From Acidimicrobiia bacterium (lineage in GTDB: Bacteria > Actinomycetota > Acidimicrobiia > Spongiisociales > JAHEDJ01), in assembly GCA_029210695.1 (NCBI GenBank), contig JARGFH010000019.1, positions 1-62,655 on the forward strand: 62,655 nt of DNA. The letters run 5' to 3'. The notes below the pieces were generated by a model that saw only the letters and a list, made by a program, of their open reading frames with translations, ran no database searches and had not been told where the DNA came from. Both the position numbers and the translations under genes were made by a program. This document shows positions 1-62,655 of this stretch, one piece after another; within the stretch, counting starts at the first letter, position 1; every line of letters begins with the position of its first letter.

Positions 1-76
1 ATCAGTGGTGGACCCGACCAGGAGGGGGTCAAAATTCGAGCGGTGATAAAGGGTCAGTATTCACCCGGTGGCGACA
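1..76. mobile_element. IS21-like element terminus (partial)
   Basis: Two imperfect direct repeats of about 20 bp, at 27-46 and 52-71, each begin GGTCA and contain an ATTC core and a CGGTG box. The stretch ends in GGTGGCGACA at 67-76. Tandem terminal repeats of this kind ending in CA are typical of IS21-family ends. No istA or istB coding sequence is visible, so only the outer edge of an element, or a relic, lies in the window. Confidence 0.4.
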
Positions 77-128
77 GCGGCTTCGGTTGGTCTTGTGGTT
101 GAGACCTTTGAGAGGCAGTCGTGACGGT

Positions 129-218
129 TCATGAGTCGTGGTGGCCGTAGACCTCGAGATGGGTCTCGTCGCCAGCCGATACCCTGATGGAGCTGCGGTG
201 CCGATTGGCATGTGCCAT
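129..218 (-). pseudogene. Possible transposase C-terminal remnant
   Basis: A 29-codon open frame ends in THLEVYGHHDS followed by a stop. This resembles the short beta-strand tail that follows the integrase core in IS481/IS21-type transposases (family resemblance from memory). No catalytic domain remains, and the sequence up to 343 carries no other recognisable gene. It fits the IS terminus just to the left. Confidence 0.22.
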
Positions 219-343
219 GGCGGCTAGATCACTTCCAGTCGGGTGTGGAGCGGGATCGAAAGGGTCTTATTCCTCTGGTCGGGTTGCGTGGATCGGACTA
301 TCGATGCTGTTGCCGAGCTCTCTACAGCCATTGGGGGTGGTGG

Positions 344-600
344 ATGACCGACTCCGGGGCGCACATGTCGGGAAGCACGGTCGCCGATGCGGGCACGAGG
401 TGGGAGCCGGGTCCGTCCCTTCCCCGGCTGGAGGCTCGGGGCGATGAGTCGCCCGGGCATACCGAGGCGTTCGACGCTTGTGTGGAGGACATTCGCAGGC
501 GGTTGGCCTCGGACATTCCCTTCCTCGTTCCTCGTCTGGAGGATCAGATTCGGCGGCGGCTGGGAGTGGCACCGCTGAGTGCACGAGCAGCAGTGCTCTT
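344..600 (+). pseudogene. Out-of-frame N-terminal part of the membrane protein at 579-1574
   Basis: From an ATG at 344, preceded by the purine-rich GGGGGTGGTGG, frame 2 shows convincing high-GC codon usage and encodes a soluble N-terminus rich in charged residues (for example EDIRRRLASDIPFLVPRLED). Coding character then moves to frame 3, where a TGA at 576-578 directly precedes the GTG at 579. The most economical reading is one gene, 344-1574, with a +1 frameshift near 579-600. This could be a sequencing error, a true mutation or, less likely, programmed shifting. The frame-2 ORF runs on to 958, but only as a shadow. Confidence 0.5.
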
Positions 601-1574
601 CGGTTCGCTGGGTCGTTCTCAGGCTGGCTCTGGTGCTGCTGGTCACCGCGCTGGCCGGACAGTGGGCCGGGATTCCCTGGGGCCGGTGGGCGGTGATCCT
701 CGTGTTCTACGGTCTGAACGACGCCACGCAACCGCTGAGGATGCCGCCCCTCGATGTCCAGCTGGGGCCGTGGCAAACGCGGACAATGGAGGACTGGTTG
801 GCGCTGCTGCCGACCATGGTGCGGGAGTCCGATGTGCGAGAGCTGGCCGACTTCACTCGCCGCTGGCATCGGTTGCCTTGGGTGGCGGTGCCGGGCGTGG
901 CGGTGGCCGCCATCATGCTGGTGGCCTGCGCGCTGTTCACCCCCACCGCCATCGGTGAGCTGCCGGCGGGCAGCATCGTCCTGCTGGCCTTGCTGCTCTT
1001 CGACTTCGGGGTGAACTTCAACCCGATCGACTGGGCGGTCATGACCCGTGAAGCCAGATATGAGCATCACCTCTTCTTGTCCAGCCCGGTCGACTCGCCC
1101 GAAGTCCAGAAGGCAGTGCGGACGACGAATCTTTTTGGGTTCGCCTCCGGAATATGGATCACCATCCATCTGGTGCTGGCGGTGGTCCTGGTGTCGTGGG
1201 AGTCGCCGCTGGTGCTTCCCCTGGCGGTGGGGTTCGTCGTGTTCGGCTACCTCACCGCCATTGGTTCGACCCTCGGTTTCCGGGCCGGTATCGAGAAGAT
1301 CGTCCGGCGGGCCCGCGACCAGCGCCTAGCGGTGCTGCGGCGTCGCATCAATGCGTTCGAGCCACGGTTCGGGGAACTATCTCCCGAGGAGTCCGAGCAG
1401 CTCCGGGGTCTCATCGATCTCCACAACGTGATCCGGGACGCCCCCACCACCCCCACCGCCACCCACACCCTCCTGCACGCCGCAGTTGGACTGACCGTCC
1501 CCACCATCATGTTCGTGATAGCCGTGTTCGGCGAGGTTTACGCCGAACGCATCCTCGACGCCCTCCTCCCCTAA
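579..1574 (+). CDS. Multi-pass membrane protein of unknown function
   Basis: About 331 aa with hydrophobic segments near residues 10-45 (LRLALVLLVTALAGQW), 105-150, 195-235 and 300-325, and a charged cytosolic stretch between the last two (EKIVRRARDQRLAVLRRR). I do not recognise the family. The nominal start is a GTG placed right after an in-frame TGA, and matching coding sequence lies immediately upstream in another frame. The real protein therefore probably begins at 344 and carries about 78 more residues. It stands alone on the plus strand, convergent with the minus-strand operon that ends at 1589. Confidence 0.6.
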   Translation: MHEQQCSSVRWVVLRLALVLLVTALAGQWAGIPWGRWAVILVFYGLNDATQPLRMPPLDVQLGPWQTRTMEDWLALLPTMVRESDVRELADFTRRWHRLPWVAVPGVAVAAIMLVACALFTPTAIGELPAGSIVLLALLLFDFGVNFNPIDWAVMTREARYEHHLFLSSPVDSPEVQKAVRTTNLFGFASGIWITIHLVLAVVLVSWESPLVLPLAVGFVVFGYLTAIGSTLGFRAGIEKIVRRARDQRLAVLRRRINAFEPRFGELSPEESEQLRGLIDLHNVIRDAPTTPTATHTLLHAAVGLTVPTIMFVIAVFGEVYAERILDALLP

Positions 1575-1588
1575 CGGCCACCGGCCGC

Positions 1589-1933
1589 TCAACCGTCCAT
1601 CTGATCGAGGTCGCACAGGGCTTGACGGGCAGCATCCCCGATCGCCCCTCCCTGGTCGGTCAGGGACTGGAGCCCTCGACGGGCGCGGGCGGACCCGATG
1701 CTCGTCAACACATCCACCAGTTGAGGTGATCCCGTGCCGCCGGTCAGAGCGTTCGTGACTGGATCAACCGATCGGTCGCCCGCCCGGACCAGCAGCATGC
1801 CGGCCAGCATCTGGTTGTTCTCGTCGGTTGAGCCGGCCGCTTCGATGAGGACCGTTCCGGCCCGGGAGGCGCCGGTGAGCCGCCACACCGCTCCGGCGGT
1901 GAGCACCCTGGCCGAGGCAGCGAGACCCATCAG
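1589..1933 (-). CDS. Small HEAT-repeat-like protein
   Basis: About 114 aa beginning MGLAASARVL. The middle (NQMLAGMLLVRAGDRSVDPV) and the end (RRGLQSLTDQGGAIGDAARQAL) look like short helical HEAT-type repeats. The ATG lies 7 bp past the stop of the hydrolase-like gene upstream and is preceded by GAGGACAGGCTG, so it is probably the third gene of an operon transcribed 3055->1589. The longer in-frame extension to 2092 overlaps the hydrolase gene and is arginine/threonine/proline-rich shadow sequence, so I excluded it. No function can be assigned beyond a likely scaffold role. Confidence 0.5.
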   Translation of the reverse strand: MMGLAASARVLTAGAVWRLTGASRAGTVLIEAAGSTDENNQMLAGMLLVRAGDRSVDPVTNALTGGTGSPQLVDVLTSIGSARARRGLQSLTDQGGAIGDAARQALCDLDQMDG

Positions 1934-1940
1934 CCTGTCC

Positions 1941-2630
1941 TCACCGGTTGGCCAGCTTGGCGGGTAGATCGTGCATGTCCCAGTAGCCGGGATCGTGGGT
2001 GTGCCCGTGGTCAAACCACCCGTGTTTGTAGCTCTTGACCTTGGCCCGGTGGGCGGCCGGCGGGTTGAATGTCTGCCCTCCCCGGTCGGCAACTATCACG
2101 AGATCGAACCTCACTCGCACGTCGATCACAAGGCGAGCGTTGCTGAAGTTCGGGATCCATCCCTGGTGAACCGGCCAGCTCAGCAGGACGAGACGATCGA
2201 GCCGCAGCCCGTCACGCGTCGCCAGGTTGCCCACGGTCCCTCCGTGGCTGTGGGCGATGAAATCCGGTGTGTCCAGTTGCTGATCGACGGTCCAGGCTCG
2301 CAGTTGATCAGCGGCCAGTTGCCGTCCGGTCTCCGAATAGAGACCCGACCATCGGAAGCTCGGATCGTGGAGGTGCAGAGGCGGTGCAAGGCCATCGAGA
2401 TACTCGTAGAAGTCACCGCCGGGTCGCCACCAGCGACTCCGTGAGGCGAACGTTCCGTGGGATAGCAGCGCGGTATTCGACTTCTCCAGTCGTCCCGTGA
2501 GCTTCGCCGGCCGTCCGACGACGTTCTTCAGCGCCTCATGCGTGTGATCGATCCGGCCGAGCGCGACTCGTGCGATGTCCCTGGTGAGAGGATCACGGGC
2601 GCCGGCGCCTTCGGACAGGCAGTGCATCAC
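1941..2630 (-). CDS. Alpha/beta-hydrolase-like protein
   Basis: 229 aa. The nucleophile elbow AHSHGG supplies a candidate catalytic Ser, and the C-terminal HTHDPGYWDMHDL supplies a candidate His, as in lipase/acyltransferase-like alpha/beta hydrolases. The first 45 residues are helical (RDPLTRDIARVALGRI) and look like the continuation of HEAT repeats in the upstream gene. The GTG start overlaps the upstream TGA (GTGATG). If the frame is read through that junction, the HEAT repeat continues smoothly, so the two ORFs may be one gene split by a frameshift near 2640. The substrate is unknown. Confidence 0.6.
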   Translation of the reverse strand: MMHCLSEGAGARDPLTRDIARVALGRIDHTHEALKNVVGRPAKLTGRLEKSNTALLSHGTFASRSRWWRPGGDFYEYLDGLAPPLHLHDPSFRWSGLYSETGRQLAADQLRAWTVDQQLDTPDFIAHSHGGTVGNLATRDGLRLDRLVLLSWPVHQGWIPNFSNARLVIDVRVRFDLVIVADRGGQTFNPPAAHRAKVKSYKHGWFDHGHTHDPGYWDMHDLPAKLANR

Positions 2631-3055
2631 GTCGGGGCGCGGGCGGTCGTATCGAGGGCGGCGACTGCCGCAGCCGTCCGGACCAACTGATGCCGGCTGT
2701 GCATGCTGGCCTCGACGAGTGAGGCGGCGCGGATCGGGTCGGGACGATCGATCAGCTGACGGGCGAGGGCGGCTCCTTCCGCAGCCGGGACTTTCAAGTT
2801 CTGCTGCTCGGTGTAACCCGCGGTATCGACGTCGAGGTAGGTCGGGGCTCGTTCGACAGAGATCTTCCGCTTCCGTTCCAGCTTGGCGAGTTCAGGGAGC
2901 ACCATCTCCTTCTGGTGAGGGAGGCGATCGGCGTACCCGGCTACACCCGAACCGGCGGCCAATACGAAGGCCGCTTGAGAAAGCTGGGCCGAGCGGCTTC
3001 GTTCCTCGAACGCCTCCGGTCCCGGTATTGGTATCGCTTCTCGATAGGCGGCCAT
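2627..3055 (-). CDS. Helical (HEAT-like) protein, first gene of the operon
   Basis: 142 aa starting MAAYREAIPI. It has an alanine-rich hydrophobic stretch (AAFVLAAGSGVAGYA) and a C-terminal repeat-like helix pair (SLVEASMHSRHQLVRTAAAVAAL). Its stop overlaps the start of the hydrolase gene. In homologues of this type the HEAT region and the hydrolase are plausibly one polypeptide, so this may be the 5' half of a frameshifted gene. Separate, translationally coupled genes are the alternative. Confidence 0.5.
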   Translation of the reverse strand: MAAYREAIPIPGPEAFEERSRSAQLSQAAFVLAAGSGVAGYADRLPHQKEMVLPELAKLERKRKISVERAPTYLDVDTAGYTEQQNLKVPAAEGAALARQLIDRPDPIRAASLVEASMHSRHQLVRTAAAVAALDTTARAPT

Positions 3056-3180
3056 GCGGTTCCCCTCTCTCGACTGGCTGGTCTGTGGCTAGCCGTCTGG
3101 CTCCAAGGTAACGCACCGCGCCGCTTCTGTTCCTCCCCCGGGTCGATGCCGGACCCTGGGGCGCTCCGTGAGCGATGTGC

Positions 3181-4077
3181 TCATGCCATTCCGTAGACCT
3201 GGTGCGGGGTCAATACCTCCGGGAAGCGGTGCAAGAGCGAGCGCCGCGTCTCGAAACAGAGGTGGCACTCATCGACGTACTCATCATCCGGATCAAACCC
3301 GTACGAAAGTGCCAGCGCGGCCGGCCCGCCTTCGACGAGCGGGCCACAAATCGGATGGTCGGCGGCTCGGTAGTGCTCCATGATTTTGCGGACCGGCGCC
3401 TTCCACACGTTGCCGATCGAAATCCCCTGACACAGCTGTACGTGCCCGTAGGGATCGACGTGGATCCGGGTGGGAGTCTCTAGTTCTTCGAATGGGCACT
3501 CCTTCATGGTGTCCCACGCCCGGCCGGGCAAACCCGGGGCGAGGCGGTCGACTGCCCTACCTCTGAACATGACGGACCCACCCGCCACAGGTTCGCCTTT
3601 CGCCTGTCCGACGACTCCGAACCCGTTGGGAGGATCGATGGAGATCGAGCCGGTTGGAATCCCGAGATGCTTTGCGACCCTCATTGTGCGTTTGGCCGGG
3701 TTGTCGGTCTCCTCACCGTGGTGGAATACGTCGTCACTGACGCTGAGATCGGCGATGCCGAGCCCGGCGAGCGGACGCAGCCAGAGTTCGGCGTCTGCCT
3801 CCGTCGCCGCGAAGAAGCCACTGGTCACGATTCCGACTTCGAATCCGCGCTCCCGCGCGGAGCGCACACCCTCGACCAGGAGCGGGTAGAACAGGAATGA
3901 CTCGCCTCCCTCGAAGTAGATCCAGTCGATTGTGGGGACATCCTGTGCCTGGTCGAGCAACTGGTTGAGCCGACCTACGCTGAAGGTTCCCTCGGCGTAG
4001 GGACTCGAGTACACAAAACAGTGGTCGCACTCGAATGGGCATGTGTAGGTGAGCAGGATGTGGAGCTGGGCAAGCAT
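3181..4077 (-). CDS. Radical SAM protein
   Basis: 298 aa. The 4Fe-4S/SAM-binding signature CxxxCxxC is at residues 13, 17 and 20 (CPFECDHC), followed by the SAM-contacting FEGGES near residue 60. C-terminal cysteines (ECPFEEL, QLCQG, ECHLC) suggest an auxiliary SPASM-like cluster site. I chose the ATG at 4077 because it has a good ribosome site (GAGAGGACACG) and leaves the radical SAM motif near the N-terminus as usual; the longer ORF to 4134 lacks this. No peptide precursor gene is visible nearby, so a RiPP role is not supported and the substrate is unknown. Confidence 0.8.
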   Translation of the reverse strand: MLAQLHILLTYTCPFECDHCFVYSSPYAEGTFSVGRLNQLLDQAQDVPTIDWIYFEGGESFLFYPLLVEGVRSARERGFEVGIVTSGFFAATEADAELWLRPLAGLGIADLSVSDDVFHHGEETDNPAKRTMRVAKHLGIPTGSISIDPPNGFGVVGQAKGEPVAGGSVMFRGRAVDRLAPGLPGRAWDTMKECPFEELETPTRIHVDPYGHVQLCQGISIGNVWKAPVRKIMEHYRAADHPICGPLVEGGPAALALSYGFDPDDEYVDECHLCFETRRSLLHRFPEVLTPHQVYGMA

Positions 4078-4138
4078 CGTGTCCTCTCTACCGGTACCAC
4101 CGAACATAGCGGAGCGGCGCACGCGGCGACCCAAAATT

Positions 4139-4190
4139 CGTTTTCGCGCGGGATTCCCACCCTATGGGGTGGGATCGCCGCGCGAAAACG
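4139..4190. repeat. 52-bp palindromic repeat, copy A
   Basis: Perfect 13-bp outer arms CGTTTTCGCGCGG (4139-4151) and CCGCGCGAAAACG (4178-4190) enclose an inner stem TCCCACCC/GGGTGGGA around a TATG loop. A second copy of the same length with identical outer arms lies at 28591-28642. This copy overlaps the 3' end of the MFS gene and supplies its last codons and its TAG stop. It looks like a REP-type dispersed palindrome and might act as a bidirectional terminator or mRNA-stabilising hairpin. Confidence 0.8.
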
Positions 4191-5430
4191 GGTCGGTTGC
4201 TTTGTCGAGGTTGCCGAGGATCATGGGGGATTCGTCGAGGAAACTCGTTAGAGCAATGACGAGTGCCGTCAGGGCGATGAACACCACCATCGAGCCGGTC
4301 ATCGAGTCGGTCGTTTCGGCCTTGAAGGCGTCCATGCCGAGGATGAACAGGACTCCCGAGACCTGCCCGGCCATCACAATGATGCCCTGGGAAGTGGATT
4401 CCGGCGCCGGATAGCTGATCTCCGCGCTGTACTGAAACCCCAGCGGATAGGCGCTCATCAGGAAGAACCCGAACACGAAACTCGACAGAAGCAGCAGCGG
4501 ATAACCGGAGGCGAAAGTCAAACCGATCAGTCCGGGAGCCATACCGGCCACCGCCAGAAGCAGGAACGGTTTGCGCCGGCGTCGACGATCAGACAACACC
4601 GGCAGGATCCCGGCGCCGAAGATACCTCCGACCACCATCAAGGCGCCGATCATCCCGGCCTCCCCCGGCCCGAATCCGCGAGGGGCGACGATCTGCTCGA
4701 TCCACGTGCTGATCGCGTTGAACATCCCCAATCCGACGAAGAACAGCAGCAGCAGGATCAGCATGTCTTTCTGCCGGAAGATGTGTCGCAGCCCCTCGAA
4801 CACCCTGGTCCGTTCATTGTCGTCGGTGAGGCTCGGTGGCGTCGGCGGCCGCTCCCGAATCAACACCAGGGCCACAACCGCTCCGACCACCGAGAGAACT
4901 CCGTAGATCATCAGCATCCCGATCATCCCCTGGCCGCTCACCAGGTACGGCGTAGCCGCCATCGCCACGATGATCCCGACGAATTGGGCTAGAGAGGGGA
5001 TAGCCGCGGCAGTCGCTCGCTCCTCGAGGGGAAACCAATGGGCCGCCACTTTGGTGATTGCGTTCATCACGAATGGCTGCCCGACGGCCAATCCGATCTG
5101 GCTGATCAGGACGGGCGTGTAGGCGTCGGCGAACATGCCGCGCGTCAGGGCGAACACGCCGGTCAAAAGAGCACCGATCCCGATACCGACCCGGATCCCG
5201 TAGGTGTCGATGATGTAGGAGGCCGGGATTGAAACGACGATGAACACCACCATGAACACGAGCGACAAAAGACCGATCTCCAGTTCGCTCACTCCGTAGA
5301 ACAAAGCTGCGTCCCCGGTCACCGGCGCGAACGTGATCCAGTTCATTTGGACGAGAGCGTTGAGAAGGGAAAAGCCGCCCAGTACGACCCAGCGGTATTC
5401 GTACAGCCGAAGGGTGGTCGTCTCTGCCAT
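4162..5430 (-). CDS. Major facilitator superfamily transporter
   Basis: About 422 aa with 12 predicted membrane segments. The loop after TM2 (SYIIDTYGIRVGIG) and the central loop (LIRERPPTPPSL...FRQKDM) fit the 6+6 MFS plan. Segments such as IGLAVGQPFVMNAITKVAAHW and FGFFLMSAYPLGFQY resemble FLVCR/drug:H+ antiporter-like MFS members. The cargo cannot be predicted. A GTG lies three bases before the ATG used here, and the ribosome site GAGGGAG is unusually close. The extreme C-terminus (DPFSRGDPTP) is encoded by palindromic repeat copy A, so the native tail may have been replaced. Confidence 0.85.
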   Translation of the reverse strand: MAETTTLRLYEYRWVVLGGFSLLNALVQMNWITFAPVTGDAALFYGVSELEIGLLSLVFMVVFIVVSIPASYIIDTYGIRVGIGIGALLTGVFALTRGMFADAYTPVLISQIGLAVGQPFVMNAITKVAAHWFPLEERATAAAIPSLAQFVGIIVAMAATPYLVSGQGMIGMLMIYGVLSVVGAVVALVLIRERPPTPPSLTDDNERTRVFEGLRHIFRQKDMLILLLLFFVGLGMFNAISTWIEQIVAPRGFGPGEAGMIGALMVVGGIFGAGILPVLSDRRRRRKPFLLLAVAGMAPGLIGLTFASGYPLLLLSSFVFGFFLMSAYPLGFQYSAEISYPAPESTSQGIIVMAGQVSGVLFILGMDAFKAETTDSMTGSMVVFIALTALVIALTSFLDESPMILGNLDKATDPFSRGDPTP

Positions 5431-5551
5431 CACTCCCTCGCGATCGGGTGATCGTCACGGTAGTAAGAAGCCCGGACGGAGGGGATAGGGATCGAGGAGT
5501 TTGCCGTCGTCCGGAGAGAACTGGCGAGCGTCAGTTAGACCGTCGAGCGGA

Positions 5552-5899
5552 TTACTTCTTCGCTTTGGGGGGCAGGCTTGCCGTGTGATCGAGTGCCTTC
5601 TCTACCCATTGCGCCGTGGGTTGTGGCTCCGCCCGCCAGGAAGGTGGAAGTGCCACGTACTCCTTCATAGGACGTTCCTCTGGCCCGAATGGACCGGCCC
5701 CATCAAACGCCAGTAATTCGTCTCGGTCGTTTTCAGGGAGTCGGACACCCACAGCCGGGCCGAACAAGCCCATGAACATATTGCCGTTCACAAAAGCGGC
5801 AACATTCCCGAACGTCGGCTTGATCTCGACGGCGCGGTGATCCGGAACGATCGACCGCAAGTACACCTTGTCCTCTTCGGTTGGCTTGGGCATCTTCAT
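5552..5899 (-). CDS. TfoX N-terminal domain-family protein
   Basis: 115 aa. It has the family core GNVAAFVNGNMFMGLFGPAVGVRLPE, then GAGPFGPEERPMKEYVALP, close to the TfoX_N pattern (metal-free small alpha/beta domain). The ATG at 5899 has a strong ribosome site (GAGGAGGACAG). TfoX in gammaproteobacteria regulates competence, but stand-alone N-domains in actinomycetes have no established role. It is probably monocistronic, about 120 bp upstream of the MFS gene on the same strand. Confidence 0.8.
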   Translation of the reverse strand: MKMPKPTEEDKVYLRSIVPDHRAVEIKPTFGNVAAFVNGNMFMGLFGPAVGVRLPENDRDELLAFDGAGPFGPEERPMKEYVALPPSWRAEPQPTAQWVEKALDHTASLPPKAKK

Positions 5900-6109
5900 A
5901 TCTGTCCTCCTCGGGCTTCGACGGCGCCGGACCTCCGCCGGACTCGGTCGTCAGCATGGTCAGGATGAGGGCTGCGGCGCTAGAAAGAACCATACGGATG
6001 TGAGCGCAGTCCGGCCGCAGGAGCGGGCCACCGGGAACGGTGCGTTTACTCAGCTGAGAGGGCCATTCGCCTCTGGACTATCCCGTCAAGGTTCGAGAGA
6101 CTCGCGGTG

Positions 6110-6130
6110 AGGCGCCGCACTTCGGCGCCT
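6110..6130 (+). promoter_or_regulatory. 5'-leader hairpin upstream of the CoA-binding gene
   Basis: Perfect 8-bp stem AGGCGCCG/CGGCGCCT with a five-base CACTT loop, ending 19 bp before the ATG at 6150. The gap 5900-6149 otherwise contains no gene. The hairpin could be a leader structure or a protein-binding dyad; nothing in the sequence decides which. Confidence 0.4.
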
Positions 6131-6149
6131 GCGAATTGGAGGGTTCAAC

Positions 6150-6629
6150 ATGGTGACAATTAAGGAAGCGGCCGCCGACTTCCTGGCTCAGAAGCGAGTG
6201 GCGGTAGCCGGCGTATCCCGGAATCCGCAGGGACACGGAAGCAACATCGTCTATCAACGACTCCGGGACCGCGGTTACGACGTGTTCGCGGTGAACCCCA
6301 ACGCAGATGAGATCGAAGGGGACCGGTGTTACCACGATCTCGGCTCGATCCCGGGTGGAGTCGATGCGGTTGTGATCGGAACGAGTCAAGACAACGCGGC
6401 TGCCGTCATGCGCGACGTCGTGGCGGTGGGCGTGAAGCGAGTATGGATGCACCGCTCATTTGGACCGGGCAGCGTTTCCGAGGAGGCGACCCGCCTCGGC
6501 CGCGAAAACGGCGTGGTCGTCATCGATGGCGGTTGTCCGCTGATGTTCGACCCGACTGCCGACTTCGGTCACAAGTGCATGCGGCCGGTCATGTCGTTGA
6601 TGGGGGCGGTCCCGAAACAGGTCTCCTAG
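6150..6629 (+). CDS. CoA-binding domain protein (YccU-like)
   Basis: 159 aa Rossmann-fold protein. The N-terminal nucleotide loop VAVAGVSRNPQGHGSNIVY and the later VDAVVIGTSQDNAAAVMRDV and DGGCPLMFDPTADF are typical of the stand-alone CoA_binding family. The start is supported by GGAGG eight bases upstream. Members bind CoA or a related nucleotide; no catalytic role is established. It is monocistronic and convergent with the zinc-ribbon gene that ends at 6640. Confidence 0.85.
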   Translation: MVTIKEAAADFLAQKRVAVAGVSRNPQGHGSNIVYQRLRDRGYDVFAVNPNADEIEGDRCYHDLGSIPGGVDAVVIGTSQDNAAAVMRDVVAVGVKRVWMHRSFGPGSVSEEATRLGRENGVVVIDGGCPLMFDPTADFGHKCMRPVMSLMGAVPKQVS

Positions 6630-6639
6630 TCACAGCCGT

Positions 6640-7413
6640 TCAATCGTCGTTGTCGTCACCTTGTGAGTCGGCACCGCCGGTCTTGTCCGTCTTGTCGGAC
6701 TTCTCTCCATCGGCCCGGGCCTGATCGGGGACGGGCTTGTCGATCTTCTCCGGTTTGTCGGTGTGCTTCTCATCGGCGGGGTCGAGTGCGTCGCTGTCGT
6801 CGAGTGACTCTAAGTCGTCGGCGGAATCGAACTCCTCGTGGTCGTCCGATTGCTCTGCGCCGGACTCGTCGTCATCGTCGAGACCGAACTGGGACGGGCG
6901 CGGGTGGGGGCCACAGACATCCGTCGGATTCAGCCCCTCTTCGTGGTAGCCCTTTGCATAGTCCGAAACACAATCGGCCCACTCCTGGGCGGCCGCGGCG
7001 AGTTCACGGGCGCTCACAGCCTGGCTCTGCGCAGACGAAACCAGCGCGATCATCTCGTCGAAGGTGAGGTCGGTCGAAGGAGCGTCGATCTGATCGCCGG
7101 GTGCGTCGATCTGGACGCCGGCCACGGTCGATTCCGTTTCTCCTGCGAACGGGTTGGGAGCCGGGACCACGGATGCGGAGGCGAAGCCACCGACCGCCGC
7201 CAATGCCACAGACCCCATCATCAATTTGATGACGAGGCCGGATGAGAAAATGCCAATGACGGCCGTTCTGCGGCGTCGGGGTGGGGGGATCGTGATCGGG
7301 CCATTCCCGAAGGTACGGCGGACACCGCATCGACCACAAACCAGCGCCCCGCGCTGGTAGGCGACGGCCTGCCCGTTGCAGAACTCGCAACGCTCGGTTG
7401 TGATTGTTTTCAT
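6640..7413 (-). CDS. Zinc-ribbon, single-pass membrane protein with acidic tail
   Basis: 257 aa. Residues 8-30 carry two CxxC pairs (CEFC and CGRC) forming a zinc ribbon. One membrane segment follows (VIKLMMGSVALAAVGGFASAS), then about 80 residues of predominantly helical sequence with two Cys. The last 80 residues are extremely acidic and low-complexity (DDDDESGAEQSDDHEE...), ending in a mixed Asp/Lys tail. The ATG at 7413 has a clean ribosome site (AAGGAG). The topology suggests a cytosolic ribbon and an exported acidic tail. I do not recognise a family. Confidence 0.7.
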   Translation of the reverse strand: MKTITTERCEFCNGQAVAYQRGALVCGRCGVRRTFGNGPITIPPPRRRRTAVIGIFSSGLVIKLMMGSVALAAVGGFASASVVPAPNPFAGETESTVAGVQIDAPGDQIDAPSTDLTFDEMIALVSSAQSQAVSARELAAAAQEWADCVSDYAKGYHEEGLNPTDVCGPHPRPSQFGLDDDDESGAEQSDDHEEFDSADDLESLDDSDALDPADEKHTDKPEKIDKPVPDQARADGEKSDKTDKTGGADSQGDDNDD

Positions 7414-7439
7414 GTGCCCGCTCCTTACCCTTCTCATCG

Positions 7440-7524
7440 TCAACCACCGAGAGTGGTTGAGAGCCAAAGGCCCTGGTGACGAAAGGACTAGTCAGCCCCG
7501 GGAGGGGCGGAAGCCACCCGGGGC
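7440..7524. promoter_or_regulatory. Two hairpins in the 266-bp gap upstream of the zinc-ribbon gene
   Basis: Hairpin 1 is TCAACCAC-CGAGA-GTGGTTGA (7440-7460), a perfect 8-bp stem 27 bp from the ATG at 7413. Hairpin 2 is GCCCCGGG (7495-7502) with CCCGGGGC (7517-7524). Read on the minus strand they form a structured 5' leader of the zinc-ribbon gene. I looked for riboswitch consensus sequences and found none convincing. Confidence 0.35.
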
Positions 7525-7679
7525 GCTCGTCGCGGCTGGGTCAACCGCTCAGGAATCACGCAGGGCATCAACCCGGATTGCTGAGAGGACCGCCGGCCCG
7601 ATCCGTTCCCTCTCGTTTGGCAAGGCCCCCAGGAAGGCGGTACCCGAACCTTGACGAGGGCTGGCTCCGCCCAGGCTGG

Positions 7680-9995
7680 TCAGCCGTTTCGCTCGCTGAG
7701 AATCGTGTCGAGCGCTTCGACCACGATATCGGCATGGGATTCGTCGAACACCAGGGGAGGACGGATCTTCAGGACGTTCTGATGCAGCCCGGTCCGACCG
7801 ATGAGCACGTGTCGACGACGCATCTGGTTGACCAGCCATTCGGCGGTGTCCGGATCAGGCTGATCACCTGAGACGAGTTCGACGCCGACGAAAAGGCCGG
7901 CACCCCGGACGTCGCCAATCGACGGATGACGGATTGCCAGCGTACGGAGTTCGCCTCGCAGGTATTCGCCCACGCGCTCGGCGTGCGCCGGGAGATGCTC
8001 CGCCTCCATCACGTCCAGCACCGCCATGCCGGCCGCCGCGGACACCGAGTTGCCTGCGAAGGTCGAGAAGAAGTACCCGCGCTCCGTGAATGCTTCTGCG
8101 ATCTCGGTCGACGTGACGACCGCTGCAACAGGATGTCCATTACCCATCGGTTTGCCCAGGGTGACTATGTCGGGAACCACGCCCTGCTGGGCAAAGCCCC
8201 ACATGCGCTCACCGACCCGGCCGAAGCCCCCCTGGACTTCGTCGGCAATGAACAACCCGCCGGATCGGTGGATGTGGCCTGCCGCGGCTTCGAAATACCC
8301 GGAGGGAGCGTCGTAGATCCCGTCGCTGGCGAAGATCGTGTCACAGATGAAGGCGGCCGGTTGGTGCCCGGCCTCGCCGAGAGCCTCGACGGCACCGGGC
8401 ACGAATCCGGCGTAGTAAGACCCGACTTCTGCGTCGCGACCACGGCGGGTGTCGGGTGCCGGAACCGTCGCAACCCAGGACTTGAGACCGTCGTGTCCCA
8501 ATTCCTCCGGCGAGGTGGCCATGGTGAGGTAGGTCGAGCCGTGATAGGCGTAGCGAGTGATGACGAAGCCCTGATTGCCGGTCACGGTTCGGGCGATCCG
8601 CCAGGCAAGGTCGTTCGCTTCGCTTCCTGAGTTGACGAAGAGGACGACTTCGAGCCGGTCCGGAAGGAGTCCAACCAGCCGGTCGGCGTATTCGACCACG
8701 TCGTCGACGAGGTAGCGCGTATTCGTGTTCAGCACGCCCGCCTGGCGGGCGATGGCGGCCGTCACGGTCGGATTGCTATGCCCGACATGCGGCACGTTGT
8801 TGTACGCGTCCAGGAACCGATCTCCTGCGGCGTCGAATATCCATACGCCCTCCGCCGACGCTGCGTGGACGGGTTCTGCATATGACAGTCGAAGGCCCGG
8901 GCCGAATCTTCTCTCCCGATGCGCGATCAGCTCGCGTTCGGGCAGGCTTGACGGTGCCGATCGCCGACGGCACCGCCTCCGGATCTTCTCAACGAGCTCA
9001 TCAGGGTCGACGTCGGAGAGGCGTTCCAACGCAAGCCAGGTGCTGTCGGAGTAGGCGAGGATGTACTCGGTGTTATCCTCGTGATGCCCGACACGCCACG
9101 CACCGATCACCAGCGACTGCAGCAGTCTGCCTACCACCAGATCCGGGAGAACTTCCAGATCTCCGGATTCGAGTGGGATCAGCTCGTGATACGCAGCCGC
9201 CATTTCTGCGATTACGTCGGTCGGGTCTTCGTCACCGAGGATCTGGTAGGCGATGGCGACCGCCAGGTCGATAACCAGAGGACCGTGGACCATGTCGCCG
9301 AAGTCGATGATGCCTGCGATGCGGTCGGGGTCCTCGGGGTCGACGAGGAGGTTGTCCGGGTTGAAGTCGTTGTGGATGATCTGTGCTCGCAGGTGAGGTA
9401 GGCGCGGGGCAACCAGATCGTCGAACCGGTTGAGCCAGTGCTCGATGAGGGGTTGCTGGGCGGGTTCGACGTGGTGGAGCTTCGGGCGGAGCGCGGCGAG
9501 ATGGGCCAGATCCCAGAGGAGCACTCGCCCGGCAGCCGGATGGAAGAACCCGCGTAGTGCCAGCTCGAGGCGGGCCAGTGTGGTGGCAACGCTGTGACGA
9601 AGCGAGGCCGATGAGACACCCTGTTCAAGCGTGGCCCCCGGGAGGTAGCTCACCATCCGCACCGGCAGATTTGCTTTCCCCGCCACGTAGGTACCCAGGG
9701 TTTGATCATCGAGAGTCCGGCGCGGCCGGGGTACCGGCAGGTCCGGATCCATTGAAGCGATGTGTTCGAGAGCCGCCGCTTCCATGAACAGCACTTGGGA
9801 GCCCTCAGCCGGGTTGGCGAACTTGAGGACGTGGGCCCCGTCCGGGCCCATGATCAGGAAATTGCGATCACGCTCGCTGTCCAACGGACGGACGTCTCCG
9901 TCCACGCCGAACATACGGGATGCCACGTCTGTGGCCTCCGCGGTGGTGACTTCTGGGACCGGTTGCTCGAGCAGTTCGTCTGCCGGATGGGACAT
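7680..9995 (-). CDS. Fused APH-type kinase / class III PLP phospho-lyase
   Basis: 771 aa with two domains. Residues 1-330 are a phosphotransferase of the APH/choline-kinase fold, with catalytic HNDFNPDN and metal-binding IDFGD. Residues 340-771 are a class III aminotransferase-fold enzyme with DEVQGGFGR and the PLP lysine in TLGKPMGNGHP. Vertebrates have hydroxylysine kinase and phosphohydroxylysine phospho-lyase, or ethanolamine-phosphate phospho-lyase, as separate proteins of these two families. Fusion implies one protein phosphorylates an amino alcohol and then eliminates phosphate. The start at 9995 removes an arginine-rich shadow extension that overlaps the neighbour. It lies 35 bp after the E1-like gene, in an operon. 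Confidence 0.85.
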   Translation of the reverse strand: MSHPADELLEQPVPEVTTAEATDVASRMFGVDGDVRPLDSERDRNFLIMGPDGAHVLKFANPAEGSQVLFMEAAALEHIASMDPDLPVPRPRRTLDDQTLGTYVAGKANLPVRMVSYLPGATLEQGVSSASLRHSVATTLARLELALRGFFHPAAGRVLLWDLAHLAALRPKLHHVEPAQQPLIEHWLNRFDDLVAPRLPHLRAQIIHNDFNPDNLLVDPEDPDRIAGIIDFGDMVHGPLVIDLAVAIAYQILGDEDPTDVIAEMAAAYHELIPLESGDLEVLPDLVVGRLLQSLVIGAWRVGHHEDNTEYILAYSDSTWLALERLSDVDPDELVEKIRRRCRRRSAPSSLPERELIAHRERRFGPGLRLSYAEPVHAASAEGVWIFDAAGDRFLDAYNNVPHVGHSNPTVTAAIARQAGVLNTNTRYLVDDVVEYADRLVGLLPDRLEVVLFVNSGSEANDLAWRIARTVTGNQGFVITRYAYHGSTYLTMATSPEELGHDGLKSWVATVPAPDTRRGRDAEVGSYYAGFVPGAVEALGEAGHQPAAFICDTIFASDGIYDAPSGYFEAAAGHIHRSGGLFIADEVQGGFGRVGERMWGFAQQGVVPDIVTLGKPMGNGHPVAAVVTSTEIAEAFTERGYFFSTFAGNSVSAAAGMAVLDVMEAEHLPAHAERVGEYLRGELRTLAIRHPSIGDVRGAGLFVGVELVSGDQPDPDTAEWLVNQMRRRHVLIGRTGLHQNVLKIRPPLVFDESHADIVVEALDTILSERNG

Positions 9996-10030
9996 ACGCA
10001 GACGATACCGTGCTCCACCCATACCGTGGA

Positions 10031-12400
10031 TCAGCTGCGTAGGTTCACTGCCGCTACGGCCGCGTTGACGATCTGATCGGGTAGTAATCCGAAGGACTCG
10101 TAGAGTTCGTCGATCGTCCCGGATTCGCCGAACCTGTCGACTCCAATCGGCATGACCCGTTGCCCGAAAACGGAGCCGATCCATGACATGGCGTGACTCG
10201 ATGCATCATGGATGGTGACGATCGGTAGGCGCCGCTCATTCTCCGGAATCAGGTTCTCCAGGTGAATCGTCGCGCTCGCAGGTTGCATTGACCGGACCGC
10301 ACTTGCCAGGTGGCGACGCCACTCATGAAACAGGCGGTCCAGGCTGGTGAGGTCGAGAACCGTGGCGATGATGCCTTCCTCCTCGAGCAGGTCGGCAGCG
10401 GCGAGGACCTCGGGCATGGTCGGCCCGCTGCCCGCCAGGACGACTCCGGCCGACCCGCCGGCGGACGGCTCCCGGAGCCGGTAGCCGCCGGCCAGCACGG
10501 CGGCGCGCAGATGTTCGGGGCCGTACCGGTCGACGGCCTCCTCAAACGGGGTCTGGTCGATCGGCCGGGTCGACAGACGGAGGTACAGGCTGGTGCCGTC
10601 GGGGTCTGCCAGACTCGAGATGCCGGCAGAGAGCTGCCAGTCGAGTGCCCGACCGTAGGTTGGTTCACAGTAGGTGATGCCGGGCAACTCCAGGCCTACG
10701 GAAGGAGTGATGCTCGACTGATGAGCGCCTCCTTCCGGGGCGAGGCTGACTCCCGATGGAGTGCCGGCGACGATGAACCGGCTGTCGTTGTACAGCGAAT
10801 ACACCAGACCGTCGAGCCCGCGCAATACGAACGGGTCGTAGACGGTGCCGATCGGAATCAGCATCTCGCCGTGATGGTCGTGAGCAAGACCGAGTTGACC
10901 GAGCAGCAGGAAGAGATTCATCTCGGAGATACCGAGTTCGATGTGGTGGCCCGATGGCCCCGGCTGCCAGCGGAGTAGCCGGCCGTCGCCGAAGTAGTCG
11001 GTGCGCTCGGTCGGAGAGAAGACGCCCATTTTGTTGATCCACCCGCCGAGGTTGGTGGACGTCGCCACGTCGGGTGAGACGGTGACGATCCGGCCGGCGA
11101 CCGCCGGATCATTCCCGAGTGCGACCAGCGCCCTGCCGAATTGCTCCTGGGTCGACGTTGGTCGACTTCCACTGTGCGATGAGATCTCGGAAGCAATCGG
11201 GACCACCGGTCTCGGAGGCGAGGGACGGTTGTTGATCTCGCCACCGACCGCGGCACACAACATGCCCTCCGGTGAGTCTGCGGGAAGACGGTCCCACTCC
11301 GTGTCCGGCGTCAGGCCGGCCGCATTGCGAAAGCGGTCTATTTGCGCGGGGGAGAGCAGCGCCGAGTGATTGAGCGGATCACCGGCAATCGGAAGTCCCC
11401 ATCCTTTCACGGTGTAGGCGAAAACAACGCTGGGCCGGTCGGTTTCGGCATCGCAGGTGCGATACGACCGGATGAGGGTGTTGAGGTCGTGGCCGCCGAG
11501 GTCGCCGATGAGCGTGGCGAGGTCCTGGTCGGCGACGTCGTCCAGGAACGTCTTCAGCTCAGCAGGGGCACTCGCCAGAAACCTCGATCGCAGGTCGGCG
11601 CCTTCGAACGCGAACAGGCTCTGGTACTCCTCATTCGACATGTCATCGATGTGCCGGCGGAGGCTTTCGCCGCCGGGCCTGGCAAAGGCGGCCTCGAGTC
11701 TGTTCCCGTACTTCGCCTCCACGACATGCCAGCCGGCGTCGCCGAAGAGCCGCTGGAGTCGGCCGGACTGGATGCCGGGGACGACCCGGTCGAGGCTCTG
11801 CCGGTTCAAGTCGATGATCAGCGTCACGTTGCCCAGGCCCTGCAGTGCGGGTTCCGAGATGGCCTCCCAGACGTTGCCCTCATCGAGTTCGGCGTCTCCC
11901 ACGGTGGCGATGAACCTTGCAGGCGGGCGCGACCCGAAGTGGTGGTCGACGTAGCGGCGGGCGGCCGCAGAAAAGAGAGGAGCGACGGCCCCGAGCCCAA
12001 CGGAGCCGGTCGAGAAATCCGCAACGTCCGGGTCTTTGGTCCGGGAAGGATACGCCTGGAGGCCGCCCAGGCGGCGGAGCCGGGTCAGGTAGGAGCGGTC
12101 GAGTTCGCCGGTCAAGTACTTGATGGCGTGGTAGACCGGCGAGGCATGCGGCTTGACGGCGACCTTGTCATCGCCTCCGATGTGGGCAAACCAGAGCGCG
12201 GTCATTATCGAAACCATCGAGGCCGACGACGCCTGGTGACCGCCCGTTTTGATGCCGCCTGCATCAGTTCGATTGGCATGGTCGACCATTCGGACGGCGA
12301 GCCAGAGAACTCGCTGTTCGATGGTTCTCAGCACGGCAAGATCGGGAGGGTGGCTCAGTCGGTCGGTGGCTGCCATCGTGGGCGCATTCTCGCGTTTCAC
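10031..12400 (-). CDS. Homodimeric E1-like / transketolase-family TPP enzyme
   Basis: 789 aa, shorter than E. coli AceE (about 886). The thiamine-diphosphate/Mg motif is GDAELDEGNVWEA...LIIDLN near residues 165-195. The N-terminal half also carries GIKTGGHQASSAS and AYTVKGWGLPIAGD, and the C-terminal half has the pyrimidine-binding domain (SEMNLFLLLGQLG). AceE-like enzymes decarboxylate pyruvate or related 2-oxoacids. No E2 or E3 gene is nearby, so it may not work in a dehydrogenase complex. The GTG at 12400 is taken as start; an ATG at 12376 is equally possible. It is co-transcribed with the kinase/lyase. Confidence 0.8.
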   Translation of the reverse strand: MKRENAPTMAATDRLSHPPDLAVLRTIEQRVLWLAVRMVDHANRTDAGGIKTGGHQASSASMVSIMTALWFAHIGGDDKVAVKPHASPVYHAIKYLTGELDRSYLTRLRRLGGLQAYPSRTKDPDVADFSTGSVGLGAVAPLFSAAARRYVDHHFGSRPPARFIATVGDAELDEGNVWEAISEPALQGLGNVTLIIDLNRQSLDRVVPGIQSGRLQRLFGDAGWHVVEAKYGNRLEAAFARPGGESLRRHIDDMSNEEYQSLFAFEGADLRSRFLASAPAELKTFLDDVADQDLATLIGDLGGHDLNTLIRSYRTCDAETDRPSVVFAYTVKGWGLPIAGDPLNHSALLSPAQIDRFRNAAGLTPDTEWDRLPADSPEGMLCAAVGGEINNRPSPPRPVVPIASEISSHSGSRPTSTQEQFGRALVALGNDPAVAGRIVTVSPDVATSTNLGGWINKMGVFSPTERTDYFGDGRLLRWQPGPSGHHIELGISEMNLFLLLGQLGLAHDHHGEMLIPIGTVYDPFVLRGLDGLVYSLYNDSRFIVAGTPSGVSLAPEGGAHQSSITPSVGLELPGITYCEPTYGRALDWQLSAGISSLADPDGTSLYLRLSTRPIDQTPFEEAVDRYGPEHLRAAVLAGGYRLREPSAGGSAGVVLAGSGPTMPEVLAAADLLEEEGIIATVLDLTSLDRLFHEWRRHLASAVRSMQPASATIHLENLIPENERRLPIVTIHDASSHAMSWIGSVFGQRVMPIGVDRFGESGTIDELYESFGLLPDQIVNAAVAAVNLRS

Positions 12401-12557
12401 GGGTCCGACTGCTGGATGGTCCCACTTCGGTAGGACCTAATCAGATCCGGGGGAGGCGGCGAACGGCCACGAAACGGCTTGCCAGGCCCGCGGTCGAGGT
12501 GATCGGATCAGACCCCGGCAGGCCAATCCGAGATTTCCGTTCAGTTCGGCTCGCCGG

Positions 12558-13631
12558 TTGCCGATATCTGAACTCGTGGATTCAAAGCGCAACACCGTGG
12601 CCCGATGGGGGATCTACGGTTTCCTGTTCGGAGCTCTCTTTCCTGCGATCGGGTGGACCGCGGCTACGCGGACCGGGGCGCAGACTCTTGCAGACGCTCA
12701 CGCCGCACAACCCGTTCTGTGGATCGTGGATCTCGCTCCCTTCGTACTCGCCATGGCCGGGTTCCTCATCGGAATCCAGCAAGCCAAGCTGGCGGCGGCC
12801 CTCAAAGCAACAGATCAAAAGGTGCACGACCGAACCCGGGAGTTGCGCGTCGCCAATGATCGACTCCAACACCTCATCCAGTCGAAGGACCAGTTCCTGG
12901 CAACGGTGAGCCACGAACTGCGTACGCCGCTGACCGTCGTCTGTGGATTTGCGCAGGAATTGCTCGACGACGAGGTGCGGATTTCCGGACTCGAAGCTAA
13001 GGAACTGATCGGCGTTATCGCCGACCAGAGCCATGAACTCAGCAACATCATCGAGGACCTCCTCGTGGCTGCTCGCGCCGACATCGGAGCGGTGTCCATT
13101 TCCAAGGTGGAAGTCGATGTCGCCGCCGAGGCGGAGATGGTCGTATCGGGTTGTGTCTGCACGAAGGACGAGCGCGCTTCCATCCGTCTGGACCTCGAGC
13201 CCGCCGTGGCGGAGATCGACCCCACCCGGCTACGCCAGATCGTCCGGAATCTATTGACGAATGCCATCCGTTACGGGGGGCCCGTGCGGTCGGTCGAGAC
13301 CCGGACCAGCGATGGGGTCGTGACCATCCGCGTTCGTGACAACGGGCGAGGGATCCCGGTTGAGGATCGCGAGCGAGTATTCGAGCCGTATCAGAGCACC
13401 GGAGCCGAACGCGGGGTGTCCGGTTCGGTTGGGCTCGGCCTCACGGTGTCACGCAAGCTCGCCACACTGATGGGCGGCGACCTGTCCTACACATACGATG
13501 ACGGAATCAGCACGTTCGTGTTGTCGTTCCCCGCACTGGAGTCGGGTCAGATCTCGGTGATCGAAGGAAACGAAGAGCCGTCCATCCAGTCCCGGAGTGC
13601 CTTCGTCGCTCGCACATCGTCCTCGTTGTAG
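12558..13631 (+). CDS. Membrane sensor histidine kinase
   Basis: 357 aa. Two membrane segments (residues 17-34 and 53-73) with almost no extracytoplasmic loop lead to a short coiled coil, then HisKA with phospho-acceptor His in SHELRTPL (residue 119). The HATPase has an N-box (NLLTNAIRYGG), G1 (DNGRGIP) and G2 (GSVGLGLTVS). No dedicated sensor domain or adjacent response regulator is seen. The TTG start is weak and a GTG at 12576 is an alternative. The last 85 bp overlap the convergent nuclease gene. Its catalytic core is paralogous to the kinase at 46649. Confidence 0.85.
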   Translation: MPISELVDSKRNTVARWGIYGFLFGALFPAIGWTAATRTGAQTLADAHAAQPVLWIVDLAPFVLAMAGFLIGIQQAKLAAALKATDQKVHDRTRELRVANDRLQHLIQSKDQFLATVSHELRTPLTVVCGFAQELLDDEVRISGLEAKELIGVIADQSHELSNIIEDLLVAARADIGAVSISKVEVDVAAEAEMVVSGCVCTKDERASIRLDLEPAVAEIDPTRLRQIVRNLLTNAIRYGGPVRSVETRTSDGVVTIRVRDNGRGIPVEDRERVFEPYQSTGAERGVSGSVGLGLTVSRKLATLMGGDLSYTYDDGISTFVLSFPALESGQISVIEGNEEPSIQSRSAFVARTSSSL

Positions 13632-15412
13632 GCGAGAACCCGCTCCCGCGCGGCGGCGTCGCCGGCCACTGCCTGCTGGTACCAGACCATGGAGTTCCCG
13701 CCTCCCGGCTGTGCGTCCCTCCAGGCGAATCCGGCGAGGGCGGCCACCGTCTTCAAGCCTCCACTTTCGCCGGTAATGAGTTGCGACTCGAACTCCTTTC
13801 GCATATCGACCCAGCGCCCTGATTGGATGAAGGCTTCGACGGATTCGGCCGTTGCGGTGTCGTCGCCGGCGATGCCTCTCCGCATGTGGCGCTCCTCCGC
13901 CTGGCTCGAGTAGCAGTAGACGGCAACAGTTCCTCCGGCCGACTCGGTGGATTCGATCAACGTGGTGATCCAACTCCAGAAACGGTGGAACACTTCCTGC
14001 CGGGCGGTGCCATCGGAATCCATCGGATCCCACCGAACAAATGGGTGGTAGATGGTCCCCGACCTATCGGTAACGAGCGCCCCCCAGAGGTAGGCCTGCT
14101 CATCGATGGTGTTCTCCATGTCTATGTCGATTTCGACATCGGCGCGTGGCACGCTGACCCGGTCGATGTCGCGCTTTCGGTAGGCCGTCTCGGTGCCTAT
14201 TCGGGCCCGGGCCATCTCGATGTGAGCCGGCAAGGTTCGTAGCGACGAACCTGCGCGGGCCGTTGCGACCTCCACCGTATGTGCGTCGAGCCGAGCGGCA
14301 TCTCCGGCCGTGGTGAATCCGGCTTCGGAGAGCACCCTGATCTGTTTGGCCCGTCGCCTGCCGATCACGTCGGCCACCGGCGTGGCAGGCTCTGCGACGG
14401 CGGCTCCCTCGAGGTAGGTGGCGACGTCGACGCCCTGACGGATCAGGTCGGCCGTCTGCCAGTCGAGTTGGGCCAGTTGCTCGGTAGTTGTGATTCCGCC
14501 GAGATGAAGGTCGCGCCACTGTGGCCATCCGATGCGAGGGAGAAGGCTGACATCGTCGGAATCCTCGAGAACCGGCCGGCATACCTCCCACCATTCGCAG
14601 GTGCCGCAGTCGGTGATCTTGACAGGCACCACCAACGGCTCGATCGTGGCGTCGATGCCGCGTTTCTGCGCGATGGCGATGATGTCGAGTCGGAAGTCGA
14701 ACTCGAAGTCGTACCGTTCGAGAGTGGTGCGAATCCGACCGCCCGATCGCCACATCGGTTCGTGGAAGTCGTACCAGACCACCACAAGCTCTTTGCCGAT
14801 GATGCCACCGGCCGGACGCGGCGAAGCGTGGGCGCAAGCTTCGAGCATCCGGTGGTAGTGGGCGAGTTGTAGTGCGTCTCCTTCGTGTGGGCGGATTGTG
14901 GAGCCGGCCGGATTGGCGGCCGATGCGAGGGCCGGGGAAGACAGCGGGCTCGTCCGGGCTCCAGCGGCCCGGTCTTCGGCTGCGAGCGTCAGGTGATGCT
15001 TCACGTCGATCGGGTGGTAGGTCCACCGACCGTCGACGGCTTCGTCGCGTACCAGCAAATCCGGTTCACCGACCCGCCGGCCGGCGGCGTCCGCTGGCAG
15101 CCTCCCGCCCACAATGAGCATGACCCCACCGTCCATCGCGGCTTTGGTTCTTGCCTCGCGGTCGGCCCTGGAGGAGTCCCTATCGACGATCGTCGCCTCC
15201 GGGTGGAGTTTGCTCAGTTCGGCGAAGATCTGTACTTCGAACTCGATACCGCGGTCCATTCGCAACTGCACGTCATCAGGCCGCTCGATGAGTACGACGT
15301 CGATGGTCGGGTCGTTGGCGAGGTGGGCGACCACGGGGCATTGCTTGGCGATGTACCCGCCCTGAGGTGGGACGGTGCTGATGTCATGGCGGGTCGGCAC
15401 GATCTCGAGCAT
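13547..15412 (-). CDS. TM0106-family RecB-like nuclease with RNase H-like domain
   Basis: 621 aa. The N-terminal RecB/Cas4-like nuclease core shows GEPDLLVRDE, then HPIDVKHHLT and ALQLAHYHRML, with a cysteine pair (CGTCEWWEVC) typical of a 4Fe-4S-coupled nuclease. A helix-hairpin-helix-like middle (GITTTEQLAQLD, AGFTTAGDAARL) is followed by a YprB-like RNase H domain (DMENTIDEQAYLWGALV...ERVLAYNEDDVRATKAL). The ATG at 15412 fits homologues; the extension to 15820 runs antisense through the next gene. It is divergent from the TMADH-like gene with only 24 bp between starts. Confidence 0.88.
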   Translation of the reverse strand: MLEIVPTRHDISTVPPQGGYIAKQCPVVAHLANDPTIDVVLIERPDDVQLRMDRGIEFEVQIFAELSKLHPEATIVDRDSSRADREARTKAAMDGGVMLIVGGRLPADAAGRRVGEPDLLVRDEAVDGRWTYHPIDVKHHLTLAAEDRAAGARTSPLSSPALASAANPAGSTIRPHEGDALQLAHYHRMLEACAHASPRPAGGIIGKELVVVWYDFHEPMWRSGGRIRTTLERYDFEFDFRLDIIAIAQKRGIDATIEPLVVPVKITDCGTCEWWEVCRPVLEDSDDVSLLPRIGWPQWRDLHLGGITTTEQLAQLDWQTADLIRQGVDVATYLEGAAVAEPATPVADVIGRRRAKQIRVLSEAGFTTAGDAARLDAHTVEVATARAGSSLRTLPAHIEMARARIGTETAYRKRDIDRVSVPRADVEIDIDMENTIDEQAYLWGALVTDRSGTIYHPFVRWDPMDSDGTARQEVFHRFWSWITTLIESTESAGGTVAVYCYSSQAEERHMRRGIAGDDTATAESVEAFIQSGRWVDMRKEFESQLITGESGGLKTVAALAGFAWRDAQPGGGNSMVWYQQAVAGDAAARERVLAYNEDDVRATKALRDWMDGSSFPSITEI

Positions 15413-15436
15413 AGGGCGGGAGGTAGCCTGGATCCC

Positions 15437-17509
15437 GTGTCTACTGCGCGAGATCCACGCTACGACGTCTTGTTCGAACCGGTCGCCATCGGACCTGTCA
15501 CGGCACGCAACCGATTCTTCCAGGTGCCGCACTGCAACGGTATGGGATATCGAGACCCGAATGCCCTGGCGGCCATGCGGGGCGTCAAGGCAGAAGGAGG
15601 ATGGGCGGTCGTCTCGACCGAGGAAGTAGAGATCCATCCCTCGTCTGAGACGACCCCCTATGTCGAGGGCCGGATCTGGGACGACGCCGACCTCCCTGCT
15701 CACTCGCTGGTCGTGTCGAAGATCCACGCGCACGGATCGCTGGCCGCTATCGAACTGGTTCACAACGGGATGTCTGCTCCCAACTTCTACACGAGGGTCC
15801 CGCCGATGGGACCCGATCACTTGCCTCTATCCGGCAGCCACTTTGAACCGGTGCAGGCACGGCGAATGACCAGGGACGACATCAATGAGTTGCGTGGCTG
15901 GCATCGAGCGGCCGTGCGGCGGTCTGTGCAGGCCGGCTACGACATCGTCTACGTCTATGCCGGGCACAGTCTGAGCACCCTGCAGTTCTTTCTCTCGCCT
16001 CGCTACAACCACCGGACCGACGAGTACGGCGGGTCGCTCGAAAACCGGGTCCGGCTACTGCGGGAGGTCCTCGAGGACACACTCGAAGAGGTGGATGGCC
16101 GGGCCGGCGTGGCCTGCCGGATCGCCGTTGATGAACTGCTCGGCACCGAAGGCATAGATCGAGACGACATCGAGGGCGTCCTCGGACTAGTGGGGGAACT
16201 GCCCGATGTGTGGGACTTCATGGTTGGCACCTGGCCGGACGACTCGGTGACGTCGCGCTTCGGGCCGGAGGCCGGGCAGGAGGAGTATGTGCTGGGGTTG
16301 CGGCAACTCACCACCAAGCCGGTAGTAGGGGTGGGCCGATTCACTTCACCTGACACGATGGTGCGCATGATTCGCCAGGGCGTGCTGGACTTCGTCGGGG
16401 CCGCCCGTCCCTCAATCGCCGACCCGTTCCTGCCGAACAAGATCGCCGAAGGGCGTCTCGACGAGATCAGGGAATGCATCGGCTGCAACATCTGTGTGAC
16501 CGGCGATTGGACCATGGCGCCTATTCGCTGCACTCAGAACCCGGCGATGGGAGAAGAGTGGCGCCGCGGCTGGCATCCCGAGACCTTTCGGAAGACCCCC
16601 GAACCGGAGCGGGTCCTCGTGGTTGGGGCAGGTCCGGCCGGTCTGGAAGCGGCCATGGCAGCGGGCAAGCGGGGCTATGAAGTCGTTCTCGTTGAAGCCG
16701 GCCGTCAACTCGGCGGCCGGGTTGCCCGTGAAGCAAGTCTCCCGGGTCTGGCTACCTGGAGGCGGGTCGTGGACTACCGGCAAGGACAGATCGACCGGCT
16801 TCCGAACGTCGAGTACTACTTCGAGAGCCCGATGACGACAGATGAGATCCTCGACTACGGCTTCCGCCACGTTGCGGTAGCGACTGGTTCGACCTGGCGA
16901 CGGGATGGGGTCGGGCATCGGCACACCAGCCCGATGGTGATCGACCCATCAATGGAGATACTGACTCCAGATGACGTCCTGTCCGGGTCTCGCCCACTCG
17001 GGCGGCGGATCGTGCTTTTCGACGACGAGCACTACTACATGGGCGGTGTGCTGGCGGAATTGCTGAGAGGCGAAGGCTTCGAAGTGACCCTGATAGCCCA
17101 AACCGCCGAAATCTCTGATTTCACCCGTAACACCATGGAGCAGCACCGGATCCAGCGGCTTCTGCTGGAAATGGGTTGCCACCTTCTGACTCGTCGGACG
17201 GTCGAGCGAGTCGAGGAGGGGGCGGTCTCGACCAGGTGCGTGTTCACCGGCCGTGAATCGGTCGTGGAGTGTGATGCGGTGCTTCTGGTGACCGCCCGGC
17301 TGCCAAACGAGCAACTGGCGATCAAATGTGAAGACCGCAAACAGGAGTGGGAGCAGGCGGGACTCCACACGGTACGTGCTATCGGCGACGCGCTGGCGCC
17401 GGGAACGATCGCGGCGGCGGTGTGGGACGGCCGGCGATTCGCGCAGGAACTCGACGGCGCCGATGAGGGCGCCCTGTATCGCCGCAATGTGCCCGGCCTC
17501 GTGGTCTGA
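15437..17509 (+). CDS. Trimethylamine dehydrogenase-family iron-sulfur flavoprotein
   Basis: 690 aa, close to the TMADH length. An FMN TIM barrel comes first, with NRFFQVPHC holding the Cys that in TMADH carries 6-S-cysteinyl FMN (Cys30). A 4Fe-4S motif (CIGCNIC then Cys 12 residues later) follows near residues 345-365, then an ADP/FAD-binding fold (VGAGPAGLEAA). Alignment by eye from Cys30 puts Glu where TMADH has substrate-cage Tyr60 (TEYC versus TEEV). The substrate is therefore probably not trimethylamine, though an amine or methylated amino acid remains likely. The GTG start leaves 24 bp to the divergent nuclease gene. Confidence 0.9.
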   Translation: MSTARDPRYDVLFEPVAIGPVTARNRFFQVPHCNGMGYRDPNALAAMRGVKAEGGWAVVSTEEVEIHPSSETTPYVEGRIWDDADLPAHSLVVSKIHAHGSLAAIELVHNGMSAPNFYTRVPPMGPDHLPLSGSHFEPVQARRMTRDDINELRGWHRAAVRRSVQAGYDIVYVYAGHSLSTLQFFLSPRYNHRTDEYGGSLENRVRLLREVLEDTLEEVDGRAGVACRIAVDELLGTEGIDRDDIEGVLGLVGELPDVWDFMVGTWPDDSVTSRFGPEAGQEEYVLGLRQLTTKPVVGVGRFTSPDTMVRMIRQGVLDFVGAARPSIADPFLPNKIAEGRLDEIRECIGCNICVTGDWTMAPIRCTQNPAMGEEWRRGWHPETFRKTPEPERVLVVGAGPAGLEAAMAAGKRGYEVVLVEAGRQLGGRVAREASLPGLATWRRVVDYRQGQIDRLPNVEYYFESPMTTDEILDYGFRHVAVATGSTWRRDGVGHRHTSPMVIDPSMEILTPDDVLSGSRPLGRRIVLFDDEHYYMGGVLAELLRGEGFEVTLIAQTAEISDFTRNTMEQHRIQRLLLEMGCHLLTRRTVERVEEGAVSTRCVFTGRESVVECDAVLLVTARLPNEQLAIKCEDRKQEWEQAGLHTVRAIGDALAPGTIAAAVWDGRRFAQELDGADEGALYRRNVPGLVV

Positions 17510-17578
17510 GGCGGCTCCAGACCCACCGGAGTCAACGGCTTTCGGTAGCGTGAGGGGAGCCTCCGCCGCGGAGCCGCT

Positions 17579-18472
17579 ATGAGGATTCATTCGTACAACC
17601 ATGTCGCGGACTACGACCGGGTCGGCCGGTTCCTGGTCGACATCTATCGGCCCGAAGTGTTGCGCGCCTGGCTGCAGCCGCGCTGGGAATACATGCATTT
17701 TCATCCGATGTCGGAGGGATTGCCGTTCGATCGATGCGGGTTGGCTGAGGAGGGGGGCCGCGTCATCGGATTCATCCATTTCGAAGACAACCCTGCGTTC
17801 AATTACCTACAGATTCGACCCGGACATGAATCTGTGGCATCTGAGTTGCTCGATTGGGCCGACGTTCACCTCGGTGGAGAATCCAGATCGTTCGGACGAG
17901 AGGTGCTCGGGGTCTTTGTCGACGACTCCGACCCGGGCTTGGAGGAACTCGTGGTCCGGCGCGGGTTTGAGTGCTCTGATCGGATATCCGAGGAGCATGC
18001 ACGGTTGGAGATCGGGGTGCCGCTTCCGGAGGCCCCGTTGCCCGACGGGTTCCGGCTGCAGTCTCTCGAAGACGACAACGATCTCCACAAGATCAACCGT
18101 GTCCTGTGGCGCGGGTTCAATCATGAGGGGCCGCCTGAGAAGGAGGCGGTGGCCGGGCGGGAGCTGGCGCAGCGGGCACCCAGCTTTCGCAAAGATCTCA
18201 CCATCGTCGTCTCGGCCCCCAACGGTGACTACGCGACTTTCGCCGGGATGTGGCTGGTGGCTGCCAACCGGGTGGCCTACGTGGAACCTGTGGCAACGGA
18301 TCCGACCTACCGCCGTCTCGGGCTCGGTCGGGCGGCCGTGGTTGAATCGATTAGGCGGGCGGCTGAGGATGGCGCCGAGGTCGTGTGGGTCGGGTCGGGC
18401 CTGCATTTCTACCAGTCGATGGGATTCGCGATTCGGGCAAGGTCGAGGTTGTGGGTCAAATCGCTGGATTGA
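17579..18472 (+). CDS. Tandem GNAT-family N-acetyltransferase
   Basis: 297 aa with an N-terminal degenerate GNAT-like half (GRVIGFIHFED...VDDSDPGLEELVVRRGFE). The C-terminal half has the acetyl-CoA loop (VEPVATDPTYRRLGLGRAAVVESIRRA) and a typical closing strand (GLHFYQSMGFAI). The substrate is unknown. It starts 69 bp after the TMADH-like gene and precedes the FGGY kinase by 88 bp, so it could belong to a plus-strand operon running 15437-21633. Confidence 0.8.
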   Translation: MRIHSYNHVADYDRVGRFLVDIYRPEVLRAWLQPRWEYMHFHPMSEGLPFDRCGLAEEGGRVIGFIHFEDNPAFNYLQIRPGHESVASELLDWADVHLGGESRSFGREVLGVFVDDSDPGLEELVVRRGFECSDRISEEHARLEIGVPLPEAPLPDGFRLQSLEDDNDLHKINRVLWRGFNHEGPPEKEAVAGRELAQRAPSFRKDLTIVVSAPNGDYATFAGMWLVAANRVAYVEPVATDPTYRRLGLGRAAVVESIRRAAEDGAEVVWVGSGLHFYQSMGFAIRARSRLWVKSLD

Positions 18473-18559
18473 GCACGCCCATTGGGATGCTGAGCCGTTC
18501 GGCCAACAGAATCCTGGTTGCGGCGAGAGCCGGGACGACCAGCTCGCTAGTGTCGCAGC

Positions 18560-20116
18560 ATGTCTGTCGGATCGTTCGTCCTCGCTATCGATCTCGGGAC
18601 CTCAGGCCCGAAAGTGGGGCTCGTTTCGACGTCGGGGGAGGTGGTGGAGTGGGGCTTCGAGCCGGTGCCCGTCGTCTTGCCTCCTGACGGTGGCGCCGAG
18701 CAGGATCCCGAGGCCTGGTGGCAGGCGGTGGCGGCCACAACCAGGCGGGTGATAGAGCGCGGGTCCGTCGACGTTGCCGGCATCGTGGCCGTTGGCGTCA
18801 CCGCCCAGTGGTCCGGGACGGTCCCGGTGGCCGGATCCCGCCACCTGAGCAATGCCCTCATCTGGATGGACTCCCGTGGCGCTTCCGAGATGCCCGCCCT
18901 CAACGGTGGACCCGTGGCGATCTCCGGGTATGCCGTCTCCAAGCTGATCCGGTGGATTCGGCGGACGGGCGGTGCTCCGGGGCATTCCGGAAAGGATCCG
19001 ATCGCCCACATCCTGTATCTGAAACACCATCGTCCGGAGTTGTACGCCGAAGCGACGATGTTCCTCGAACCGAAGGACTACCTGAATCTGCGGCTGACCG
19101 GTATGGCGGCAGCCGGTTACGACTCGATCACCTTGCACTGGGTCACCGACAACCGGGACCTCGATCGGGTCCACTACGACCCTGACCTCGTCAAGCTCTC
19201 CGGCATCGATCCTGCCAAGTTGCCGCCGCTCCGACCTCCCGACGACGTGCTCGCCCCGCTCTCAGATGAGGCAGCCGGTGAACTGGGCCTGCCCGCCGGA
19301 ATCCCGGTTGTGATGGGCACGCCGGACACCATGTCGGCCGCCATCGGCGCCGGGGCAGTACGCGACTTCCAGGGTCATCTGTATCTCGGAACCTCATCTT
19401 GGATCAGCTGTCACGTGCCGTTCAAGAAGACCGACCTGTTCCATGGAATCGGGGCACTTCCTTCCGCCATTCCAGGCCGTTACTTCGCAGCCAACGAGCA
19501 GGAGAGTGCCGGAGCTTGTCTCACCTATCTGGTGGAGAATCTCGGCCTGCACGGCGATGGCGGTGCCGGCAACGTATACCAGGGCCTCGACCGGGCGGCC
19601 GAGCGGGTCCCGGCCGGCAACAGCGGCGTGATCTTCACTCCGTGGCTGAACGGGGAGCGAAGCCCGGTCGATGATCACCATCTGCGGGCGGGTTTCTTCA
19701 ACCAATCGCTCGACACGACCAGAGACGACCTGATCCGGGCCGTCTTCGAGGGTGTTGCCTTCAATTCGCGCTGGCTGTTCGGATACGTCGAGAAGTTCGC
19801 AGGCCGCCCGATGGACGAGTTGCGGGCGGTCGGCGGTGGCGCCAATTCGGCAGTGTGGTGTCAGATCCACGCGGATGTGCTGGGCCGCCCGGTCCTCCAG
19901 GTGAAGGAGCCGATCCTCGCCGGGCTACGCGGGGTTGCCTTCCTCGCAGCTGCCGCGCTCGGCCGTATGGACTACAACGAGATACCAGAGCTCGTCGAGA
20001 TCGCCGCCACCTACGAACCCGACCCGGGGAACCGGCAGGTCTACGACCGTCTTTACCGTGAGTATCTCAAGTTGCACAAAGCCAACCGCAAGATCTATGC
20101 CCGGCTCAACGGGTAG
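18560..20116 (+). CDS. FGGY-family carbohydrate kinase
   Basis: 518 aa. The N-terminal phosphate-1 loop is [12 protein letters not shown]. Further family elements are [11 protein letters not shown], the hinge-proximal [21 protein letters not shown] and the C-terminal adenosine motif [20 protein letters not shown]. The family phosphorylates sugars or polyols. It lies 12 bp upstream of the SPL-like lyase, so the pair may act in series on one substrate; xylulokinase is only the closest broad resemblance. Confidence 0.88.
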
Positions 20117-20127
20117 GCGAGGAAGTC

Positions 20128-21633
20128 ATGGACATCGAGACACTGCTGGCGGGACCGCTGAGACGAGTCAACCCTCGACTGGCCGGGTGGGCGTACTCGG
20201 GCCTGCGTCGAATACCACCGGTTCGGCGTCGCCTCGAAGCGGAATTCGATGGCCTGGTCGCCGGCATGGAAGAGGCCGTCAAGCCGTACCGGAAGGATCT
20301 GCCCTCCTATCACCGGATGCCGGATCAAGGGGTCGATCGCGCTGAGATTCTGACGCAGATGGCGGACCTGGCGGGGCGAGAGGAGTCTCGCTGGAAGGAT
20401 GGCTTTGCCTCCGGCGCCGTGTACAACGGGCAACCCGATCACATCGAATTCCTCAGCAAGGTGACTGCCCTCCATTCGCAGGCAAATCCTCTCCATGCGG
20501 ACCTGTGGCCCTCTGCGACCAAGTTCGAAGCCGAGATCGTGGCGATGACGGCGTCGATGCTGAGTGCCGGCCGGGAAGATGATGAGATCGTCGGGACGGT
20601 CACATCCGGCGGAACGGAGTCGATTCTTCTCGCCATGAAGACCTATCGCGACAGGGGGATCGAACGGGGTATCAAGCACCCGGAGATCATGGCCCCGGTG
20701 ACCGCCCACGTCGCCTTCGACAAGGCCGCCCACTACTTCGGGATGAAGATGGTGCGCATCCCGGTCGATGGAGCCTTTCGCGCAGACGTGAGCGCGGCAG
20801 CAGGGATCATCAACCGCAACACCGTCGTAGTGGTGGGTTCGGCGCCCGCCTTCCCGCACGGCACCATCGACCCGATCGAGGAGTTGTCGTCTCTGGCCGC
20901 CGAGCGAAAAGTTGGATTCCACACCGATGCTTGTCTGGGTGGGTTCGTGCTGCCGTGGGCCGAGCGGCTCGGATACCCGGTACCCGCCTTCGACTTCCGG
21001 CTACCCGGGGTGACGTCGATGTCGGCAGACACTCACAAGTACGGATACGCAGCCAAGGGCACGTCGGTCGTGCTGTATCGCGGACGGGACTTGCGCCACC
21101 ACCAGTATTTCACCGCCTCCGACTGGCCGGGCGGGCTGTACTTCTCTCCGACGCTGGCCGGGAGCCGCCCGGGGGCGTTGAGTGCGGCCGCCTGGGCGGC
21201 AATGGTGTCTATCGGGGAGCAGGGCTACCTCGATGCCACTGCTCGGATCCTCGAGGCGGCCGCCGTCATCCGATCCGGCATCGAAGACTTACCGGAACTC
21301 GAGGTGCTCGGCGACCCGCTGTTCGTGATTGCATTCGGATCGGAAGTGCTCGACATCTACCAGGTGCTGCAGCGGATGAGCGAACGGGGCTGGAACCTCA
21401 CGGGATTGCACCGACCACCGGCGCTGCACCTGGCGGTCACATTGCGCCACACCGCGAGCGGGGTCGCTCAACGATTTCTGGATGATCTGGCTGCGGCCGT
21501 CGAAGAGGTCAAAGCTCATCCCGGTGAGGCAGGTGGGGTCGCCCCGGTGTACGGGATGGCCGCCACGGTGCCGGTCCGGGTAGTGGTCGATGAACTCCTC
21601 GAGCGCTACGTCGATCTCCTCTACGAGGTGTGA
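20128..21633 (+). CDS. Sphingosine-1-phosphate lyase-like PLP enzyme
   Basis: 501 aa group II decarboxylase fold. The SPL hallmarks are visible: [47 protein letters not shown] and the PLP lysine in [15 protein letters not shown]. SPLs cleave phosphorylated long-chain amino alcohols to phosphoethanolamine and an aldehyde. There is no N-terminal transmembrane anchor as in eukaryotic SPL. With the kinase 12 bp upstream it suggests a phosphorylate-then-cleave route. A small-molecule amino-alcohol substrate is as plausible as a sphingoid base. Confidence 0.88.
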
Positions 21634-21648
21634 GCGGCGCCCGGCGGC

Positions 21649-22014
21649 CTACTCCGGTGGAGGCCCGTCTCGATCGCGACGCCGGCCCGCCGGCGCCCCG
21701 GCGGCTATGAGGTGGCGGGCCGCTTCGGTCACGAAGGCGACCAGCAACCCGACTCCGATCAGCACATAGGCCATGGTGAAGATCTTCCCGGCCGGCGTCT
21801 GCGGGGCCAGGTCGCCGTACCCCACCGTCGTCAGCGTTATGACCGTGAAGTAGAAGCTGTCGACCCACGAGAAGTCTTCGATGCGGTGGTAGAACGTGGC
21901 GCCTCCGGCCACGAGCCCACCCACGAGGAGCACCAGGCCCCGGTTGTTCGGGTCGGCCGCCATACGCCGGGCGGCCCGAAAGAGAGTGCGGAGAACGGCT
22001 ACAAGTCCAAACAT
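21649..22014 (-). CDS. Two-TM potassium channel pore protein
   Basis: 121 aa. TM1 is GLVLLVGGLVAGGATFY, the pore helix and selectivity filter are FTVITLTTVGYGDL, and TM2 is AYVLIGVGLLVAFVTEAARHL, followed by a short basic tail. The layout matches KcsA-type Ion_trans_2 channels, which act as tetramers. No RCK domain is present. I prefer the ATG at 22014; an in-frame ATG at 22053 adds 13 residues. It is convergent with the lyase gene, 15 bp away. Confidence 0.85.
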   Translation of the reverse strand: MFGLVAVLRTLFRAARRMAADPNNRGLVLLVGGLVAGGATFYHRIEDFSWVDSFYFTVITLTTVGYGDLAPQTPAGKIFTMAYVLIGVGLLVAFVTEAARHLIAAGAPAGRRRDRDGPPPE

Positions 22015-22132
22015 GCGCGGAGGGTACCCGCTTGCGGCCTTCGTCTCGAGCATCGTGCCGGGCCTCCGATAATCATCCCTTCCGGAACCGGCGACCGGCG
22101 CGTAGACTCACCGAACGATCGCAGGGGACACA

Positions 22133-22528
22133 ATGGCGACGCAATATCCGATTGAGCTGATCCTGGCCAGGCAACTGGCTGATTCGATGTCACATCCGGT
22201 GTGGATCACGGATGCTGCCGGGAACCTGGTTTTCTACAACGAACCCGGCGAGGCGATCCTCGGAGTTCGATTCGATGATGCGGGCAAAATGCCGGCCACC
22301 GAACTGGCCGAGCGATTCGCCACCCAGGAGCTCGACGGATCCGAACTGCTCGCCGAGGACCTGCCCATCGTTGTGGCGCTCACTGAGTGGATTCCGGCTC
22401 ACCGACGGATACGGATTCGAGCCTATGACGGCATCTGGCGCAAGATCGGCGTGACGGCCATCCCCCTCGTCGGCCAGGGTGAACGCAGGGTCGGCGTCCT
22501 CGTCACGTTCTGGGAGTTGGAGGATTGA
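22133..22528 (+). CDS. Stand-alone PAS-domain protein
   Basis: 131 aa. It is a single PAS fold: MSHPVWITDAAGNLVFYNEPGEAILGVRF at the start and RVGVLVTFWELE at the end. No output domain is attached. It overlaps the next gene by four bases (TTGA), so PAS and metallo-hydrolase are translationally coupled and probably functionally linked. The ligand is unknown. Confidence 0.8.
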   Translation: MATQYPIELILARQLADSMSHPVWITDAAGNLVFYNEPGEAILGVRFDDAGKMPATELAERFATQELDGSELLAEDLPIVVALTEWIPAHRRIRIRAYDGIWRKIGVTAIPLVGQGERRVGVLVTFWELED

Positions 22529-23352
22529 GGGTCACTCTGCTCGGTACACGTGGTTCCGTCGGCCGGGCTGGACCGGCCACCGTTCGATACGGCGGGGACA
22601 CCTCCTCAGTTGAAGTCCAGGCCGACGATGAGAGCACCTTGTTGCTGGATGCAGGATCGGGGGTTGTCCATGCCTCGCCGGGGGCGACCGCCGGTCCCGT
22701 ACACGTGCTCCTCACCCATCTTCACATGGACCATATCCAGGGTCTCGGATTCCTCCATCCACTCTTTGATCCAGACACCGAAGTTCACATTTGGGGCCCC
22801 CGCGCTTCGGGGCACTCGCTGGCCATGCTTCTGGGTCGGTACCTATCTCCACCCCTCTTCCCGGTCCACTTGCGTGATCTGCCGGCCCTCACGCTGCACG
22901 AACTGGGGGCGGGCACGACAACGATCGGTCCGTTCACTGTGACCTTCGATCTCATCATTCATCCTGGTCGAACTTTGGGTTACCGGGTCGAAGCCGACGG
23001 TCGCAGCCTGGCCTACCTGCCGGACCATGAGCCGGTGCTGGGTTCGGAACATCTGACCACAGAACCGGCCTGGACGTCGGGCTACGACCTGGCCCATGAC
23101 GTTGATGTGTTGATTCACGACACGCAGTACACAGATGACGAGTACCGGCAACGGGTCGGGTGGGGTCACAGCACGTTGACGCAGGCGGCGGATTTCGCCG
23201 AGTTGGCCGGGGTCGGCCGGCTCGTGACGTTCCACCATGAACCCGATCACCCGGATGAGTTGATCGATCGACTGGTCGAGGAGTTGCGGAAGAGCCGGGA
23301 GTTGCCTTTCGAGTTGGTGCCTGGTTTGGCCGGCGCTTCGTTCGACGTTTAG
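22525..23352 (+). CDS. MBL-fold metallo-hydrolase (phosphodiesterase-like)
   Basis: 275 aa. It begins RVTLLGTRGSVGRAGPATVRYGGDTSS, the N-terminal pattern of MBL phosphodiesterase-like enzymes (PhnP/RNase Z branch). It has metal motif HLHMDHIQG, a later Asp/His (LPDHEP, IHDTQYTDDEY) and a C-terminal GHST and FHHEP. The TTG start overlaps the PAS stop and has GGAGGA just upstream. The likely substrate is a phosphodiester; a cyclic nucleotide would fit the PAS pairing but is inference. Confidence 0.82.
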   Translation: MRVTLLGTRGSVGRAGPATVRYGGDTSSVEVQADDESTLLLDAGSGVVHASPGATAGPVHVLLTHLHMDHIQGLGFLHPLFDPDTEVHIWGPRASGHSLAMLLGRYLSPPLFPVHLRDLPALTLHELGAGTTTIGPFTVTFDLIIHPGRTLGYRVEADGRSLAYLPDHEPVLGSEHLTTEPAWTSGYDLAHDVDVLIHDTQYTDDEYRQRVGWGHSTLTQAADFAELAGVGRLVTFHHEPDHPDELIDRLVEELRKSRELPFELVPGLAGASFDV

Positions 23353-23367
23353 CCCGCTTCTGCATTT

Positions 23368-23423
23368 CCTGTTCTTGCGTTGGTAATCACGCGAAATCGA
23401 GTGCATGGCGACGCAAGAACGGG
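23368..23423. terminator. Inverted repeat between convergent genes
   Basis: A perfect 10-bp inverted repeat, GTTCTTGCGT (23371-23380) and ACGCAAGAAC (23411-23420), extends to about 13 pairs with one wobble around a 30-base loop. It lies between the stops at 23352 (+) and 23437 (-). The position suggests a bidirectional terminator, but there is no T-tract and the loop is long. Confidence 0.4.
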
Positions 23424-23436
23424 TTTGGAGAGCCGA

Positions 23437-24603
23437 TCAGCGGGCGGCCGTCCGGACGCCGACCGAGCCGACCACCACCGACGAGACAATCAAACCGATT
23501 CCGGCCGCCACCCACGCACCTGAGAAGGACCAGCGCTCGATAGCCGCTCCGAGGACGAGGGGTCCGGCCCCGGCGCCGAGGAAGATCCCCGCTTGAGTAA
23601 TGGCGGACGACGTAGCGACGGTGCCTCGATTGGCATTGACCACTGCGAACGTCAGGAGGCCCGGCCACGCCCAGCCGGTGGCGAAGGCGACGATGACGAG
23701 GGCGGTGAATGCTGCCCCACCGACCAGCGGGAGGATGAAGAAGGCAACCGAACCGGTGAGGGTGAGGGCAACCATGGCGGCAAAGCCGCGACCTCCGAAC
23801 CGGTCGGTGAGCACCCCGTAGAACACCCGGGCGGCGATCGACATGCCAGATCCGGCGAACTGCAGGGTCCCGGCGGCGGATTCCGAGAATCCGGCGTCGA
23901 CGGCCGCCGACACGAGGAAGGTACCGAGGGCGATGGCCCCCCAGGTAGCAAAGGACGATCCGACTGCGAGTGCCAGGAGCTGGCGCGTGGACAACCGCAC
24001 CCGGCGGGCATCTGTCGGGTCGTCCGATTCGGCCGGGTGTCCGATCTCAAATGTAACCCGCGGGATGAGAAACGATACGGCGACGGCGAGTGCAGCTGCC
24101 GCGACGTAGGCCCAGCGCCAGCCGAACTGGACGATTACCACCGGAACCGCCAGGCCGGCCAGAAGGGTGGAGGCCGGGATTCCGCCGTGCTTTGCTCCGA
24201 AGATCGTGGCTCGCCGCTTCGGGTCCGTGTGATCGGCCAGGGCTTGGTTCGCCGCCGGGTTGGCCGCTCCGTAGATGGCGGCTGCCGCGATGAGTAGGCC
24301 GGCCAGCGTCCATGTGTTCCGTGCGGCGGCGGCGATGGTCAGCAGCACGACAGCCGAGATCCGGGTGTTGAGCACCATGGCGTGTTGCCATCCGACCCGG
24401 GCGACCCAGCGTCCGAGCGGCGCGGACGTGGCGGAGGCGGTGAGGAAGAAGGCGGCCGTCAGTGCACCGAGACCGACCGGTCCCAGATCGAGCTCAGGGC
24501 CGATCTGAACGAAGCCCGCACCCAGCAGGAACACCGCCTGGGTGCTGGCGGTGACCACGAGCACGGCAACCACGAGCAGGCGAGTGAGTGATGGGGGGCG
24601 CAC
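23437..24603 (-). CDS. Major facilitator superfamily transporter
   Basis: 388 aa, 12 membrane segments. It has MFS loop 2-3 (SAPLGRWVARVGWQ) and its counterpart in the second half (FYGVLTDRFGGRGFA), plus a basic central loop (DDPTDARRVRLSTRQ). The sequence resembles CynX/NNP-like or drug-efflux MFS proteins, without a clear subfamily. It stands alone, convergent with the MBL gene and divergent from a second MBL gene at 24680. Confidence 0.85.
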   Translation of the reverse strand: MRPPSLTRLLVVAVLVVTASTQAVFLLGAGFVQIGPELDLGPVGLGALTAAFFLTASATSAPLGRWVARVGWQHAMVLNTRISAVVLLTIAAAARNTWTLAGLLIAAAAIYGAANPAANQALADHTDPKRRATIFGAKHGGIPASTLLAGLAVPVVIVQFGWRWAYVAAAALAVAVSFLIPRVTFEIGHPAESDDPTDARRVRLSTRQLLALAVGSSFATWGAIALGTFLVSAAVDAGFSESAAGTLQFAGSGMSIAARVFYGVLTDRFGGRGFAAMVALTLTGSVAFFILPLVGGAAFTALVIVAFATGWAWPGLLTFAVVNANRGTVATSSAITQAGIFLGAGAGPLVLGAAIERWSFSGAWVAAGIGLIVSSVVVGSVGVRTAAR

Positions 24604-24679
24604 CGGTGGATCCTATCGGCAAGGATGGTGAATCTCTCGGGTCGGAGCGTTTCTCGATGAGTTTTGCTACGTTGCCGGC

Positions 24680-25369
24680 ATGGAATCAATCGCTCCCGGG
24701 GTGCATCTGGTACCCAGCTACTCGAATGCCTTCATCATCGACGGCGATGCGGGCGTCACGCTCATCGATACGGGAATGCCCAGGCGCCACGGTGCGATGC
24801 TGGACGCTTTGGCGGCTCTGGGCCGTGCCCGGGGCGACGTCACTGCCATCGCAGTGACCCATTCCCACGTCGACCACGTTGGCAACGCCGCCGTTTTGAA
24901 GCGGGAGACCGGCGCGCCGGTGTTCGCATCGGCGGTGGATGCGCCGGCCGTTCGTGGTGATGAGCCTGCCCCGGCGCCGCTGTTTCTCGATCGGGTTCGG
25001 TTCCTCAAACCCATCTACAGGCTGATGCCGGGCGCCGAAGGGGTCGAGGTCGATCACCTGATCGGAGAGGGTAAATCGACCGGCTTGCCCGAAGACCTGA
25101 CCGTGATCGACACGCCGGGCCACACGCCGGGACATGTGTCGTTCCTACTCGACCGGCAGGGAGGCGTTCTCTTTGTGGGCGATGCGGCGGTCCGGACCAA
25201 AGCCGGAGAGATCAAACGCGGTTGGATGAATCGCTCGACGCCGACGTTCGACGCCAGCCTGCGCCATCTAGCCGGGTTTGACTTCGAGGTGGCGGTCTTC
25301 GCCCATTCCGCCCCGCTGGTGGGCTCGGCTGCGGCCGCCTTCAAACGCTTCGCCGCCTCAATCGGCTGA
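24680..25369 (+). CDS. MBL-fold hydrolase (glyoxalase II-like)
   Basis: 229 aa. The zinc motif HSHVDHVGN is followed by TPGHTPGHVSF and GDAAV, as in glyoxalase II/SoxH-type MBL proteins. The C-terminal HSAPL supplies another likely metal ligand. There is no clear ribosome site before the ATG. It belongs to a different MBL branch from the gene at 22525. The substrate is unknown. Confidence 0.82.
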   Translation: MESIAPGVHLVPSYSNAFIIDGDAGVTLIDTGMPRRHGAMLDALAALGRARGDVTAIAVTHSHVDHVGNAAVLKRETGAPVFASAVDAPAVRGDEPAPAPLFLDRVRFLKPIYRLMPGAEGVEVDHLIGEGKSTGLPEDLTVIDTPGHTPGHVSFLLDRQGGVLFVGDAAVRTKAGEIKRGWMNRSTPTFDASLRHLAGFDFEVAVFAHSAPLVGSAAAAFKRFAASIG

Positions 25370-25449
25370 TCATCTCAGAGTTCGACCGTACGGAAGGGTG
25401 ACGTTGCGGTGGAAGCACTCGCCGTCCCGGGCGATTCCGTGCCGACCTG

Positions 25450-26526
25450 TTATCGGTCGACGATCAGGGCACGTTGCACGTCGGTGTCGAGCACCTGCAG
25501 CCGCAGGTCGATCGTGCCTCCCAGTTCGTCGGCCAGGCTGGTAGCCAGCTCCCGGGCAGGCGGAACCGGCCCATCGCTGGTCAGAACGAGGTCGATCATC
25601 GTCACGCCGTTGTCTACTTCGACTCCGACATCGACGATCTCGACATTGAGATGTTCGAGTCCCGGCCAGGAGTCGAGGGCAGCCTGCACTATTCCGCTCT
25701 GCTCCGTCACAGGAATCAAGGTTGCCCTTCCGAAATGGATGGGAAGGGCAACGAGCAACACGGCTAGCGCGATCCCGCGCAACGTCGACCACTTCGCCGC
25801 CAGGAGCGGTTTGCCCGGGACAAATCCGCTGATGACGAAGGTGAGCGCTCCGCTCAACGTGATGCCGGTCACGTTGGCCAGGAAGAGGAACCCGGCGCCG
25901 CGTGCCAGTTCGATCTCTGCTGCCGCAAGTGCCATTCCGACGACGGCGAGCGGCGGAACCAGGGCTACCGCGACTGCTGCGCCGGCCAGCGCGTCGGCAG
26001 ACTGCCGCTGGACGTGCCCGTAGGCGCCGGCCGCTCCCGCCGCCAGCGCCACTGCCAGATCGACGAGATTGGGAGAGGTTCGGGCGAGCAACTCGCCGGA
26101 CGGAGGACCGGAGGCCCCGGGAACGACCAGGGCGATCACAAACGCCAGTAAAACGGCACCGAGCGAGGCGGCGATGACCAACGCCAGACTCGTGAAGAAC
26201 CGGCGCCGCCAGCCCATCACGGCGGAGGCGGCGATCGCCAGTACCGGTCCCATCAACGGTGCCACCAGCATCGCCCCAATGACGACGGTAGGAGAGTTGG
26301 CCCGGATCCCGAGCACGGCCATGGCGACGGACAGCGCCATCGTTGTTATGTAGCGACGGACGAACGGCAAGAGGGCGACGCCTTCGTGGAACAACCCGGC
26401 GATGACACGTCGACGCTCGTTCGGTGAGAGTTCGCCGTCGCTTTGCAGCAACTCGAGAATCCTCAGCTTTGCGAGGGTCACCAGCGCGGCGATGAGGCTG
26501 CGCGCCGGTCGTTCCGTGGACTGCAC
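25450..26526 (-). CDS. DUF389 membrane protein
   Basis: 358 aa. The DUF389 block is clear: TTMALSVAMAVLGIRANSPTVVIGAMLVAPLMGPVLA, followed by GAAGAYGHVQRQSADALAGAAVAVALVPPLAVVG. Six or so membrane segments are followed by a soluble C-terminal domain of about 90 residues. The function of DUF389 proteins is not established, although transport is suspected. The start is a GTG, and the gene is apparently monocistronic. Confidence 0.85.
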   Translation of the reverse strand: MQSTERPARSLIAALVTLAKLRILELLQSDGELSPNERRRVIAGLFHEGVALLPFVRRYITTMALSVAMAVLGIRANSPTVVIGAMLVAPLMGPVLAIAASAVMGWRRRFFTSLALVIAASLGAVLLAFVIALVVPGASGPPSGELLARTSPNLVDLAVALAAGAAGAYGHVQRQSADALAGAAVAVALVPPLAVVGMALAAAEIELARGAGFLFLANVTGITLSGALTFVISGFVPGKPLLAAKWSTLRGIALAVLLVALPIHFGRATLIPVTEQSGIVQAALDSWPGLEHLNVEIVDVGVEVDNGVTMIDLVLTSDGPVPPARELATSLADELGGTIDLRLQVLDTDVQRALIVDR

Positions 26527-26767
26527 GGGTGGTCTCGCACTCTCTGTAGGTGTGGGTTCACCGTATGCGCGGGTCGCCTAACGCTGGATCATCGCGGGGT
26601 TAAGTGAGCGCAAAGCGATGGCAGCGTCAACCCATCGGACCGGGCACCCTGGAGCTCTCGCCGGGATTCGTGCGTTGCGCCGACCGGTTCGCAGACCATC
26701 GATTACCAGTTGGACGTTGTTTGCCCCGGTTATGGTTGGGTCGTTGTTCCAGGAGAAAGGCAGTCGC

Positions 26768-27151
26768 ATGGTGCGCGAATTGGGCGAGTGGGCCGTCAAC
26801 TACATCCCCGAAGAGGGTGGCAGGTACACCGGGAAGCTCAAGGTCACGGATGAGATGTTGAGCTTCAAATCGCTGTACGAGTCGAGCAACAAGACGATCG
26901 TCAAGGCCATCTTTCTCGATGTTGGAAGCTTCGCGGCTGCCGGGGGTCACACCGTCTATCGCTATTCAACCGACGATGAAGTGCGGGTAGAACTACCCCT
27001 GGCGGAGGTAGCCGGCGTCGAAGCCTTCAAGAAGGGGCTCATGAACCGTGCAATTGTGAAGATGGCGAACGATGAGCAGTTCGTCTTCGACTACGGCATG
27101 ATGTCGGTCAAGAAGATCGTCGCCGCCATCGAGTCTGTTCTCCCCGACTGA
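26768..27151 (+). CDS. Small PH/GRAM-like domain protein
   Basis: 127 aa beginning MVRELGEWAVNYIPEEGG. It alternates beta strands (RYTGKLKVTDEMLSFKSLYE, RVELPLAEVAGVEAFKKGL, QFVFDYGMMSVKKIVAAIESVL) and ends in a helix, the shape of bacterial PH/GRAM domains. The start is supported by AGGAGAAAGG upstream; the longer ORF to 26618 has poor codon character. No partner gene is evident. Confidence 0.65.
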   Translation: MVRELGEWAVNYIPEEGGRYTGKLKVTDEMLSFKSLYESSNKTIVKAIFLDVGSFAAAGGHTVYRYSTDDEVRVELPLAEVAGVEAFKKGLMNRAIVKMANDEQFVFDYGMMSVKKIVAAIESVLPD

Positions 27152-27197
27152 CAAATCCGATGAGGTGACCGGAGCGGGAGGTGCGTCTAGCTCGCCG

Positions 27198-27467
27198 TCA
27201 CTTCCCCTCCCAGTATGCCTCGGCTTCCTTTTCCATGGCCGCCAGGCGGGTGTAGTAATCGGGGAACTCGTTGAGGTGGGCAAGGGCGATCTTGGCGGTC
27301 GTCAGACGGTCATCGTCGGTGACGTTCGTCGCCGCATCGCGGGTGCCGTGTTCGAGCTCAACGTCCAGACCCATCCGGAACTGCTCGACGTCGAACCGGG
27401 CCGTGTCCCAGTCGATTCCGATCCGGCTGCCGAGGTCCTTGGCCTGTTCCGGTGTGAAGGTTGCCAT
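27198..27467 (-). CDS. DUF5661-family protein
   Basis: 89 aa starting MATFTPEQAKDLGSRIGIDW and including FRMGLDVELEHGTRD and LTTAKIALAHLNEFPDYYTRL. This is the small conserved family DUF5661, which is often carried by mobile or accessory DNA and has no known function. AGGAG lies eight bases before the ATG at 27467, better than the upstream ATG at 27491. Confidence 0.82.
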   Translation of the reverse strand: MATFTPEQAKDLGSRIGIDWDTARFDVEQFRMGLDVELEHGTRDAATNVTDDDRLTTAKIALAHLNEFPDYYTRLAAMEKEAEAYWEGK

Positions 27468-27574
27468 GGTGATGACTCCTGTTCGTTTCACGGTGCTTCG
27501 ACTGTCGCGCCCAGGCTAAAGGAACGAAAGGGCAGCGCGGCGAGGCACTTGCCGGGTGTGCATACACTCATGGA

Positions 27575-28021
27575 GTGAAGAACTACAAGACATGGATCAA
27601 GCGTGGGTTGTTGATACTGGTCGGTTTGCTGGTCGTCATCCAGCTCGTTCCGTACGGACGGGATCACACGAATCCGGATTCTGCAATTGTTGAACCTGCC
27701 TGGGACTCACCTGAGACACGGGAACTGGCCGTTCGGGCGTGTTACGACTGCCACAGCAACGAGTCGGAGTGGCCCTGGTATTCAAATGTGGCACCCGTAT
27801 CGTGGCTCGTGCAACACGACGTGGAAGGGGGCCGGGACAAGCTGAACTTCTCTGAGTGGCATTTGCGTCAGGAGGGGGAAGAGGCAGCGGAGACCGTGCG
27901 CGAAGGTTCGATGCCTCCCCCCAGTTATCTCTTCACGCACCCGGACGCACGACTGACCGATGCCGAACTGGATGCCCTCGCCGCCGGCTTGGCCGCCACC
28001 CTGGGTGACGAGGGCGACTGA
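27575..28021 (+). CDS. Membrane-anchored haem-binding domain protein
   Basis: 148 aa. An N-terminal signal anchor (GLLILVGLLVVIQLV) is followed by the haem-binding domain with CYDCH (CxxCH) and SNESEWPWYSNVAPVSWLV. Later GSMPPPSYLFTHPDA supplies a possible Met axial ligand. These features match the Haem_bd family of periplasmic c-type haem proteins. It probably needs a cytochrome c maturation system located elsewhere. The GTG start has no strong ribosome site. Confidence 0.85.
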   Translation: MKNYKTWIKRGLLILVGLLVVIQLVPYGRDHTNPDSAIVEPAWDSPETRELAVRACYDCHSNESEWPWYSNVAPVSWLVQHDVEGGRDKLNFSEWHLRQEGEEAAETVREGSMPPPSYLFTHPDARLTDAELDALAAGLAATLGDEGD

Positions 28022-28127
28022 GGCATCGCGGGCAAGCTGGCATTAGCGCCGGGGTTTGCCGACGTGAACTTCAACCCATCGTGTGATCAGCGGAGCCGCT
28101 TCTCACGGAATCACTCCGCGATGCGCT

Positions 28128-28508
28128 TCACATCGTCGAGATGGCCAGGATGTTCGCTTCGCTGTCTTTGAACCAGGCGGCCGTCGACCCGTCGGGCAAC
28201 GTCAGTACGCCGTCGACCGTCTTGAAGTCGCCCATGTCGTACTCTTCGAACACGACGCCGCGCTCGCGCAGTTGGGCGACGGCATTCGGAACGTCGTCCA
28301 CGGTGAACGTGGCCGCCGTTGCCTGGTTCGTGCCTGCGAAGGTGGATGGGTAGAGCAAGAATCGCGTCCCGCCGCTTTCGTACCAGGCTCCGCCGCCGCC
28401 CTCCTCCACCTCGGTGGGTGTGAGGCCGAGCTTGTCGGCATACCAGGCTTGCGCACGCTCGAAATCGGCTGCGGGCAGCGTCGCGTGCAGTTGGATGTTC
28501 CCGAACAT
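28128..28508 (-). CDS. VOC-superfamily (glyoxalase/dioxygenase fold) protein
   Basis: 126 aa. It shows two beta-alpha-beta-beta-beta modules: HATLPAADFERAQAWYADKLG...GGTRFLLYPS and TFTVDDVPNAVAQLRERGV...DGVLTLPDGSTAAWFKD. Metal ligands typical of glyoxalase I are only partly present. It is a generic VOC protein of unknown substrate, and no operon partners are evident. Confidence 0.82.
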   Translation of the reverse strand: MFGNIQLHATLPAADFERAQAWYADKLGLTPTEVEEGGGGAWYESGGTRFLLYPSTFAGTNQATAATFTVDDVPNAVAQLRERGVVFEEYDMGDFKTVDGVLTLPDGSTAAWFKDSEANILAISTM

Positions 28509-28590
28509 CTGAGTCCCTCCTCGGTCGGGTATTCGCCGAACCTACACCCGCCGAGTCACGTTTGGGCTCCTTAATTCAATTTGCATCCGT

Positions 28591-28642
28591 CGTTTTCGCG
28601 CGGGATTCCCACCGTATAGGGGGAGATCCCCGCGCGAAAACG
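28591..28642. repeat. 52-bp palindromic repeat, copy B
   Basis: Its 13-bp outer arms are identical to those of copy A at 4139-4190: CGTTTTCGCGCGG (28591-28603) and CCGCGCGAAAACG (28630-28642). The left inner arm GATTCCCACC is also identical, and the right inner arm has diverged (AGGGGGAGATCC). It sits 20 bp after the stop of the LLM oxidoreductase, again at the 3' end of a minus-strand gene. Confidence 0.8.
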
Positions 28643-28662
28643 GTCTAATTGGGGCGGCGCGG

Positions 28663-29691
28663 TCAGCTGTTGCGGACCAGGGGGGCCACTTTCGTCCCGA
28701 GCAGTTCGATCGACCGCATGACCTGATGGTGAGGGAGTGTGCCGACGCTGATGTGCAGCATGAAGCGTTTGATTCCCAGCACGTCCCGCAGGTGGATGAT
28801 CTTTCGGGCCACCGTTTCAGGGTCGCCCAAAACCAACGAACCGCCCTCACCGCGCATGATGTCGTAGTGCTGGCGGGTCATCGCTCCCCACCCCCGTTCC
28901 CTGCCCAGCTGCGTCATCGCCACCGCGTAGGACGGATAGAACTCCTCTGCGGCTTGCTCGTTGTCGTCGGCGATGTAGCCGTGGGCATGGACGGCCAGTG
29001 GGGCGGCGGCCGGGTCGTACCCCGACTCGACCAGTGTCCTCCGGTGGAGGTCGGCAAATACGGCAAAGCGGGAGGGGTCCCCGCCGATGATGGCCAGCGC
29101 CACCGGCAATCCGAGCCGCCCGGCTCTGACGATGGAGGCCGGGGTGCCACCGACGGCGACCCAGATCGGCAGCTGTTCATGACGGGGGTAGATCGGCTGG
29201 TCGTCGAGCGGCGGCCGGAACTTGCCGGACCAGGTCACCCGCTCTCGGTCGCGAATCTGCAGCAGCAAGTCGAGCTTCTCGGCGAAGAGTTCGTCGTAGT
29301 CGGAGAGTGAGTAGCCAAAGATCGGGAACGACTCGATGAACGAACCCCGGCCGACCAGCAGTTCGGCTCGCCCGTTCGACACGAGGTCGAGGGTGGCGAA
29401 GTCCTGGTAGGTGCGCACCGGGTCGGCCGACGAGAGGATGATCACCGCCGGGGTCAGCCGGATCTTGCTGGTCCTCCCGGCGGCGGCCGCCAGGACGATG
29501 GCCGGGGCCGAAGCGGCGAAATCCTGCCGGTGGTGCTCGCCGATGCCGTAGACGTCCAGTCCGACCTGTTCGGCCAGTTCGATCTCCTCGAGGACTTGCC
29601 GGAGCCGGTCGCCATGGCTGATGGTCGTTCCCGTCTCCGGGTCCGGGTACGTCTCTGCGAAGGTGGTGAGGCCGAGTTCCATTGGCGGCAT
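28663..29691 (-). CDS. LLM-class flavin-dependent oxidoreductase
   Basis: 342 aa TIM-barrel luciferase-like monooxygenase. The family elements are ELGLTTFAETYPDP, GEHHRQDFAASAP, TSKIRLTPAVIILSSADPVRTYQDFATLDLVSNGR and PIWVAVGGTPAS. It presumably uses reduced FMN or F420; the sequence does not decide. An internal ATG at 29682 is an alternative start. It appears monocistronic and is followed by palindromic repeat copy B. Confidence 0.87.
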   Translation of the reverse strand: MPPMELGLTTFAETYPDPETGTTISHGDRLRQVLEEIELAEQVGLDVYGIGEHHRQDFAASAPAIVLAAAAGRTSKIRLTPAVIILSSADPVRTYQDFATLDLVSNGRAELLVGRGSFIESFPIFGYSLSDYDELFAEKLDLLLQIRDRERVTWSGKFRPPLDDQPIYPRHEQLPIWVAVGGTPASIVRAGRLGLPVALAIIGGDPSRFAVFADLHRRTLVESGYDPAAAPLAVHAHGYIADDNEQAAEEFYPSYAVAMTQLGRERGWGAMTRQHYDIMRGEGGSLVLGDPETVARKIIHLRDVLGIKRFMLHISVGTLPHHQVMRSIELLGTKVAPLVRNS

Positions 29692-29801
29692 TATCGCCGA
29701 CCGGCGCGTCTACCCCGGAGGGGTAGCGGGCGTGCCGGCCGCGGCGGCCACCCTGCAGTCGCACCCGGCAGAGGACTCACGAGGCGGTATCGTTCCCCGC
29801 C

Positions 29802-30143
29802 ATGTCTAACCACGCCGCCCTCGGACCCGCGTTCGATGCTCTCGACAACTGCGAGGCTGCCCTTCGCAAACTCGACGCGGCCTGTTGCGAGCCCGGACGC
29901 AGCCCCAGGATGAAGGCCCTCGCCCACACGTTGACCGAGGCACGGGCCGGGCTGCACCGGACGGACGACGATCCTGCCGCGGCGGACGTGGCGCTTGTCC
30001 ATCTCGAAGACGCCGGTGCCCAGGTGGGGCGCCTGCAAGTCGGGTGCTGCACTCCAGATCGCCTGCCGTTGTACGCCGGTCTCCTGGAGGGCCTGGCCAC
30101 GGCGCAGCTCACCCTCAACCGGGTCCGCGGGCAGGGGCACTAG
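29802..30143 (+). CDS. Small Cys-containing helical protein
   Basis: 113 aa, mostly helical. Cysteines occur at NCEAAL, ACCEPGR and GCCTPDR, so a disulfide or metal site is possible. The sequence has an internal similarity: LDNCEAALRKLDAACCEPGR...LAHTLTEA against LEDAGAQVGRLQVGCCTPDRLPLYAGLLEGLATA, suggesting two related halves. I do not recognise a family. It is divergent from the LLM oxidoreductase. Confidence 0.55.
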   Translation: MSNHAALGPAFDALDNCEAALRKLDAACCEPGRSPRMKALAHTLTEARAGLHRTDDDPAAADVALVHLEDAGAQVGRLQVGCCTPDRLPLYAGLLEGLATAQLTLNRVRGQGH

Positions 30144-30179
30144 CCGTTTCGGACGCCGGCCGCCGTAATGTCCGCGGCC

Positions 30180-31178
30180 TCAGCCCTTCTCATCGGTCTG
30201 CAGCGCCAGCAGACGCTCCAGGTCTCCGTGCAATTCCAACCCGGCATTGCGACCGGTGCCGGCGAAGATCACCGATCCCGCCTCATTGGTGAGGTTGACC
30301 GTCACGCGGGACAGCATCGTTTCTCCAACCCGGTCGCTCATGTCGGTGCGAGTCGGCCCGTACAGCAGGCCGCCGGATGCGCGATCGGCTCGAATGGTGA
30401 GCCGTTTGATCCGGTCGGCGACCGTCCACTCGACGGTCTCATCGGTGAAGTGCAGGTCGACGGTCTTGGCCCCCGTGTAGGTGGCGAACTGGTGCAGCAC
30501 ACCTTCGTGGTGGAGTCCGATGATGAATCCGGGAAACGCCGAAAACAGCCAGGGGATGATGGCGATAGATCCCACGAAGCTGGTCCCCGGTTGCTCGAAG
30601 TGGTTGGACTGCATCCACACGTATCCGGCCGGGAACGCCTTGCCCCAATCCTTCTCGCCGTACCCGCGTCCACCGTCGAAATCGATCGATCGGCCGTCGA
30701 TGGCAAGCGTGCCGGCCAGCGAATGGTCGAAACTCACCAGGCCGTGATTGCACTCCATGCGCGGTGCCCACCCGTAGGGGCCCATGATGCCGAGGCGCGT
30801 GAGACTCACCGGCCACGGACGGGGCGTTCCCAGGCGAACCTCACCCTTGACCACCCGGTCGCCGTCCGCGATGTCGAGCACTACGCCCTCGCTCGAAAAA
30901 CGGCTCGGACCGATCTCGACCTCGAACCGGTCGGTGGCCGCCCGGAATTCATCGGCCGGATAACGGTGGTAGGTCGCCTGGCCGGTCGTGCCGTCGAGGA
31001 TCTGGATGAAGGCGTGATGGCGGTCCGGATCCTTGCTGAGGAAGATGCCGGGAATCACCGCATAGCGGTGGGTCTCGGTGGCGTCGACCAGTTTGAAGTA
31101 CCAGCCTTCGAAGAAGGGCGGGCGCCGCCGGTGGCCGTGGTAGCGCTCGGGATGGAACAGGGTTGGGGAGAACGACAT
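30180..31178 (-). CDS. Tocopherol cyclase-like protein
   Basis: 332 aa. It begins LFHPERYHG...FFEGWYFKLVD and later has the family block GRGYGEKDWGKAFPAGYVWMQSNHF, both characteristic of the tocopherol cyclase family. Tocopherol synthesis itself is unlikely here. Family members in actinomycetes are uncharacterised and probably bind a lipid or isoprenoid in the lipocalin-like barrel. It is monocistronic, 106 bp from the giant cyclase gene. Confidence 0.82.
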   Translation of the reverse strand: MSFSPTLFHPERYHGHRRRPPFFEGWYFKLVDATETHRYAVIPGIFLSKDPDRHHAFIQILDGTTGQATYHRYPADEFRAATDRFEVEIGPSRFSSEGVVLDIADGDRVVKGEVRLGTPRPWPVSLTRLGIMGPYGWAPRMECNHGLVSFDHSLAGTLAIDGRSIDFDGGRGYGEKDWGKAFPAGYVWMQSNHFEQPGTSFVGSIAIIPWLFSAFPGFIIGLHHEGVLHQFATYTGAKTVDLHFTDETVEWTVADRIKRLTIRADRASGGLLYGPTRTDMSDRVGETMLSRVTVNLTNEAGSVIFAGTGRNAGLELHGDLERLLALQTDEKG

Positions 31179-31283
31179 GGGATCCTCAGGCGGGGGCCGG
31201 GATGGTACCCGGGACTAGCGGCTTCCTGTCGGCATGATCAGCGTTGAGCCCTGATCGTCCCGGCGCCCGGGCTGTGGCTCCGA

Positions 31284-34200
31284 CTAGGCAAGCGGAATGT
31301 CTGGGGTGCGGACGATGCCCATCCGCCGGAACGCGGCGATGGCGGCGTCGGCATGATCCTGATCGTGGCTCACATAGGCAAGTGCCTGGCGGGTGAGGGC
31401 CTCTTCATACGGCGCCTCGGCCTCATTCGCTTTCTCCAGGCTGGTCCGGAACGCCGACTCGGCCTCGGTCCGTTCCGCCTGCTGCCAGTGTGCGTAGCCG
31501 AGGATCCGGTAGAGGGCTGCTTCGAGAATGGCCACGCCGACGGTATCCCCAGCAATCGCCAGGAGCTCCCGGGTCCTTGTTTCCACTCCGGCATCGCCGG
31601 TCATGAGGAGGTTCTCCGCTCTTCGTACCTCGGTTTCGAGCACGAAGGCGGCCGCTCCGATCGCCTGGAATCCGTCCACCGCCTCCGCCAGCCATTTCTC
31701 GGCCTCGTCGTGGTTCTTCGATCGGGCCTCGACCCGGCCCAGGTTGGAGGAGGCGAGGGCGATCCCGACTCCGTAGCGGGCGCCCTGCCAGATCCGCAGA
31801 GCCTCGGTGAAGCAGCGGCGGGCGTCGTCCCACCTGCCTTGATCCGAATAGATCTCGCCCAGGTTGTTCGTCTGGGTGGCGGCCCCGACGATGTCGCCGC
31901 ACGTCTCCCTGGCTTCCTTGCTCTGCGTCCAGTATTCGAGTGCCTGATCCCATTCACCGCGGTAGTAGGAGTTCATCCCGAGGTTGTTGAGCACGTTGGC
32001 CCGCCCGATCAGATCACGGACCTCGTCGAAGGCGGCCAGTGCTCGCCGGCCTTCCTCCTCGCTTCTGGGATCGGCCAGATGGGCGTAGGCGATACAGAGG
32101 AGGTAACGGGCGTGGGCTTCCTTGTCTGGGGGAAGACCCGGCAAGTCGAGGGCTTGATGACAGCGGCGGACGCAATGGTGATAGTGCCCCTGGCGATACC
32201 GTACGCCGGCGTAGGCCAGGATCAGTTCTGCCATCTCGGCGGTGACCGCCGGCCCCGGGGTGGCCGCCTCAAGGTTCCGCATGCCCCGGGTCAGCCAGCG
32301 CAACGCCACGCTGTAGTTGCCGCTCCGTTCCCGGAGCAGACCCTGCCGGCCCAGGATTCGTCCCTGCACGACCCGGTCATTGGGGATTCGCTTCCTCGTC
32401 GCCGCAAAGGCGTCGTCGGCCTCGTCGTAGAGGCCGGCCAGTTCTGAAGCCGTCCCGAGCGCCTCCGAGACTCTCGCCAACTCGGAGACCGCCAGTCCCT
32501 CGACCCGACGGGCCGAGTCGAGCGCCTGCCGGTAGAGACCGGCTGCGTCGACGTGGGCATAATCCTCGCTGGCGTTGTCGCCTGCGATCACCGAGTATCG
32601 CCACGCCCTGGTGTGTTCCCCGGCCAGCGCGAAATGGCGAGAGAGGAGTTCGGCGCTTTCCTCTCCGAAGCGCTGCTCGAGCACTTCACCGACTCGCAGA
32701 TGCAGTTCCGCACGCAGGTGGAACGGCAAGCCTGCGTAGGCGACGTCCTGAAAGAGATTCTGTCGGAATCGAACGTCGCCGTCCCGAGTCGTCTCGACGT
32801 ACTCGGCCAGCTGCTGCCAGATGTCCGCTCGTCCGGCCTCCGGAACAGCATCTCCGATGCTGGCGGTGAGGATCCCGGGTTCGAACTGCCTACCGAGGAC
32901 AGAGGCATAGCGCAGCACCTTGCGGATGCCGGGTTCGAGCCGATCGATGCGAGCGTTGATGAGATCCTCGACGTTGGCCGGCAGCTCACCGCCTTCGATC
33001 GCCGCTTCAACGAGGCTGATCAAGAACATGGGACTGCCCCCCGATCGCTCCACGGCTTCCACCAGCCGGTGATGCGGTACCGGGCGATCCGCCGCCACGG
33101 CTCTGGCCAGTTCGAGGCCTTCGTCTGACGAGAGGGCGCCGAGTTCTATCCGCACGGCGGGTGAGTCGTCGCCTTCCGGAAGAGACCGCCCGGCCAGGCA
33201 GATAAGCCAGGGGAACTGATCGTTGGCGGCCAGCTCGATTGTCTCCCGGGAGCTGTCGTCGAGCCACTGGGCGTTGTCGAACACGATGGCAGCCGGGGCG
33301 GGGAGCAGGGCGGCGAGCAGCTCCAAAGCTGCCTGCTGGGTCCGTTCCTTGCGGAAGCGATTATCAAGCGAGTTCGCCTCGGGGGTCTCGGCAACGGTGG
33401 CTGCTATTGGAATGGCGACGAGCGGCAGCCACGGCAAGAGATCGGGGGCTTTGCTGGCGACACCGTCGCGCAGAGCGGTGCCGGCCGAGTGCGTGTCTGC
33501 GTCGTCGGAGATGCCGAGGAGGCTCCGCAGCAGCGTCCTGAGTGAGAAGTAGGGGGTCGATGCTTCGTAGCGTTCACACCCGACCTTGAACCACGCGCCC
33601 GGATCGGTGCGGGAGCGGGCCTCGCCGAGCAGGCGCGACTTGCCGACACCGGCCGGCCCGACGATCTCGAGCAGCCGGGCACCGCTCGCCGCCGCCTCGA
33701 ATTCCGCGATCACCTCTTCCAGCGGTTCGAGGCGGCCGGCGAAGGGGAGTTCGGTTCTGGTCTCGAGTTCGCGGGTGCCGCGGATCGGCCCGACCGCGAC
33801 TGCCTTGACCGGGGCCGCCTTTCCCTTGACCAGAAACGGCTCTACCGGTTCGGTGTTGAAAAGCGTTTCGGATCGTTCCAGAACTCCGGTTTCGGCGAGG
33901 ATCTGACCGGGCTCTGCCCGCCCCATGATGCGGGCGGCGAGGTTGACGGCATCCCCGATGACCGTGTAGGCGGCCCGGGTTCTGCTGCCGACGTCACCGG
34001 CGAAGAGCGTCCCGGTGTTGACCCCGATCTTCAGCCGGAGGGGAGGACTCGCCTCAACGATGGAGCGCAGCGCCCGGAGGAGGCGTTCGGTGTCGTTGTC
34101 GGTGGTCGACGGAGCACCTGCGATGAGAATCACCTTCCCGCCGTCTGCGTCGATGTCCGAGGCGAAGAAGGTGACGCCGAACTCGTCTGCGGCTGCCTGA

Positions 34201-35018
34201 ATGATGCGCACCGTTCCGTCGAGGTCCTCCCAGACGGCGTCCAGGCCCCTGGCGGCGATCATCCCATCGAGGCCCTTGAACTTGAGGAAAGCTACGACCG
34301 CCCGGCGATGCTCGCCTTCCCCGGCCGGGGTCCCCACGACCGGGCGGAGGGCGGTCGGCTGAAAGCCACCCAGGTCGGTGTTGGTGGTGGTGACGGGCCG
34401 CTCCAGAGGCGGGGCGATCGGAGAGCGGATCAGGAGGTTGCGTCCATCCGAGGTCGTGTCGAGGAGGGCAGCGTCCAAGAGCGTGCCGGCAGCCCTGCTG
34501 ACCACAATCTCGCCGGCCGCGGCGCTGCTCTCCGCATTGACGGTGGCAGAAGCATCGGGCCCAGCGACGATGAGTTCACGATGGCGGTCGCCGACCAGGA
34601 ACAGGTCGAAGCAACCGGTGTGCACGCCGACGGTCATGTTGAGGACGACCCGGCCGGTGCCGGTGTCGATCCTTCCGACCGTCTGCAGTCGCTGCTTCAT
34701 CTCGAAGGCGGCCGCCGCTCCCCGTTCGACGTCGTCGGGTCCGGTGAAAAGGAGCAGCAGTGCGTCGCCCCCGAACTTGAGCAGGTCGCCGCCCCGGCCG
34801 ATGGCGATGTCGAGCAGTTCAGAGAAGACGCTGGTGAGGGCCGCCGCCACCTCTTCGGAGCCCACCCGGCCCTTCTTGGCCAGGCGCTCGGAGAGTGCGG
34901 TGAATCCGGAGATGTCACAGAACACCATGGTGCCCGGCATGCATTGATGGCGGACACCATCGGGCCACGAAGAGAGCAAACGTGGCGTGTAGCGCTGGAA
35001 GTTCAGTGTCGCGACCAT
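31284..35018 (-). CDS. Soluble-adenylyl-cyclase-like protein: C1-C2-NTPase-TPR
   Basis: 1244 aa. The C1 cyclase domain (residues 25-200) has metal Asp35 in FCDISGFTALSE and KFGGD with Lys81 and Asp85. The C2 domain (235-410) lost those Asp residues (AFLKFKGLD) but keeps the transition-state pair Asn359/Arg363 in VIGDAVNLAARIM. C1 lacks that pair (PDASATVNAES). The two domains thus complement each other, as in metazoan tmAC and human sAC (ADCY10). A P-loop NTPase follows (GPAGVGKSRLL, 454-464) with IVFDNAQWLDDSS, then TPR repeats from about 870. The start has GAGGAACCCGG upstream. Confidence 0.9.
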   Translation of the reverse strand: MVATLNFQRYTPRLLSSWPDGVRHQCMPGTMVFCDISGFTALSERLAKKGRVGSEEVAAALTSVFSELLDIAIGRGGDLLKFGGDALLLLFTGPDDVERGAAAAFEMKQRLQTVGRIDTGTGRVVLNMTVGVHTGCFDLFLVGDRHRELIVAGPDASATVNAESSAAAGEIVVSRAAGTLLDAALLDTTSDGRNLLIRSPIAPPLERPVTTTNTDLGGFQPTALRPVVGTPAGEGEHRRAVVAFLKFKGLDGMIAARGLDAVWEDLDGTVRIIQAAADEFGVTFFASDIDADGGKVILIAGAPSTTDNDTERLLRALRSIVEASPPLRLKIGVNTGTLFAGDVGSRTRAAYTVIGDAVNLAARIMGRAEPGQILAETGVLERSETLFNTEPVEPFLVKGKAAPVKAVAVGPIRGTRELETRTELPFAGRLEPLEEVIAEFEAAASGARLLEIVGPAGVGKSRLLGEARSRTDPGAWFKVGCERYEASTPYFSLRTLLRSLLGISDDADTHSAGTALRDGVASKAPDLLPWLPLVAIPIAATVAETPEANSLDNRFRKERTQQAALELLAALLPAPAAIVFDNAQWLDDSSRETIELAANDQFPWLICLAGRSLPEGDDSPAVRIELGALSSDEGLELARAVAADRPVPHHRLVEAVERSGGSPMFLISLVEAAIEGGELPANVEDLINARIDRLEPGIRKVLRYASVLGRQFEPGILTASIGDAVPEAGRADIWQQLAEYVETTRDGDVRFRQNLFQDVAYAGLPFHLRAELHLRVGEVLEQRFGEESAELLSRHFALAGEHTRAWRYSVIAGDNASEDYAHVDAAGLYRQALDSARRVEGLAVSELARVSEALGTASELAGLYDEADDAFAATRKRIPNDRVVQGRILGRQGLLRERSGNYSVALRWLTRGMRNLEAATPGPAVTAEMAELILAYAGVRYRQGHYHHCVRRCHQALDLPGLPPDKEAHARYLLCIAYAHLADPRSEEEGRRALAAFDEVRDLIGRANVLNNLGMNSYYRGEWDQALEYWTQSKEARETCGDIVGAATQTNNLGEIYSDQGRWDDARRCFTEALRIWQGARYGVGIALASSNLGRVEARSKNHDEAEKWLAEAVDGFQAIGAAAFVLETEVRRAENLLMTGDAGVETRTRELLAIAGDTVGVAILEAALYRILGYAHWQQAERTEAESAFRTSLEKANEAEAPYEEALTRQALAYVSHDQDHADAAIAAFRRMGIVRTPDIPLA

Positions 35019-35045
35019 CCGGGTTCCTCGGGGCGTCAGAGCGTA

Positions 35046-35064
35046 CCTGCAATATTCTTGCAGG
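35046..35064. promoter_or_regulatory. Inverted repeat upstream of the sAC-like gene
   Basis: Perfect 7-bp arms CCTGCAA and TTGCAGG surround TATTC, ending 28 bp before the cyclase ATG at 35018 on the minus strand. The position fits a protein-binding operator or 5'-leader hairpin for the cyclase gene. The opposite strand leads into the beta-helix gene at 35157. Confidence 0.35.
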
Positions 35065-35156
35065 ATCTGCTGGACACCTGGATTCCGTTTGCGGTAGGGT
35101 CTAAAGACCTTTTCTTGGCGGGATGGGTTATAAATCTAGTTCGGGAGGCGGGGATC

Positions 35157-35558
35157 GTGCGGAGTACGGGAAATCGTTGGGCTTCGATCGGGATTTCGTT
35201 CCTAATGGTGGTCGGATTGTTGGCTGCGCCTTTGTCGCCGCTGGCGGACACTGCAGCTGAAGCGCAATTCTCGACCGAATTCACAGTTTGCGATATATGT
35301 GAATTCCCGACGATTCAAGCCGCGATCAACGCAGCCGATCCGGGCGACGTGATAACGGTCGATGAGGGCACATATGTTGAGAACCTCTCCATCACCAAGA
35401 ACATAACGATTGTCGGCTCCGGAGCGAGCTCGACCATCGTTGATGGATCGGGAGGAAGTTCGTCCAATGGAACGGTGAGCGTTCCAACAGGCCCAGGACT
35501 AGGTGTAAGCGTCGATGAGGCGTCGCTCGGCGAGCCCGTATTCGAGCTTCGAGCATAA
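35157..35558 (+). CDS. Truncated secreted beta-helix (pectate-lyase-fold) protein
   Basis: 133 aa. A signal peptide (ISFLMVVGLLAAPLSPLADTAAEAQ) is followed by the first rung of a parallel beta-helix: FPTIQAAINAADPGDVITVDEGTYVENLSITKNITIVG. The sequence then stops after only one or two repeats, whereas family members have hundreds of residues. It is less GC-rich than its surroundings and has TATAAA at 35129-35134. It is probably a 5' fragment left by a deletion; 35559-35696 contains no continuation. Confidence 0.6.
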   Translation: MRSTGNRWASIGISFLMVVGLLAAPLSPLADTAAEAQFSTEFTVCDICEFPTIQAAINAADPGDVITVDEGTYVENLSITKNITIVGSGASSTIVDGSGGSSSNGTVSVPTGPGLGVSVDEASLGEPVFELRA

Positions 35559-35696
35559 GGTTATGGGCTCCGTCTTGCTTCTGAGGCTTCGAGCTGTGGC
35601 GTTAATCCACCAACTAGCTCTGGATCGAGGGCGTCGGCGGATCATCTGTACGTCGGGCGGGTATTCGCGGAGTGGCCGGTTGCTCGTCGGGTCCGG

Positions 35697-36920
35697 TCAG
35701 GTGGCGTTTTCGAACAGAATCGATTCGCCTTGTCCGACACCGACACAGGCGGTGGCCAGGCCCTTGCCGATTTCGGGATTGCGGCGCATCCGATGCAGCA
35801 TCGTGGCCACCAGCCGGATGCCGCTCATGCCCAGAGGATGACCGAGGGCGATCGCTCCACCGTCGGGGTTGAGTATGTCCATCGGGATCGGCAGGTCTGA
35901 GAGCACCGCCAGTACCTGCGCAGCGAATGCTTCGTTGAGTTCGACCGTATCGAGATCTTCTACCCCCCAGCCGGCTCGCTGGAGCGCGATGCGGGTGGAC
36001 CGCACCGGACCGATGCCCATAACCGACGGGTCGACACCTGCCTGCCCGGAAGCTACCACCGTGGCCACCGGATCGAGGCTGAGCCGTTCGCATGCGGCCG
36101 CTGAGGCAAGCAGGACCGCTCCTGCCCCGTCGTTCAATGTGGAAGAGTTGCCGGCGGTCACCGACCCGCCTTCGCGGAAGGCCGGTCGAAGTCGGGCCAG
36201 CGCCTCGAGCGACGTGTCGGCGCGTGGACCCTCGTCGCGATCGACGACCACCGGGTCGCCGCGCCGCTGGGGTATTCGCACTCCAAGGACATGATCCTGA
36301 TAGCGGCCCTCATCCCAGGCAGCGAGAGCAAATTGGTGGGACCGGAGAGCGAACCGGTCTTGGGCCTCTCTGGAGATCCCGTAGCGCTGCACGAGGTTCT
36401 CGGCAGTTTCTCCCATGGCAAGGGGTGGATGCATCGCCGCCAGGCGCGGGTTGACGAACCGCCAACCGAGAGATGAGTCGTGGATCTCGGGGGGCCCTCC
36501 TGAGAAGGCCCGCTCGCCCTTGGCCATGACATAAGGGGCGCGAGTCATGGATTCCACCCCTCCGGCAATCACTACGTCGGCTTCTCCCAGGGCGATCATC
36601 CGGAATCCGTGGACGACCGCCGCCAGTCCCGAAGCGCACAGCCGATTGAGGGTGATGCCCGGCACCGTGGTCGGATACCCGGCCAACAGCAGCGCCATCC
36701 GCGCCACGTCGCGGTTGTCCTCGCCAGCCTGCCCGGCGCATCCGGCGGCCACCTCGTCGACCTCTGCCGGGTCCAGGTTGTTGCGGGCAAGGATCTCCCG
36801 GAGGGTGAGGGCTAGGAGATCGTCGGGTCGCACGGTTGCCAAAGCCCCCGCATAACGACCGATCGGGGTGCGCACCGCATCGACGACGAAGACGGGTCGT
36901 CGGCCGTCGGAGAAGGTCAT
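35697..36920 (-). CDS. Acetyl-CoA acyltransferase (thiolase)
   Basis: 407 aa. All catalytic blocks are intact: Cys95 in LNRLCASGL, GGVESMTRAPYVM, the NEAFA loop, GGAIALGHPLGMSG with the catalytic His and ATACVGVGQGESI with the second Cys. The length and sequence resemble the beta-ketoadipyl-CoA/acetyl-CoA acyltransferase branch. No beta-oxidation partners lie next to it. I use the ATG at 36920; the extension to 36965 is weak. Confidence 0.9.
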   Translation of the reverse strand: MTFSDGRRPVFVVDAVRTPIGRYAGALATVRPDDLLALTLREILARNNLDPAEVDEVAAGCAGQAGEDNRDVARMALLLAGYPTTVPGITLNRLCASGLAAVVHGFRMIALGEADVVIAGGVESMTRAPYVMAKGERAFSGGPPEIHDSSLGWRFVNPRLAAMHPPLAMGETAENLVQRYGISREAQDRFALRSHQFALAAWDEGRYQDHVLGVRIPQRRGDPVVVDRDEGPRADTSLEALARLRPAFREGGSVTAGNSSTLNDGAGAVLLASAAACERLSLDPVATVVASGQAGVDPSVMGIGPVRSTRIALQRAGWGVEDLDTVELNEAFAAQVLAVLSDLPIPMDILNPDGGAIALGHPLGMSGIRLVATMLHRMRRNPEIGKGLATACVGVGQGESILFENAT

Positions 36921-37220
36921 GAGTCTGGCCGGGTGGATCGCGGTGGAACGAGGGTCACAATGCAACGATAATCGCTGATGTATTGGGATCCCAGCGGCAC
37001 CGATTTGAGTGCTTCGGCGAGGGTTGGGAACGACTCAAGGGTCCTTGATCAGTTGCGGTCGGGGCGCAATCCCCATCGCAGGTCTGGAGTCCGCCGGACG
37101 GCACCTCCTCTGCATATCACGGGCTGCTGTGCCGGCTACCCGTGGTAGCGGGCATGCCCTTCCTGCTCTGGCGGGTGACACCGCTTGCTTTGCCCACTAG
37201 CGTGCCCGTCAGGAGGGGCC
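36921..37220. other. 300-bp gap with a short shared relic
   Basis: No complete gene is visible. On the minus strand a short open frame reads SFPTLAEALKSVPLGSQYIS and ends in a TGA that overlaps the thiolase ATG. The DNA at 37007-37034 matches 46496-46523 at 26 of 28 bases, and both copies read SFPTLAEAL, so this is probably a remnant of a gene family once present in both spacers. The right part holds the promoter region and AGGAGGGG ribosome site of the gene at 37221. Confidence 0.4.
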
Positions 37221-40200
37221 ATGACCTGTAGTAGCTGTGGTGCGGAGAACCGTCCCGGAGCCAAGTTCTGTTCGGAATGCGGCACGCCGCAGTCACAGGC
37301 GTGCGCGTCGTGTCAGTCGCCCCTCCAGCCATCGGACAAGTTCTGCGCCGAGTGCGGTACCCCGACCGGTGGAGACGTCCCGGCCACCATGGGTCCGGAT
37401 TCGGCAACCGTCGGGGATGCTGCGACGCCCGAGGAGCGCAGGTTCGTCTCGGCGCTCTTCGTCGACCTCGTCGGGTTCACCCCGCTCACCGCGTCGCGTG
37501 ATTCCGAAGAGGTGCGCCACATGCTCACGGTCTACTTCGACCGGGCCAGGGAGGTCGTCGACCGCTTCGGTGGCGAGATCGAGAAGTACATCGGCGACGC
37601 CGTGATGGCCGTGTGGGGAGCCCACACTGCCCATGAGGACGACGCCGAGCGGGCCGTGCGAGCTGCCCTCGAGCTTGTCGATGCTGTGCATGCAGTGGGG
37701 GAGGAGCTCAACCTCCCCGATCTCCGCGCCCGGGCCGGCGTGGTCTCGGGTGAGGCGGTCGTCGGCGGAGACGGCAACGCCTCCACGGGCCTCATCGTCG
37801 GCGACACCGTCAACACCGCCTCGCGGGTCCAGTCGGCTGCCGCGCCCGGCCAGGTGCTCGTCGGGCGATCGACCAAGGATCTCGCCAGCAAGTCGATCGA
37901 GTTCGAGTCGGCCGGCTCCCTCGACCTCAAAGGGAAGGAAGGGCCCGTCGAGGCGTTCCGAGCTGTGCGGGTCGTCGCCGGGGTTGGTGGGACTCGCCGA
38001 GCCGGCGGCCTTGTTTCTCCGTTCGTGGGACGGACGGATGAACTGCGCCTCCTCAAGGACAATCTGCATTCCGTGCAGCGGGACGGCATGCTGCGCATGG
38101 TCTCGATCGTCGGCCAGGGTGGAATCGGGAAGAGCCGCCTACTCGATGAGTTGTGGAGCTACGTCGATGGCCTCAACGATGACGTGTACTGGCACCACGG
38201 CCGTTCGCTCCCGTACGGGGAGAACGCCGGGTTCTGGGCGATCGGGGAGATGGTCCGTCAACGGTGCGGGATCACCGAGGGAGACGACGAGCACAAGACG
38301 CGGACCCGACTCCGCACCGCCCTCGCCGAACTGGTTCCCGACGCTGATGACCGGGCGTGGATGGAACCGAAGCTGGAGAACCTACTCGGCATCTCTGAGG
38401 CGGTCGCCGAACGGGCGGAACTCTTCGCCGCCTGGCGGATGCTCTTCACCAACGTCACGGCCCTCGGCCCCGTCGTGATGGCGTTCGAGGACCTCCACCG
38501 CGCCGACGATGGAATGCTGGAGTTCATCGAGGATCTCGTCGAGATCGCAGCATCCGAGCCGATCCTTGTCATCTCTCTTGCCCGCCCGACGCTGCTCGAA
38601 CGGCGAGCCGGGTGGGGATCAGGGCGGGCGAGCAGCGTAAGTCTCCACCTCGCCCCTCTTCCCCCGCCGACGATGGAGGAACTGTTGCGCGGGGTCGTTA
38701 ACGACGCACCCGCCAGCCTCGTCGACCAGCTCGTGGAGCGGTCTGGCGGGATTCCGCTCTATGCCGTCGAGATGATCCGCATGCTCATCGCTCGCGAGCT
38801 CATTCGCCCACTGGACGAGCATCGATACGAGATGGCGGGCGAAGTGGGGGGCGTGGATATCCCCGATTCCCTCAGCGGCCTCGTAGGCGCCCGCCTCGAC
38901 CAGTTCGGTTCAAGCGCGAGGGCTCTCATCGCCGACGCCGCCATCTTGGGACAATCGTTCCGGGCTGAGGCGCTGGCCTCGCTCCGCGACGACCCGGTGG
39001 AGGCGCTGGAAGAGCGACTGGCAGAACTCGTCCGCAAGGAGATCCTCACTCTCAACCGCGACCCGCGCTCGCCCGAACAAGGCCAGTACCAGTTCGTGCA
39101 GTCGATCATCCGCGAGGTCGCTCATGACCGGGTGAGTCGTGCCGATCGGGTGCGACTTCACCAGCAGGTGGCCGCCTTCTACGAGTCTCAGAACGAGCCG
39201 GAGATGACCGGGATCATCGCCAGCCACTACCTCGATGCCCTCGAGGCCGCCGGGGACGGTCCCGGTGTCGACGGCCTTCTGCCGCGGGTGATCGCGAGTC
39301 TTCTGAGTGCCGCAGACCGAGCCGATCTGCTCGGCTCCTACGGCCAGGTCGTCAATCTCTGCCTGCGGGGCGTCGATCTCGCCGGCGACCCGGCCTGGCG
39401 GGGCGAGTTGCTCACCAGGGCTGCCCGCGCCGCCCACTCTGCCCTGGACGAACGAGCCCGGGACCTCGCCCAGCAGGCGGTGGCGGAGTTCGATGTCGCC
39501 GACAGCCCGCTCGGCCGCGTGAAAGCGGCGGCCGTGCGCGCCAAGCTCCTCGACGACGTCGGGGAGTCGAACGATGCCTGGCCGCCGCTGTTGGAGGCAC
39601 TCGAGGCCGACCCGGGTGAGACCCCCGATCACGTGGTCGCAATGGCCGAGCTGGCTCGGGCATTCATGCTCGATGGTCAGCCCCAGGGAATGGACTGGAC
39701 CGAGCGAGCACTCGGTGTTGCCGAGGATCTCGACATGATCCCGACCATCGCCGAACTGTGGGCGACCAAAGGTGCCGGCCTGGGCACGTCGGGCCGCCTG
39801 CGTGAGGCGCGAGTTCTCCTCTCGGCTGCGCTCGATCTCTCCCGAGAACACCAGCTGAGCGCCACCAAGCGCCGTGTCACCGCCAACCTCAACTACATTT
39901 CGGGGGGTTCCGTTGACCCGTTCGTCGAGGAGCGGATCGAGGATGCTCGCCGTATCGGCGACCCTCGCCTGCTCCTGGAAGCGCTCATGTCCAAGGCTGG
40001 GCGTTGGCACATCACCCTCGACATGGATGAGTACTTCGAGGCGATGGCCGAGATGGAGACCATCCCGATGGATGCGGCAATGGCAGACCAGGTCGAGGAA
40101 GGACGGAACGAAGTCGACCTCCTGCGAGGAGATGTGGAGAGAACGGTCGCAGCCATCGAGGAGCGCTGGGCCTCGCAGGGAACGGGCGATCAGCAGACCC

Positions 40201-40703
40201 AGGCGAATCGCCAGGTGGCGAGAGCCACGCACGCCTTCTACCGGGGCGACCCGGTGTCTGCCGTCAGGCTGGCCATGGAGAGCGGCCATCGATCGCCGGT
40301 CGGTCACCAGTACAACTTTGCGATGGTTTTCGCTCTCCGGATGGTGGATGCAGAGACGCTTCGATCGATCCGCGACGCGGAGGCCGAGCTGCCCCGGCTA
40401 CGGGTCGCCATCCTCCGTGAGCACGGCTTCGAAGGAGCGCTGGCCGCGCTCGCGGGAGACGTAGCGGAGGCCGAGGCCCGTTTTGCGGCGGCCATCGAGA
40501 TCGGCGACGAGATTTGGGGACCGATCTACTGCGGGCTGGTGCGGGCGTCGACGCCGCTCTACCTCGGCGGTGATCACCCCCGGGCCAGGGAATGGGCAGG
40601 GGAGACGCGCGCCAAATGGGAGAAGGCAGGGTTGAAAACCCTGCTCGACGTCTACGCCGAGCCGTTCGCGCTGCTCGACACGGCGGCCGCCGAGACCGCG
40701 TAG
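37221..40703 (+). CDS. Double zinc ribbon - class III cyclase - AAA ATPase protein
   Basis: 1160 aa. Two zinc ribbons come first (CSSCGAENRPGAKFCSECG and CASCQSPLQPSDKFCAECG). One cyclase domain (about residues 75-250) keeps every key residue: metal Asp in LFVDLVGFT and GDAVM, the Lys in EKYIGD, and Asn/Arg in GDTVNTASRVQ. It is followed by a P-loop ATPase (GQGGIGKSRLL) with Walker-B-like MAFEDLHRADD and a long helical repeat region. It should be an active adenylate cyclase-like signal transducer. AGGAGGGG precedes the ATG. Confidence 0.9.
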   Translation: MTCSSCGAENRPGAKFCSECGTPQSQACASCQSPLQPSDKFCAECGTPTGGDVPATMGPDSATVGDAATPEERRFVSALFVDLVGFTPLTASRDSEEVRHMLTVYFDRAREVVDRFGGEIEKYIGDAVMAVWGAHTAHEDDAERAVRAALELVDAVHAVGEELNLPDLRARAGVVSGEAVVGGDGNASTGLIVGDTVNTASRVQSAAAPGQVLVGRSTKDLASKSIEFESAGSLDLKGKEGPVEAFRAVRVVAGVGGTRRAGGLVSPFVGRTDELRLLKDNLHSVQRDGMLRMVSIVGQGGIGKSRLLDELWSYVDGLNDDVYWHHGRSLPYGENAGFWAIGEMVRQRCGITEGDDEHKTRTRLRTALAELVPDADDRAWMEPKLENLLGISEAVAERAELFAAWRMLFTNVTALGPVVMAFEDLHRADDGMLEFIEDLVEIAASEPILVISLARPTLLERRAGWGSGRASSVSLHLAPLPPPTMEELLRGVVNDAPASLVDQLVERSGGIPLYAVEMIRMLIARELIRPLDEHRYEMAGEVGGVDIPDSLSGLVGARLDQFGSSARALIADAAILGQSFRAEALASLRDDPVEALEERLAELVRKEILTLNRDPRSPEQGQYQFVQSIIREVAHDRVSRADRVRLHQQVAAFYESQNEPEMTGIIASHYLDALEAAGDGPGVDGLLPRVIASLLSAADRADLLGSYGQVVNLCLRGVDLAGDPAWRGELLTRAARAAHSALDERARDLAQQAVAEFDVADSPLGRVKAAAVRAKLLDDVGESNDAWPPLLEALEADPGETPDHVVAMAELARAFMLDGQPQGMDWTERALGVAEDLDMIPTIAELWATKGAGLGTSGRLREARVLLSAALDLSREHQLSATKRRVTANLNYISGGSVDPFVEERIEDARRIGDPRLLLEALMSKAGRWHITLDMDEYFEAMAEMETIPMDAAMADQVEEGRNEVDLLRGDVERTVAAIEERWASQGTGDQQTQANRQVARATHAFYRGDPVSAVRLAMESGHRSPVGHQYNFAMVFALRMVDAETLRSIRDAEAELPRLRVAILREHGFEGALAALAGDVAEAEARFAAAIEIGDEIWGPIYCGLVRASTPLYLGGDHPRAREWAGETRAKWEKAGLKTLLDVYAEPFALLDTAAAETA

Positions 40704-40983
40704 GGCTCAACTCGGGACGGATAGGGCTCTGCACTGATCTTGACGTTCCCTCCGCGGAAGTCGCTGTGCAGCAGTCGCATCGGCTCTCGATCGGGCAGCG
40801 ACCGGAAGAGGTCTCGTACCAGCGCCCGGCCTTCCTCGTATGTGGCCCTCCGATTCGGTGGTGCGGGCGGCATCGAGGTCGTACTCGTCGAGCACCTGTT
40901 CAGCAATGGCCGCCGATAGGAGGGCGGGAACCCGGGAGTGGGCGCGCAACGTCAGAAACGGGATGAAGGAAAGGCAAGGAATC
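40704..40983 (-). pseudogene. Frameshifted APH-kinase-like remnant
   Basis: On the minus strand one frame reads RVPALLSAAIAEQVLDEYDL and another, further along, reads RALVRDLFRSLPDRE followed by RLLHSDFRGGNVKI. HSDFRGGN fits the HxDxxxxN catalytic loop of aminoglycoside/choline kinase-type proteins. Neither frame is long enough, and the two are out of register, so this is a decayed fragment. The plus strand carries only the ribosome site of the lipoprotein gene that follows. Confidence 0.4.
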
Positions 40984-41469
40984 ATGTATCGCCTCATTGC
41001 ACTGCTCGCAGCCACCGCCATACTGCTCGCCGCCTGCGGCGGCGGGATCGCCGACCCGGCACAGCCATCCGATGTCGGCAATGCGCCCACCACCCAACCT
41101 CTTGAAACGGGAGGCGACACTCCGCTCGCCGACGACGCCGGTGGCACGATAATGGCCGGTATGGGCCCCGGCATCAGCGTCGCCGAGCTACTCGCTACGA
41201 CCGGCGACGGTCCGTTCCTGGTCAACGGCTACGTGTTCGTCGGCACCGACGGCAGTGTCGTCATTGCCGATGCCATCGCCGAGTCCTATCCACCTCAGCC
41301 CGCGGGTGCGCAGATCCCGGTCGAGGGAGTCGACCTCATGCAACTCCCCCTCGTCGAGGGCGCGGTCGACGCTGAGATCCCCACCTCGTCGTGGACGGAA
41401 CAACCGGTCCAGCTGCTCGGCGACCTCATCGACGGCGTGTTCGTTGGAAACTCGGTCGCATCAGCCTGA
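40984..41469 (+). CDS. Small predicted lipoprotein
   Basis: 161 aa. A signal peptide ends at lipobox LLAAC with Cys18. The mature part begins with a Thr/Pro/Gly-rich linker, then a compact beta-rich domain (FLVNGYVFVGTDGSVVIADAIAESYPP, QLLGDLIDGVFVG) that may be OB-like. I do not recognise the family. The ATG is preceded by AAGGCAAGGAATC. It is probably exported and membrane-anchored. Confidence 0.7.
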   Translation: MYRLIALLAATAILLAACGGGIADPAQPSDVGNAPTTQPLETGGDTPLADDAGGTIMAGMGPGISVAELLATTGDGPFLVNGYVFVGTDGSVVIADAIAESYPPQPAGAQIPVEGVDLMQLPLVEGAVDAEIPTSSWTEQPVQLLGDLIDGVFVGNSVASA

Positions 41470-41490
41470 ACCGGCCCTACCTCGACCAAT

Positions 41491-41643
41491 AGTCGCGGCA
41501 AACCCGTCAAGCGCCTGAAGACCGCCGAGGTCATCCACGGCAAGCCCGGTGGGATGACGCTGGTGATGGGCTTCGACTCCGCTGACGACATCATCGCCAG
41601 GTTCACGAGTACAACACCACCGTCTGGAACCCTGCGCCGTTGA
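41491..41643 (+). pseudogene. Orphan coding fragment
   Basis: Within the 317-bp gap 41470-41786 there is one stretch with clear coding character (KRLKTAEVIHGKPGGMTLV, then MGFDSADDIIARF), in the same frame as the preceding lipoprotein but after its stop and without a start codon. It vaguely resembles small ferredoxin-fold DUF1330-type domains. The rest of the gap up to the MscS ribosome site holds nothing I can identify. Confidence 0.3.
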
Positions 41644-41786
41644 TGAGTATCGGTACAGAGGACACTGCGAGCTGGAAGCGTCGGTCTCCGGCTGCTACCG
41701 CGGGTCGGGTCTGGTCCCTGTTCGAGATACCATCGGCCTTGCTGGTACCTTGGCCGGCATCAGGTGTCGGCTGCTGCGGAGGACAG

Positions 41787-42920
41787 ATGGAACCCACCCT
41801 CGTGCTTGCTCAGGAAACGCTCACCGATGCGTGCGGTGCCGACCCGGGCCCCCTGTGTGAGTTGATTCTCGACATCACAGGCAACGAATCGCTCGCGTCG
41901 GCATCGGACTGGTTTCAGGCGCCGCTGGCTGCCCTGTTGATTCTCGCCGTCGCCTGGCTGGTCAACCGGATCGTTCGCCGGATGATCTCGAGAATGGTCG
42001 ACAGGATGGTGGCAAGCCGCGAAGCCGAGCAAGCTTCGGAAGCTGTGGAAGCAGAGGCCAAGGCTCGAAACGAGCGCCGGCCGAATCTCCGGCAGCGGGC
42101 ACTGGCCCGGGCCTTGGACTTGCGCGAGTCTTCTGAACGCGCCGCGCAGCGCGCCCGCACCCTCGGCAATGTGATGGGCGGCCTGGCCTCGATCATTATC
42201 TACACGATGGCCGCCTTGATGGCGCTCGCCGAGTTCGACGTCAACCTGGGACCTCTCATCGCCAGCGCCGGGATTGTGGGTATTGCTCTGGGCTTCGGTG
42301 CCCAGAGCCTGGTGAAGGACTACCTGAGCGGGATCTTCATGCTGATCGAAGATCAGTACGGCGTCGGGGATGTCATCGATGTCGGCGATGCGGCCGGGGT
42401 GGTCGAGGCGGTGAGCCTGCGCACCACCCAACTTCGGGACGTTCATGGCACGTTGTGGCACTTTCCGAATGGTGAGATTCGTCGTGTGGCCAACAAGTCT
42501 CAGGAGTGGGCCCGCGCGGTGTTGGATGTCGAGGTCGCATACGACACCGACATTGCCCGGGCGATGTCGGTCATCAAGCGCGTTGCTGATGAGGTGTGGG
42601 AAGAGGCCCCGGACAACGCCACCATCCTGGAGGAACCGGAGATATGGGGCGTTGAGGCGTTTGGGGCGAATGCCATCGCTCTTCGTCTGGCCATGAAGGT
42701 GGAACCGGCCGAACAGTGGACCACCGCCCGCCTGGTTCGTGGGCGCCTCAAAGAGGCTTTCGATGCCGAAGGAATCGAGATACCGTTTCCGCAGCGCACC
42801 GTGTGGATGCATCAGGTCGAGGCCGAGCCAACCGAGGAACCGGTCGGTGGCGCCGTGGAAGACCACGCCCACGAGGAAATAGTTGCCGAGGAGCCGGCAG
42901 AGGAGGAAGCGGGGGAGTAG
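41787..42920 (+). CDS. MscS-family mechanosensitive channel
   Basis: 377 aa. TM segments are followed by the MscS core: LGPLIASAGIVGIALGFGAQSLVKDYLSGIFMLIEDQYGVGDVIDVG, the TM3b-like pore helix and beta domain. Next come the conserved FPNGEIRRVANKS and a C-terminal vestibule domain. A charged coiled coil (SREAEQASEAVEAEAKARNER) separates TM1 from the core. The acidic tail (EEPAEEEAGE) is extra. The start has GGAGGACAG. It protects against osmotic downshock. Confidence 0.9.
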   Translation: MEPTLVLAQETLTDACGADPGPLCELILDITGNESLASASDWFQAPLAALLILAVAWLVNRIVRRMISRMVDRMVASREAEQASEAVEAEAKARNERRPNLRQRALARALDLRESSERAAQRARTLGNVMGGLASIIIYTMAALMALAEFDVNLGPLIASAGIVGIALGFGAQSLVKDYLSGIFMLIEDQYGVGDVIDVGDAAGVVEAVSLRTTQLRDVHGTLWHFPNGEIRRVANKSQEWARAVLDVEVAYDTDIARAMSVIKRVADEVWEEAPDNATILEEPEIWGVEAFGANAIALRLAMKVEPAEQWTTARLVRGRLKEAFDAEGIEIPFPQRTVWMHQVEAEPTEEPVGGAVEDHAHEEIVAEEPAEEEAGE

Positions 42921-42999
42921 TCACGGGTCTGGCATCCAGCTGCTGGGGCGTGTCTGGCTTGTGCTCTGTTCGCTCCCCGATGAACCCCGAACCAGGGCA

Positions 43000-43022
43000 A
43001 GTCCCGAGCTGAGTGCGGGACT
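43000..43022 (+). terminator. Hairpin downstream of the MscS gene
   Basis: A 7-bp perfect stem, AGTCCCG (43000-43006) and CGGGACT (43016-43022), lies 80 bp after the MscS stop. There is no T-run behind it, so terminator function is only a guess. Confidence 0.25.
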
Positions 43023-43139
43023 CCGGAGAGGCTTCGCTGCGACCGGCCTCAGTATTCGAGTGCAGCCCGAGCCTGCCTGCAACCTTCGAGCGTGCACCAC
43101 GCAACTCTTCTCTTGGCTTCGACTTGAAGACGATGTCGA

Positions 43140-43304
43140 CTCTCAGTCAACTGCTACCCAACCACCGATCGGCCGTAGAGATCGAAGCTACGCAATGGGC
43201 CGTCGAGAAGACGCGGTAGGGGTCCGATGCCAAGAGACCCGGCGCAATCGGGACTGCTTCGTGAATCGTCCGGCTGATGACGCGCAGGCACGGGTCACAC
43301 CACC
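43140..43304 (-). pseudogene. Duplicated 3' end of the terpenoid-cyclase-like gene
   Basis: These 165 bp match 51441-51605 without gaps and with 15 differences (91% identity). They preserve the reading frame: WCDPCLRVISRTIHEA, DPYRVFSTAHCVAS, then a stop at the same place. No 5' part exists, so this is an orphan C-terminal fragment. It lies in the 472-bp gap 42921-43392; apart from this and the hairpin at 43000 I see nothing else there. Confidence 0.85.
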
Positions 43305-43392
43305 GGGGCGGATTCCGTTCAGCGTTCCGGGGATCGAGAGCGCAGGGTATGGAGGTCGGCGCGCTTGGCTGCGTGTTCCGGTTACCTCTATT

Positions 43393-44127
43393 TCATCCCT
43401 GGAGCATGGCGAGGGGAGCTTCCTCGCTCGCCAATCTGTCGAGGGCCGCCCGGTCGAAGCCCTTGAAGATGAACCAAAGAGCCAGGACCATTTCCTGCAC
43501 GGCAAGCGGGGCAATCAGCGTTATGGCGAGGGCACTCGAGACCTCGAGGAAGAGCACCACGATCGCCAACCCGCCGAGGACCGTTCCCAAGACCATCCCC
43601 CAGCCTGCAATCCACTGCGGCACCAGTCGCGATTTCCAGAGCATCCAGTTCAACATCAGCATCCCGACCACGAAGACGATGTTGTAGAGGGAGCCGGATG
43701 TGCCCGACCAGGCTTCGCCACCCATCAAGGTGCGTAACAGCAGGTCGATCTGATCGGTGTTGGCGGTGGGCGCTGCCACAAACTCGCGGGAAATGGCCAG
43801 CACCAGAAGCCGGTCGACTTCGATCTGAAAGAAGATCGCGGCTTCGAACAGGCGAAACGCCACGTACCCAATGGCCAGAGTGGCGCTGACGCGCCGCAAC
43901 ACCGGGTACAGCGCGACTGCGATCAGGGGAATCGCCAGAACGCAGGCGAATTCGATGAGAACGCCCAGTGGGATGTCATTCTTCGCACCTGCTGCCGCGG
44001 TCAGCACATCTGGGTCGGTCAGGGCAGGCTTGTAGAATGCCTCCCCAACGAACAGGAACGCAGTAGCAATGATGAAGAAGATCCCGGCCCAGATCGCGTT
44101 GTTCCGGTAGGTCGGTGTCGCTTCCAT
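43393..44127 (-). CDS. DUF4386-type membrane protein
   Basis: 244 aa with six or seven membrane segments: IWAGIFFIIATAFLFVGEA, GVLIEFACVLAIPLIAVALYPVL, GSLYNIVFVVGMLMLNWMLW, GWGMVLGTVLGGLAIVVLF. The conserved VLRRVSATLAIGYVAFRLFEA marks the DUF4386 family, whose function is unknown. The start at 44127 has AAGGAAGGG upstream and is better than the one at 44169. Confidence 0.82.
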   Translation of the reverse strand: MEATPTYRNNAIWAGIFFIIATAFLFVGEAFYKPALTDPDVLTAAAGAKNDIPLGVLIEFACVLAIPLIAVALYPVLRRVSATLAIGYVAFRLFEAAIFFQIEVDRLLVLAISREFVAAPTANTDQIDLLLRTLMGGEAWSGTSGSLYNIVFVVGMLMLNWMLWKSRLVPQWIAGWGMVLGTVLGGLAIVVLFLEVSSALAITLIAPLAVQEMVLALWFIFKGFDRAALDRLASEEAPLAMLQG

Positions 44128-44583
44128 CTTGTCATTACCCTTCCTTGCGGTGGCGGAAGTCGTGGACAACGGAGTACTTCGAGCGTCCTTTCGCAGGTCG
44201 TGAGGATCGTGGCGCTGCGGGTCCTCTGGTCGATCCTCCGGGCTCGGCAGTCCAACGCCCGGCAGCTCTCCGCCTCTCTCGAGTGACGGTCACCGACATA
44301 GTCGGTGTTCCCCGCTGCGGGGAGACTCTCCCTACCATGCCTGAGTTGCCGGGAGTCCGCCAGGGGCCTTTGGACCAGGCTGTCTGGGGCGTTCGTTCGG
44401 TCCGCCTCTCGTGTTCTACGCAGAGCTCCTCGACGATGTAGCCCGGTTTGGTCACAGTTCGGCACTTTGGATAGAAAGCGTCACTCCGTGGAAGACACCT
44501 CCGGAGAAAAGGGCCCCTTGGCGCAGAACCGGCCTTTCCAGGTTGGTCTCATCCGTCGAAGCGCAGTTGGCGTAGACCGCTCG
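44128..44583. other. Spacer without recognisable genes
   Basis: No frame here has convincing coding character. It contains adjacent hairpins at about 44291-44322 (CACCGAC/GTCGGTG and CCCCGC/GCGGGG). The second resembles a single type I-E CRISPR repeat, but no second copy exists. I can say nothing further about it. Confidence 0.3.
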
Positions 44584-44694
44584 CTAGTGGTCCGTCGCGG
44601 ATTTGGTGACTTGGTCTCCTGCCGGACGATCCCCGCTGTGGCAGGGTTCGTGGCACTGCCTACCCCGGTCATCAAATAGCAGACAGACCACTAG
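44584..44694. mobile_element. MITE-like 111-bp element
   Basis: Near-perfect 13-bp terminal inverted repeats, CTAGTGGTCCGTC (44584-44596) and GACAGACCACTAG (44682-44694), bound a 111-bp sequence with no ORF. The outermost CTAG on each side could be a target duplication. This is the shape of a non-autonomous transposable element, but no related transposase is seen in the window. Confidence 0.4.
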
Positions 44695-44703
44695 TCCGGC
44701 GAG

Positions 44704-45276
44704 CTAGCTCCGTACCGCGGACGATTCGAGTGCGTCGGCGAGCCGCTCGACGAGCCATGCGAATGATGCGTCCACCTCTACCTCGAGTCCGAACCCGCCG
44801 ATGCCCTCGAGCGACACGAACCCGTGGAGCGCAGCCCGAAGCGTCCGGGCGGCATGGATCGCCTCCTCCTCGTCGAGGTCGTATCCGCGCAGGATGGCGA
44901 GGACCGGTTCCACGGGCCGCATGGAGACTCTGGCGTACTCCTCGTCGTCGGGCCGCGCTCGAGCAGTCAACTCGTAGAGGCCGGGGTGGGCGGCGGCGTA
45001 GGAGCGGAACTCAACGGCGATGGCATGTAAGGCAGCCCGTCCTGTGCGGCCCATGGCCGCCGCGCTGAGCCTGGTGGCGAGGTTCTCGATGGCCCGCATG
45101 GCGACGTCGCGGCGGAGGGTGTCGAGTCGGGTGACATGGTTGTACAGCGAAGGCGGTTTGACGCCCAGCTCCCGGGCGACCCGGCTCAGCGTGAGCCCCG
45201 ATGTTCCCTCCGCTTCGACGATGGCGGTGGCGGCATCGACGACCGCCTCCGCGGTGAGTCCTCTGCGCCCGGTCAA
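44704..45276 (-). CDS. TetR/AcrR-family transcriptional regulator
   Basis: 190 aa. The N-terminal helix-turn-helix (GLTLSRVARELGVKPPSLYNHV) is the standard TetR DNA-binding domain, and the C-terminal part (HPGLYELTARARPDDEEYARV...LRAALHGFVSLEG) matches the WHG/TetR_C_33 type. The TTG start overlaps the hydrolase stop (TTGA), so the two genes form an operon and the regulator probably controls the promoter/operator at 46093-46138. Confidence 0.88.
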   Translation of the reverse strand: MTGRRGLTAEAVVDAATAIVEAEGTSGLTLSRVARELGVKPPSLYNHVTRLDTLRRDVAMRAIENLATRLSAAAMGRTGRAALHAIAVEFRSYAAAHPGLYELTARARPDDEEYARVSMRPVEPVLAILRGYDLDEEEAIHAARTLRAALHGFVSLEGIGGFGLEVEVDASFAWLVERLADALESSAVRS

Positions 45277-46073
45277 GTCCGGGTCTCAGCGAGGAAGTCG
45301 GTGATCTCAGCGGTCACCTGGCCTGGGAACTCGACGTGCGGGTAGTGGCCGGCATCGGGGACCACATGCACCTTGCCGCCGGTGTCTGCCGCTATCGACT
45401 CGCCCGTCGCCGCCGGATCTTTGAAGTGGGAATCGGCGCCACCCATGACGACCAGCGTGGGGACATCTACCCGGGCGATGCGTTCGGCCAAGCCGTTGCG
45501 GTGGGCCGTCAGGGTCTCCCGCACCGCCCTTCGCCGTCGGGGGTCGGCCATCATCTTGGCCAGCGCGGCTGCTTGCTCCCCGAGATCAGCTGGCGGTGCC
45601 GCCGGATGCCATTTACGGAACTGGCCGGACCACAGCCCTCCTGCGAACGGGCCGCGCAGCATCAGGCCGAGCGGGATGCGTTGCCAGATCGGAGCCGTCT
45701 CGAGGTGAGCGCTGATGAGGACCAGCCGGCCGATCAGGTCGGGGCGATCGGCCGCCGCCCACAACGCGGCGGCCGGGGAAAACGACGTTGCCACCACGGT
45801 GGCCGGACCTGCATCGAGGTGATCGAGGAGCGCAACCAGATCGCCTGCCGTCTCGACCACTCCATACCCCGGCCAGTCCGCCGATGAGTCGCCGTGCCCG
45901 CGCAAGTCCATGGTTACTACGCGGGCGCCGCCCGCCACAAGGTCGGGTGCCACCAACCGGTACTCGTGGCGAACGTCGCCGGCGCCGGGAAGCATCACCA
46001 CCAGCGGGCCGCTTCCACCGCTGTCATCGAAGCCGATCGTGCCGCCGGCCAGGTCGAGCTGTTGCGTATTCAT
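45273..46073 (-). CDS. Alpha/beta-hydrolase fold enzyme
   Basis: 266 aa. The oxyanion region is VVMLPGAGDVRHEYR, the strand-4 block is MDLRGHGDS, and the C-terminal PDAGHYPHVEFPGQV carries the catalytic His. The nucleophile elbow reads VVATSFSPAAAL (S-F-S), not the usual G-x-S-x-G. The ATG at 46073 has GGGAG upstream. It is the first gene of the TetR operon, so its substrate may be the ligand that relieves repression. Confidence 0.87.
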   Translation of the reverse strand: MNTQQLDLAGGTIGFDDSGGSGPLVVMLPGAGDVRHEYRLVAPDLVAGGARVVTMDLRGHGDSSADWPGYGVVETAGDLVALLDHLDAGPATVVATSFSPAAALWAAADRPDLIGRLVLISAHLETAPIWQRIPLGLMLRGPFAGGLWSGQFRKWHPAAPPADLGEQAAALAKMMADPRRRRAVRETLTAHRNGLAERIARVDVPTLVVMGGADSHFKDPAATGESIAADTGGKVHVVPDAGHYPHVEFPGQVTAEITDFLAETRT

Positions 46074-46092
46074 GTCTACTCCCGTACTCAAC

Positions 46093-46138
46093 TAATGAGT
46101 GTAGTCAATACACTAATGACGTTAGTTAGGCATGTCAA
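46093..46138 (-). promoter_or_regulatory. Promoter and TetR-type operator of the hydrolase/TetR operon
   Basis: On the minus strand a perfect -35 TTGACA (46138-46133) is followed after 17 bp by TAGTGT (46115-46110). Overlapping the -10 is an imperfect dyad: TACACTAATGA (46109-46119) and TAATGAGTGTA (46093-46103), matching at 9 of 11 positions around a 5-bp centre. A second small dyad is ACTAA-TGACG-TTAGT. The arrangement is that of an autoregulated TetR promoter. Confidence 0.55.
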
Positions 46139-46648
46139 GGGAGACGGTCGCCGACCGCGGCGGTTCCGTTCCATCGAGGTGACCACGCCTTGAGCGCTTC
46201 GACAGAGGAGCGTCCATTGGCACCGGACGTTCTCCATCAGAAGCGTCTCTGAGAAGTAGTTGAAGAACTTGAACGGAACTCGTTTGAGTTTCAGCCAATC
46301 CCGAAAGGCGGTGCTGTTGTGGAACGGTCCGGTTGTGAAGCTCTCGCGGAGCAGTACGAGCAACAGAGGTATCTGGCGGCCGGGCGGGATGGCGGTAAGC
46401 AGGCTGCGACCGAACCTCGCCGACGTGGGGGAGTGCTGCCCTCGACCCGGTTGCCCGATGGTCAGGGTTCCGATTCGTTGCCCGTTCACTCAGTCGAGGG
46501 CTTCGGCGAGGGTCGGGAACGACGTTTCCAGCAACCTGGCGAACAGACGGGGCACGTTGTCGGTATCGAAGGAGAATCAGTATTCGTAGTCGTCGCCCTG
46601 GCCGCTCAACACCTGTCCTTCGAGGGTGAGACGCCCATGGCGAGGCCT
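46139..46648. other. 510-bp spacer with a short relic
   Basis: No intact gene is visible. The minus strand near 46492-46570 reads DTDNVPRLFARLLE followed by TSFPTLAEALD and a stop, in a frame interrupted upstream by TGA. The 28-bp core at 46496-46523 recurs at 37007-37034. This looks like a decayed coding fragment. The remainder shows no structure I can interpret. Confidence 0.35.
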
Positions 46649-48433
46649 TCAGCGATGCGCAGGTTCGGTCGCCGCCGGGAGCGTCAGGTCGAAACTCGAG
46701 AGCGAACCGGAGCGGACGTAGCGAAGCTCACCGCCCATCAAGACGGCCAGCTGGCGGGCCACCGTGAGCCCCAGTCCGACCGATCCCGGCACGCCGTTGG
46801 CAATGTGGGCACGGTGGTAGGGCTCGAAGATGGCTTCTCGCTGATCGGCGGGAACACCCGCCCCATCATCTTTGACGGACAGCGCCAGGTAGCCGTCGGC
46901 GACTTTGCTGTGCAGAGTGACCTGGGAACCCCCGTAGCGGAGGGCGTTGGTGACGAGATTCCGGATGATCTGGCGGAACCGGAGCGGGTCGGCGATCACC
47001 CACCCTTCCAGCTGCTCGAGGTCGATCTCGTGCGGGGTTTCGTTCGTGCTGACGGCCCGGAGGGCCGATTCGACTTCGACGCGGATGTCCATGGGCTCTA
47101 CCTTGACGGTCAGACTCCCGATGTCGGCCCGGGCGGCCACCAACAGGTCCTCGACGATGTTGGCGAGCTCCCGGCTCTCCGAAGCGATGTATCCGACCAG
47201 CTCGAGGCGCTCGTCGGAGGGGAGCCGGCCCCACTCCTCTAAGAGGACTTCTGCACTTCCGTACACTGCGGTCAGCGGTGTCCGCAGTTCGTGACTTACG
47301 CTGGCCAGGAACTCGTCCTTCGACCTGACCAGACTGGCCATTTGGTCCTCGACCAGCTTGCGGGCCGTGATGTCGGTTACGGCAACCAGCACCTTGGATA
47401 GGTCCAAACGACCGCCGATTCGACTCGCCGACCACTGGAAGATGGCGTCGAGCCGGTTGTTCTGCAAGGTAGCTCCGGTCAACTCCATCAGCACCGAGTC
47501 CCTGTCCTCCCAGATGGCGATGAGTTGCTCCATCATCGAGTTGAGCGTTTCTTCGGTGAATACTTGCGGGTTGAGCGGGCCCAGTAGCTGGCTCGGATGG
47601 TCTGCTTCGAGCATGTCGAGCACTGCCGGGTTGACATCTTTGACGATGACGAGGCTGATCGCCTCGCGTAACTTGGTCCGGTTGGATTCGAGGTAGCTGC
47701 GTATGTCTGTGACTCCGGCGGTTCGCAGCTCATCGAGCCAGCGCCCGACGGCGCTGAAATCTTCCTCGTATACGGCGATCGGCAGCGCATGGAACAGGGT
47801 GTGGTAGTGCTGTTCGGTGCGGTGGATCGCCTCGAGGGCCTCGCGCCGTTCGGTGAGGTCGCTGAACAGGAGGACGGCTCGTTCGGCTCCGTTCCCCGTT
47901 CTGATCGGGTTGACGACACACGCCACCGGCACCACTTGCCCATCGGCGGCGAGGAGGAGTGCCGTGTCGTCCGAGAAGTGTTCGCCCCTGGCGATCGCCT
48001 TCAGCACGTCACCGGGCGTGACGTGTTCCGCCGGGTGGTCGGGAAGGAACCTGAACCTGGACAGAATCCTGGTTCCTCGCATGTCTGCGGGGGTCAGCCC
48101 CAATAGCCTGGCAGCTGACGGGTTGGCGAAGGCCACCCGGCCCTCGGAATCGAGGGTGCACAACCCGTCGCTGAGTGAGTCCACCACCGCCCGCAGGCGG
48201 GTCTCCTGCTCCTGTTCGCGCGCTTCGCTGCTCCGTTTCAACTCCTCGTAGAGGTCTCGCATCTCCTGAGAGGAGATCTGGAGCGACCGTTCAAGCAAGT
48301 AGCGGTTCTGTTCGGCGTCCTCGTAGGACCGCTCGACTCGCTCGAGCAGGCTCCTCCACGCCATGGGGTCTCCGGGAGGGGCGTCTTCGGTGAGCCCCAG
48401 ACGACGAAGCTGGCGAGCGAGAAGAGGGTTCAA
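46649..48433 (-). CDS. Cytosolic PAS sensor histidine kinase
   Basis: 594 aa, no membrane segment. An N-terminal coiled coil (YEDAEQNRYLLERSLQISSQEMRDL) leads into PAS 1 (RLRAVVDSLSDGLCTLDSEGRVAFANP) and a divergent PAS 2 (HTLFHALPIAVYEEDFSAV). HisKA follows with SHELRTPL, then HATPase with NLVTNALRYGG, DDGAGVP and GSVGLGLTVA. It overlaps the FIST gene upstream by four bases, so FIST probably supplies the sensory input. The catalytic core is a close paralogue of the kinase at 12558. No response regulator is adjacent. Confidence 0.9.
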   Translation of the reverse strand: MNPLLARQLRRLGLTEDAPPGDPMAWRSLLERVERSYEDAEQNRYLLERSLQISSQEMRDLYEELKRSSEAREQEQETRLRAVVDSLSDGLCTLDSEGRVAFANPSAARLLGLTPADMRGTRILSRFRFLPDHPAEHVTPGDVLKAIARGEHFSDDTALLLAADGQVVPVACVVNPIRTGNGAERAVLLFSDLTERREALEAIHRTEQHYHTLFHALPIAVYEEDFSAVGRWLDELRTAGVTDIRSYLESNRTKLREAISLVIVKDVNPAVLDMLEADHPSQLLGPLNPQVFTEETLNSMMEQLIAIWEDRDSVLMELTGATLQNNRLDAIFQWSASRIGGRLDLSKVLVAVTDITARKLVEDQMASLVRSKDEFLASVSHELRTPLTAVYGSAEVLLEEWGRLPSDERLELVGYIASESRELANIVEDLLVAARADIGSLTVKVEPMDIRVEVESALRAVSTNETPHEIDLEQLEGWVIADPLRFRQIIRNLVTNALRYGGSQVTLHSKVADGYLALSVKDDGAGVPADQREAIFEPYHRAHIANGVPGSVGLGLTVARQLAVLMGGELRYVRSGSLSSFDLTLPAATEPAHR

Positions 48434-49566
48434 ATGTCCTCGCTTATGGTGGTGAGGGTCATGGTCTGGTTGTGGAGTTGGCAGGTTCCGTCCGAGTAGG
48501 GAGAAATCTCCCCGTAGGAGTAGAAGCCGAGTTGGTGGCTGCCTGCGGGAAGCCCCTCGAGGGTCGCTTCAACCTCTTCTTCGGTCCGGTCGCCCAACAC
48601 GAGTCGACGGCCTACACAGCTGATGGCGATTGACAGAACCGGTCCGGTGGTGCCGTTGCCGGCCTGATGGGCCGCCTGTTCGGCGCCCCCAATGAGCCGG
48701 TCGAAGTTGGCTTGCATCAGCTGGGCTCGCTTGCCCATCGGGACGTCTCCGGCGAACGTCAGCGACTGCTGCCGTTCGTCCACAGCCAGGATTGTTCGCA
48801 CGAGGTAGCGGCCGTCCGGATCCTGGCGAACTGCCAGCGGGAACAGCAGGCCGGTTGCCGGCAGGCCTTCCGCAAGGTCGCCCAGGTACTGCTTGTAGAG
48901 CTCCAGGGCGGGCCGGCCGTCGAGCTCGTAGAGCACGCTCCCTTCCGATCGTGTGATGATCCGCTCGGGGCCGAAGATGTCCCAACCTCCCTGCGAACCG
49001 TGGCGGAATCGAATCGAATCCCCGTAGAATCCGACCGCAGTCACCCGCTGTTCGACCGGTGCGCCGTCGACCAGCACCCAGGTTCGTTCGAATCGATCGC
49101 CGTCGGCGGCCAGGCCGCCGGTGACGGGGGTTCCCTTTGGCAGCCGGCTGGTGATGCCCCTCACGAGTTCGGATCCGTTCACGTGTAGTCCGTCGGACAG
49201 GACCAGGACCGCGGTGAGATCCGGTCCTTCGAGCTGGGCGGCCAGCGACTCTCCGGCCCTGAACGAATCCTCCCCCGATTCGCAATCCGCCACCGCCATC
49301 CGCACCCGGGCGGAGCCGAACTCCACGACGGCCACGGACAGCGAACCGTCCCGGACCCGTGCCCCGGAGATCTCGCCGGCAGTCGAGCAGCCGGCGATGA
49401 CGGCCCCGGGCATGGCAGAGCGGAGTTCGACCAGGGGACCGGGATCATGGCGATAGGTGTCGGCTGCGCCGAAGGCAAGAACCAGCGTGCGCTCCGGATT
49501 GGACACCGTCGGCAATGGACGGGTCCACCCTTGACTCAAGTCGTGTTCGGTGCAGTAGACATCCAC
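48430..49566 (-). CDS. FIST N- and C-domain sensory protein
   Basis: 378 aa. The FIST N-domain (LVLAFGAADTYRHDPGPLVELRSAMPGAVIAGCSTAGEISG, VLVLSDGLHVNGSELVRGI, TPVTGGLAADGDRF) is followed by the FIST C-domain (ALELYKQYLGDLAEGLPATGLLFPLAV...FYSYGEISPY). FIST modules are predicted small-ligand sensors, perhaps of amino acids. As a separate protein coupled by ATGA to a histidine kinase it forms a two-gene sensor unit. Confidence 0.9.
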   Translation of the reverse strand: MDVYCTEHDLSQGWTRPLPTVSNPERTLVLAFGAADTYRHDPGPLVELRSAMPGAVIAGCSTAGEISGARVRDGSLSVAVVEFGSARVRMAVADCESGEDSFRAGESLAAQLEGPDLTAVLVLSDGLHVNGSELVRGITSRLPKGTPVTGGLAADGDRFERTWVLVDGAPVEQRVTAVGFYGDSIRFRHGSQGGWDIFGPERIITRSEGSVLYELDGRPALELYKQYLGDLAEGLPATGLLFPLAVRQDPDGRYLVRTILAVDERQQSLTFAGDVPMGKRAQLMQANFDRLIGGAEQAAHQAGNGTTGPVLSIAISCVGRRLVLGDRTEEEVEATLEGLPAGSHQLGFYSYGEISPYSDGTCQLHNQTMTLTTISEDI

Positions 49567-49751
49567 CGGCGCTCCCTGGTTGTTCTTCTAGCTAGTCGAC
49601 AGTATTCCCGGTCCGCCTTAGGAGATTGCTCACGCCCGGGTGAATGCCGGCTGCCGTTCGGGGCCTACTGCAGAAGCGATCAACAGTCGTCGAGCCGCGG
49701 CTGGGGAGGAACAGGCGCTTGCGCGCGGCTGGTGGAGCTTCCTCGGCCGGA

Positions 49752-51140
49752 TCAACGCTCGATTGTCATCACATACCCACCCGGGCCGTAGAACTCATCA
49801 ACCACCACGAGGAAGTAGGTGGCGTCGGTGTCGGCTCTGAAGCTCAGCCGGGCGTCGGTGCCGAACAGGCCGCCTCCCGAGCTGTCGTCCCGGCCGAGGA
49901 AGTCGGCCTCATTGCCCTCCAGGTCGATGATGATTTCCGGATCCATCAATACGGCACTCACCGTCACGGTGATCCGGTCTCCGGCCGACAAGTCGATGCG
50001 ATAGGTATCGATATCACCGGGATAGTCGGCGTACCCAACGACGGTCTGGCCCGGCACAACGACCGTCTCGTCGTCGGGGTCGGACAGCGGCCGCAACGGA
50101 AGGTTGCTCGTCAGCGTCACGTCGATCGGTACGGGTGCGAAGGAGTCGAGGGTCAGGAAGTATGGGCCGTCGAACGGTGCTACCACGGTCAGCGATTCTG
50201 TTCCAGTTTCGCCTTCGTCGGCCTCCCCTTCCAGGAACCCGTCGAAGGCGGTGAGCGCCACGTATACGTCACCATCGCTGGTGGCCTCTACCTGCAGTTC
50301 TTCGCCCGCCAGCATGTCCACCACCCATGTCTTCTCAACGAAGTAATGTTCAATCGGCCCGGTATAGCTGAGCTCGCCGGGCCCACCGGGGAAGGACCGG
50401 TCGGCGATACCGTCGGTGTCGCGGCCGGCCAGCATGTCGGCCAGCCTCTCCCGTACGTCGGCCGCAGATGCGGCTAGAGCGAAACCTTCCGATCCGAGGC
50501 CGGAGATGCCGATCACCGTTCCGTTGTCGTCGACCAGGGCACCGCCGCTCTGGCCGCCGGCGATCACCGCGTCGGTCTGCAGAAACTCGAGACCAAGCGC
50601 ATCGATTGTCCGCACCCGGGACAGGATCCCCCTCGTCAGGGTCGGCTGCGGATATTCCTCGACCTCACCGGGATAACCGATCAGATACAGCTCGCCGCCC
50701 ACTGCCAGCCCGTCCGGGTCGCCGAGCGTGACCGGTTCGGGCAGCCGCGGTGCGGCCCGGCTCACATCCACGATGGCCAGATCGGCGATCTCGTCGATGT
50801 GGGTGACGTCGGCATCGAGGAGTTCCGTCCCGTCCGGAAAAACCACCCTCACGTCGTCGTAGGGCCAGACCACATGAGCGTTGGTCACCAGATGCCACTC
50901 GTCGAACAGCACCCCCGAACCTGAACCCAGGTCGGTTTCGATGTACGCCAGGGCCGGCGACACAGTCTCGAAGACCTCCTGTGGGCTCAAAGCAGCCGAA
51001 ACGGTTGAGGTAGTGGTCGAGGTGGGGGGTACAGTTGTAGAGGGCCGGCGAACGATCGAAGTCGATACCGACGGCCCGCTGCAGGCCGCCAGTAACACCA
51101 TCATCCCGATCGCAAGCGCTCTTCTCACCGTCGTGTCCAT
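49752..51140 (-). CDS. Exported trypsin-like serine protease with PPC-like domains
   Basis: 462 aa lipoprotein: signal peptide and lipobox LAAC with Cys20, then a Thr/Ser-rich linker. The protease has its triad in NAHVVW (His), ADLAIVDV (Asp) and GGQSGGALVDD (Ser). There is no PDZ domain. Two beta-sandwich segments of pre-peptidase C-terminal (PPC) type follow (HYFVEKTWVVDMLAGEELQV and GDIDTYRIDLSAGDRITVTV). The start at 51140 gives a textbook signal peptide; longer starts do not. It probably acts in the cell envelope. Confidence 0.87.
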   Translation of the reverse strand: MDTTVRRALAIGMMVLLAACSGPSVSTSIVRRPSTTVPPTSTTTSTVSAALSPQEVFETVSPALAYIETDLGSGSGVLFDEWHLVTNAHVVWPYDDVRVVFPDGTELLDADVTHIDEIADLAIVDVSRAAPRLPEPVTLGDPDGLAVGGELYLIGYPGEVEEYPQPTLTRGILSRVRTIDALGLEFLQTDAVIAGGQSGGALVDDNGTVIGISGLGSEGFALAASAADVRERLADMLAGRDTDGIADRSFPGGPGELSYTGPIEHYFVEKTWVVDMLAGEELQVEATSDGDVYVALTAFDGFLEGEADEGETGTESLTVVAPFDGPYFLTLDSFAPVPIDVTLTSNLPLRPLSDPDDETVVVPGQTVVGYADYPGDIDTYRIDLSAGDRITVTVSAVLMDPEIIIDLEGNEADFLGRDDSSGGGLFGTDARLSFRADTDATYFLVVVDEFYGPGGYVMTIER

Positions 51141-51267
51141 CTCCGGGTCCTTGGTTGACATCGGCCGGAGGCCGTCGTGTCTGAAGCAGCACACTATCCC
51201 GCCTGCGCCACGATCACGAGGGCTCGTTCGAGAGATCAAGAAGGACTGCGGGGGCCCGAACAGCTGA

Positions 51268-51440
51268 TTGCCGCCGAGTCCTGGGTGCCGGCAGCAACCG
51301 ATTGTCCTTGAGGTAGGTGGCCCCTCGCAGCAGGGTGGTGGTCACCTCTCGGTCGGTGGTCAGCAGGATCGTCTCGTAGATCTGCACCTGCCCTGGATCG
51401 GCGACGGTGTCGTAGTGGGGTTCGGGGGCCTGATTCCAGG
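51268..51440 (-). pseudogene. Fragment of an unidentified enzyme
   Basis: The minus strand reads NQAPEPHYDTVADPGQVQI, then YETILLTTDREVTTTLLRG and ATYLKDNRLLPA, a conserved-looking segment without start or C-terminus. It reminds me of a region found in multihaem-cytochrome-associated proteins, with low certainty. It abuts the duplicated 165-bp block at 51441, so the junction is another rearrangement scar. Confidence 0.35.
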
Positions 51441-51447
51441 CTCTCAC

Positions 51448-52461
51448 TCAACTGCTGCGCAACCACCGATGGGCCGCAGAGATCGAAGCTACGCAATGTG
51501 CCGTCGAGAAGACGCGGTAGGGGTCCGGTGCCACCAGACCCGGCGCGATCGGGGCCGCTTCGTGAACCGTCCGGCTGGTGACTCGCAGGCACGGGTCACA
51601 CCACCAGGAACCGTCCGTCAGTTGCTGGGCGAGGAGTCGCGTTACCCCGCGTTCGATCTGGTTTCGATCCACGATTCCGACCGCGGCGGCGAGAGCAAAC
51701 GCGGACTGGGGTGCTGAATGGGACTTCGCAAGCTCCTCCTCCGCTCGATGAGCAGGAGGTGGATCCGGCTCGATCTGGCGGTCCATCCACAGGCTGTATC
51801 CATACCCCGGCCACCAATACGAGGGGCGCTCCCATCGACGAGCGAACCGCTCCAGCCATTCGAGACATTTCCGGTACGGCGCCTCATCGCCCATCCGGCG
51901 GAAGTACCAGGCCGCCATCTGTGTCACGTCGGGGTGAGCGGCATGCCAGCCGGTCGTTTCGGCCGCGGCGTCGGTCACGTAGGTCGGGTAGGAGCCGTCC
52001 GACCGTTGACTGTCTTTCACCCACTCGTTGAGGAACCGTGGAGCCGACAACCCCTCGCTCTCGATCACCAGCAGCGCCTGGAGAGTCGAATCCAAGTCGC
52101 GACCGACTCTTCTGTTGTACCCCCAGCCCCCGTCGAGGGGTCCCACCTTCAGCAGATACTCCGCGGCCCGACTGCGGAGGTCGGCGAGTTCATCGACCCC
52201 CATCGTCACCAGCGCCACGTGCGCCGTGATCCACTCGACCGATGCTCCCGGCGTCAGCTGGAACCCACGGAGGCTGCCGTCGTCTCTCTGACACGACTGG
52301 AGGAATTCTGCTCCGAGCCGAACGGCCTCGGGCGCCACATCCGCCGACGGCACCGGCCAGGCAAGCGAATGACGTGGTGCCCGACTCCGCCAGGCCTGTA
52401 TCCGATCTGTCGAGGAGGCGAGGGCAAACCGGGCCATCCGCCACACCTCCGATGGAGTCAT
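51448..52461 (-). CDS. Terpenoid-cyclase/prenyltransferase-repeat protein
   Basis: 337 aa of alpha/alpha-barrel repeats with QW-like motifs: FLQSCQRDDGSLRGF, YLLKVGPLDGGWGYN, WVKDSQRSDGSYPTY, LLAQQLTDGSWWCDP. This is the fold of squalene-hopene cyclase beta domains and prenyltransferase beta subunits. It is about half the length of squalene-hopene cyclase, and I do not see a clear DxDD catalytic acid motif. The ATG overlaps the stop of the isoprenoid-synthase-like gene (ATGA). Its last 55 codons are duplicated at 43140-43304. Confidence 0.8.
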   Translation of the reverse strand: MTPSEVWRMARFALASSTDRIQAWRSRAPRHSLAWPVPSADVAPEAVRLGAEFLQSCQRDDGSLRGFQLTPGASVEWITAHVALVTMGVDELADLRSRAAEYLLKVGPLDGGWGYNRRVGRDLDSTLQALLVIESEGLSAPRFLNEWVKDSQRSDGSYPTYVTDAAAETTGWHAAHPDVTQMAAWYFRRMGDEAPYRKCLEWLERFARRWERPSYWWPGYGYSLWMDRQIEPDPPPAHRAEEELAKSHSAPQSAFALAAAVGIVDRNQIERGVTRLLAQQLTDGSWWCDPCLRVTSRTVHEAAPIAPGLVAPDPYRVFSTAHCVASISAAHRWLRSS

Positions 52462-53366
52462 CGCAGCAGCGCCTCGACGAAGCCCAAGGTGCGGGAGCGG
52501 GCAACGTGGTCGAGAGCCATCGCCTTGTGGATCGTGGCTTGCAGCTGCCGGCGCAGGTCGCTCCTGACCGGCCGGTGCGCCCGGCTGCTTGCCACCAGCT
52601 TCACCGCCTGGACCAGGTAGCACATCACATTCCAGCCCTGGGGGTTACCGAGGTATCTATTGGGCCGGAAACCGAGAAGGTCTTCGTCGAGATCCATCCA
52701 ATCGTCCCAGGCTGCCAGGAAACGACCGAGCGCCCGATGCATGTCGATGTGTGCTGGGTCGTTCGTGCCCATCAAACCGAGAAAGGCACTGGGCAGAGCC
52801 TTGGCCGGCATTGGGTCATCCGACTCTCCTACCTCGGAGCGATACATGGTCGACAGTAGATCGAGTGCCAGTGACATATGTCCCCGGTCGTTGCCCCATC
52901 GCCCGACGAACCCCGCCAGAGCCACGTGGAAGAGCTCGGTCACCGGTTCATGCTCGGACCCAACCGGCTCGAATCGCTGTCGCTCGGGATCATTCAACAC
53001 CCTCGCCAGATGAGGGGGCGCCAGCGATCCAACCAGGGCCGCCGATCGTTCGGGACCCCGGTCCAGCACCGAGTCGAAGACGGCGACCGCCAGATTGAAG
53101 GCCCCGGCGGCCGCATAGACCACGTCTTCGGTATCCGGTTCCGCAGTGATCCAGCAGGCCGCCGCACCCCACCCGGCAATCTGGCTGAGGCGCTTGGTGT
53201 CGCCCCGCTCCGGGACCGCCGCGGCAACTCGAGCAAGCAGCAGCTCGTCAAAGAGACGCTCGAAGGCGGGTGGTGGGGAGCACTCGGTGTCGACCGGCAC
53301 CACCCCGCGCAGCAATTCGAGTGTCTCCGAGCGTCCCGACCCGGAGACACCCAGTCTCCGACGCAA
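52458..53366 (-). CDS. Isoprenoid-synthase-fold protein
   Basis: 302 aa, all helical. Two acidic clusters in the right order for a class I isoprenoid synthase are visible: FDSVLDRGPE (DxxxD) near residue 97 and WDDWMDLDEDL near residue 220. The first is not a canonical DDxxD, so it may bind rather than synthesise a prenyl diphosphate. The TTG start lies 11 bp after the small gene upstream. Pairing with a cyclase-like protein suggests terpenoid or lipid chemistry. Confidence 0.65.
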   Translation of the reverse strand: MRRRLGVSGSGRSETLELLRGVVPVDTECSPPPAFERLFDELLLARVAAAVPERGDTKRLSQIAGWGAAACWITAEPDTEDVVYAAAGAFNLAVAVFDSVLDRGPERSAALVGSLAPPHLARVLNDPERQRFEPVGSEHEPVTELFHVALAGFVGRWGNDRGHMSLALDLLSTMYRSEVGESDDPMPAKALPSAFLGLMGTNDPAHIDMHRALGRFLAAWDDWMDLDEDLLGFRPNRYLGNPQGWNVMCYLVQAVKLVASSRAHRPVRSDLRRQLQATIHKAMALDHVARSRTLGFVEALLR

Positions 53367-53377
53367 CCATCGACCGG

Positions 53378-53827
53378 CTACCAGATGCCGCTATCCGAGA
53401 ATGCGCTCGAGGCCGAGACGTTGCCGTTCAGCGTCTGGCGCTCGATCCGGACCGACACCGTCGACTCCACGCTATCGATGTCGAGGATGGCCCCACCACC
53501 AACGTCGGTCACCGAGTCGGCCGGAAGGCTGACGGTCACACCCACCGCCCACTCCTTCAGTTCACAACTCGATGCATTGGTGCAGGTCTTCTCTCTCGTT
53601 CCGGTTCCGGGGCCGGTTCCGCTGTACACGTTGCGGATGAAGATCGAATCAGCATTGCGTCGCACCCAGTCCGTCTTCTTGTTTCCCCAGACGTTGGTGG
53701 TCTCCTCCCGGTGGTAGACCTTCACTTCGCAGCCGATGCTTGAATAGAACAAGAGGTTGGTCTTGAACGCTTCAATCTCGGCTTTCCATTGGCCATCGCC
53801 GCTCAGGACCGATATCTCACTTGGCAC
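53378..53827 (-). CDS. Small beta-rich protein overlapping the HET-C-like gene
   Basis: 149 aa from a GTG with AAGGGGG upstream; the start overlaps the 3' end of the HET-C-like gene by 11 bases. It begins PSEISVLSGDGQWKAEIEAFK, then alternating strands (CEVKVYHREETTNVWGNKK, WAVGVTVSLPADSVTD, STVSVRIERQTLNG), and has three Cys. There is no signal peptide. I do not recognise a family. The tight overlap suggests a partner or control protein of the HET-C-like product. Confidence 0.6.
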   Translation of the reverse strand: MPSEISVLSGDGQWKAEIEAFKTNLLFYSSIGCEVKVYHREETTNVWGNKKTDWVRRNADSIFIRNVYSGTGPGTGTREKTCTNASSCELKEWAVGVTVSLPADSVTDVGGGAILDIDSVESTVSVRIERQTLNGNVSASSAFSDSGIW

Positions 53828-56348
53828 TGCGTTCCCCCTTCTCTTTGCTGTCATTATCCTTCGATTCCGAGTGGTGCCCGCCCGGGCCACAGTCGATGTC
53901 TTCACGGCCGGGGAGTTCGGGCACCCGCACCTCGTCGACGATGTCGATGCCCACCTCGAAGCGGGGGCTCAACTTGATGGCTACTGCGGCCAGGTCGAGC
54001 TCGAACACGGCTCCGTCGTCCTTTACCGCCTCCCGGTTCTGCTCCACCTTCGGCCCGAAGTCGAGCCGGGGGATCTCGACGTCGAGGTTGGGCAGCTCAA
54101 ACTCCACGCCGGGCTCCTCGCAGCCACATCGGTTGGTGTCGGGCACGTCGGCACGCCAGGTCCGTCCGCCCTGAAGACGCCAGTCCACTCTGTCTCCACC
54201 GTCCACCCAACGATCGAAGGTCCGAGAGTCGAACTCTCTCACCTCGACGCGTTCCGAACGACGAAAGGCAGTCGCCTCGACCGAGTGAAGCTTCCAACCC
54301 GCCGCGATCGACTCGCCGAGCGTTTCGAAGAAGGTGTCCTCGGCGTCGACGATGCCGGCGCCCACGTTGCCGGCGAAGTCCCTGAGCAGCTCGTCGCGGT
54401 CACCGGACGACTCGTCGTCATGTTCGTAGACGGCCACCGCCACCGAGATGAACCCGTAACGCTGCGGCACTCGCACCGTGAAGGTGCGATTGATCGACCG
54501 GTCTTCACCAGAGTCGACATCGCTGAAGGGGCCGGTCCGCCACGAGATCATCGGCTGGGTTCCACCGTGGGGGATAACCAACCCCAACACGAACGGCTCG
54601 TCGGAGTTGGAGAATCGATCCCAATCCGACTCCTCGATGCAATGAAGCTGCCTGAAGTGAACCCGGTACTCACGCCACGGCACACCATTGCCGAAGGTGC
54701 CGGTGGTGGAGGTGGCGTCCACATGTCCGTAGATGCGGTAGTCGCCTTCTGAACCGCCGTCACATCGCAACGAGAAGTTGTGTCTCCCGCCCGGACCAAG
54801 TGCATTGAGGGTGGCGGCGCTGATCATCTGGTGGTCCTTGTCGACGAAGTCGGCGTCGTAGCCCCATATGCCCTTGAAGAAGTCGACGACCGACTCCAAC
54901 ACTCCGACCACGGTGTCCCACAGCCCTTCGAGGGCGGCGAGGATGACGTCGCCGACGTTCGGGGCATCGTTGAGCAGGGTCACCGTGTTGGGAATACCGT
55001 CTATGGGTCCGATCACATAGGCGGCAGTGTCTCCACGCTCGAAGTCGTTGTGCCCGAGCAGGGTCTGAAACAGTGACCGGCTCGACGCCCCGCCGCTGGG
55101 CGGCACCCCGTGGTCGAGGATCGGGTACCGAACCCCGTTGACGAACGGCACGATGTCGGCGTCGGTGCCCGCATTCCCGGTATTGGCGGTTCGGATCTGG
55201 AGCCGCAGATACCAGTCCTCGGTGTCGTCGTGACCCTGAACCGGCGGATAGCTGCCGGCGGTGACGAACCGGTAGGGGATCTGAGCGAAGTCCTCCCACG
55301 GGTCGGTCGGGGTTTTGTAGTTGGCTCGCGACACGCCCTCGGTCTTCACCTGCTGCCAGAAGTCTTGGAGGCCTGCCTCGTCCATGACGTGGTCGAGGGT
55401 GTGAAGCCACTGACACGAGGTTCGATACGCCAGCTCATAGGCGATATCAAAGGCCTCCCGGCCGGTGATTTCCAGGCCCCTCACGTCCACACCAAGTTCC
55501 GCCTGCCAGTGGCTGTCGACGTTGATGCCCGGCTCGACCCACAGGATGTCGTCGGGCAGATCGATACCACCCACGTCGGGTGGGGTGAGCGGCACCGCCT
55601 CCTGGCACTGTTTGAACCACCGGCACAGCGAGCCCTGCGAGACGGGTGAGGCGGCGTGACAGATCACCGACATGAGACGACGGCCGACCGGGCCGATGCG
55701 GTTGAGGATCGTGCAGGCGAAAAGAAACGCCCCATGGGGTTTGATTCCCAGGTGGTGCGGCAGTTCGTACGAGCCGGTCCAGAGGCTCAACTTCGCCCGG
55801 TCGGCGGGATCGACTTCGAACCAGGTGCAGTTCCTCAGTCTTTTGTCGTCGATCCAGTTGGAGTGGGAGTAGAAGTCCTGCATGGCATGCAGTGAGACGC
55901 CGACGGCGTTGTGGGCCATCCGAATACGCTGCTCCCTCGGGGCGCTGGAGGCGTGGCCGAGCCAGATCAGCGCGGCCGCGGTGCCCGACAGGTAGCGACG
56001 CCACATGGCCCGGACCGACTCGGGGTGGAACAGGTCGTCGAAATGGACCTTGATGAGTTCGCTTTGCGACGACATCACCACCGGGAGACGTCCCGGCCCT
56101 CCGCCGTTGGCGAGGTCAAACCACCAGAGTGGGTTGTAGAGATAGGAGTCGACGTAGTCGGCGTGGAAAGCGAGGGCGTTCTCCGCCTCTTCGGACCAGC
56201 CGGAGCCCCGGGCCGCCATTCTAGTCAAACCTTCGTGATGCCAGTTGTCGGGGCCGGGGGCGGCGCCGAGCGGATCCTCCCCGCCGAACTGTGGGAGCGC
56301 GGCGGCGTAGACGGCACCAACGCCGAGCAGATGTGTGAACCAACCCAT
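53817..56348 (-). CDS. HET-C / zinc-phospholipase-C-like protein
   Basis: 843 aa. After a hydrophobic N-terminus (FTHLLGVGAVYAAALP) the first 350 residues hold His/Asp motifs like those of zinc-dependent phospholipase C and fungal HET-C: DNWHHEGLT (about 34-42), FHADYVD and LHAMQDFYSHSNW (153-165). The long C-terminal part is beta-rich and ends in a charged tail (ESKDNDSKEKGERSAK). HET-C proteins mediate cell death in fungi, and bacterial relatives have been linked to toxin-like systems. The ATG at 56348 has GAGGAGGG upstream. It is the first gene of a four-gene unit. Confidence 0.72.
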   Translation of the reverse strand: MGWFTHLLGVGAVYAAALPQFGGEDPLGAAPGPDNWHHEGLTRMAARGSGWSEEAENALAFHADYVDSYLYNPLWWFDLANGGGPGRLPVVMSSQSELIKVHFDDLFHPESVRAMWRRYLSGTAAALIWLGHASSAPREQRIRMAHNAVGVSLHAMQDFYSHSNWIDDKRLRNCTWFEVDPADRAKLSLWTGSYELPHHLGIKPHGAFLFACTILNRIGPVGRRLMSVICHAASPVSQGSLCRWFKQCQEAVPLTPPDVGGIDLPDDILWVEPGINVDSHWQAELGVDVRGLEITGREAFDIAYELAYRTSCQWLHTLDHVMDEAGLQDFWQQVKTEGVSRANYKTPTDPWEDFAQIPYRFVTAGSYPPVQGHDDTEDWYLRLQIRTANTGNAGTDADIVPFVNGVRYPILDHGVPPSGGASSRSLFQTLLGHNDFERGDTAAYVIGPIDGIPNTVTLLNDAPNVGDVILAALEGLWDTVVGVLESVVDFFKGIWGYDADFVDKDHQMISAATLNALGPGGRHNFSLRCDGGSEGDYRIYGHVDATSTTGTFGNGVPWREYRVHFRQLHCIEESDWDRFSNSDEPFVLGLVIPHGGTQPMISWRTGPFSDVDSGEDRSINRTFTVRVPQRYGFISVAVAVYEHDDESSGDRDELLRDFAGNVGAGIVDAEDTFFETLGESIAAGWKLHSVEATAFRRSERVEVREFDSRTFDRWVDGGDRVDWRLQGGRTWRADVPDTNRCGCEEPGVEFELPNLDVEIPRLDFGPKVEQNREAVKDDGAVFELDLAAVAIKLSPRFEVGIDIVDEVRVPELPGREDIDCGPGGHHSESKDNDSKEKGERSAK

Positions 56349-56411
56349 TGAGTCCCTCCTCGGTTGATCCCAGCCCGCAGCCGAACCTACACCAACAAAG
56401 AGGTGCCTGTG

Positions 56412-56582
56412 ATGGGAGATCCGGAAGCTAGGGAAGTGCGTGACGTCCATCCGGCGGAAGGAAAGCGCGTCACCACGCTGCTTTCGTTAGGCGATACCGG
56501 CCCACACCAGCGTCTCGGAATGTCACCCGAGGAGCGGCATGTTGCCGGCTACGGTCAGTTTTCAGTTGACTCGCTGGAATAG
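56412..56582 (+). CDS. Possible 56-aa protein
   Basis: It starts MGDPEAREVRDVHPAEGKR and ends GYGQFSVDSLE. AAGAGGTG lies upstream and the codon usage is fair. It sits between the two flanking minus-strand genes and overlaps the 3' end of the gene at 56562. No homologue comes to mind, so it may be spurious. Confidence 0.3.
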   Translation: MGDPEAREVRDVHPAEGKRVTTLLSLGDTGPHQRLGMSPEERHVAGYGQFSVDSLE

Positions 56583-57185
56583 ATATCCGAACGGCGACCT
56601 GGTGTATGCAATGCCTCGCCTTCGTTCTTGGAGCATCGCCGGAGTGATCTCTACTTCAGACTTCGGAACCAGGTAGGAGTCGAGTTCGGTTGTTTTGATC
56701 CGGTAGTTCCCGGATCGTGACTCGATAACGCTGACAAGGCGGTACCTGGGGTCGATGGAGGCCATGGCCACGTCACCGTGGCTCGGAGCAGCCAGGAGGA
56801 TGCCGCCAACCCGGAGGTAGTAGGTGCAGTATTTCGCCACGAACCCTGCATATAGCGAGACCAGCAGGTCGAATGATTCAGGGGCGAGACCAAGATCTGC
56901 CTGATAGTCCCCGTGAATGAATCGGACCTCGGCTGTTGGCGAACCGCCCTCGCTGGCGATGATCTCAGTGATGCCTTCTTCATCGGCAAAGAAACTCGGA
57001 GTTCTCTTGTCCGTATCGATGTAGGTGACCGACGGGAAGACAAAGGAGGGAGCGATGTCTACGAACGAACCTGGGTATATCACGGTGTTTCCGTCTACGA
57101 CCTCCCTGACAACGGTATGGAGACGCTTCCGATCGCCTTCATGACGATCGCGCTCTTCCCAGAGTTGTCGGGTGGTCGCTCGCAC
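56562..57185 (-). CDS. Rossmann-like protein, possibly SAM-dependent methyltransferase
   Basis: 207 aa. The pattern GNTVIYPGSFVDIAPSFVF, then VTYIDTDKRTPSFF, then EVRFIHGDYQ and SFDLLVSLYAGFVAKYCTYYLRVGGILLA follows the strand order of a class I methyltransferase (motif I, acidic strand 2, motif II/III). The glycine-rich loop is atypical. GTG start. It is divergent from the methyltransferase at 57313 with about 130 bp between them. Confidence 0.6.
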   Translation of the reverse strand: MRATTRQLWEERDRHEGDRKRLHTVVREVVDGNTVIYPGSFVDIAPSFVFPSVTYIDTDKRTPSFFADEEGITEIIASEGGSPTAEVRFIHGDYQADLGLAPESFDLLVSLYAGFVAKYCTYYLRVGGILLAAPSHGDVAMASIDPRYRLVSVIESRSGNYRIKTTELDSYLVPKSEVEITPAMLQERRRGIAYTRSPFGYLFQRVN

Positions 57186-57229
57186 ACAACGATCCTACGA
57201 CTGAGCGGGTACGAAGCCCCTTGCATACG

Positions 57230-57407
57230 GGGCTGTGCGGTGACCAGAGAGAGCGAACATGGGTTGCGTGGGGGCGTCCGGCATCGATGCAAATCCCGTA
57301 GCATCCACTCTGATGGACAACGATTACACGCCGTCCTTCGCCCGGGCCTACGACGGCCAGTACGCCAAGGACCGTGATCCCTCCGGGGACCGAACCTTCT
57401 ATCTGGA
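57230..57407 (+). repeat. Source copy of a 178-bp duplication
   Basis: This segment, comprising the upstream region and first 31 codons of the methyltransferase, matches 61747-61924 without gaps and with six differences (about 97% identity). Differences cluster in the untranslated part, so the coding part has diverged less or copied more recently. Confidence 0.9.
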
Positions 57408-58068
57408 ACTGGCCCGGCGTACGGGCGGTCCCATCCTGGAGGTGGGTTGCGGCACCGGCCGGGTGCTCTTGCCCATCGCCCAAGAGGGTTTCGAGTGCGT
57501 CGGCCTGGATGCCTCCGAGAGCATGCTGGAGGTCGCCCGTGGCAAGGGCCTGCCCGCCGATCTACGTTTCGTCCTCGGCGACGCCCGCTCCTTTGATCTC
57601 GCCCCCCAGCGCTTCGCTCTCATCTTCAGCGCTTTCCGCGCCTTTCAGCATCTGTACACCGTGGACGATCAGCTCGCCTTTTTGGACCGTGCTCGCCACC
57701 ATCTTGCTCCCGGGGGCCTGCTGGCCTTCGACGTTTTCGATCCCAATCTGGATTACATCGCCAAAGGTGGCCTGGCCGAGTATCTGGACATCGAGTGGAC
57801 GGAGGGGGACCTGTCCATGAGGCGTTACACCAGAGTCACCCACAACCATCGCACTCAGGTCCTGCATGCCGTCTTCCGGGTCGAAGGCTGGCGCGAGAAC
57901 AAGAAGGTCTCTGAAGATACCAACGACATCCGTTTGCGCTGGTTCTACCGATTTGAGCTGGAGCACCTGTTGGCCCGTGCCGGTTATGAGGTGGTGGAAC
58001 GCTACGGCGACTTCGACGGGACCCCCATCGGAGAGGGCAACGAGCTCATATTCGTGGCCCGCCCCTGA
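57313..58068 (+). CDS. Class I SAM-dependent methyltransferase
   Basis: 251 aa. Motif I is ILEVGCGTGRVLLPIAQ, the acidic strand-2 end is VGLDASESML, then FVLGDARSFDL and LAPGGLLAFDVFDPN. The substrate is unknown. The ATG at 57313 gives the usual family N-terminus (MDNDYTPSFARAYDGQYAKD); an in-frame ATG at 57259 with GAGAG upstream would add 18 residues. Its 5' region is duplicated at 61747-61924. Confidence 0.87.
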   Translation: MDNDYTPSFARAYDGQYAKDRDPSGDRTFYLELARRTGGPILEVGCGTGRVLLPIAQEGFECVGLDASESMLEVARGKGLPADLRFVLGDARSFDLAPQRFALIFSAFRAFQHLYTVDDQLAFLDRARHHLAPGGLLAFDVFDPNLDYIAKGGLAEYLDIEWTEGDLSMRRYTRVTHNHRTQVLHAVFRVEGWRENKKVSEDTNDIRLRWFYRFELEHLLARAGYEVVERYGDFDGTPIGEGNELIFVARP

Positions 58069-58271
58069 CGCGGATAAGGCCCGAAAGGCCCGTGCTTCGA
58101 TGCTGAGGAACCGGCCTCGACATGATGCCCGTCCGTGATGAGGCCCGCGGGCTCAGGGACGATTGGCCAGAAAAGCGTCGGGTGCTTCCGGCGGATTCCT
58201 TGAAGTGGATCACTCAGCGCCGGGCCGAAATCGTCACATTCGTGGGCGCGGCGGCAATGACTGGTCCGGTG

Positions 58272-59456
58272 TCAGGGTGCCGTTTCGATTTTGAAGGCGG
58301 GCACGGGTTGGCTGAACCCTTTCAGCTCGAGTGGCCCAATCTCCAACGTCTCCTCGACGTCGGTGGCGCCGGCTCGAGTTCGCTGGCTCAGGAGTATCGT
58401 TCCGGCCGCGGCCTCGCCGCAGAGTCGCGCCGCCAGGTTGACGACGCTGCCGATTGCCCCGTAGTGGAAACGGTCCTCGAACCCGATGCGGCCTAGGGTC
58501 GCGAACCCGGTAGCGATCCCGACACCAAGTCCAAGATCGTGGCCGCTCCGCTGCCACTCCTCCGAAAGAGGCAGGAAGGCGCTTTGCATTCTGCGGGCCA
58601 TGGCAATGGCACGGTCGATGTGATCTTCCATTGGCTCCGGGTCGTTGAAGTACACCATGAGTCCGTCTCCGGCGAAGTCGCTCAGAGTGCCGCCGGCCTC
58701 GACTATCAGGCGTCCCATGTGTTCGTGGTAGTCGGCCAGAACGCCGATCACTTCCTCCGGTTCCGCCGTCGACGAAAACGCGGTGAAACCTCTGAGATCA
58801 CAGAACACGACGGTGATGTCGCGCCGGTGGCCGGCCAGGAGTTCTTCGTTGTCCGACGACGTGAGAAGATCGGCAACCTGGCTCGGGAGATAGCGAGCTA
58901 GTTCTCTTCGCTGGCGTTCGACGGTCGCCACCAGGCGGCTTGTCTCAAATGCAAGCGAGGCTTGATCTGCAAACACGGAGACGAGTTCGATCTCCGCATC
59001 ATCGAAAGGTTGCAGTTCGCTCCTCCAGACCGAAACGACTCCGACGACGTCGTTGTCGAGCAACATCGGGACCGACAACAGCGACCTGAACCCGCCCAGT
59101 CTCTGCGCCTCCCAGTATTCGTACTCGACATCCTCGAAAATGTCCGGAATGTGAACAGCTCGACGCTCGATAACGGTGCGACCGGTGATGGTGCCCCGAG
59201 TGGGGTGTATGGGATTGGCGATGTTGAAGTCCACGACTTCCGGGGGTGCACCCCGGTCGACCCTATGTCGGTAGACGTCACCGTCGCGGAGGTAGACGAA
59301 ACCTTTATCGGCCCGGCACAACCGAACTGCATGGTCGAGGATCGTCTGCAGGGTGGCATCGAGGTCGGCAGGAGCTCGAATGATCACTCGGAGCACATCT
59401 GCCACAGCGCTGCGCTCGCCTGTCGTTCCGGCCCCGGTTGGATCCGTCTCGGTCAT
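58272..59456 (-). CDS. GAF - class III nucleotide cyclase
   Basis: 394 aa. The GAF domain (residues 25-175: LDHAVRLCRADKGFVYLRDGD, SLLSVPMLLDNDVVGVVSVW) is joined by a short linker to a cyclase domain with both metal Asp residues (VFCDLRGFT, FAGDGLM) and Asn/Arg (VVNLAARL). The usual purine-selecting Lys is replaced by Asp (SDFAGD for KFIGD) and its Asp partner by Ser (IGSVVN for IGDAVN). It may therefore not be a standard adenylate cyclase. It is monocistronic and soluble. Confidence 0.88.
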   Translation of the reverse strand: MTETDPTGAGTTGERSAVADVLRVIIRAPADLDATLQTILDHAVRLCRADKGFVYLRDGDVYRHRVDRGAPPEVVDFNIANPIHPTRGTITGRTVIERRAVHIPDIFEDVEYEYWEAQRLGGFRSLLSVPMLLDNDVVGVVSVWRSELQPFDDAEIELVSVFADQASLAFETSRLVATVERQRRELARYLPSQVADLLTSSDNEELLAGHRRDITVVFCDLRGFTAFSSTAEPEEVIGVLADYHEHMGRLIVEAGGTLSDFAGDGLMVYFNDPEPMEDHIDRAIAMARRMQSAFLPLSEEWQRSGHDLGLGVGIATGFATLGRIGFEDRFHYGAIGSVVNLAARLCGEAAAGTILLSQRTRAGATDVEETLEIGPLELKGFSQPVPAFKIETAP

Positions 59457-59550
59457 AGTTCATGCACATTACCGGCGGACCCGCTACGTCGATGTATGCC
59501 CGGAGCTCCTCGTCCCGGCTTCCCAGGTCGGAGTCCGGGTCGATCCGGCT

Positions 59551-60726
59551 TCACTCTGGTCGGTGGCCGTCCTCGACGTCGTCGTCCTCTTCGGATACAT
59601 TCTCAGATCCTTCGACGCGCTCGGCGATCAGCGCCTCCAGGCGGCCGGTGGTCTCGTACGGGCGATCGGTGAGCAGGTTGACCACGCTGGACTCTGGATC
59701 ATCGGAGACCGCCTGGTGCACGGCGATGGCCATACCGGTGAGCGGTACCGCCAGGAAGACCCCGACGATGCCGAAGGCCACGCCACCCACACCGATGGCA
59801 AGGAGAATCAGCAACGGGTGGAGGGAGAGCGCCTTCTTGAAGACGATCGGATGGAGAACGTTGCCCTCGAACTGCTGCACACCGACCACCACGGCCAGGA
59901 TGATGAGCGCGTCGGTGCCACCTCCGCTCACGAACGACACCGCCACGGCGAGCAGTCCAGAGATGAAGGCACCGATGATCGGGAAGAACCCGCCGATGAA
60001 CACCAGCGACATCAGCGGCAGGACGAGCGGCGTTCCCACGATCGCCAGACCGATCCCGATGAAGATCGCGTCGATGAGTCCCACAATGGCGAGACCGCGG
60101 ACGTAGCCCGACAGCGTCCGCCAGGCGGCCTCGAGGCCGCGTCGAGTGCGATCCGGGTCGGACACCCGCTGCAACAGTCCTTGGTACGCCCGGTCGCCGT
60201 CCTTCAGATAGAAGAAGGTCACCAGCAGCGTGAGGACGAGACCGGTGACGATCTCGAAGGCGACGGTCGCCCCACCGAGCACACCGGTGGTGATCGCTCC
60301 TGCATTGTTCTGGATCTGAGCAATCGCATCGTCGATGTGGCCCTCGATGTCGGCTTGCGACAGCCCGAGCGGGCCTTCGCTCAACCATTCCGTCACCCAC
60401 TGCACCGACTCGTCCAGGGCCTCACCGAGCGGCTCGATTCCGTCTGCGAACGACGGAACCAGGAAGAGGACGAACAGAGCGACGACCGGGACGAGACCGA
60501 GGATCGTCCCCCAGGTGGCGAGGGCAGGCGACCACCCTCGCGCCTTGAGCCGCTGGGCCAGCGGGCTGAGCACAGACGCTGCGAACAGACCGAGGATGAT
60601 CGGCAGTACGACCACCTTGACGACAGCCACCGCTCGGAACGTGATGTAGACCGCGGCGAGAACCAGGAGGTAGCGCCAGCTGAACGCAGCGGCCTTCTTC
60701 AGCCACACGGGGGTTGAGTCAATCAT
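59551..60726 (-). CDS. AI-2E family transporter (PerM-like)
   Basis: 391 aa with eight membrane segments. The family blocks are VVKVVVLPIILGLFAASVLSPLAQRL, VTFFYLKDGDRAYQGLLQRV, GLIDAIFIGIGLAIVGTPLVLPL and VQQFEGNVLHPIVFKKALSLHPLLILLAIG. Members export AI-2 or act as Na+/H+ antiporters; the substrate here is undetermined. An acidic C-terminal tail (EEDDDVEDGHRPE) is present. The start is at 60726 and not 60768, since the family begins near that Met. Confidence 0.87.
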   Translation of the reverse strand: MIDSTPVWLKKAAAFSWRYLLVLAAVYITFRAVAVVKVVVLPIILGLFAASVLSPLAQRLKARGWSPALATWGTILGLVPVVALFVLFLVPSFADGIEPLGEALDESVQWVTEWLSEGPLGLSQADIEGHIDDAIAQIQNNAGAITTGVLGGATVAFEIVTGLVLTLLVTFFYLKDGDRAYQGLLQRVSDPDRTRRGLEAAWRTLSGYVRGLAIVGLIDAIFIGIGLAIVGTPLVLPLMSLVFIGGFFPIIGAFISGLLAVAVSFVSGGGTDALIILAVVVGVQQFEGNVLHPIVFKKALSLHPLLILLAIGVGGVAFGIVGVFLAVPLTGMAIAVHQAVSDDPESSVVNLLTDRPYETTGRLEALIAERVEGSENVSEEDDDVEDGHRPE

Positions 60727-60749
60727 CGTGTCGACAGCATACGCAACGA

Positions 60750-60960
60750 GAGAGGCACGCGATCGCATCCGGCACGCACTAGTCGTCTCGAGCGAACCAC
60801 GGATACCACTTCGGTGTTCGCTCCCCAGGGACCGATGCGAAGAGAGCGTCTGCGTCTCCTACAGCTATCTGGCCGAGATCGAGAACGGCAACAAACCCCC
60901 TTGCTGTCGGTGCTGGTCGTGCTGGCCGACGCCGGCCCCCCGGTGTGGTTATTGGTCGGG
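60750..60960 (+). pseudogene. Degraded XRE-type HTH regulator
   Basis: One frame reads VSYSYLAEIENGNKPP and an adjacent frame reads LLSVLVVLADA, together matching recognition helix and following helix of a Cro/CI-type HTH (SxSYLSxIENGxxxPSLxxLxxLA). The two halves are out of frame and lack start and end, so this is a relic. It lies beside the toxin-antitoxin genes, a usual accessory-DNA setting. Confidence 0.5.
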
Positions 60961-61356
60961 GTGGGCAACGGCGACAACGGTCAGCCCGTTGATGCCGGTG
61001 AAGTCGTGCGGGTTGCAGGTGTGGATGGGTAGGTCATTGGCTAGGGCGACTGCAGCGATCATGGCGTCGTAGGCGCGTGCTGCCGGTTTGCGTACGGCTG
61101 TTCGCAAAGAGGCGGCGACTTGGCCGAAACTGCGGGCAGCTGCTGCATCATATGGGAGCGCGTCGAAATCAGCTTCGGCTTGTTGCAGGTGGGCTTGGCG
61201 GGCGGCGCGTTCCTGGTCGTTGCTGGCTACTAGCGGCCCGACCGAGAGTTCGGCGAGTGTGATTGCGGTGATCTGTGGTTCATCGGGGAGGGCGTCGGTT
61301 TCGTGGAGACGCCCAAGGAGGATGAGGGTGCCGGTATCGAGAATCCCACGGGCCAC
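60949..61356 (-). CDS. vapC: PIN-domain toxin (VapC)
   Basis: 135 aa PIN domain with the acidic catalytic set: ILDTGTLILL (Asp), LAELSVG (Glu), AYDAMIAAVALAN (Asp) and CNPHDF (Asp). The GTG start lies 4 bp after the antitoxin stop. VapC toxins are RNases that cleave tRNA or rRNA. All acidic residues look intact, so it is probably active. Confidence 0.88.
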   Translation of the reverse strand: MARGILDTGTLILLGRLHETDALPDEPQITAITLAELSVGPLVASNDQERAARQAHLQQAEADFDALPYDAAAARSFGQVAASLRTAVRKPAARAYDAMIAAVALANDLPIHTCNPHDFTGINGLTVVAVAHPDQ

Positions 61357-61360
61357 GAGA

Positions 61361-61597
61361 TCACACGGACGGGTCGAGGACCCGATCGAGGTCCTTGCGT
61401 AGTTGGACCGGGTCGAGGTGTGGAAGCTGCCGGCGCCGTGCGATGATCACATCAAGTTGAACTGGCTGCCGACCGAGGGGTCGCAGTTCGGCGACAGGTC
61501 TTCCGGATCGGGTGATGGTGAGCCGCTCACCTTTGGCGACGCGGTCGACGACGGCACCGCCGTGGTTGCGTAGTTCGCGGATCGAAATGTCTGGCAT
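61361..61597 (-). CDS. vapB: Phd/YefM-type antitoxin (VapB)
   Basis: 78 aa beginning MPDISIRELRNHGGAVVDRVAKGERLTIT, the N-terminal DNA-binding fold of Phd/YefM antitoxins, and then a C-terminal toxin-binding tail. The ATG at 61597 is nine bases from a palindrome. The longer ORF extending to 61837 is not supported. It forms the vapBC operon with the downstream toxin gene. Confidence 0.85.
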   Translation of the reverse strand: MPDISIRELRNHGGAVVDRVAKGERLTITRSGRPVAELRPLGRQPVQLDVIIARRRQLPHLDPVQLRKDLDRVLDPSV

Positions 61598-61605
61598 GAG
61601 ACGAG

Positions 61606-61623
61606 TGTATGACGCGTGATACA
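61606..61623. promoter_or_regulatory. Putative VapB operator palindrome
   Basis: The 18-bp TGTATGACGCGTGATACA is symmetrical at all positions but one central pair on each side (TGTAT/ATACA, ACGCGT core). It lies just upstream of the antitoxin start, where autoregulatory sites of Phd/YefM operons are found. Confidence 0.55.
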
Positions 61624-61746
61624 TGATTGGAAGGTGATTGGCTGCCGACCACACCGCACCGATTGCAGAATGTGTTACAAATTGCCTCGCACGGTCAACC
61701 GCGCATACCGGCACATTTTGAGCAGGTGGGAAAGCTCTAGCCCACC

Positions 61747-61924
61747 GGGCTGTGCGGTGATCGGGGAAAGCGAACATGGGTTGCGTGGGGGCGTCCGGCA
61801 TCGATACAAATTCCGTAGCATCCACTCTGATGGACAACGATTACACGCCGTCCTTCGCCCGGGCCTACGACGGCCAGTACGCCAAGGACCGTGATCCCTC
61901 CGGGGACCGAACCTTCTATCTGGA
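61747..61924 (+). repeat. Displaced copy of the methyltransferase 5' region
   Basis: About 97% identical to 57230-57407, including the upstream region, the ATG (61830) and 31 codons up to FYLE. At 61925 the match stops abruptly inside a codon and VanZ-like sequence begins in a different frame. A chimeric ORF 61830-62030 therefore ends in unrelated residues and is unlikely to be functional. Confidence 0.9.
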
Positions 61925-61930
61925 GGGTTC

Positions 61931-62269
61931 GGGGCCGTCCCACCAGGATGGCCTTGGTCGAACCTGGTGCCGCTCGCGACGATCAGTCAGCAGCTCGCCG
62001 ACGCTCAGGAAAGCGGTATTCGCCAGCTGATCGGGAACCTTTTCCTCCTGGCTCCTCTGGGGTTCCTCCTACCGGTCGTCGGTGCCCGATTCCACCGGCT
62101 AGCAACCTTGCTCGGGGCCTTCGCAGTGTCGCTCGGTATCGAGCTCACGCAGATAGGCATCTCCGTTGCGGTCGGGTTCCCATATCGCGCGTTCGATGTC
62201 GATGACCTTCTGCTCAACACGATAGGCGCAGCGATCGGCTGGGCCGGCTGGCGAATCATGTTCGCCTGA
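61931..62269 (+). pseudogene. VanZ-like protein, 5'-truncated
   Basis: The frame reads GAVPPGWPWSNLVPLATISQ immediately after the duplication junction, then GNLFLLAPLGFLLPVVGARF, SLGIELTQIGISVAVGFPYRAFDVDDLLLNTIGAAIGW. These are the C-terminal two-thirds of a VanZ-type membrane protein. The N-terminal membrane segment and start are missing, replaced by the methyltransferase fragment. A start at 61967 could give a 100-aa partial protein. Confidence 0.7.
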
Positions 62270-62544
62270 TCTCGCGCAACCGCCACCACTACCAGCGCGC
62301 ACGACTGACCGCACCGACCACGAAATATGGGCGATATCGCCCTCCAGGCTCACCCGAGCCGAACGATGCCTGTTTGGTTGTCAAGGGGGTTTTTGGGCGC
62401 GTTGGTGCCGCTCGGCCGTGACCGAGGTGATCGTGGGGTGTAGGTTTGGGGGTGGCCCGGGGTGGCTGAGCGGAAGAGCCGGCGATTCAGGATGCAACGC
62501 CGGTCACGCACGCGGCAGAGTCGTTCCTGGGTGCCCCCCGGGCC
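62270..62544 (-). mobile_element. 3' non-coding end of an IS110-family element
   Basis: Following the transposase stop on the minus strand there are about 170 bp up to a TTGACA-containing stretch near 62360-62384, which resembles the right end of actinobacterial IS110 elements (from memory). In between lies a hairpin with a 7-bp stem (GCCGGCG and CGCCGGT, one wobble). IS110-group elements carry a guide ('bridge') RNA in non-coding end DNA, but most IS110 proper use the other end, so I do not claim one here. No gene is visible. Confidence 0.4.
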
Positions 62545-62655
62545 CTAACGCTGCTGCTGGTCGGTGGTCAGGTGGCGGTAGACGACGTCGGAGAGGCGCC
62601 GTTTCAGTACCCGGATCGCTTCTTTCTTTGTTTTACCTTCAGCGAGTTTGCGTTC
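62545..62655 (-). CDS. IS110-family transposase, C-terminal end (partial)
   Basis: The last 36 residues of a protein running off the window: ERKLAEGKTKKEAIRVLKRRLSD then VVYRHLTTDQQQR and a TAG at 62545. The KREAxRxLKRRLSDxVYxxL pattern is the characteristic C-terminus of IS110/IS116/IS902 transposases. The catalytic RuvC-like and Tnp regions lie outside the window. Confidence 0.8.
   Translation of the reverse strand, partial: ERKLAEGKTKKEAIRVLKRRLSDVVYRHLTTDQQQR

Follow-up and report, generated by a model that had tools for sequence, protein, structure and literature searches.

A tandem class III cyclase of the soluble adenylyl cyclase lineage, joined to a STAND-like NTPase and TPR half, in an Acidimicrobiia bacterium

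The window, by which we mean the whole stretch of 62,655 nucleotides from an Acidimicrobiia bacterium that was analyzed, carries a reading frame that is open over its full length, starts with ATG and encodes a protein of 1244 residues (Table 1). The gene lies on the minus strand, a point on which the preliminary description of this DNA was silent, and the plus strand is not open over the same positions. That description had read the protein as two cyclase domains followed by an NTPase and TPRs, and this order is recovered by the open frame and by Pfam, which matches Guanylate_cyc on two stretches, AAA_16 and several TPRs. Full-length homologues share 30-65% identity with the protein, and the architecture matched in 10/10 of those scanned. 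In the NTPase, which together with the TPR half is described here from Pfam and predicted secondary structure, Walker A (GPAGVGKS) and Walker B (VFDNAQW) are both intact, and Gly459, Lys460 and Asp587 are invariant among 10 full-length homologues. Membership of the TOMM kinase/cyclase family (TIGR03903) was ruled out (125 bits vs a cut-off of 706).

Table 1. Features of the tandem cyclase gene and its product; residue fractions refer to 107 distinct homologues.
Feature	Coordinates	Strand	Evidence or conservation
Tandem cyclase - STAND-like NTPase - TPR protein, 1244 aa	31284..35018	-	Open frame, Pfam
Cyclase domain C1, aa 26-198, gives metal Asp	34425..34943	-	Pfam PF00211 30-190; tree with human sAC C1 100/100
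Cyclase domain C2, aa 234-415, gives Thr352, Asn359, Arg363	33774..34319	-	Tree with human sAC C2 100/99
P-loop NTPase, AAA_16, aa 426-599	33222..33743	-	Pfam
C-terminal all-helical TPR superhelix, about aa 766-1235	31314..32723	-	Pfam TPR_12, TPR_MalT; AF2 model pLDDT 88
Asp35, metal ligand, = sAC Asp47	34914..34916	-	107/107
Lys81 = sAC Lys95, bicarbonate-site lysine	34776..34778	-	Lys 94/107
Asp85, metal ligand, = sAC Asp99	34764..34766	-	107/107
Extended C2 beta2-beta3 hairpin, aa 283-300	34119..34172	-	Exceeds the hairpin of C1, tmAC or single-domain cyclases by 4 residues
Ala286 = sAC Lys334 position, base-recognition Lys lost	34161..34163	-	Lys 1/107
Asp288 = sAC Phe336 position, adenine pocket	34155..34157	-	Asp 104/107
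Lys295, C2 metal position in dead site	34134..34136	-	Lys 98/107, Asp 0/107
Thr352 = sAC Thr405	33963..33965	-	Thr 86/107
Asn359 = sAC Asn412	33942..33944	-	107/107
Arg363 = sAC Arg416	33930..33932	-	107/107

The residues of a class III active site are divided between the two domains. C1 keeps both metal aspartates and has lost the Asn/Arg pair, the equivalent positions being S157 (Asn in 1/107) and N161 (Arg in 13/107), and C2 keeps Asn359 and Arg363 and has lost the metal aspartates, for which it carries K246 and K295, with Asp in none of the homologues at either position. A second complete site is therefore absent. The preliminary description had proposed exactly this split, and the residues on which it relied (Asp35, Lys81, Asp85, Asn359 and Arg363) are all correctly numbered. 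Judged from the alignment, the partition between C1 and C2 is far beyond chance.

An AF2 model of C1-C2, built from an input of only 12 sequences, reached a pLDDT of 87.6 and a pTM of 0.89, and it overlays human sAC across the two domains together (VIA Z 39.9, 2.7 A, 390 residues), with AC9 as the next structural match (Z 34.8). In the model, C1 and C2 are predicted to face each other as in sAC, which supports the earlier proposal of an intramolecular heterodimer with one competent site. Human sAC is also the best PDB match of the 1244-residue protein, and it scores best against the profile of the C1-C2 family (125 bits vs 100 for CyaB). The model places the strands of the C2 hairpin at 283-290 and 293-300. 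This hairpin is 23 residues long vs 19; the length of 23 occurs in 31/33 C2 domains (the remaining two have 26) and in none of the C1 or single-domain cyclases; the hairpin of tmAC C2 is likewise without the 4-residue extension.

In a tree of individual domains, in which sAC forms a long branch, every tandem C1 groups with the C1 of human sAC and every tandem C2 with its C2, while single-domain and transmembrane cyclases fall outside both tandem clades. Because of this grouping and of the sAC-specific extension of the C2 hairpin, we conclude that the protein descends from a common tandem ancestor with the catalytic core of ADCY10. Two other origins were considered and rejected. A transmembrane-cyclase-like origin does not fit the tree, since the C1 and C2 of tmACs pair together outside the tandem clades. 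The idea that two ordinary cyclase domains fused separately in this lineage is rejected because the domains of widely different bacteria and of human sAC cluster by position, C1 with C1 and C2 with C2. The preliminary description had set its reading against a grouping with ordinary single-domain cyclase-ATPases; no such grouping was seen, and both domains join ADCY10. It had also likened the division of labor to that of ADCY10 and of the transmembrane cyclases alike, and here the first likeness holds and the second does not: the split is of the sAC type.

We consider it highly likely that this protein is an sAC-type class III nucleotidyl cyclase with one C1/C2 site, a dead second site, gating by the NTPase-TPR half, and a product that goes to cNMP-binding proteins. 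The fold, the split residues, the ADCY10 ancestry and the gene linkage in relatives were computed, and from them we infer activity, product and gating. C1 and C2 of one chain would pack face to face as a pseudo-heterodimer, in which the two-metal centre would be supplied by C1 (Asp35/Asp85) and Thr352, Asn359 and Arg363 by C2. The pseudo-symmetric second site would be dead, both of its metal aspartates being replaced and the extended C2 hairpin lying over it. The STAND-like NTPase and TPR half would most likely gate the competent site through its nucleotide state and a TPR-bound partner, and the product, most likely cAMP, would act on proteins with cyclic-nucleotide-binding domains, which are encoded next door in several relatives. 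It is also conceivable, though improbable, that the protein is a pseudo-enzyme, in which C1-C2 binds nucleotide as a sensor for the NTPase-TPR half and makes no cyclic nucleotide. A structural relative, the Pseudomonas tandem cyclase-like fold 6yii (Z 26), has a title that names it an ATP-binding protein, and hence the fold alone is no proof of turnover; however, a module that only binds would have no need of four catalytic residues that are invariant across all 107 homologues, and the linkage to cNMP-binding genes also speaks against it. A cyclic nucleotide is very probably made, at a single site formed by two unlike halves.

Which nucleotide is used is less clear-cut. ATP is the likely substrate, and the base is uncertain because the pocket lysine of human sAC (Lys334) is lost and its Phe336 is replaced by Asp288; of the three pocket residues Lys334, Phe336 and Thr405, only the threonine is kept, as Thr352. 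A pocket that selects GTP (with cGMP as the product) or another NTP, all else being as in the sAC-type cyclase reading, strikes us as unlikely. The replacement by Asp288 is nearly universal, Asp290 often accompanies it at the position of Phe338, and a Dictyostelium sAC homologue is, going by the title of Roelofs et al. (2001) as cited in PMC6660944, a guanylyl cyclase, so that specificity does switch within the sAC group. Against this, Thr352 is retained in most homologues, and the Lys334 position also varies in other bacterial sAC-like proteins and may thus not decide the matter; for the same variability, the human pocket was not used to define the sAC group. The cNMP-binding domains of linked genes, moreover, mostly read R-S-A-T/S-V, as does E. 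coli CRP, which suits cAMP. With the conserved Asp288, the way in which base choice is set within the sAC group can be tested directly.

The preliminary description further suggested that the enzyme might be sensitive to bicarbonate, and this was not borne out. The bicarbonate site of sAC, Lys95-Val167-Arg176, is incomplete here: only Lys95 is kept, as Lys81, and Arg176, which in human sAC binds and relays bicarbonate (PMC4506562), is found in none of the 107 homologues and is Val160 in this protein. The sequences thus do not support sAC-type bicarbonate binding. That the protein is, strictly speaking, a bicarbonate-stimulated sAC, turned on by bicarbonate at the dead site via Lys81, therefore appears rather improbable. 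Such a reading would draw on the prevalence of that lysine, which matters for bicarbonate in the Anabaena enzyme even though other site residues are unconserved in bacteria (PMC4506562), and on the bicarbonate activation of the Chloroflexus relatives (PMC11006738), but Lys81 is also the ordinary class III lysine and its presence says little.

Genes for cNMP-binding proteins lie near 12/80 family loci, vs about 1.4 expected, and several are directly upstream of the cyclase gene on the same strand. The linked effectors vary, comprising a phospholipase (CNB-patatin), a sulfate permease, an ABC or MFS transporter, a glutaminase and a histidine kinase. Within the window itself there is no adjacent cNMP-binding gene; the host genome has 7 cNMP-binding domain places. 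We tentatively suggest that the window protein is one of a large set of Actinomycetota proteins of the sAC lineage whose base pocket has been remodelled and which form a cyclic nucleotide as directed by a STAND-TPR switch, and that many genomes pair the cyclase gene, within its gene cluster, with a varying cNMP-binding effector, in what might be a modular, locus-private cNMP pathway. That the cyclase and its linked effectors form a Pycsar-like anti-phage system is very improbable. There are weak PADLOC matches to PycC, and the linked CNB-patatin matches PycTIR and phospholipase-effector, but these are low, partial matches of the kind that common cyclase and cNMP-binding domains alone would give, the other linked genes (transporters, glutaminase, histidine kinase) are not defence effectors, and nothing seen pointed to a defence island.

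Literature searches, with most subscription papers outside their coverage, turned up no publication that deals with this branch or with its cNMP-effector linkage. The group at large has precedents. Kobayashi, Buck and Levin reportedly described in 2004 two-domain sAC-like cyclases from a bacterium, Chloroflexus aurantiacus, with an sAC-like C-terminal part. Bacterial two-domain sAC-like cyclases are already known, including the bicarbonate-stimulated ones from Chloroflexus in 2004, in which, unlike here, a bicarbonate response has been demonstrated; their likeness to the present protein is judged by description. Other tandem sAC-like proteins, from rhizobial and Leptospira plasmids and from another Actinomycetota family (L166, L158, L167-L170), share the C1-C2 tandem, the +4 hairpin and the common clades. 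Unlike the window protein, however, the C2 of L158, L166-L168, L170 and L025 falls on the human sAC side of the tree (98/92), and in L158 and L166 the INK lysine of sAC is still present. Single-domain CyaB/CyaC-type cyclase-ATPases, one of which is encoded in the window at 37185-40703, share the class III domain and AAA_16, but with one domain they must homodimerise, and they lie outside the tandem clades and have no hairpin extension.

Human ADCY10 shares with the window protein C1 and C2 in one chain, with Asp/Asp from C1, Thr/Asn/Arg from C2 and one competent site (PMC4506562, PMC12802110), a lengthened C2 hairpin lying over the dead site and, at the level of domain type, a C-terminal P-loop STAND region (PMC12802110). 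The two differ in that the bacterial protein is only 20% identical and shorter, has Ala286 for Lys334 and Asp288 for Phe336, lacks Arg176, and has a conserved lysine, Lys295, at the metal position of its dead site. A recent study of full-length human sAC found no nucleotide or partner acting on the C-terminal P-loop region (PMC12802110); bacterial C1-C2-NTPase proteins, which share its tandem ancestor and in several cases have candidate downstream effectors encoded next door, may offer a tractable system for that regulation. What is new relative to these known systems is a large branch within the Actinomycetota whose base pocket is rebuilt and whose genes are linked to those of diverse cNMP-binding effectors.

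The tandem cyclase is a single open frame of 1244 residues in which Pfam finds two Guanylate_cyc stretches, AAA_16 at residues 426-599 and TPRs that include a MalT-like TPR match; its cyclase domains are C1 (residues 26-198) and C2 (residues 234-415). The same domain set is present in all ten full-length homologues scanned, and the two nearest homologues, from genomes of the window's own order, are 63-65% identical over their full length. The host assembly (3.9 Mb, 181 contigs, the window being contig 19) has nine Pfam-detected places with a cyclase domain; two of them fall within this protein, the only one of tandem type. Of 296 genomes sampled evenly from the phylum, 26 contain a family member at E <= 1e-40. 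The best 80 loci from genomes of named species come largely from Acidimicrobiia and further Actinomycetota; a few lie in MAGs labelled Pseudomonadota.

Two other cyclase genes share the 62 kb contig. One, 2.2 kb from the tandem gene, is of the ordinary single-domain type and resembles proteins elsewhere in the genome (contigs numbered C1 and C67); the third encodes a GAF-cyclase protein. Between the tandem gene and a thiolase gene lies a secreted-protein start that ends after ~120 residues, possibly a truncated gene. The tocopherol-cyclase-like and luciferase-like genes downstream may form an operon with the tandem cyclase, an arrangement not common to its nearest homologues.

Features of the window and cNMP-binding (CNB) genes at loci of relatives (L numbers; L172 is in the host genome)
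Location	Coordinates	Strand	Feature	Remarks
Window	31284-35018	-	Tandem cyclase	
Window	37185-40703	+	Second cyclase, 1172 aa	Double zinc ribbon, one cyclase domain, AAA_16
Window	58272-59456	-	GAF-cyclase protein, 394 aa	
Window	~35180-35558	+	Secreted-protein start	Signal-like N-terminus, pectinesterase/right-handed-helix-like stretch
Window	30180-31178	-	Tocopherol-cyclase-like protein	~100 bp downstream of tandem cyclase, same strand
Window	28663-29691		Luciferase-like monooxygenase	After tocopherol-cyclase-like gene
L048	9725-12362		CNB-NTE-patatin phospholipase	Adjoins metallo-beta-lactamase-fold hydrolase
L049	9766-12478		CNB-NTE-patatin phospholipase	Adjoins metallo-beta-lactamase-fold hydrolase
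L062	3154-5884		CNB-NTE-patatin phospholipase	Adjoins metallo-beta-lactamase-fold hydrolase
L112	1652-4571		CNB-NTE-patatin phospholipase	Adjoins metallo-beta-lactamase-fold hydrolase
L066			CNB-NTE-patatin phospholipase	N-terminally cut by locus end
L091			CNB-NTE-patatin phospholipase	
L091			ABC exporter-CNB	
L057	15-1565		Sulfate permease-STAS-CNB	Upstream, same strand, ~40 bp from family gene
L113			Glutaminase-CNB	
L094			MFS-CNB	
L052			CNB-histidine kinase	
L081			CNB alone	
L064			CNB gene, not classified	
L172 (contig C4)	4460-8741		CNB gene (463 aa), metallo-beta-lactamase-fold gene, CNB-NTE-patatin	Clustered

We aligned 107 distinct tandem sequences with human soluble adenylyl cyclase (sAC, ADCY10), in a sequence identical to PDB 4clf and 4oya across 469 residues. 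Asp35 and Asp85 of C1 and Asn359 and Arg363 of C2, aligned with sAC Asp47, Asp99, Asn412 and Arg416, are each present in 107/107. The C2 counterparts of the metal aspartates are K246 and K295 (Asp in 0/107 at both, Lys at the latter in 98/107), and the C1 counterparts of the Asn and Arg are S157 (Asn in 1/107) and N161 (Arg in 13/107). Exactly one complete site can hence form. The preliminary description had the residues and their numbering correct, and its observation of a split-site tandem cyclase is confirmed.

An AF2 model of residues 1-424, built with 12 homologues as input (pLDDT 87.6, pTM 0.89), matched human sAC in the PDB across both domains simultaneously (Foldseek TM 0.78-0.83 by query length). 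Against sAC the overlay (VIA) reached Z 39.9, at 2.7 Å over 390 residues with 20% identity, followed by the AC9 C1-C2 pair (34.8), 6yii (26.2) and single domains (~22). Since the overlay spans both domains, C1 and C2 are predicted to be placed as in sAC, and this face-to-face model, together with the single split site, bears out the intramolecular heterodimer proposed earlier.

Kinship with ADCY10, also implied in that proposal, holds in a tree of 83 domain sequences comprising C1 and C2 of 33 tandem proteins (sAC included), transmembrane adenylyl cyclase (tmAC) VC1 and IIC2, P. aeruginosa CyaB, and single-domain cyclases of the host genome and its relatives. All 33 C1 domains, that of sAC among them, form one clade (100/100), as do all 33 C2 domains (100/99); tmAC and single-domain cyclases lie outside both. 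The simplest reading of the tree is that the tandem arrangement formed once, before human sAC split from the bacterial tandem proteins. An independent character agrees: the beta2-beta3 hairpin stretch has 23 residues in 31 of 33 C2 domains and 26 in the other two, 19 in all C1 and 18-19 in single-domain cyclases, and the extra residues of tmAC C2 sit before the strand, outside the hairpin. In human sAC the extension Met337-Gly341 obstructs the second nucleotide site (PMC4506562). Because sAC C2 joins other bacterial C2s (98/92), the window family would be a cousin of human sAC and not its closest relative; sAC forms a long branch whose precise position in the tree is uncertain.

The C2 hairpins of sAC and nearly all bacterial members align without gaps (for example INKVFMFDKGCSFLCVFGFP in sAC and INKLSIDEKGTSLVAALGLP in L158, a tandem sAC-like locus of another branch). 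Lys334 of sAC, a base-recognising class III cyclase residue, is replaced by Ala286 in the window protein (Lys in 1/107), and Phe338, at the ribose, by Asp290 (66/107), whereas Thr405 is shared as Thr352 (86/107). Phe336, which lines the adenine pocket of sAC (PMC4506562), is replaced by Asp288 (Asp in 104/107). Judged from these conserved replacements, the base pocket is rebuilt in the window family, a change on which the preliminary description is silent; on general grounds, adenine is likely the substrate base. The bicarbonate site of sAC consists of Lys95, the Val167 backbone and Arg176 (PMC4506562). Lys95 is kept as Lys81 (94/107), but Arg occurs at the Arg176 position in 0/107 (Val160 in the window protein), and the suggested bicarbonate sensitivity is thus unsupported by the alignment. 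The family could still respond, since bicarbonate-activated bacterial enzymes also do without the remaining site residues (PMC4506562).

In the C-terminal half, Walker A (GPAGVGKS) and Walker B (VFDNAQW) of the NTPase are both intact, and the rest is modelled as helical repeats (AF2 pLDDT 88, pTM 0.70). Full-length human sAC, for which a C-terminal STAND P-loop region is predicted, is about three-fold less active than the C1-C2 form, with no known regulator (PMC12802110). By analogy, we infer that the NTPase-TPR half may gate the bacterial cyclase site.

The DNA flanking 80 family loci, 501 kb in all, holds 13 CNB genes of diverse kinds; 12 of the loci have one or more, against ~1.4 expected from the ~2.7 CNB domains per Mb in those genomes of the order that hold the family. 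At 3.0 per Mb the Poisson p is ~7e-8, a value that treats loci as independent, which is true only in part; the linkage emerged from inspecting many neighbours. The CNB genes at L057, L113, L052, L062, L091 and L112 precede the family gene on its own strand, arranged much as in an operon. The patatin is often accompanied by a metallo-beta-lactamase-fold gene, whose product may act as a phosphodiesterase on the signal. Within the window there is no CNB gene near the tandem cyclase; the set that borders it in relatives is clustered on another host contig. This excess of CNB genes supports a cyclic nucleotide as the family's product. SulP proteins include bicarbonate transporters, and a bicarbonate link through the single sulfate permease-CNB case is conceivable. 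Several family genes (flanks of L052, L053, L090, L106, L107, L117 and L118) also have large secreted proteins with Ig-like or cadherin-like repeats encoded nearby, matches that may be a chance likeness of repeats.

In the literature searched we found no description of the window-family branch, its conserved pocket change or its linkage to diverse CNB effectors, an absence that is weak evidence. Its domain order and split site are of a known kind, since two-domain sAC-like cyclases of bacteria were reported earlier, by Kobayashi, Buck and Levin in 2004 (title cited in PMC6660944 and PMC11006738). Their paper reportedly described Chloroflexus sAC-like cyclases with two catalytic domains and C-terminal similarity. 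A Chloroflexus enzyme is activated by bicarbonate (PMC11006738). Tandem sAC-like proteins of other branches are plasmid-borne in rhizobia, Microvirga and Leptospira.
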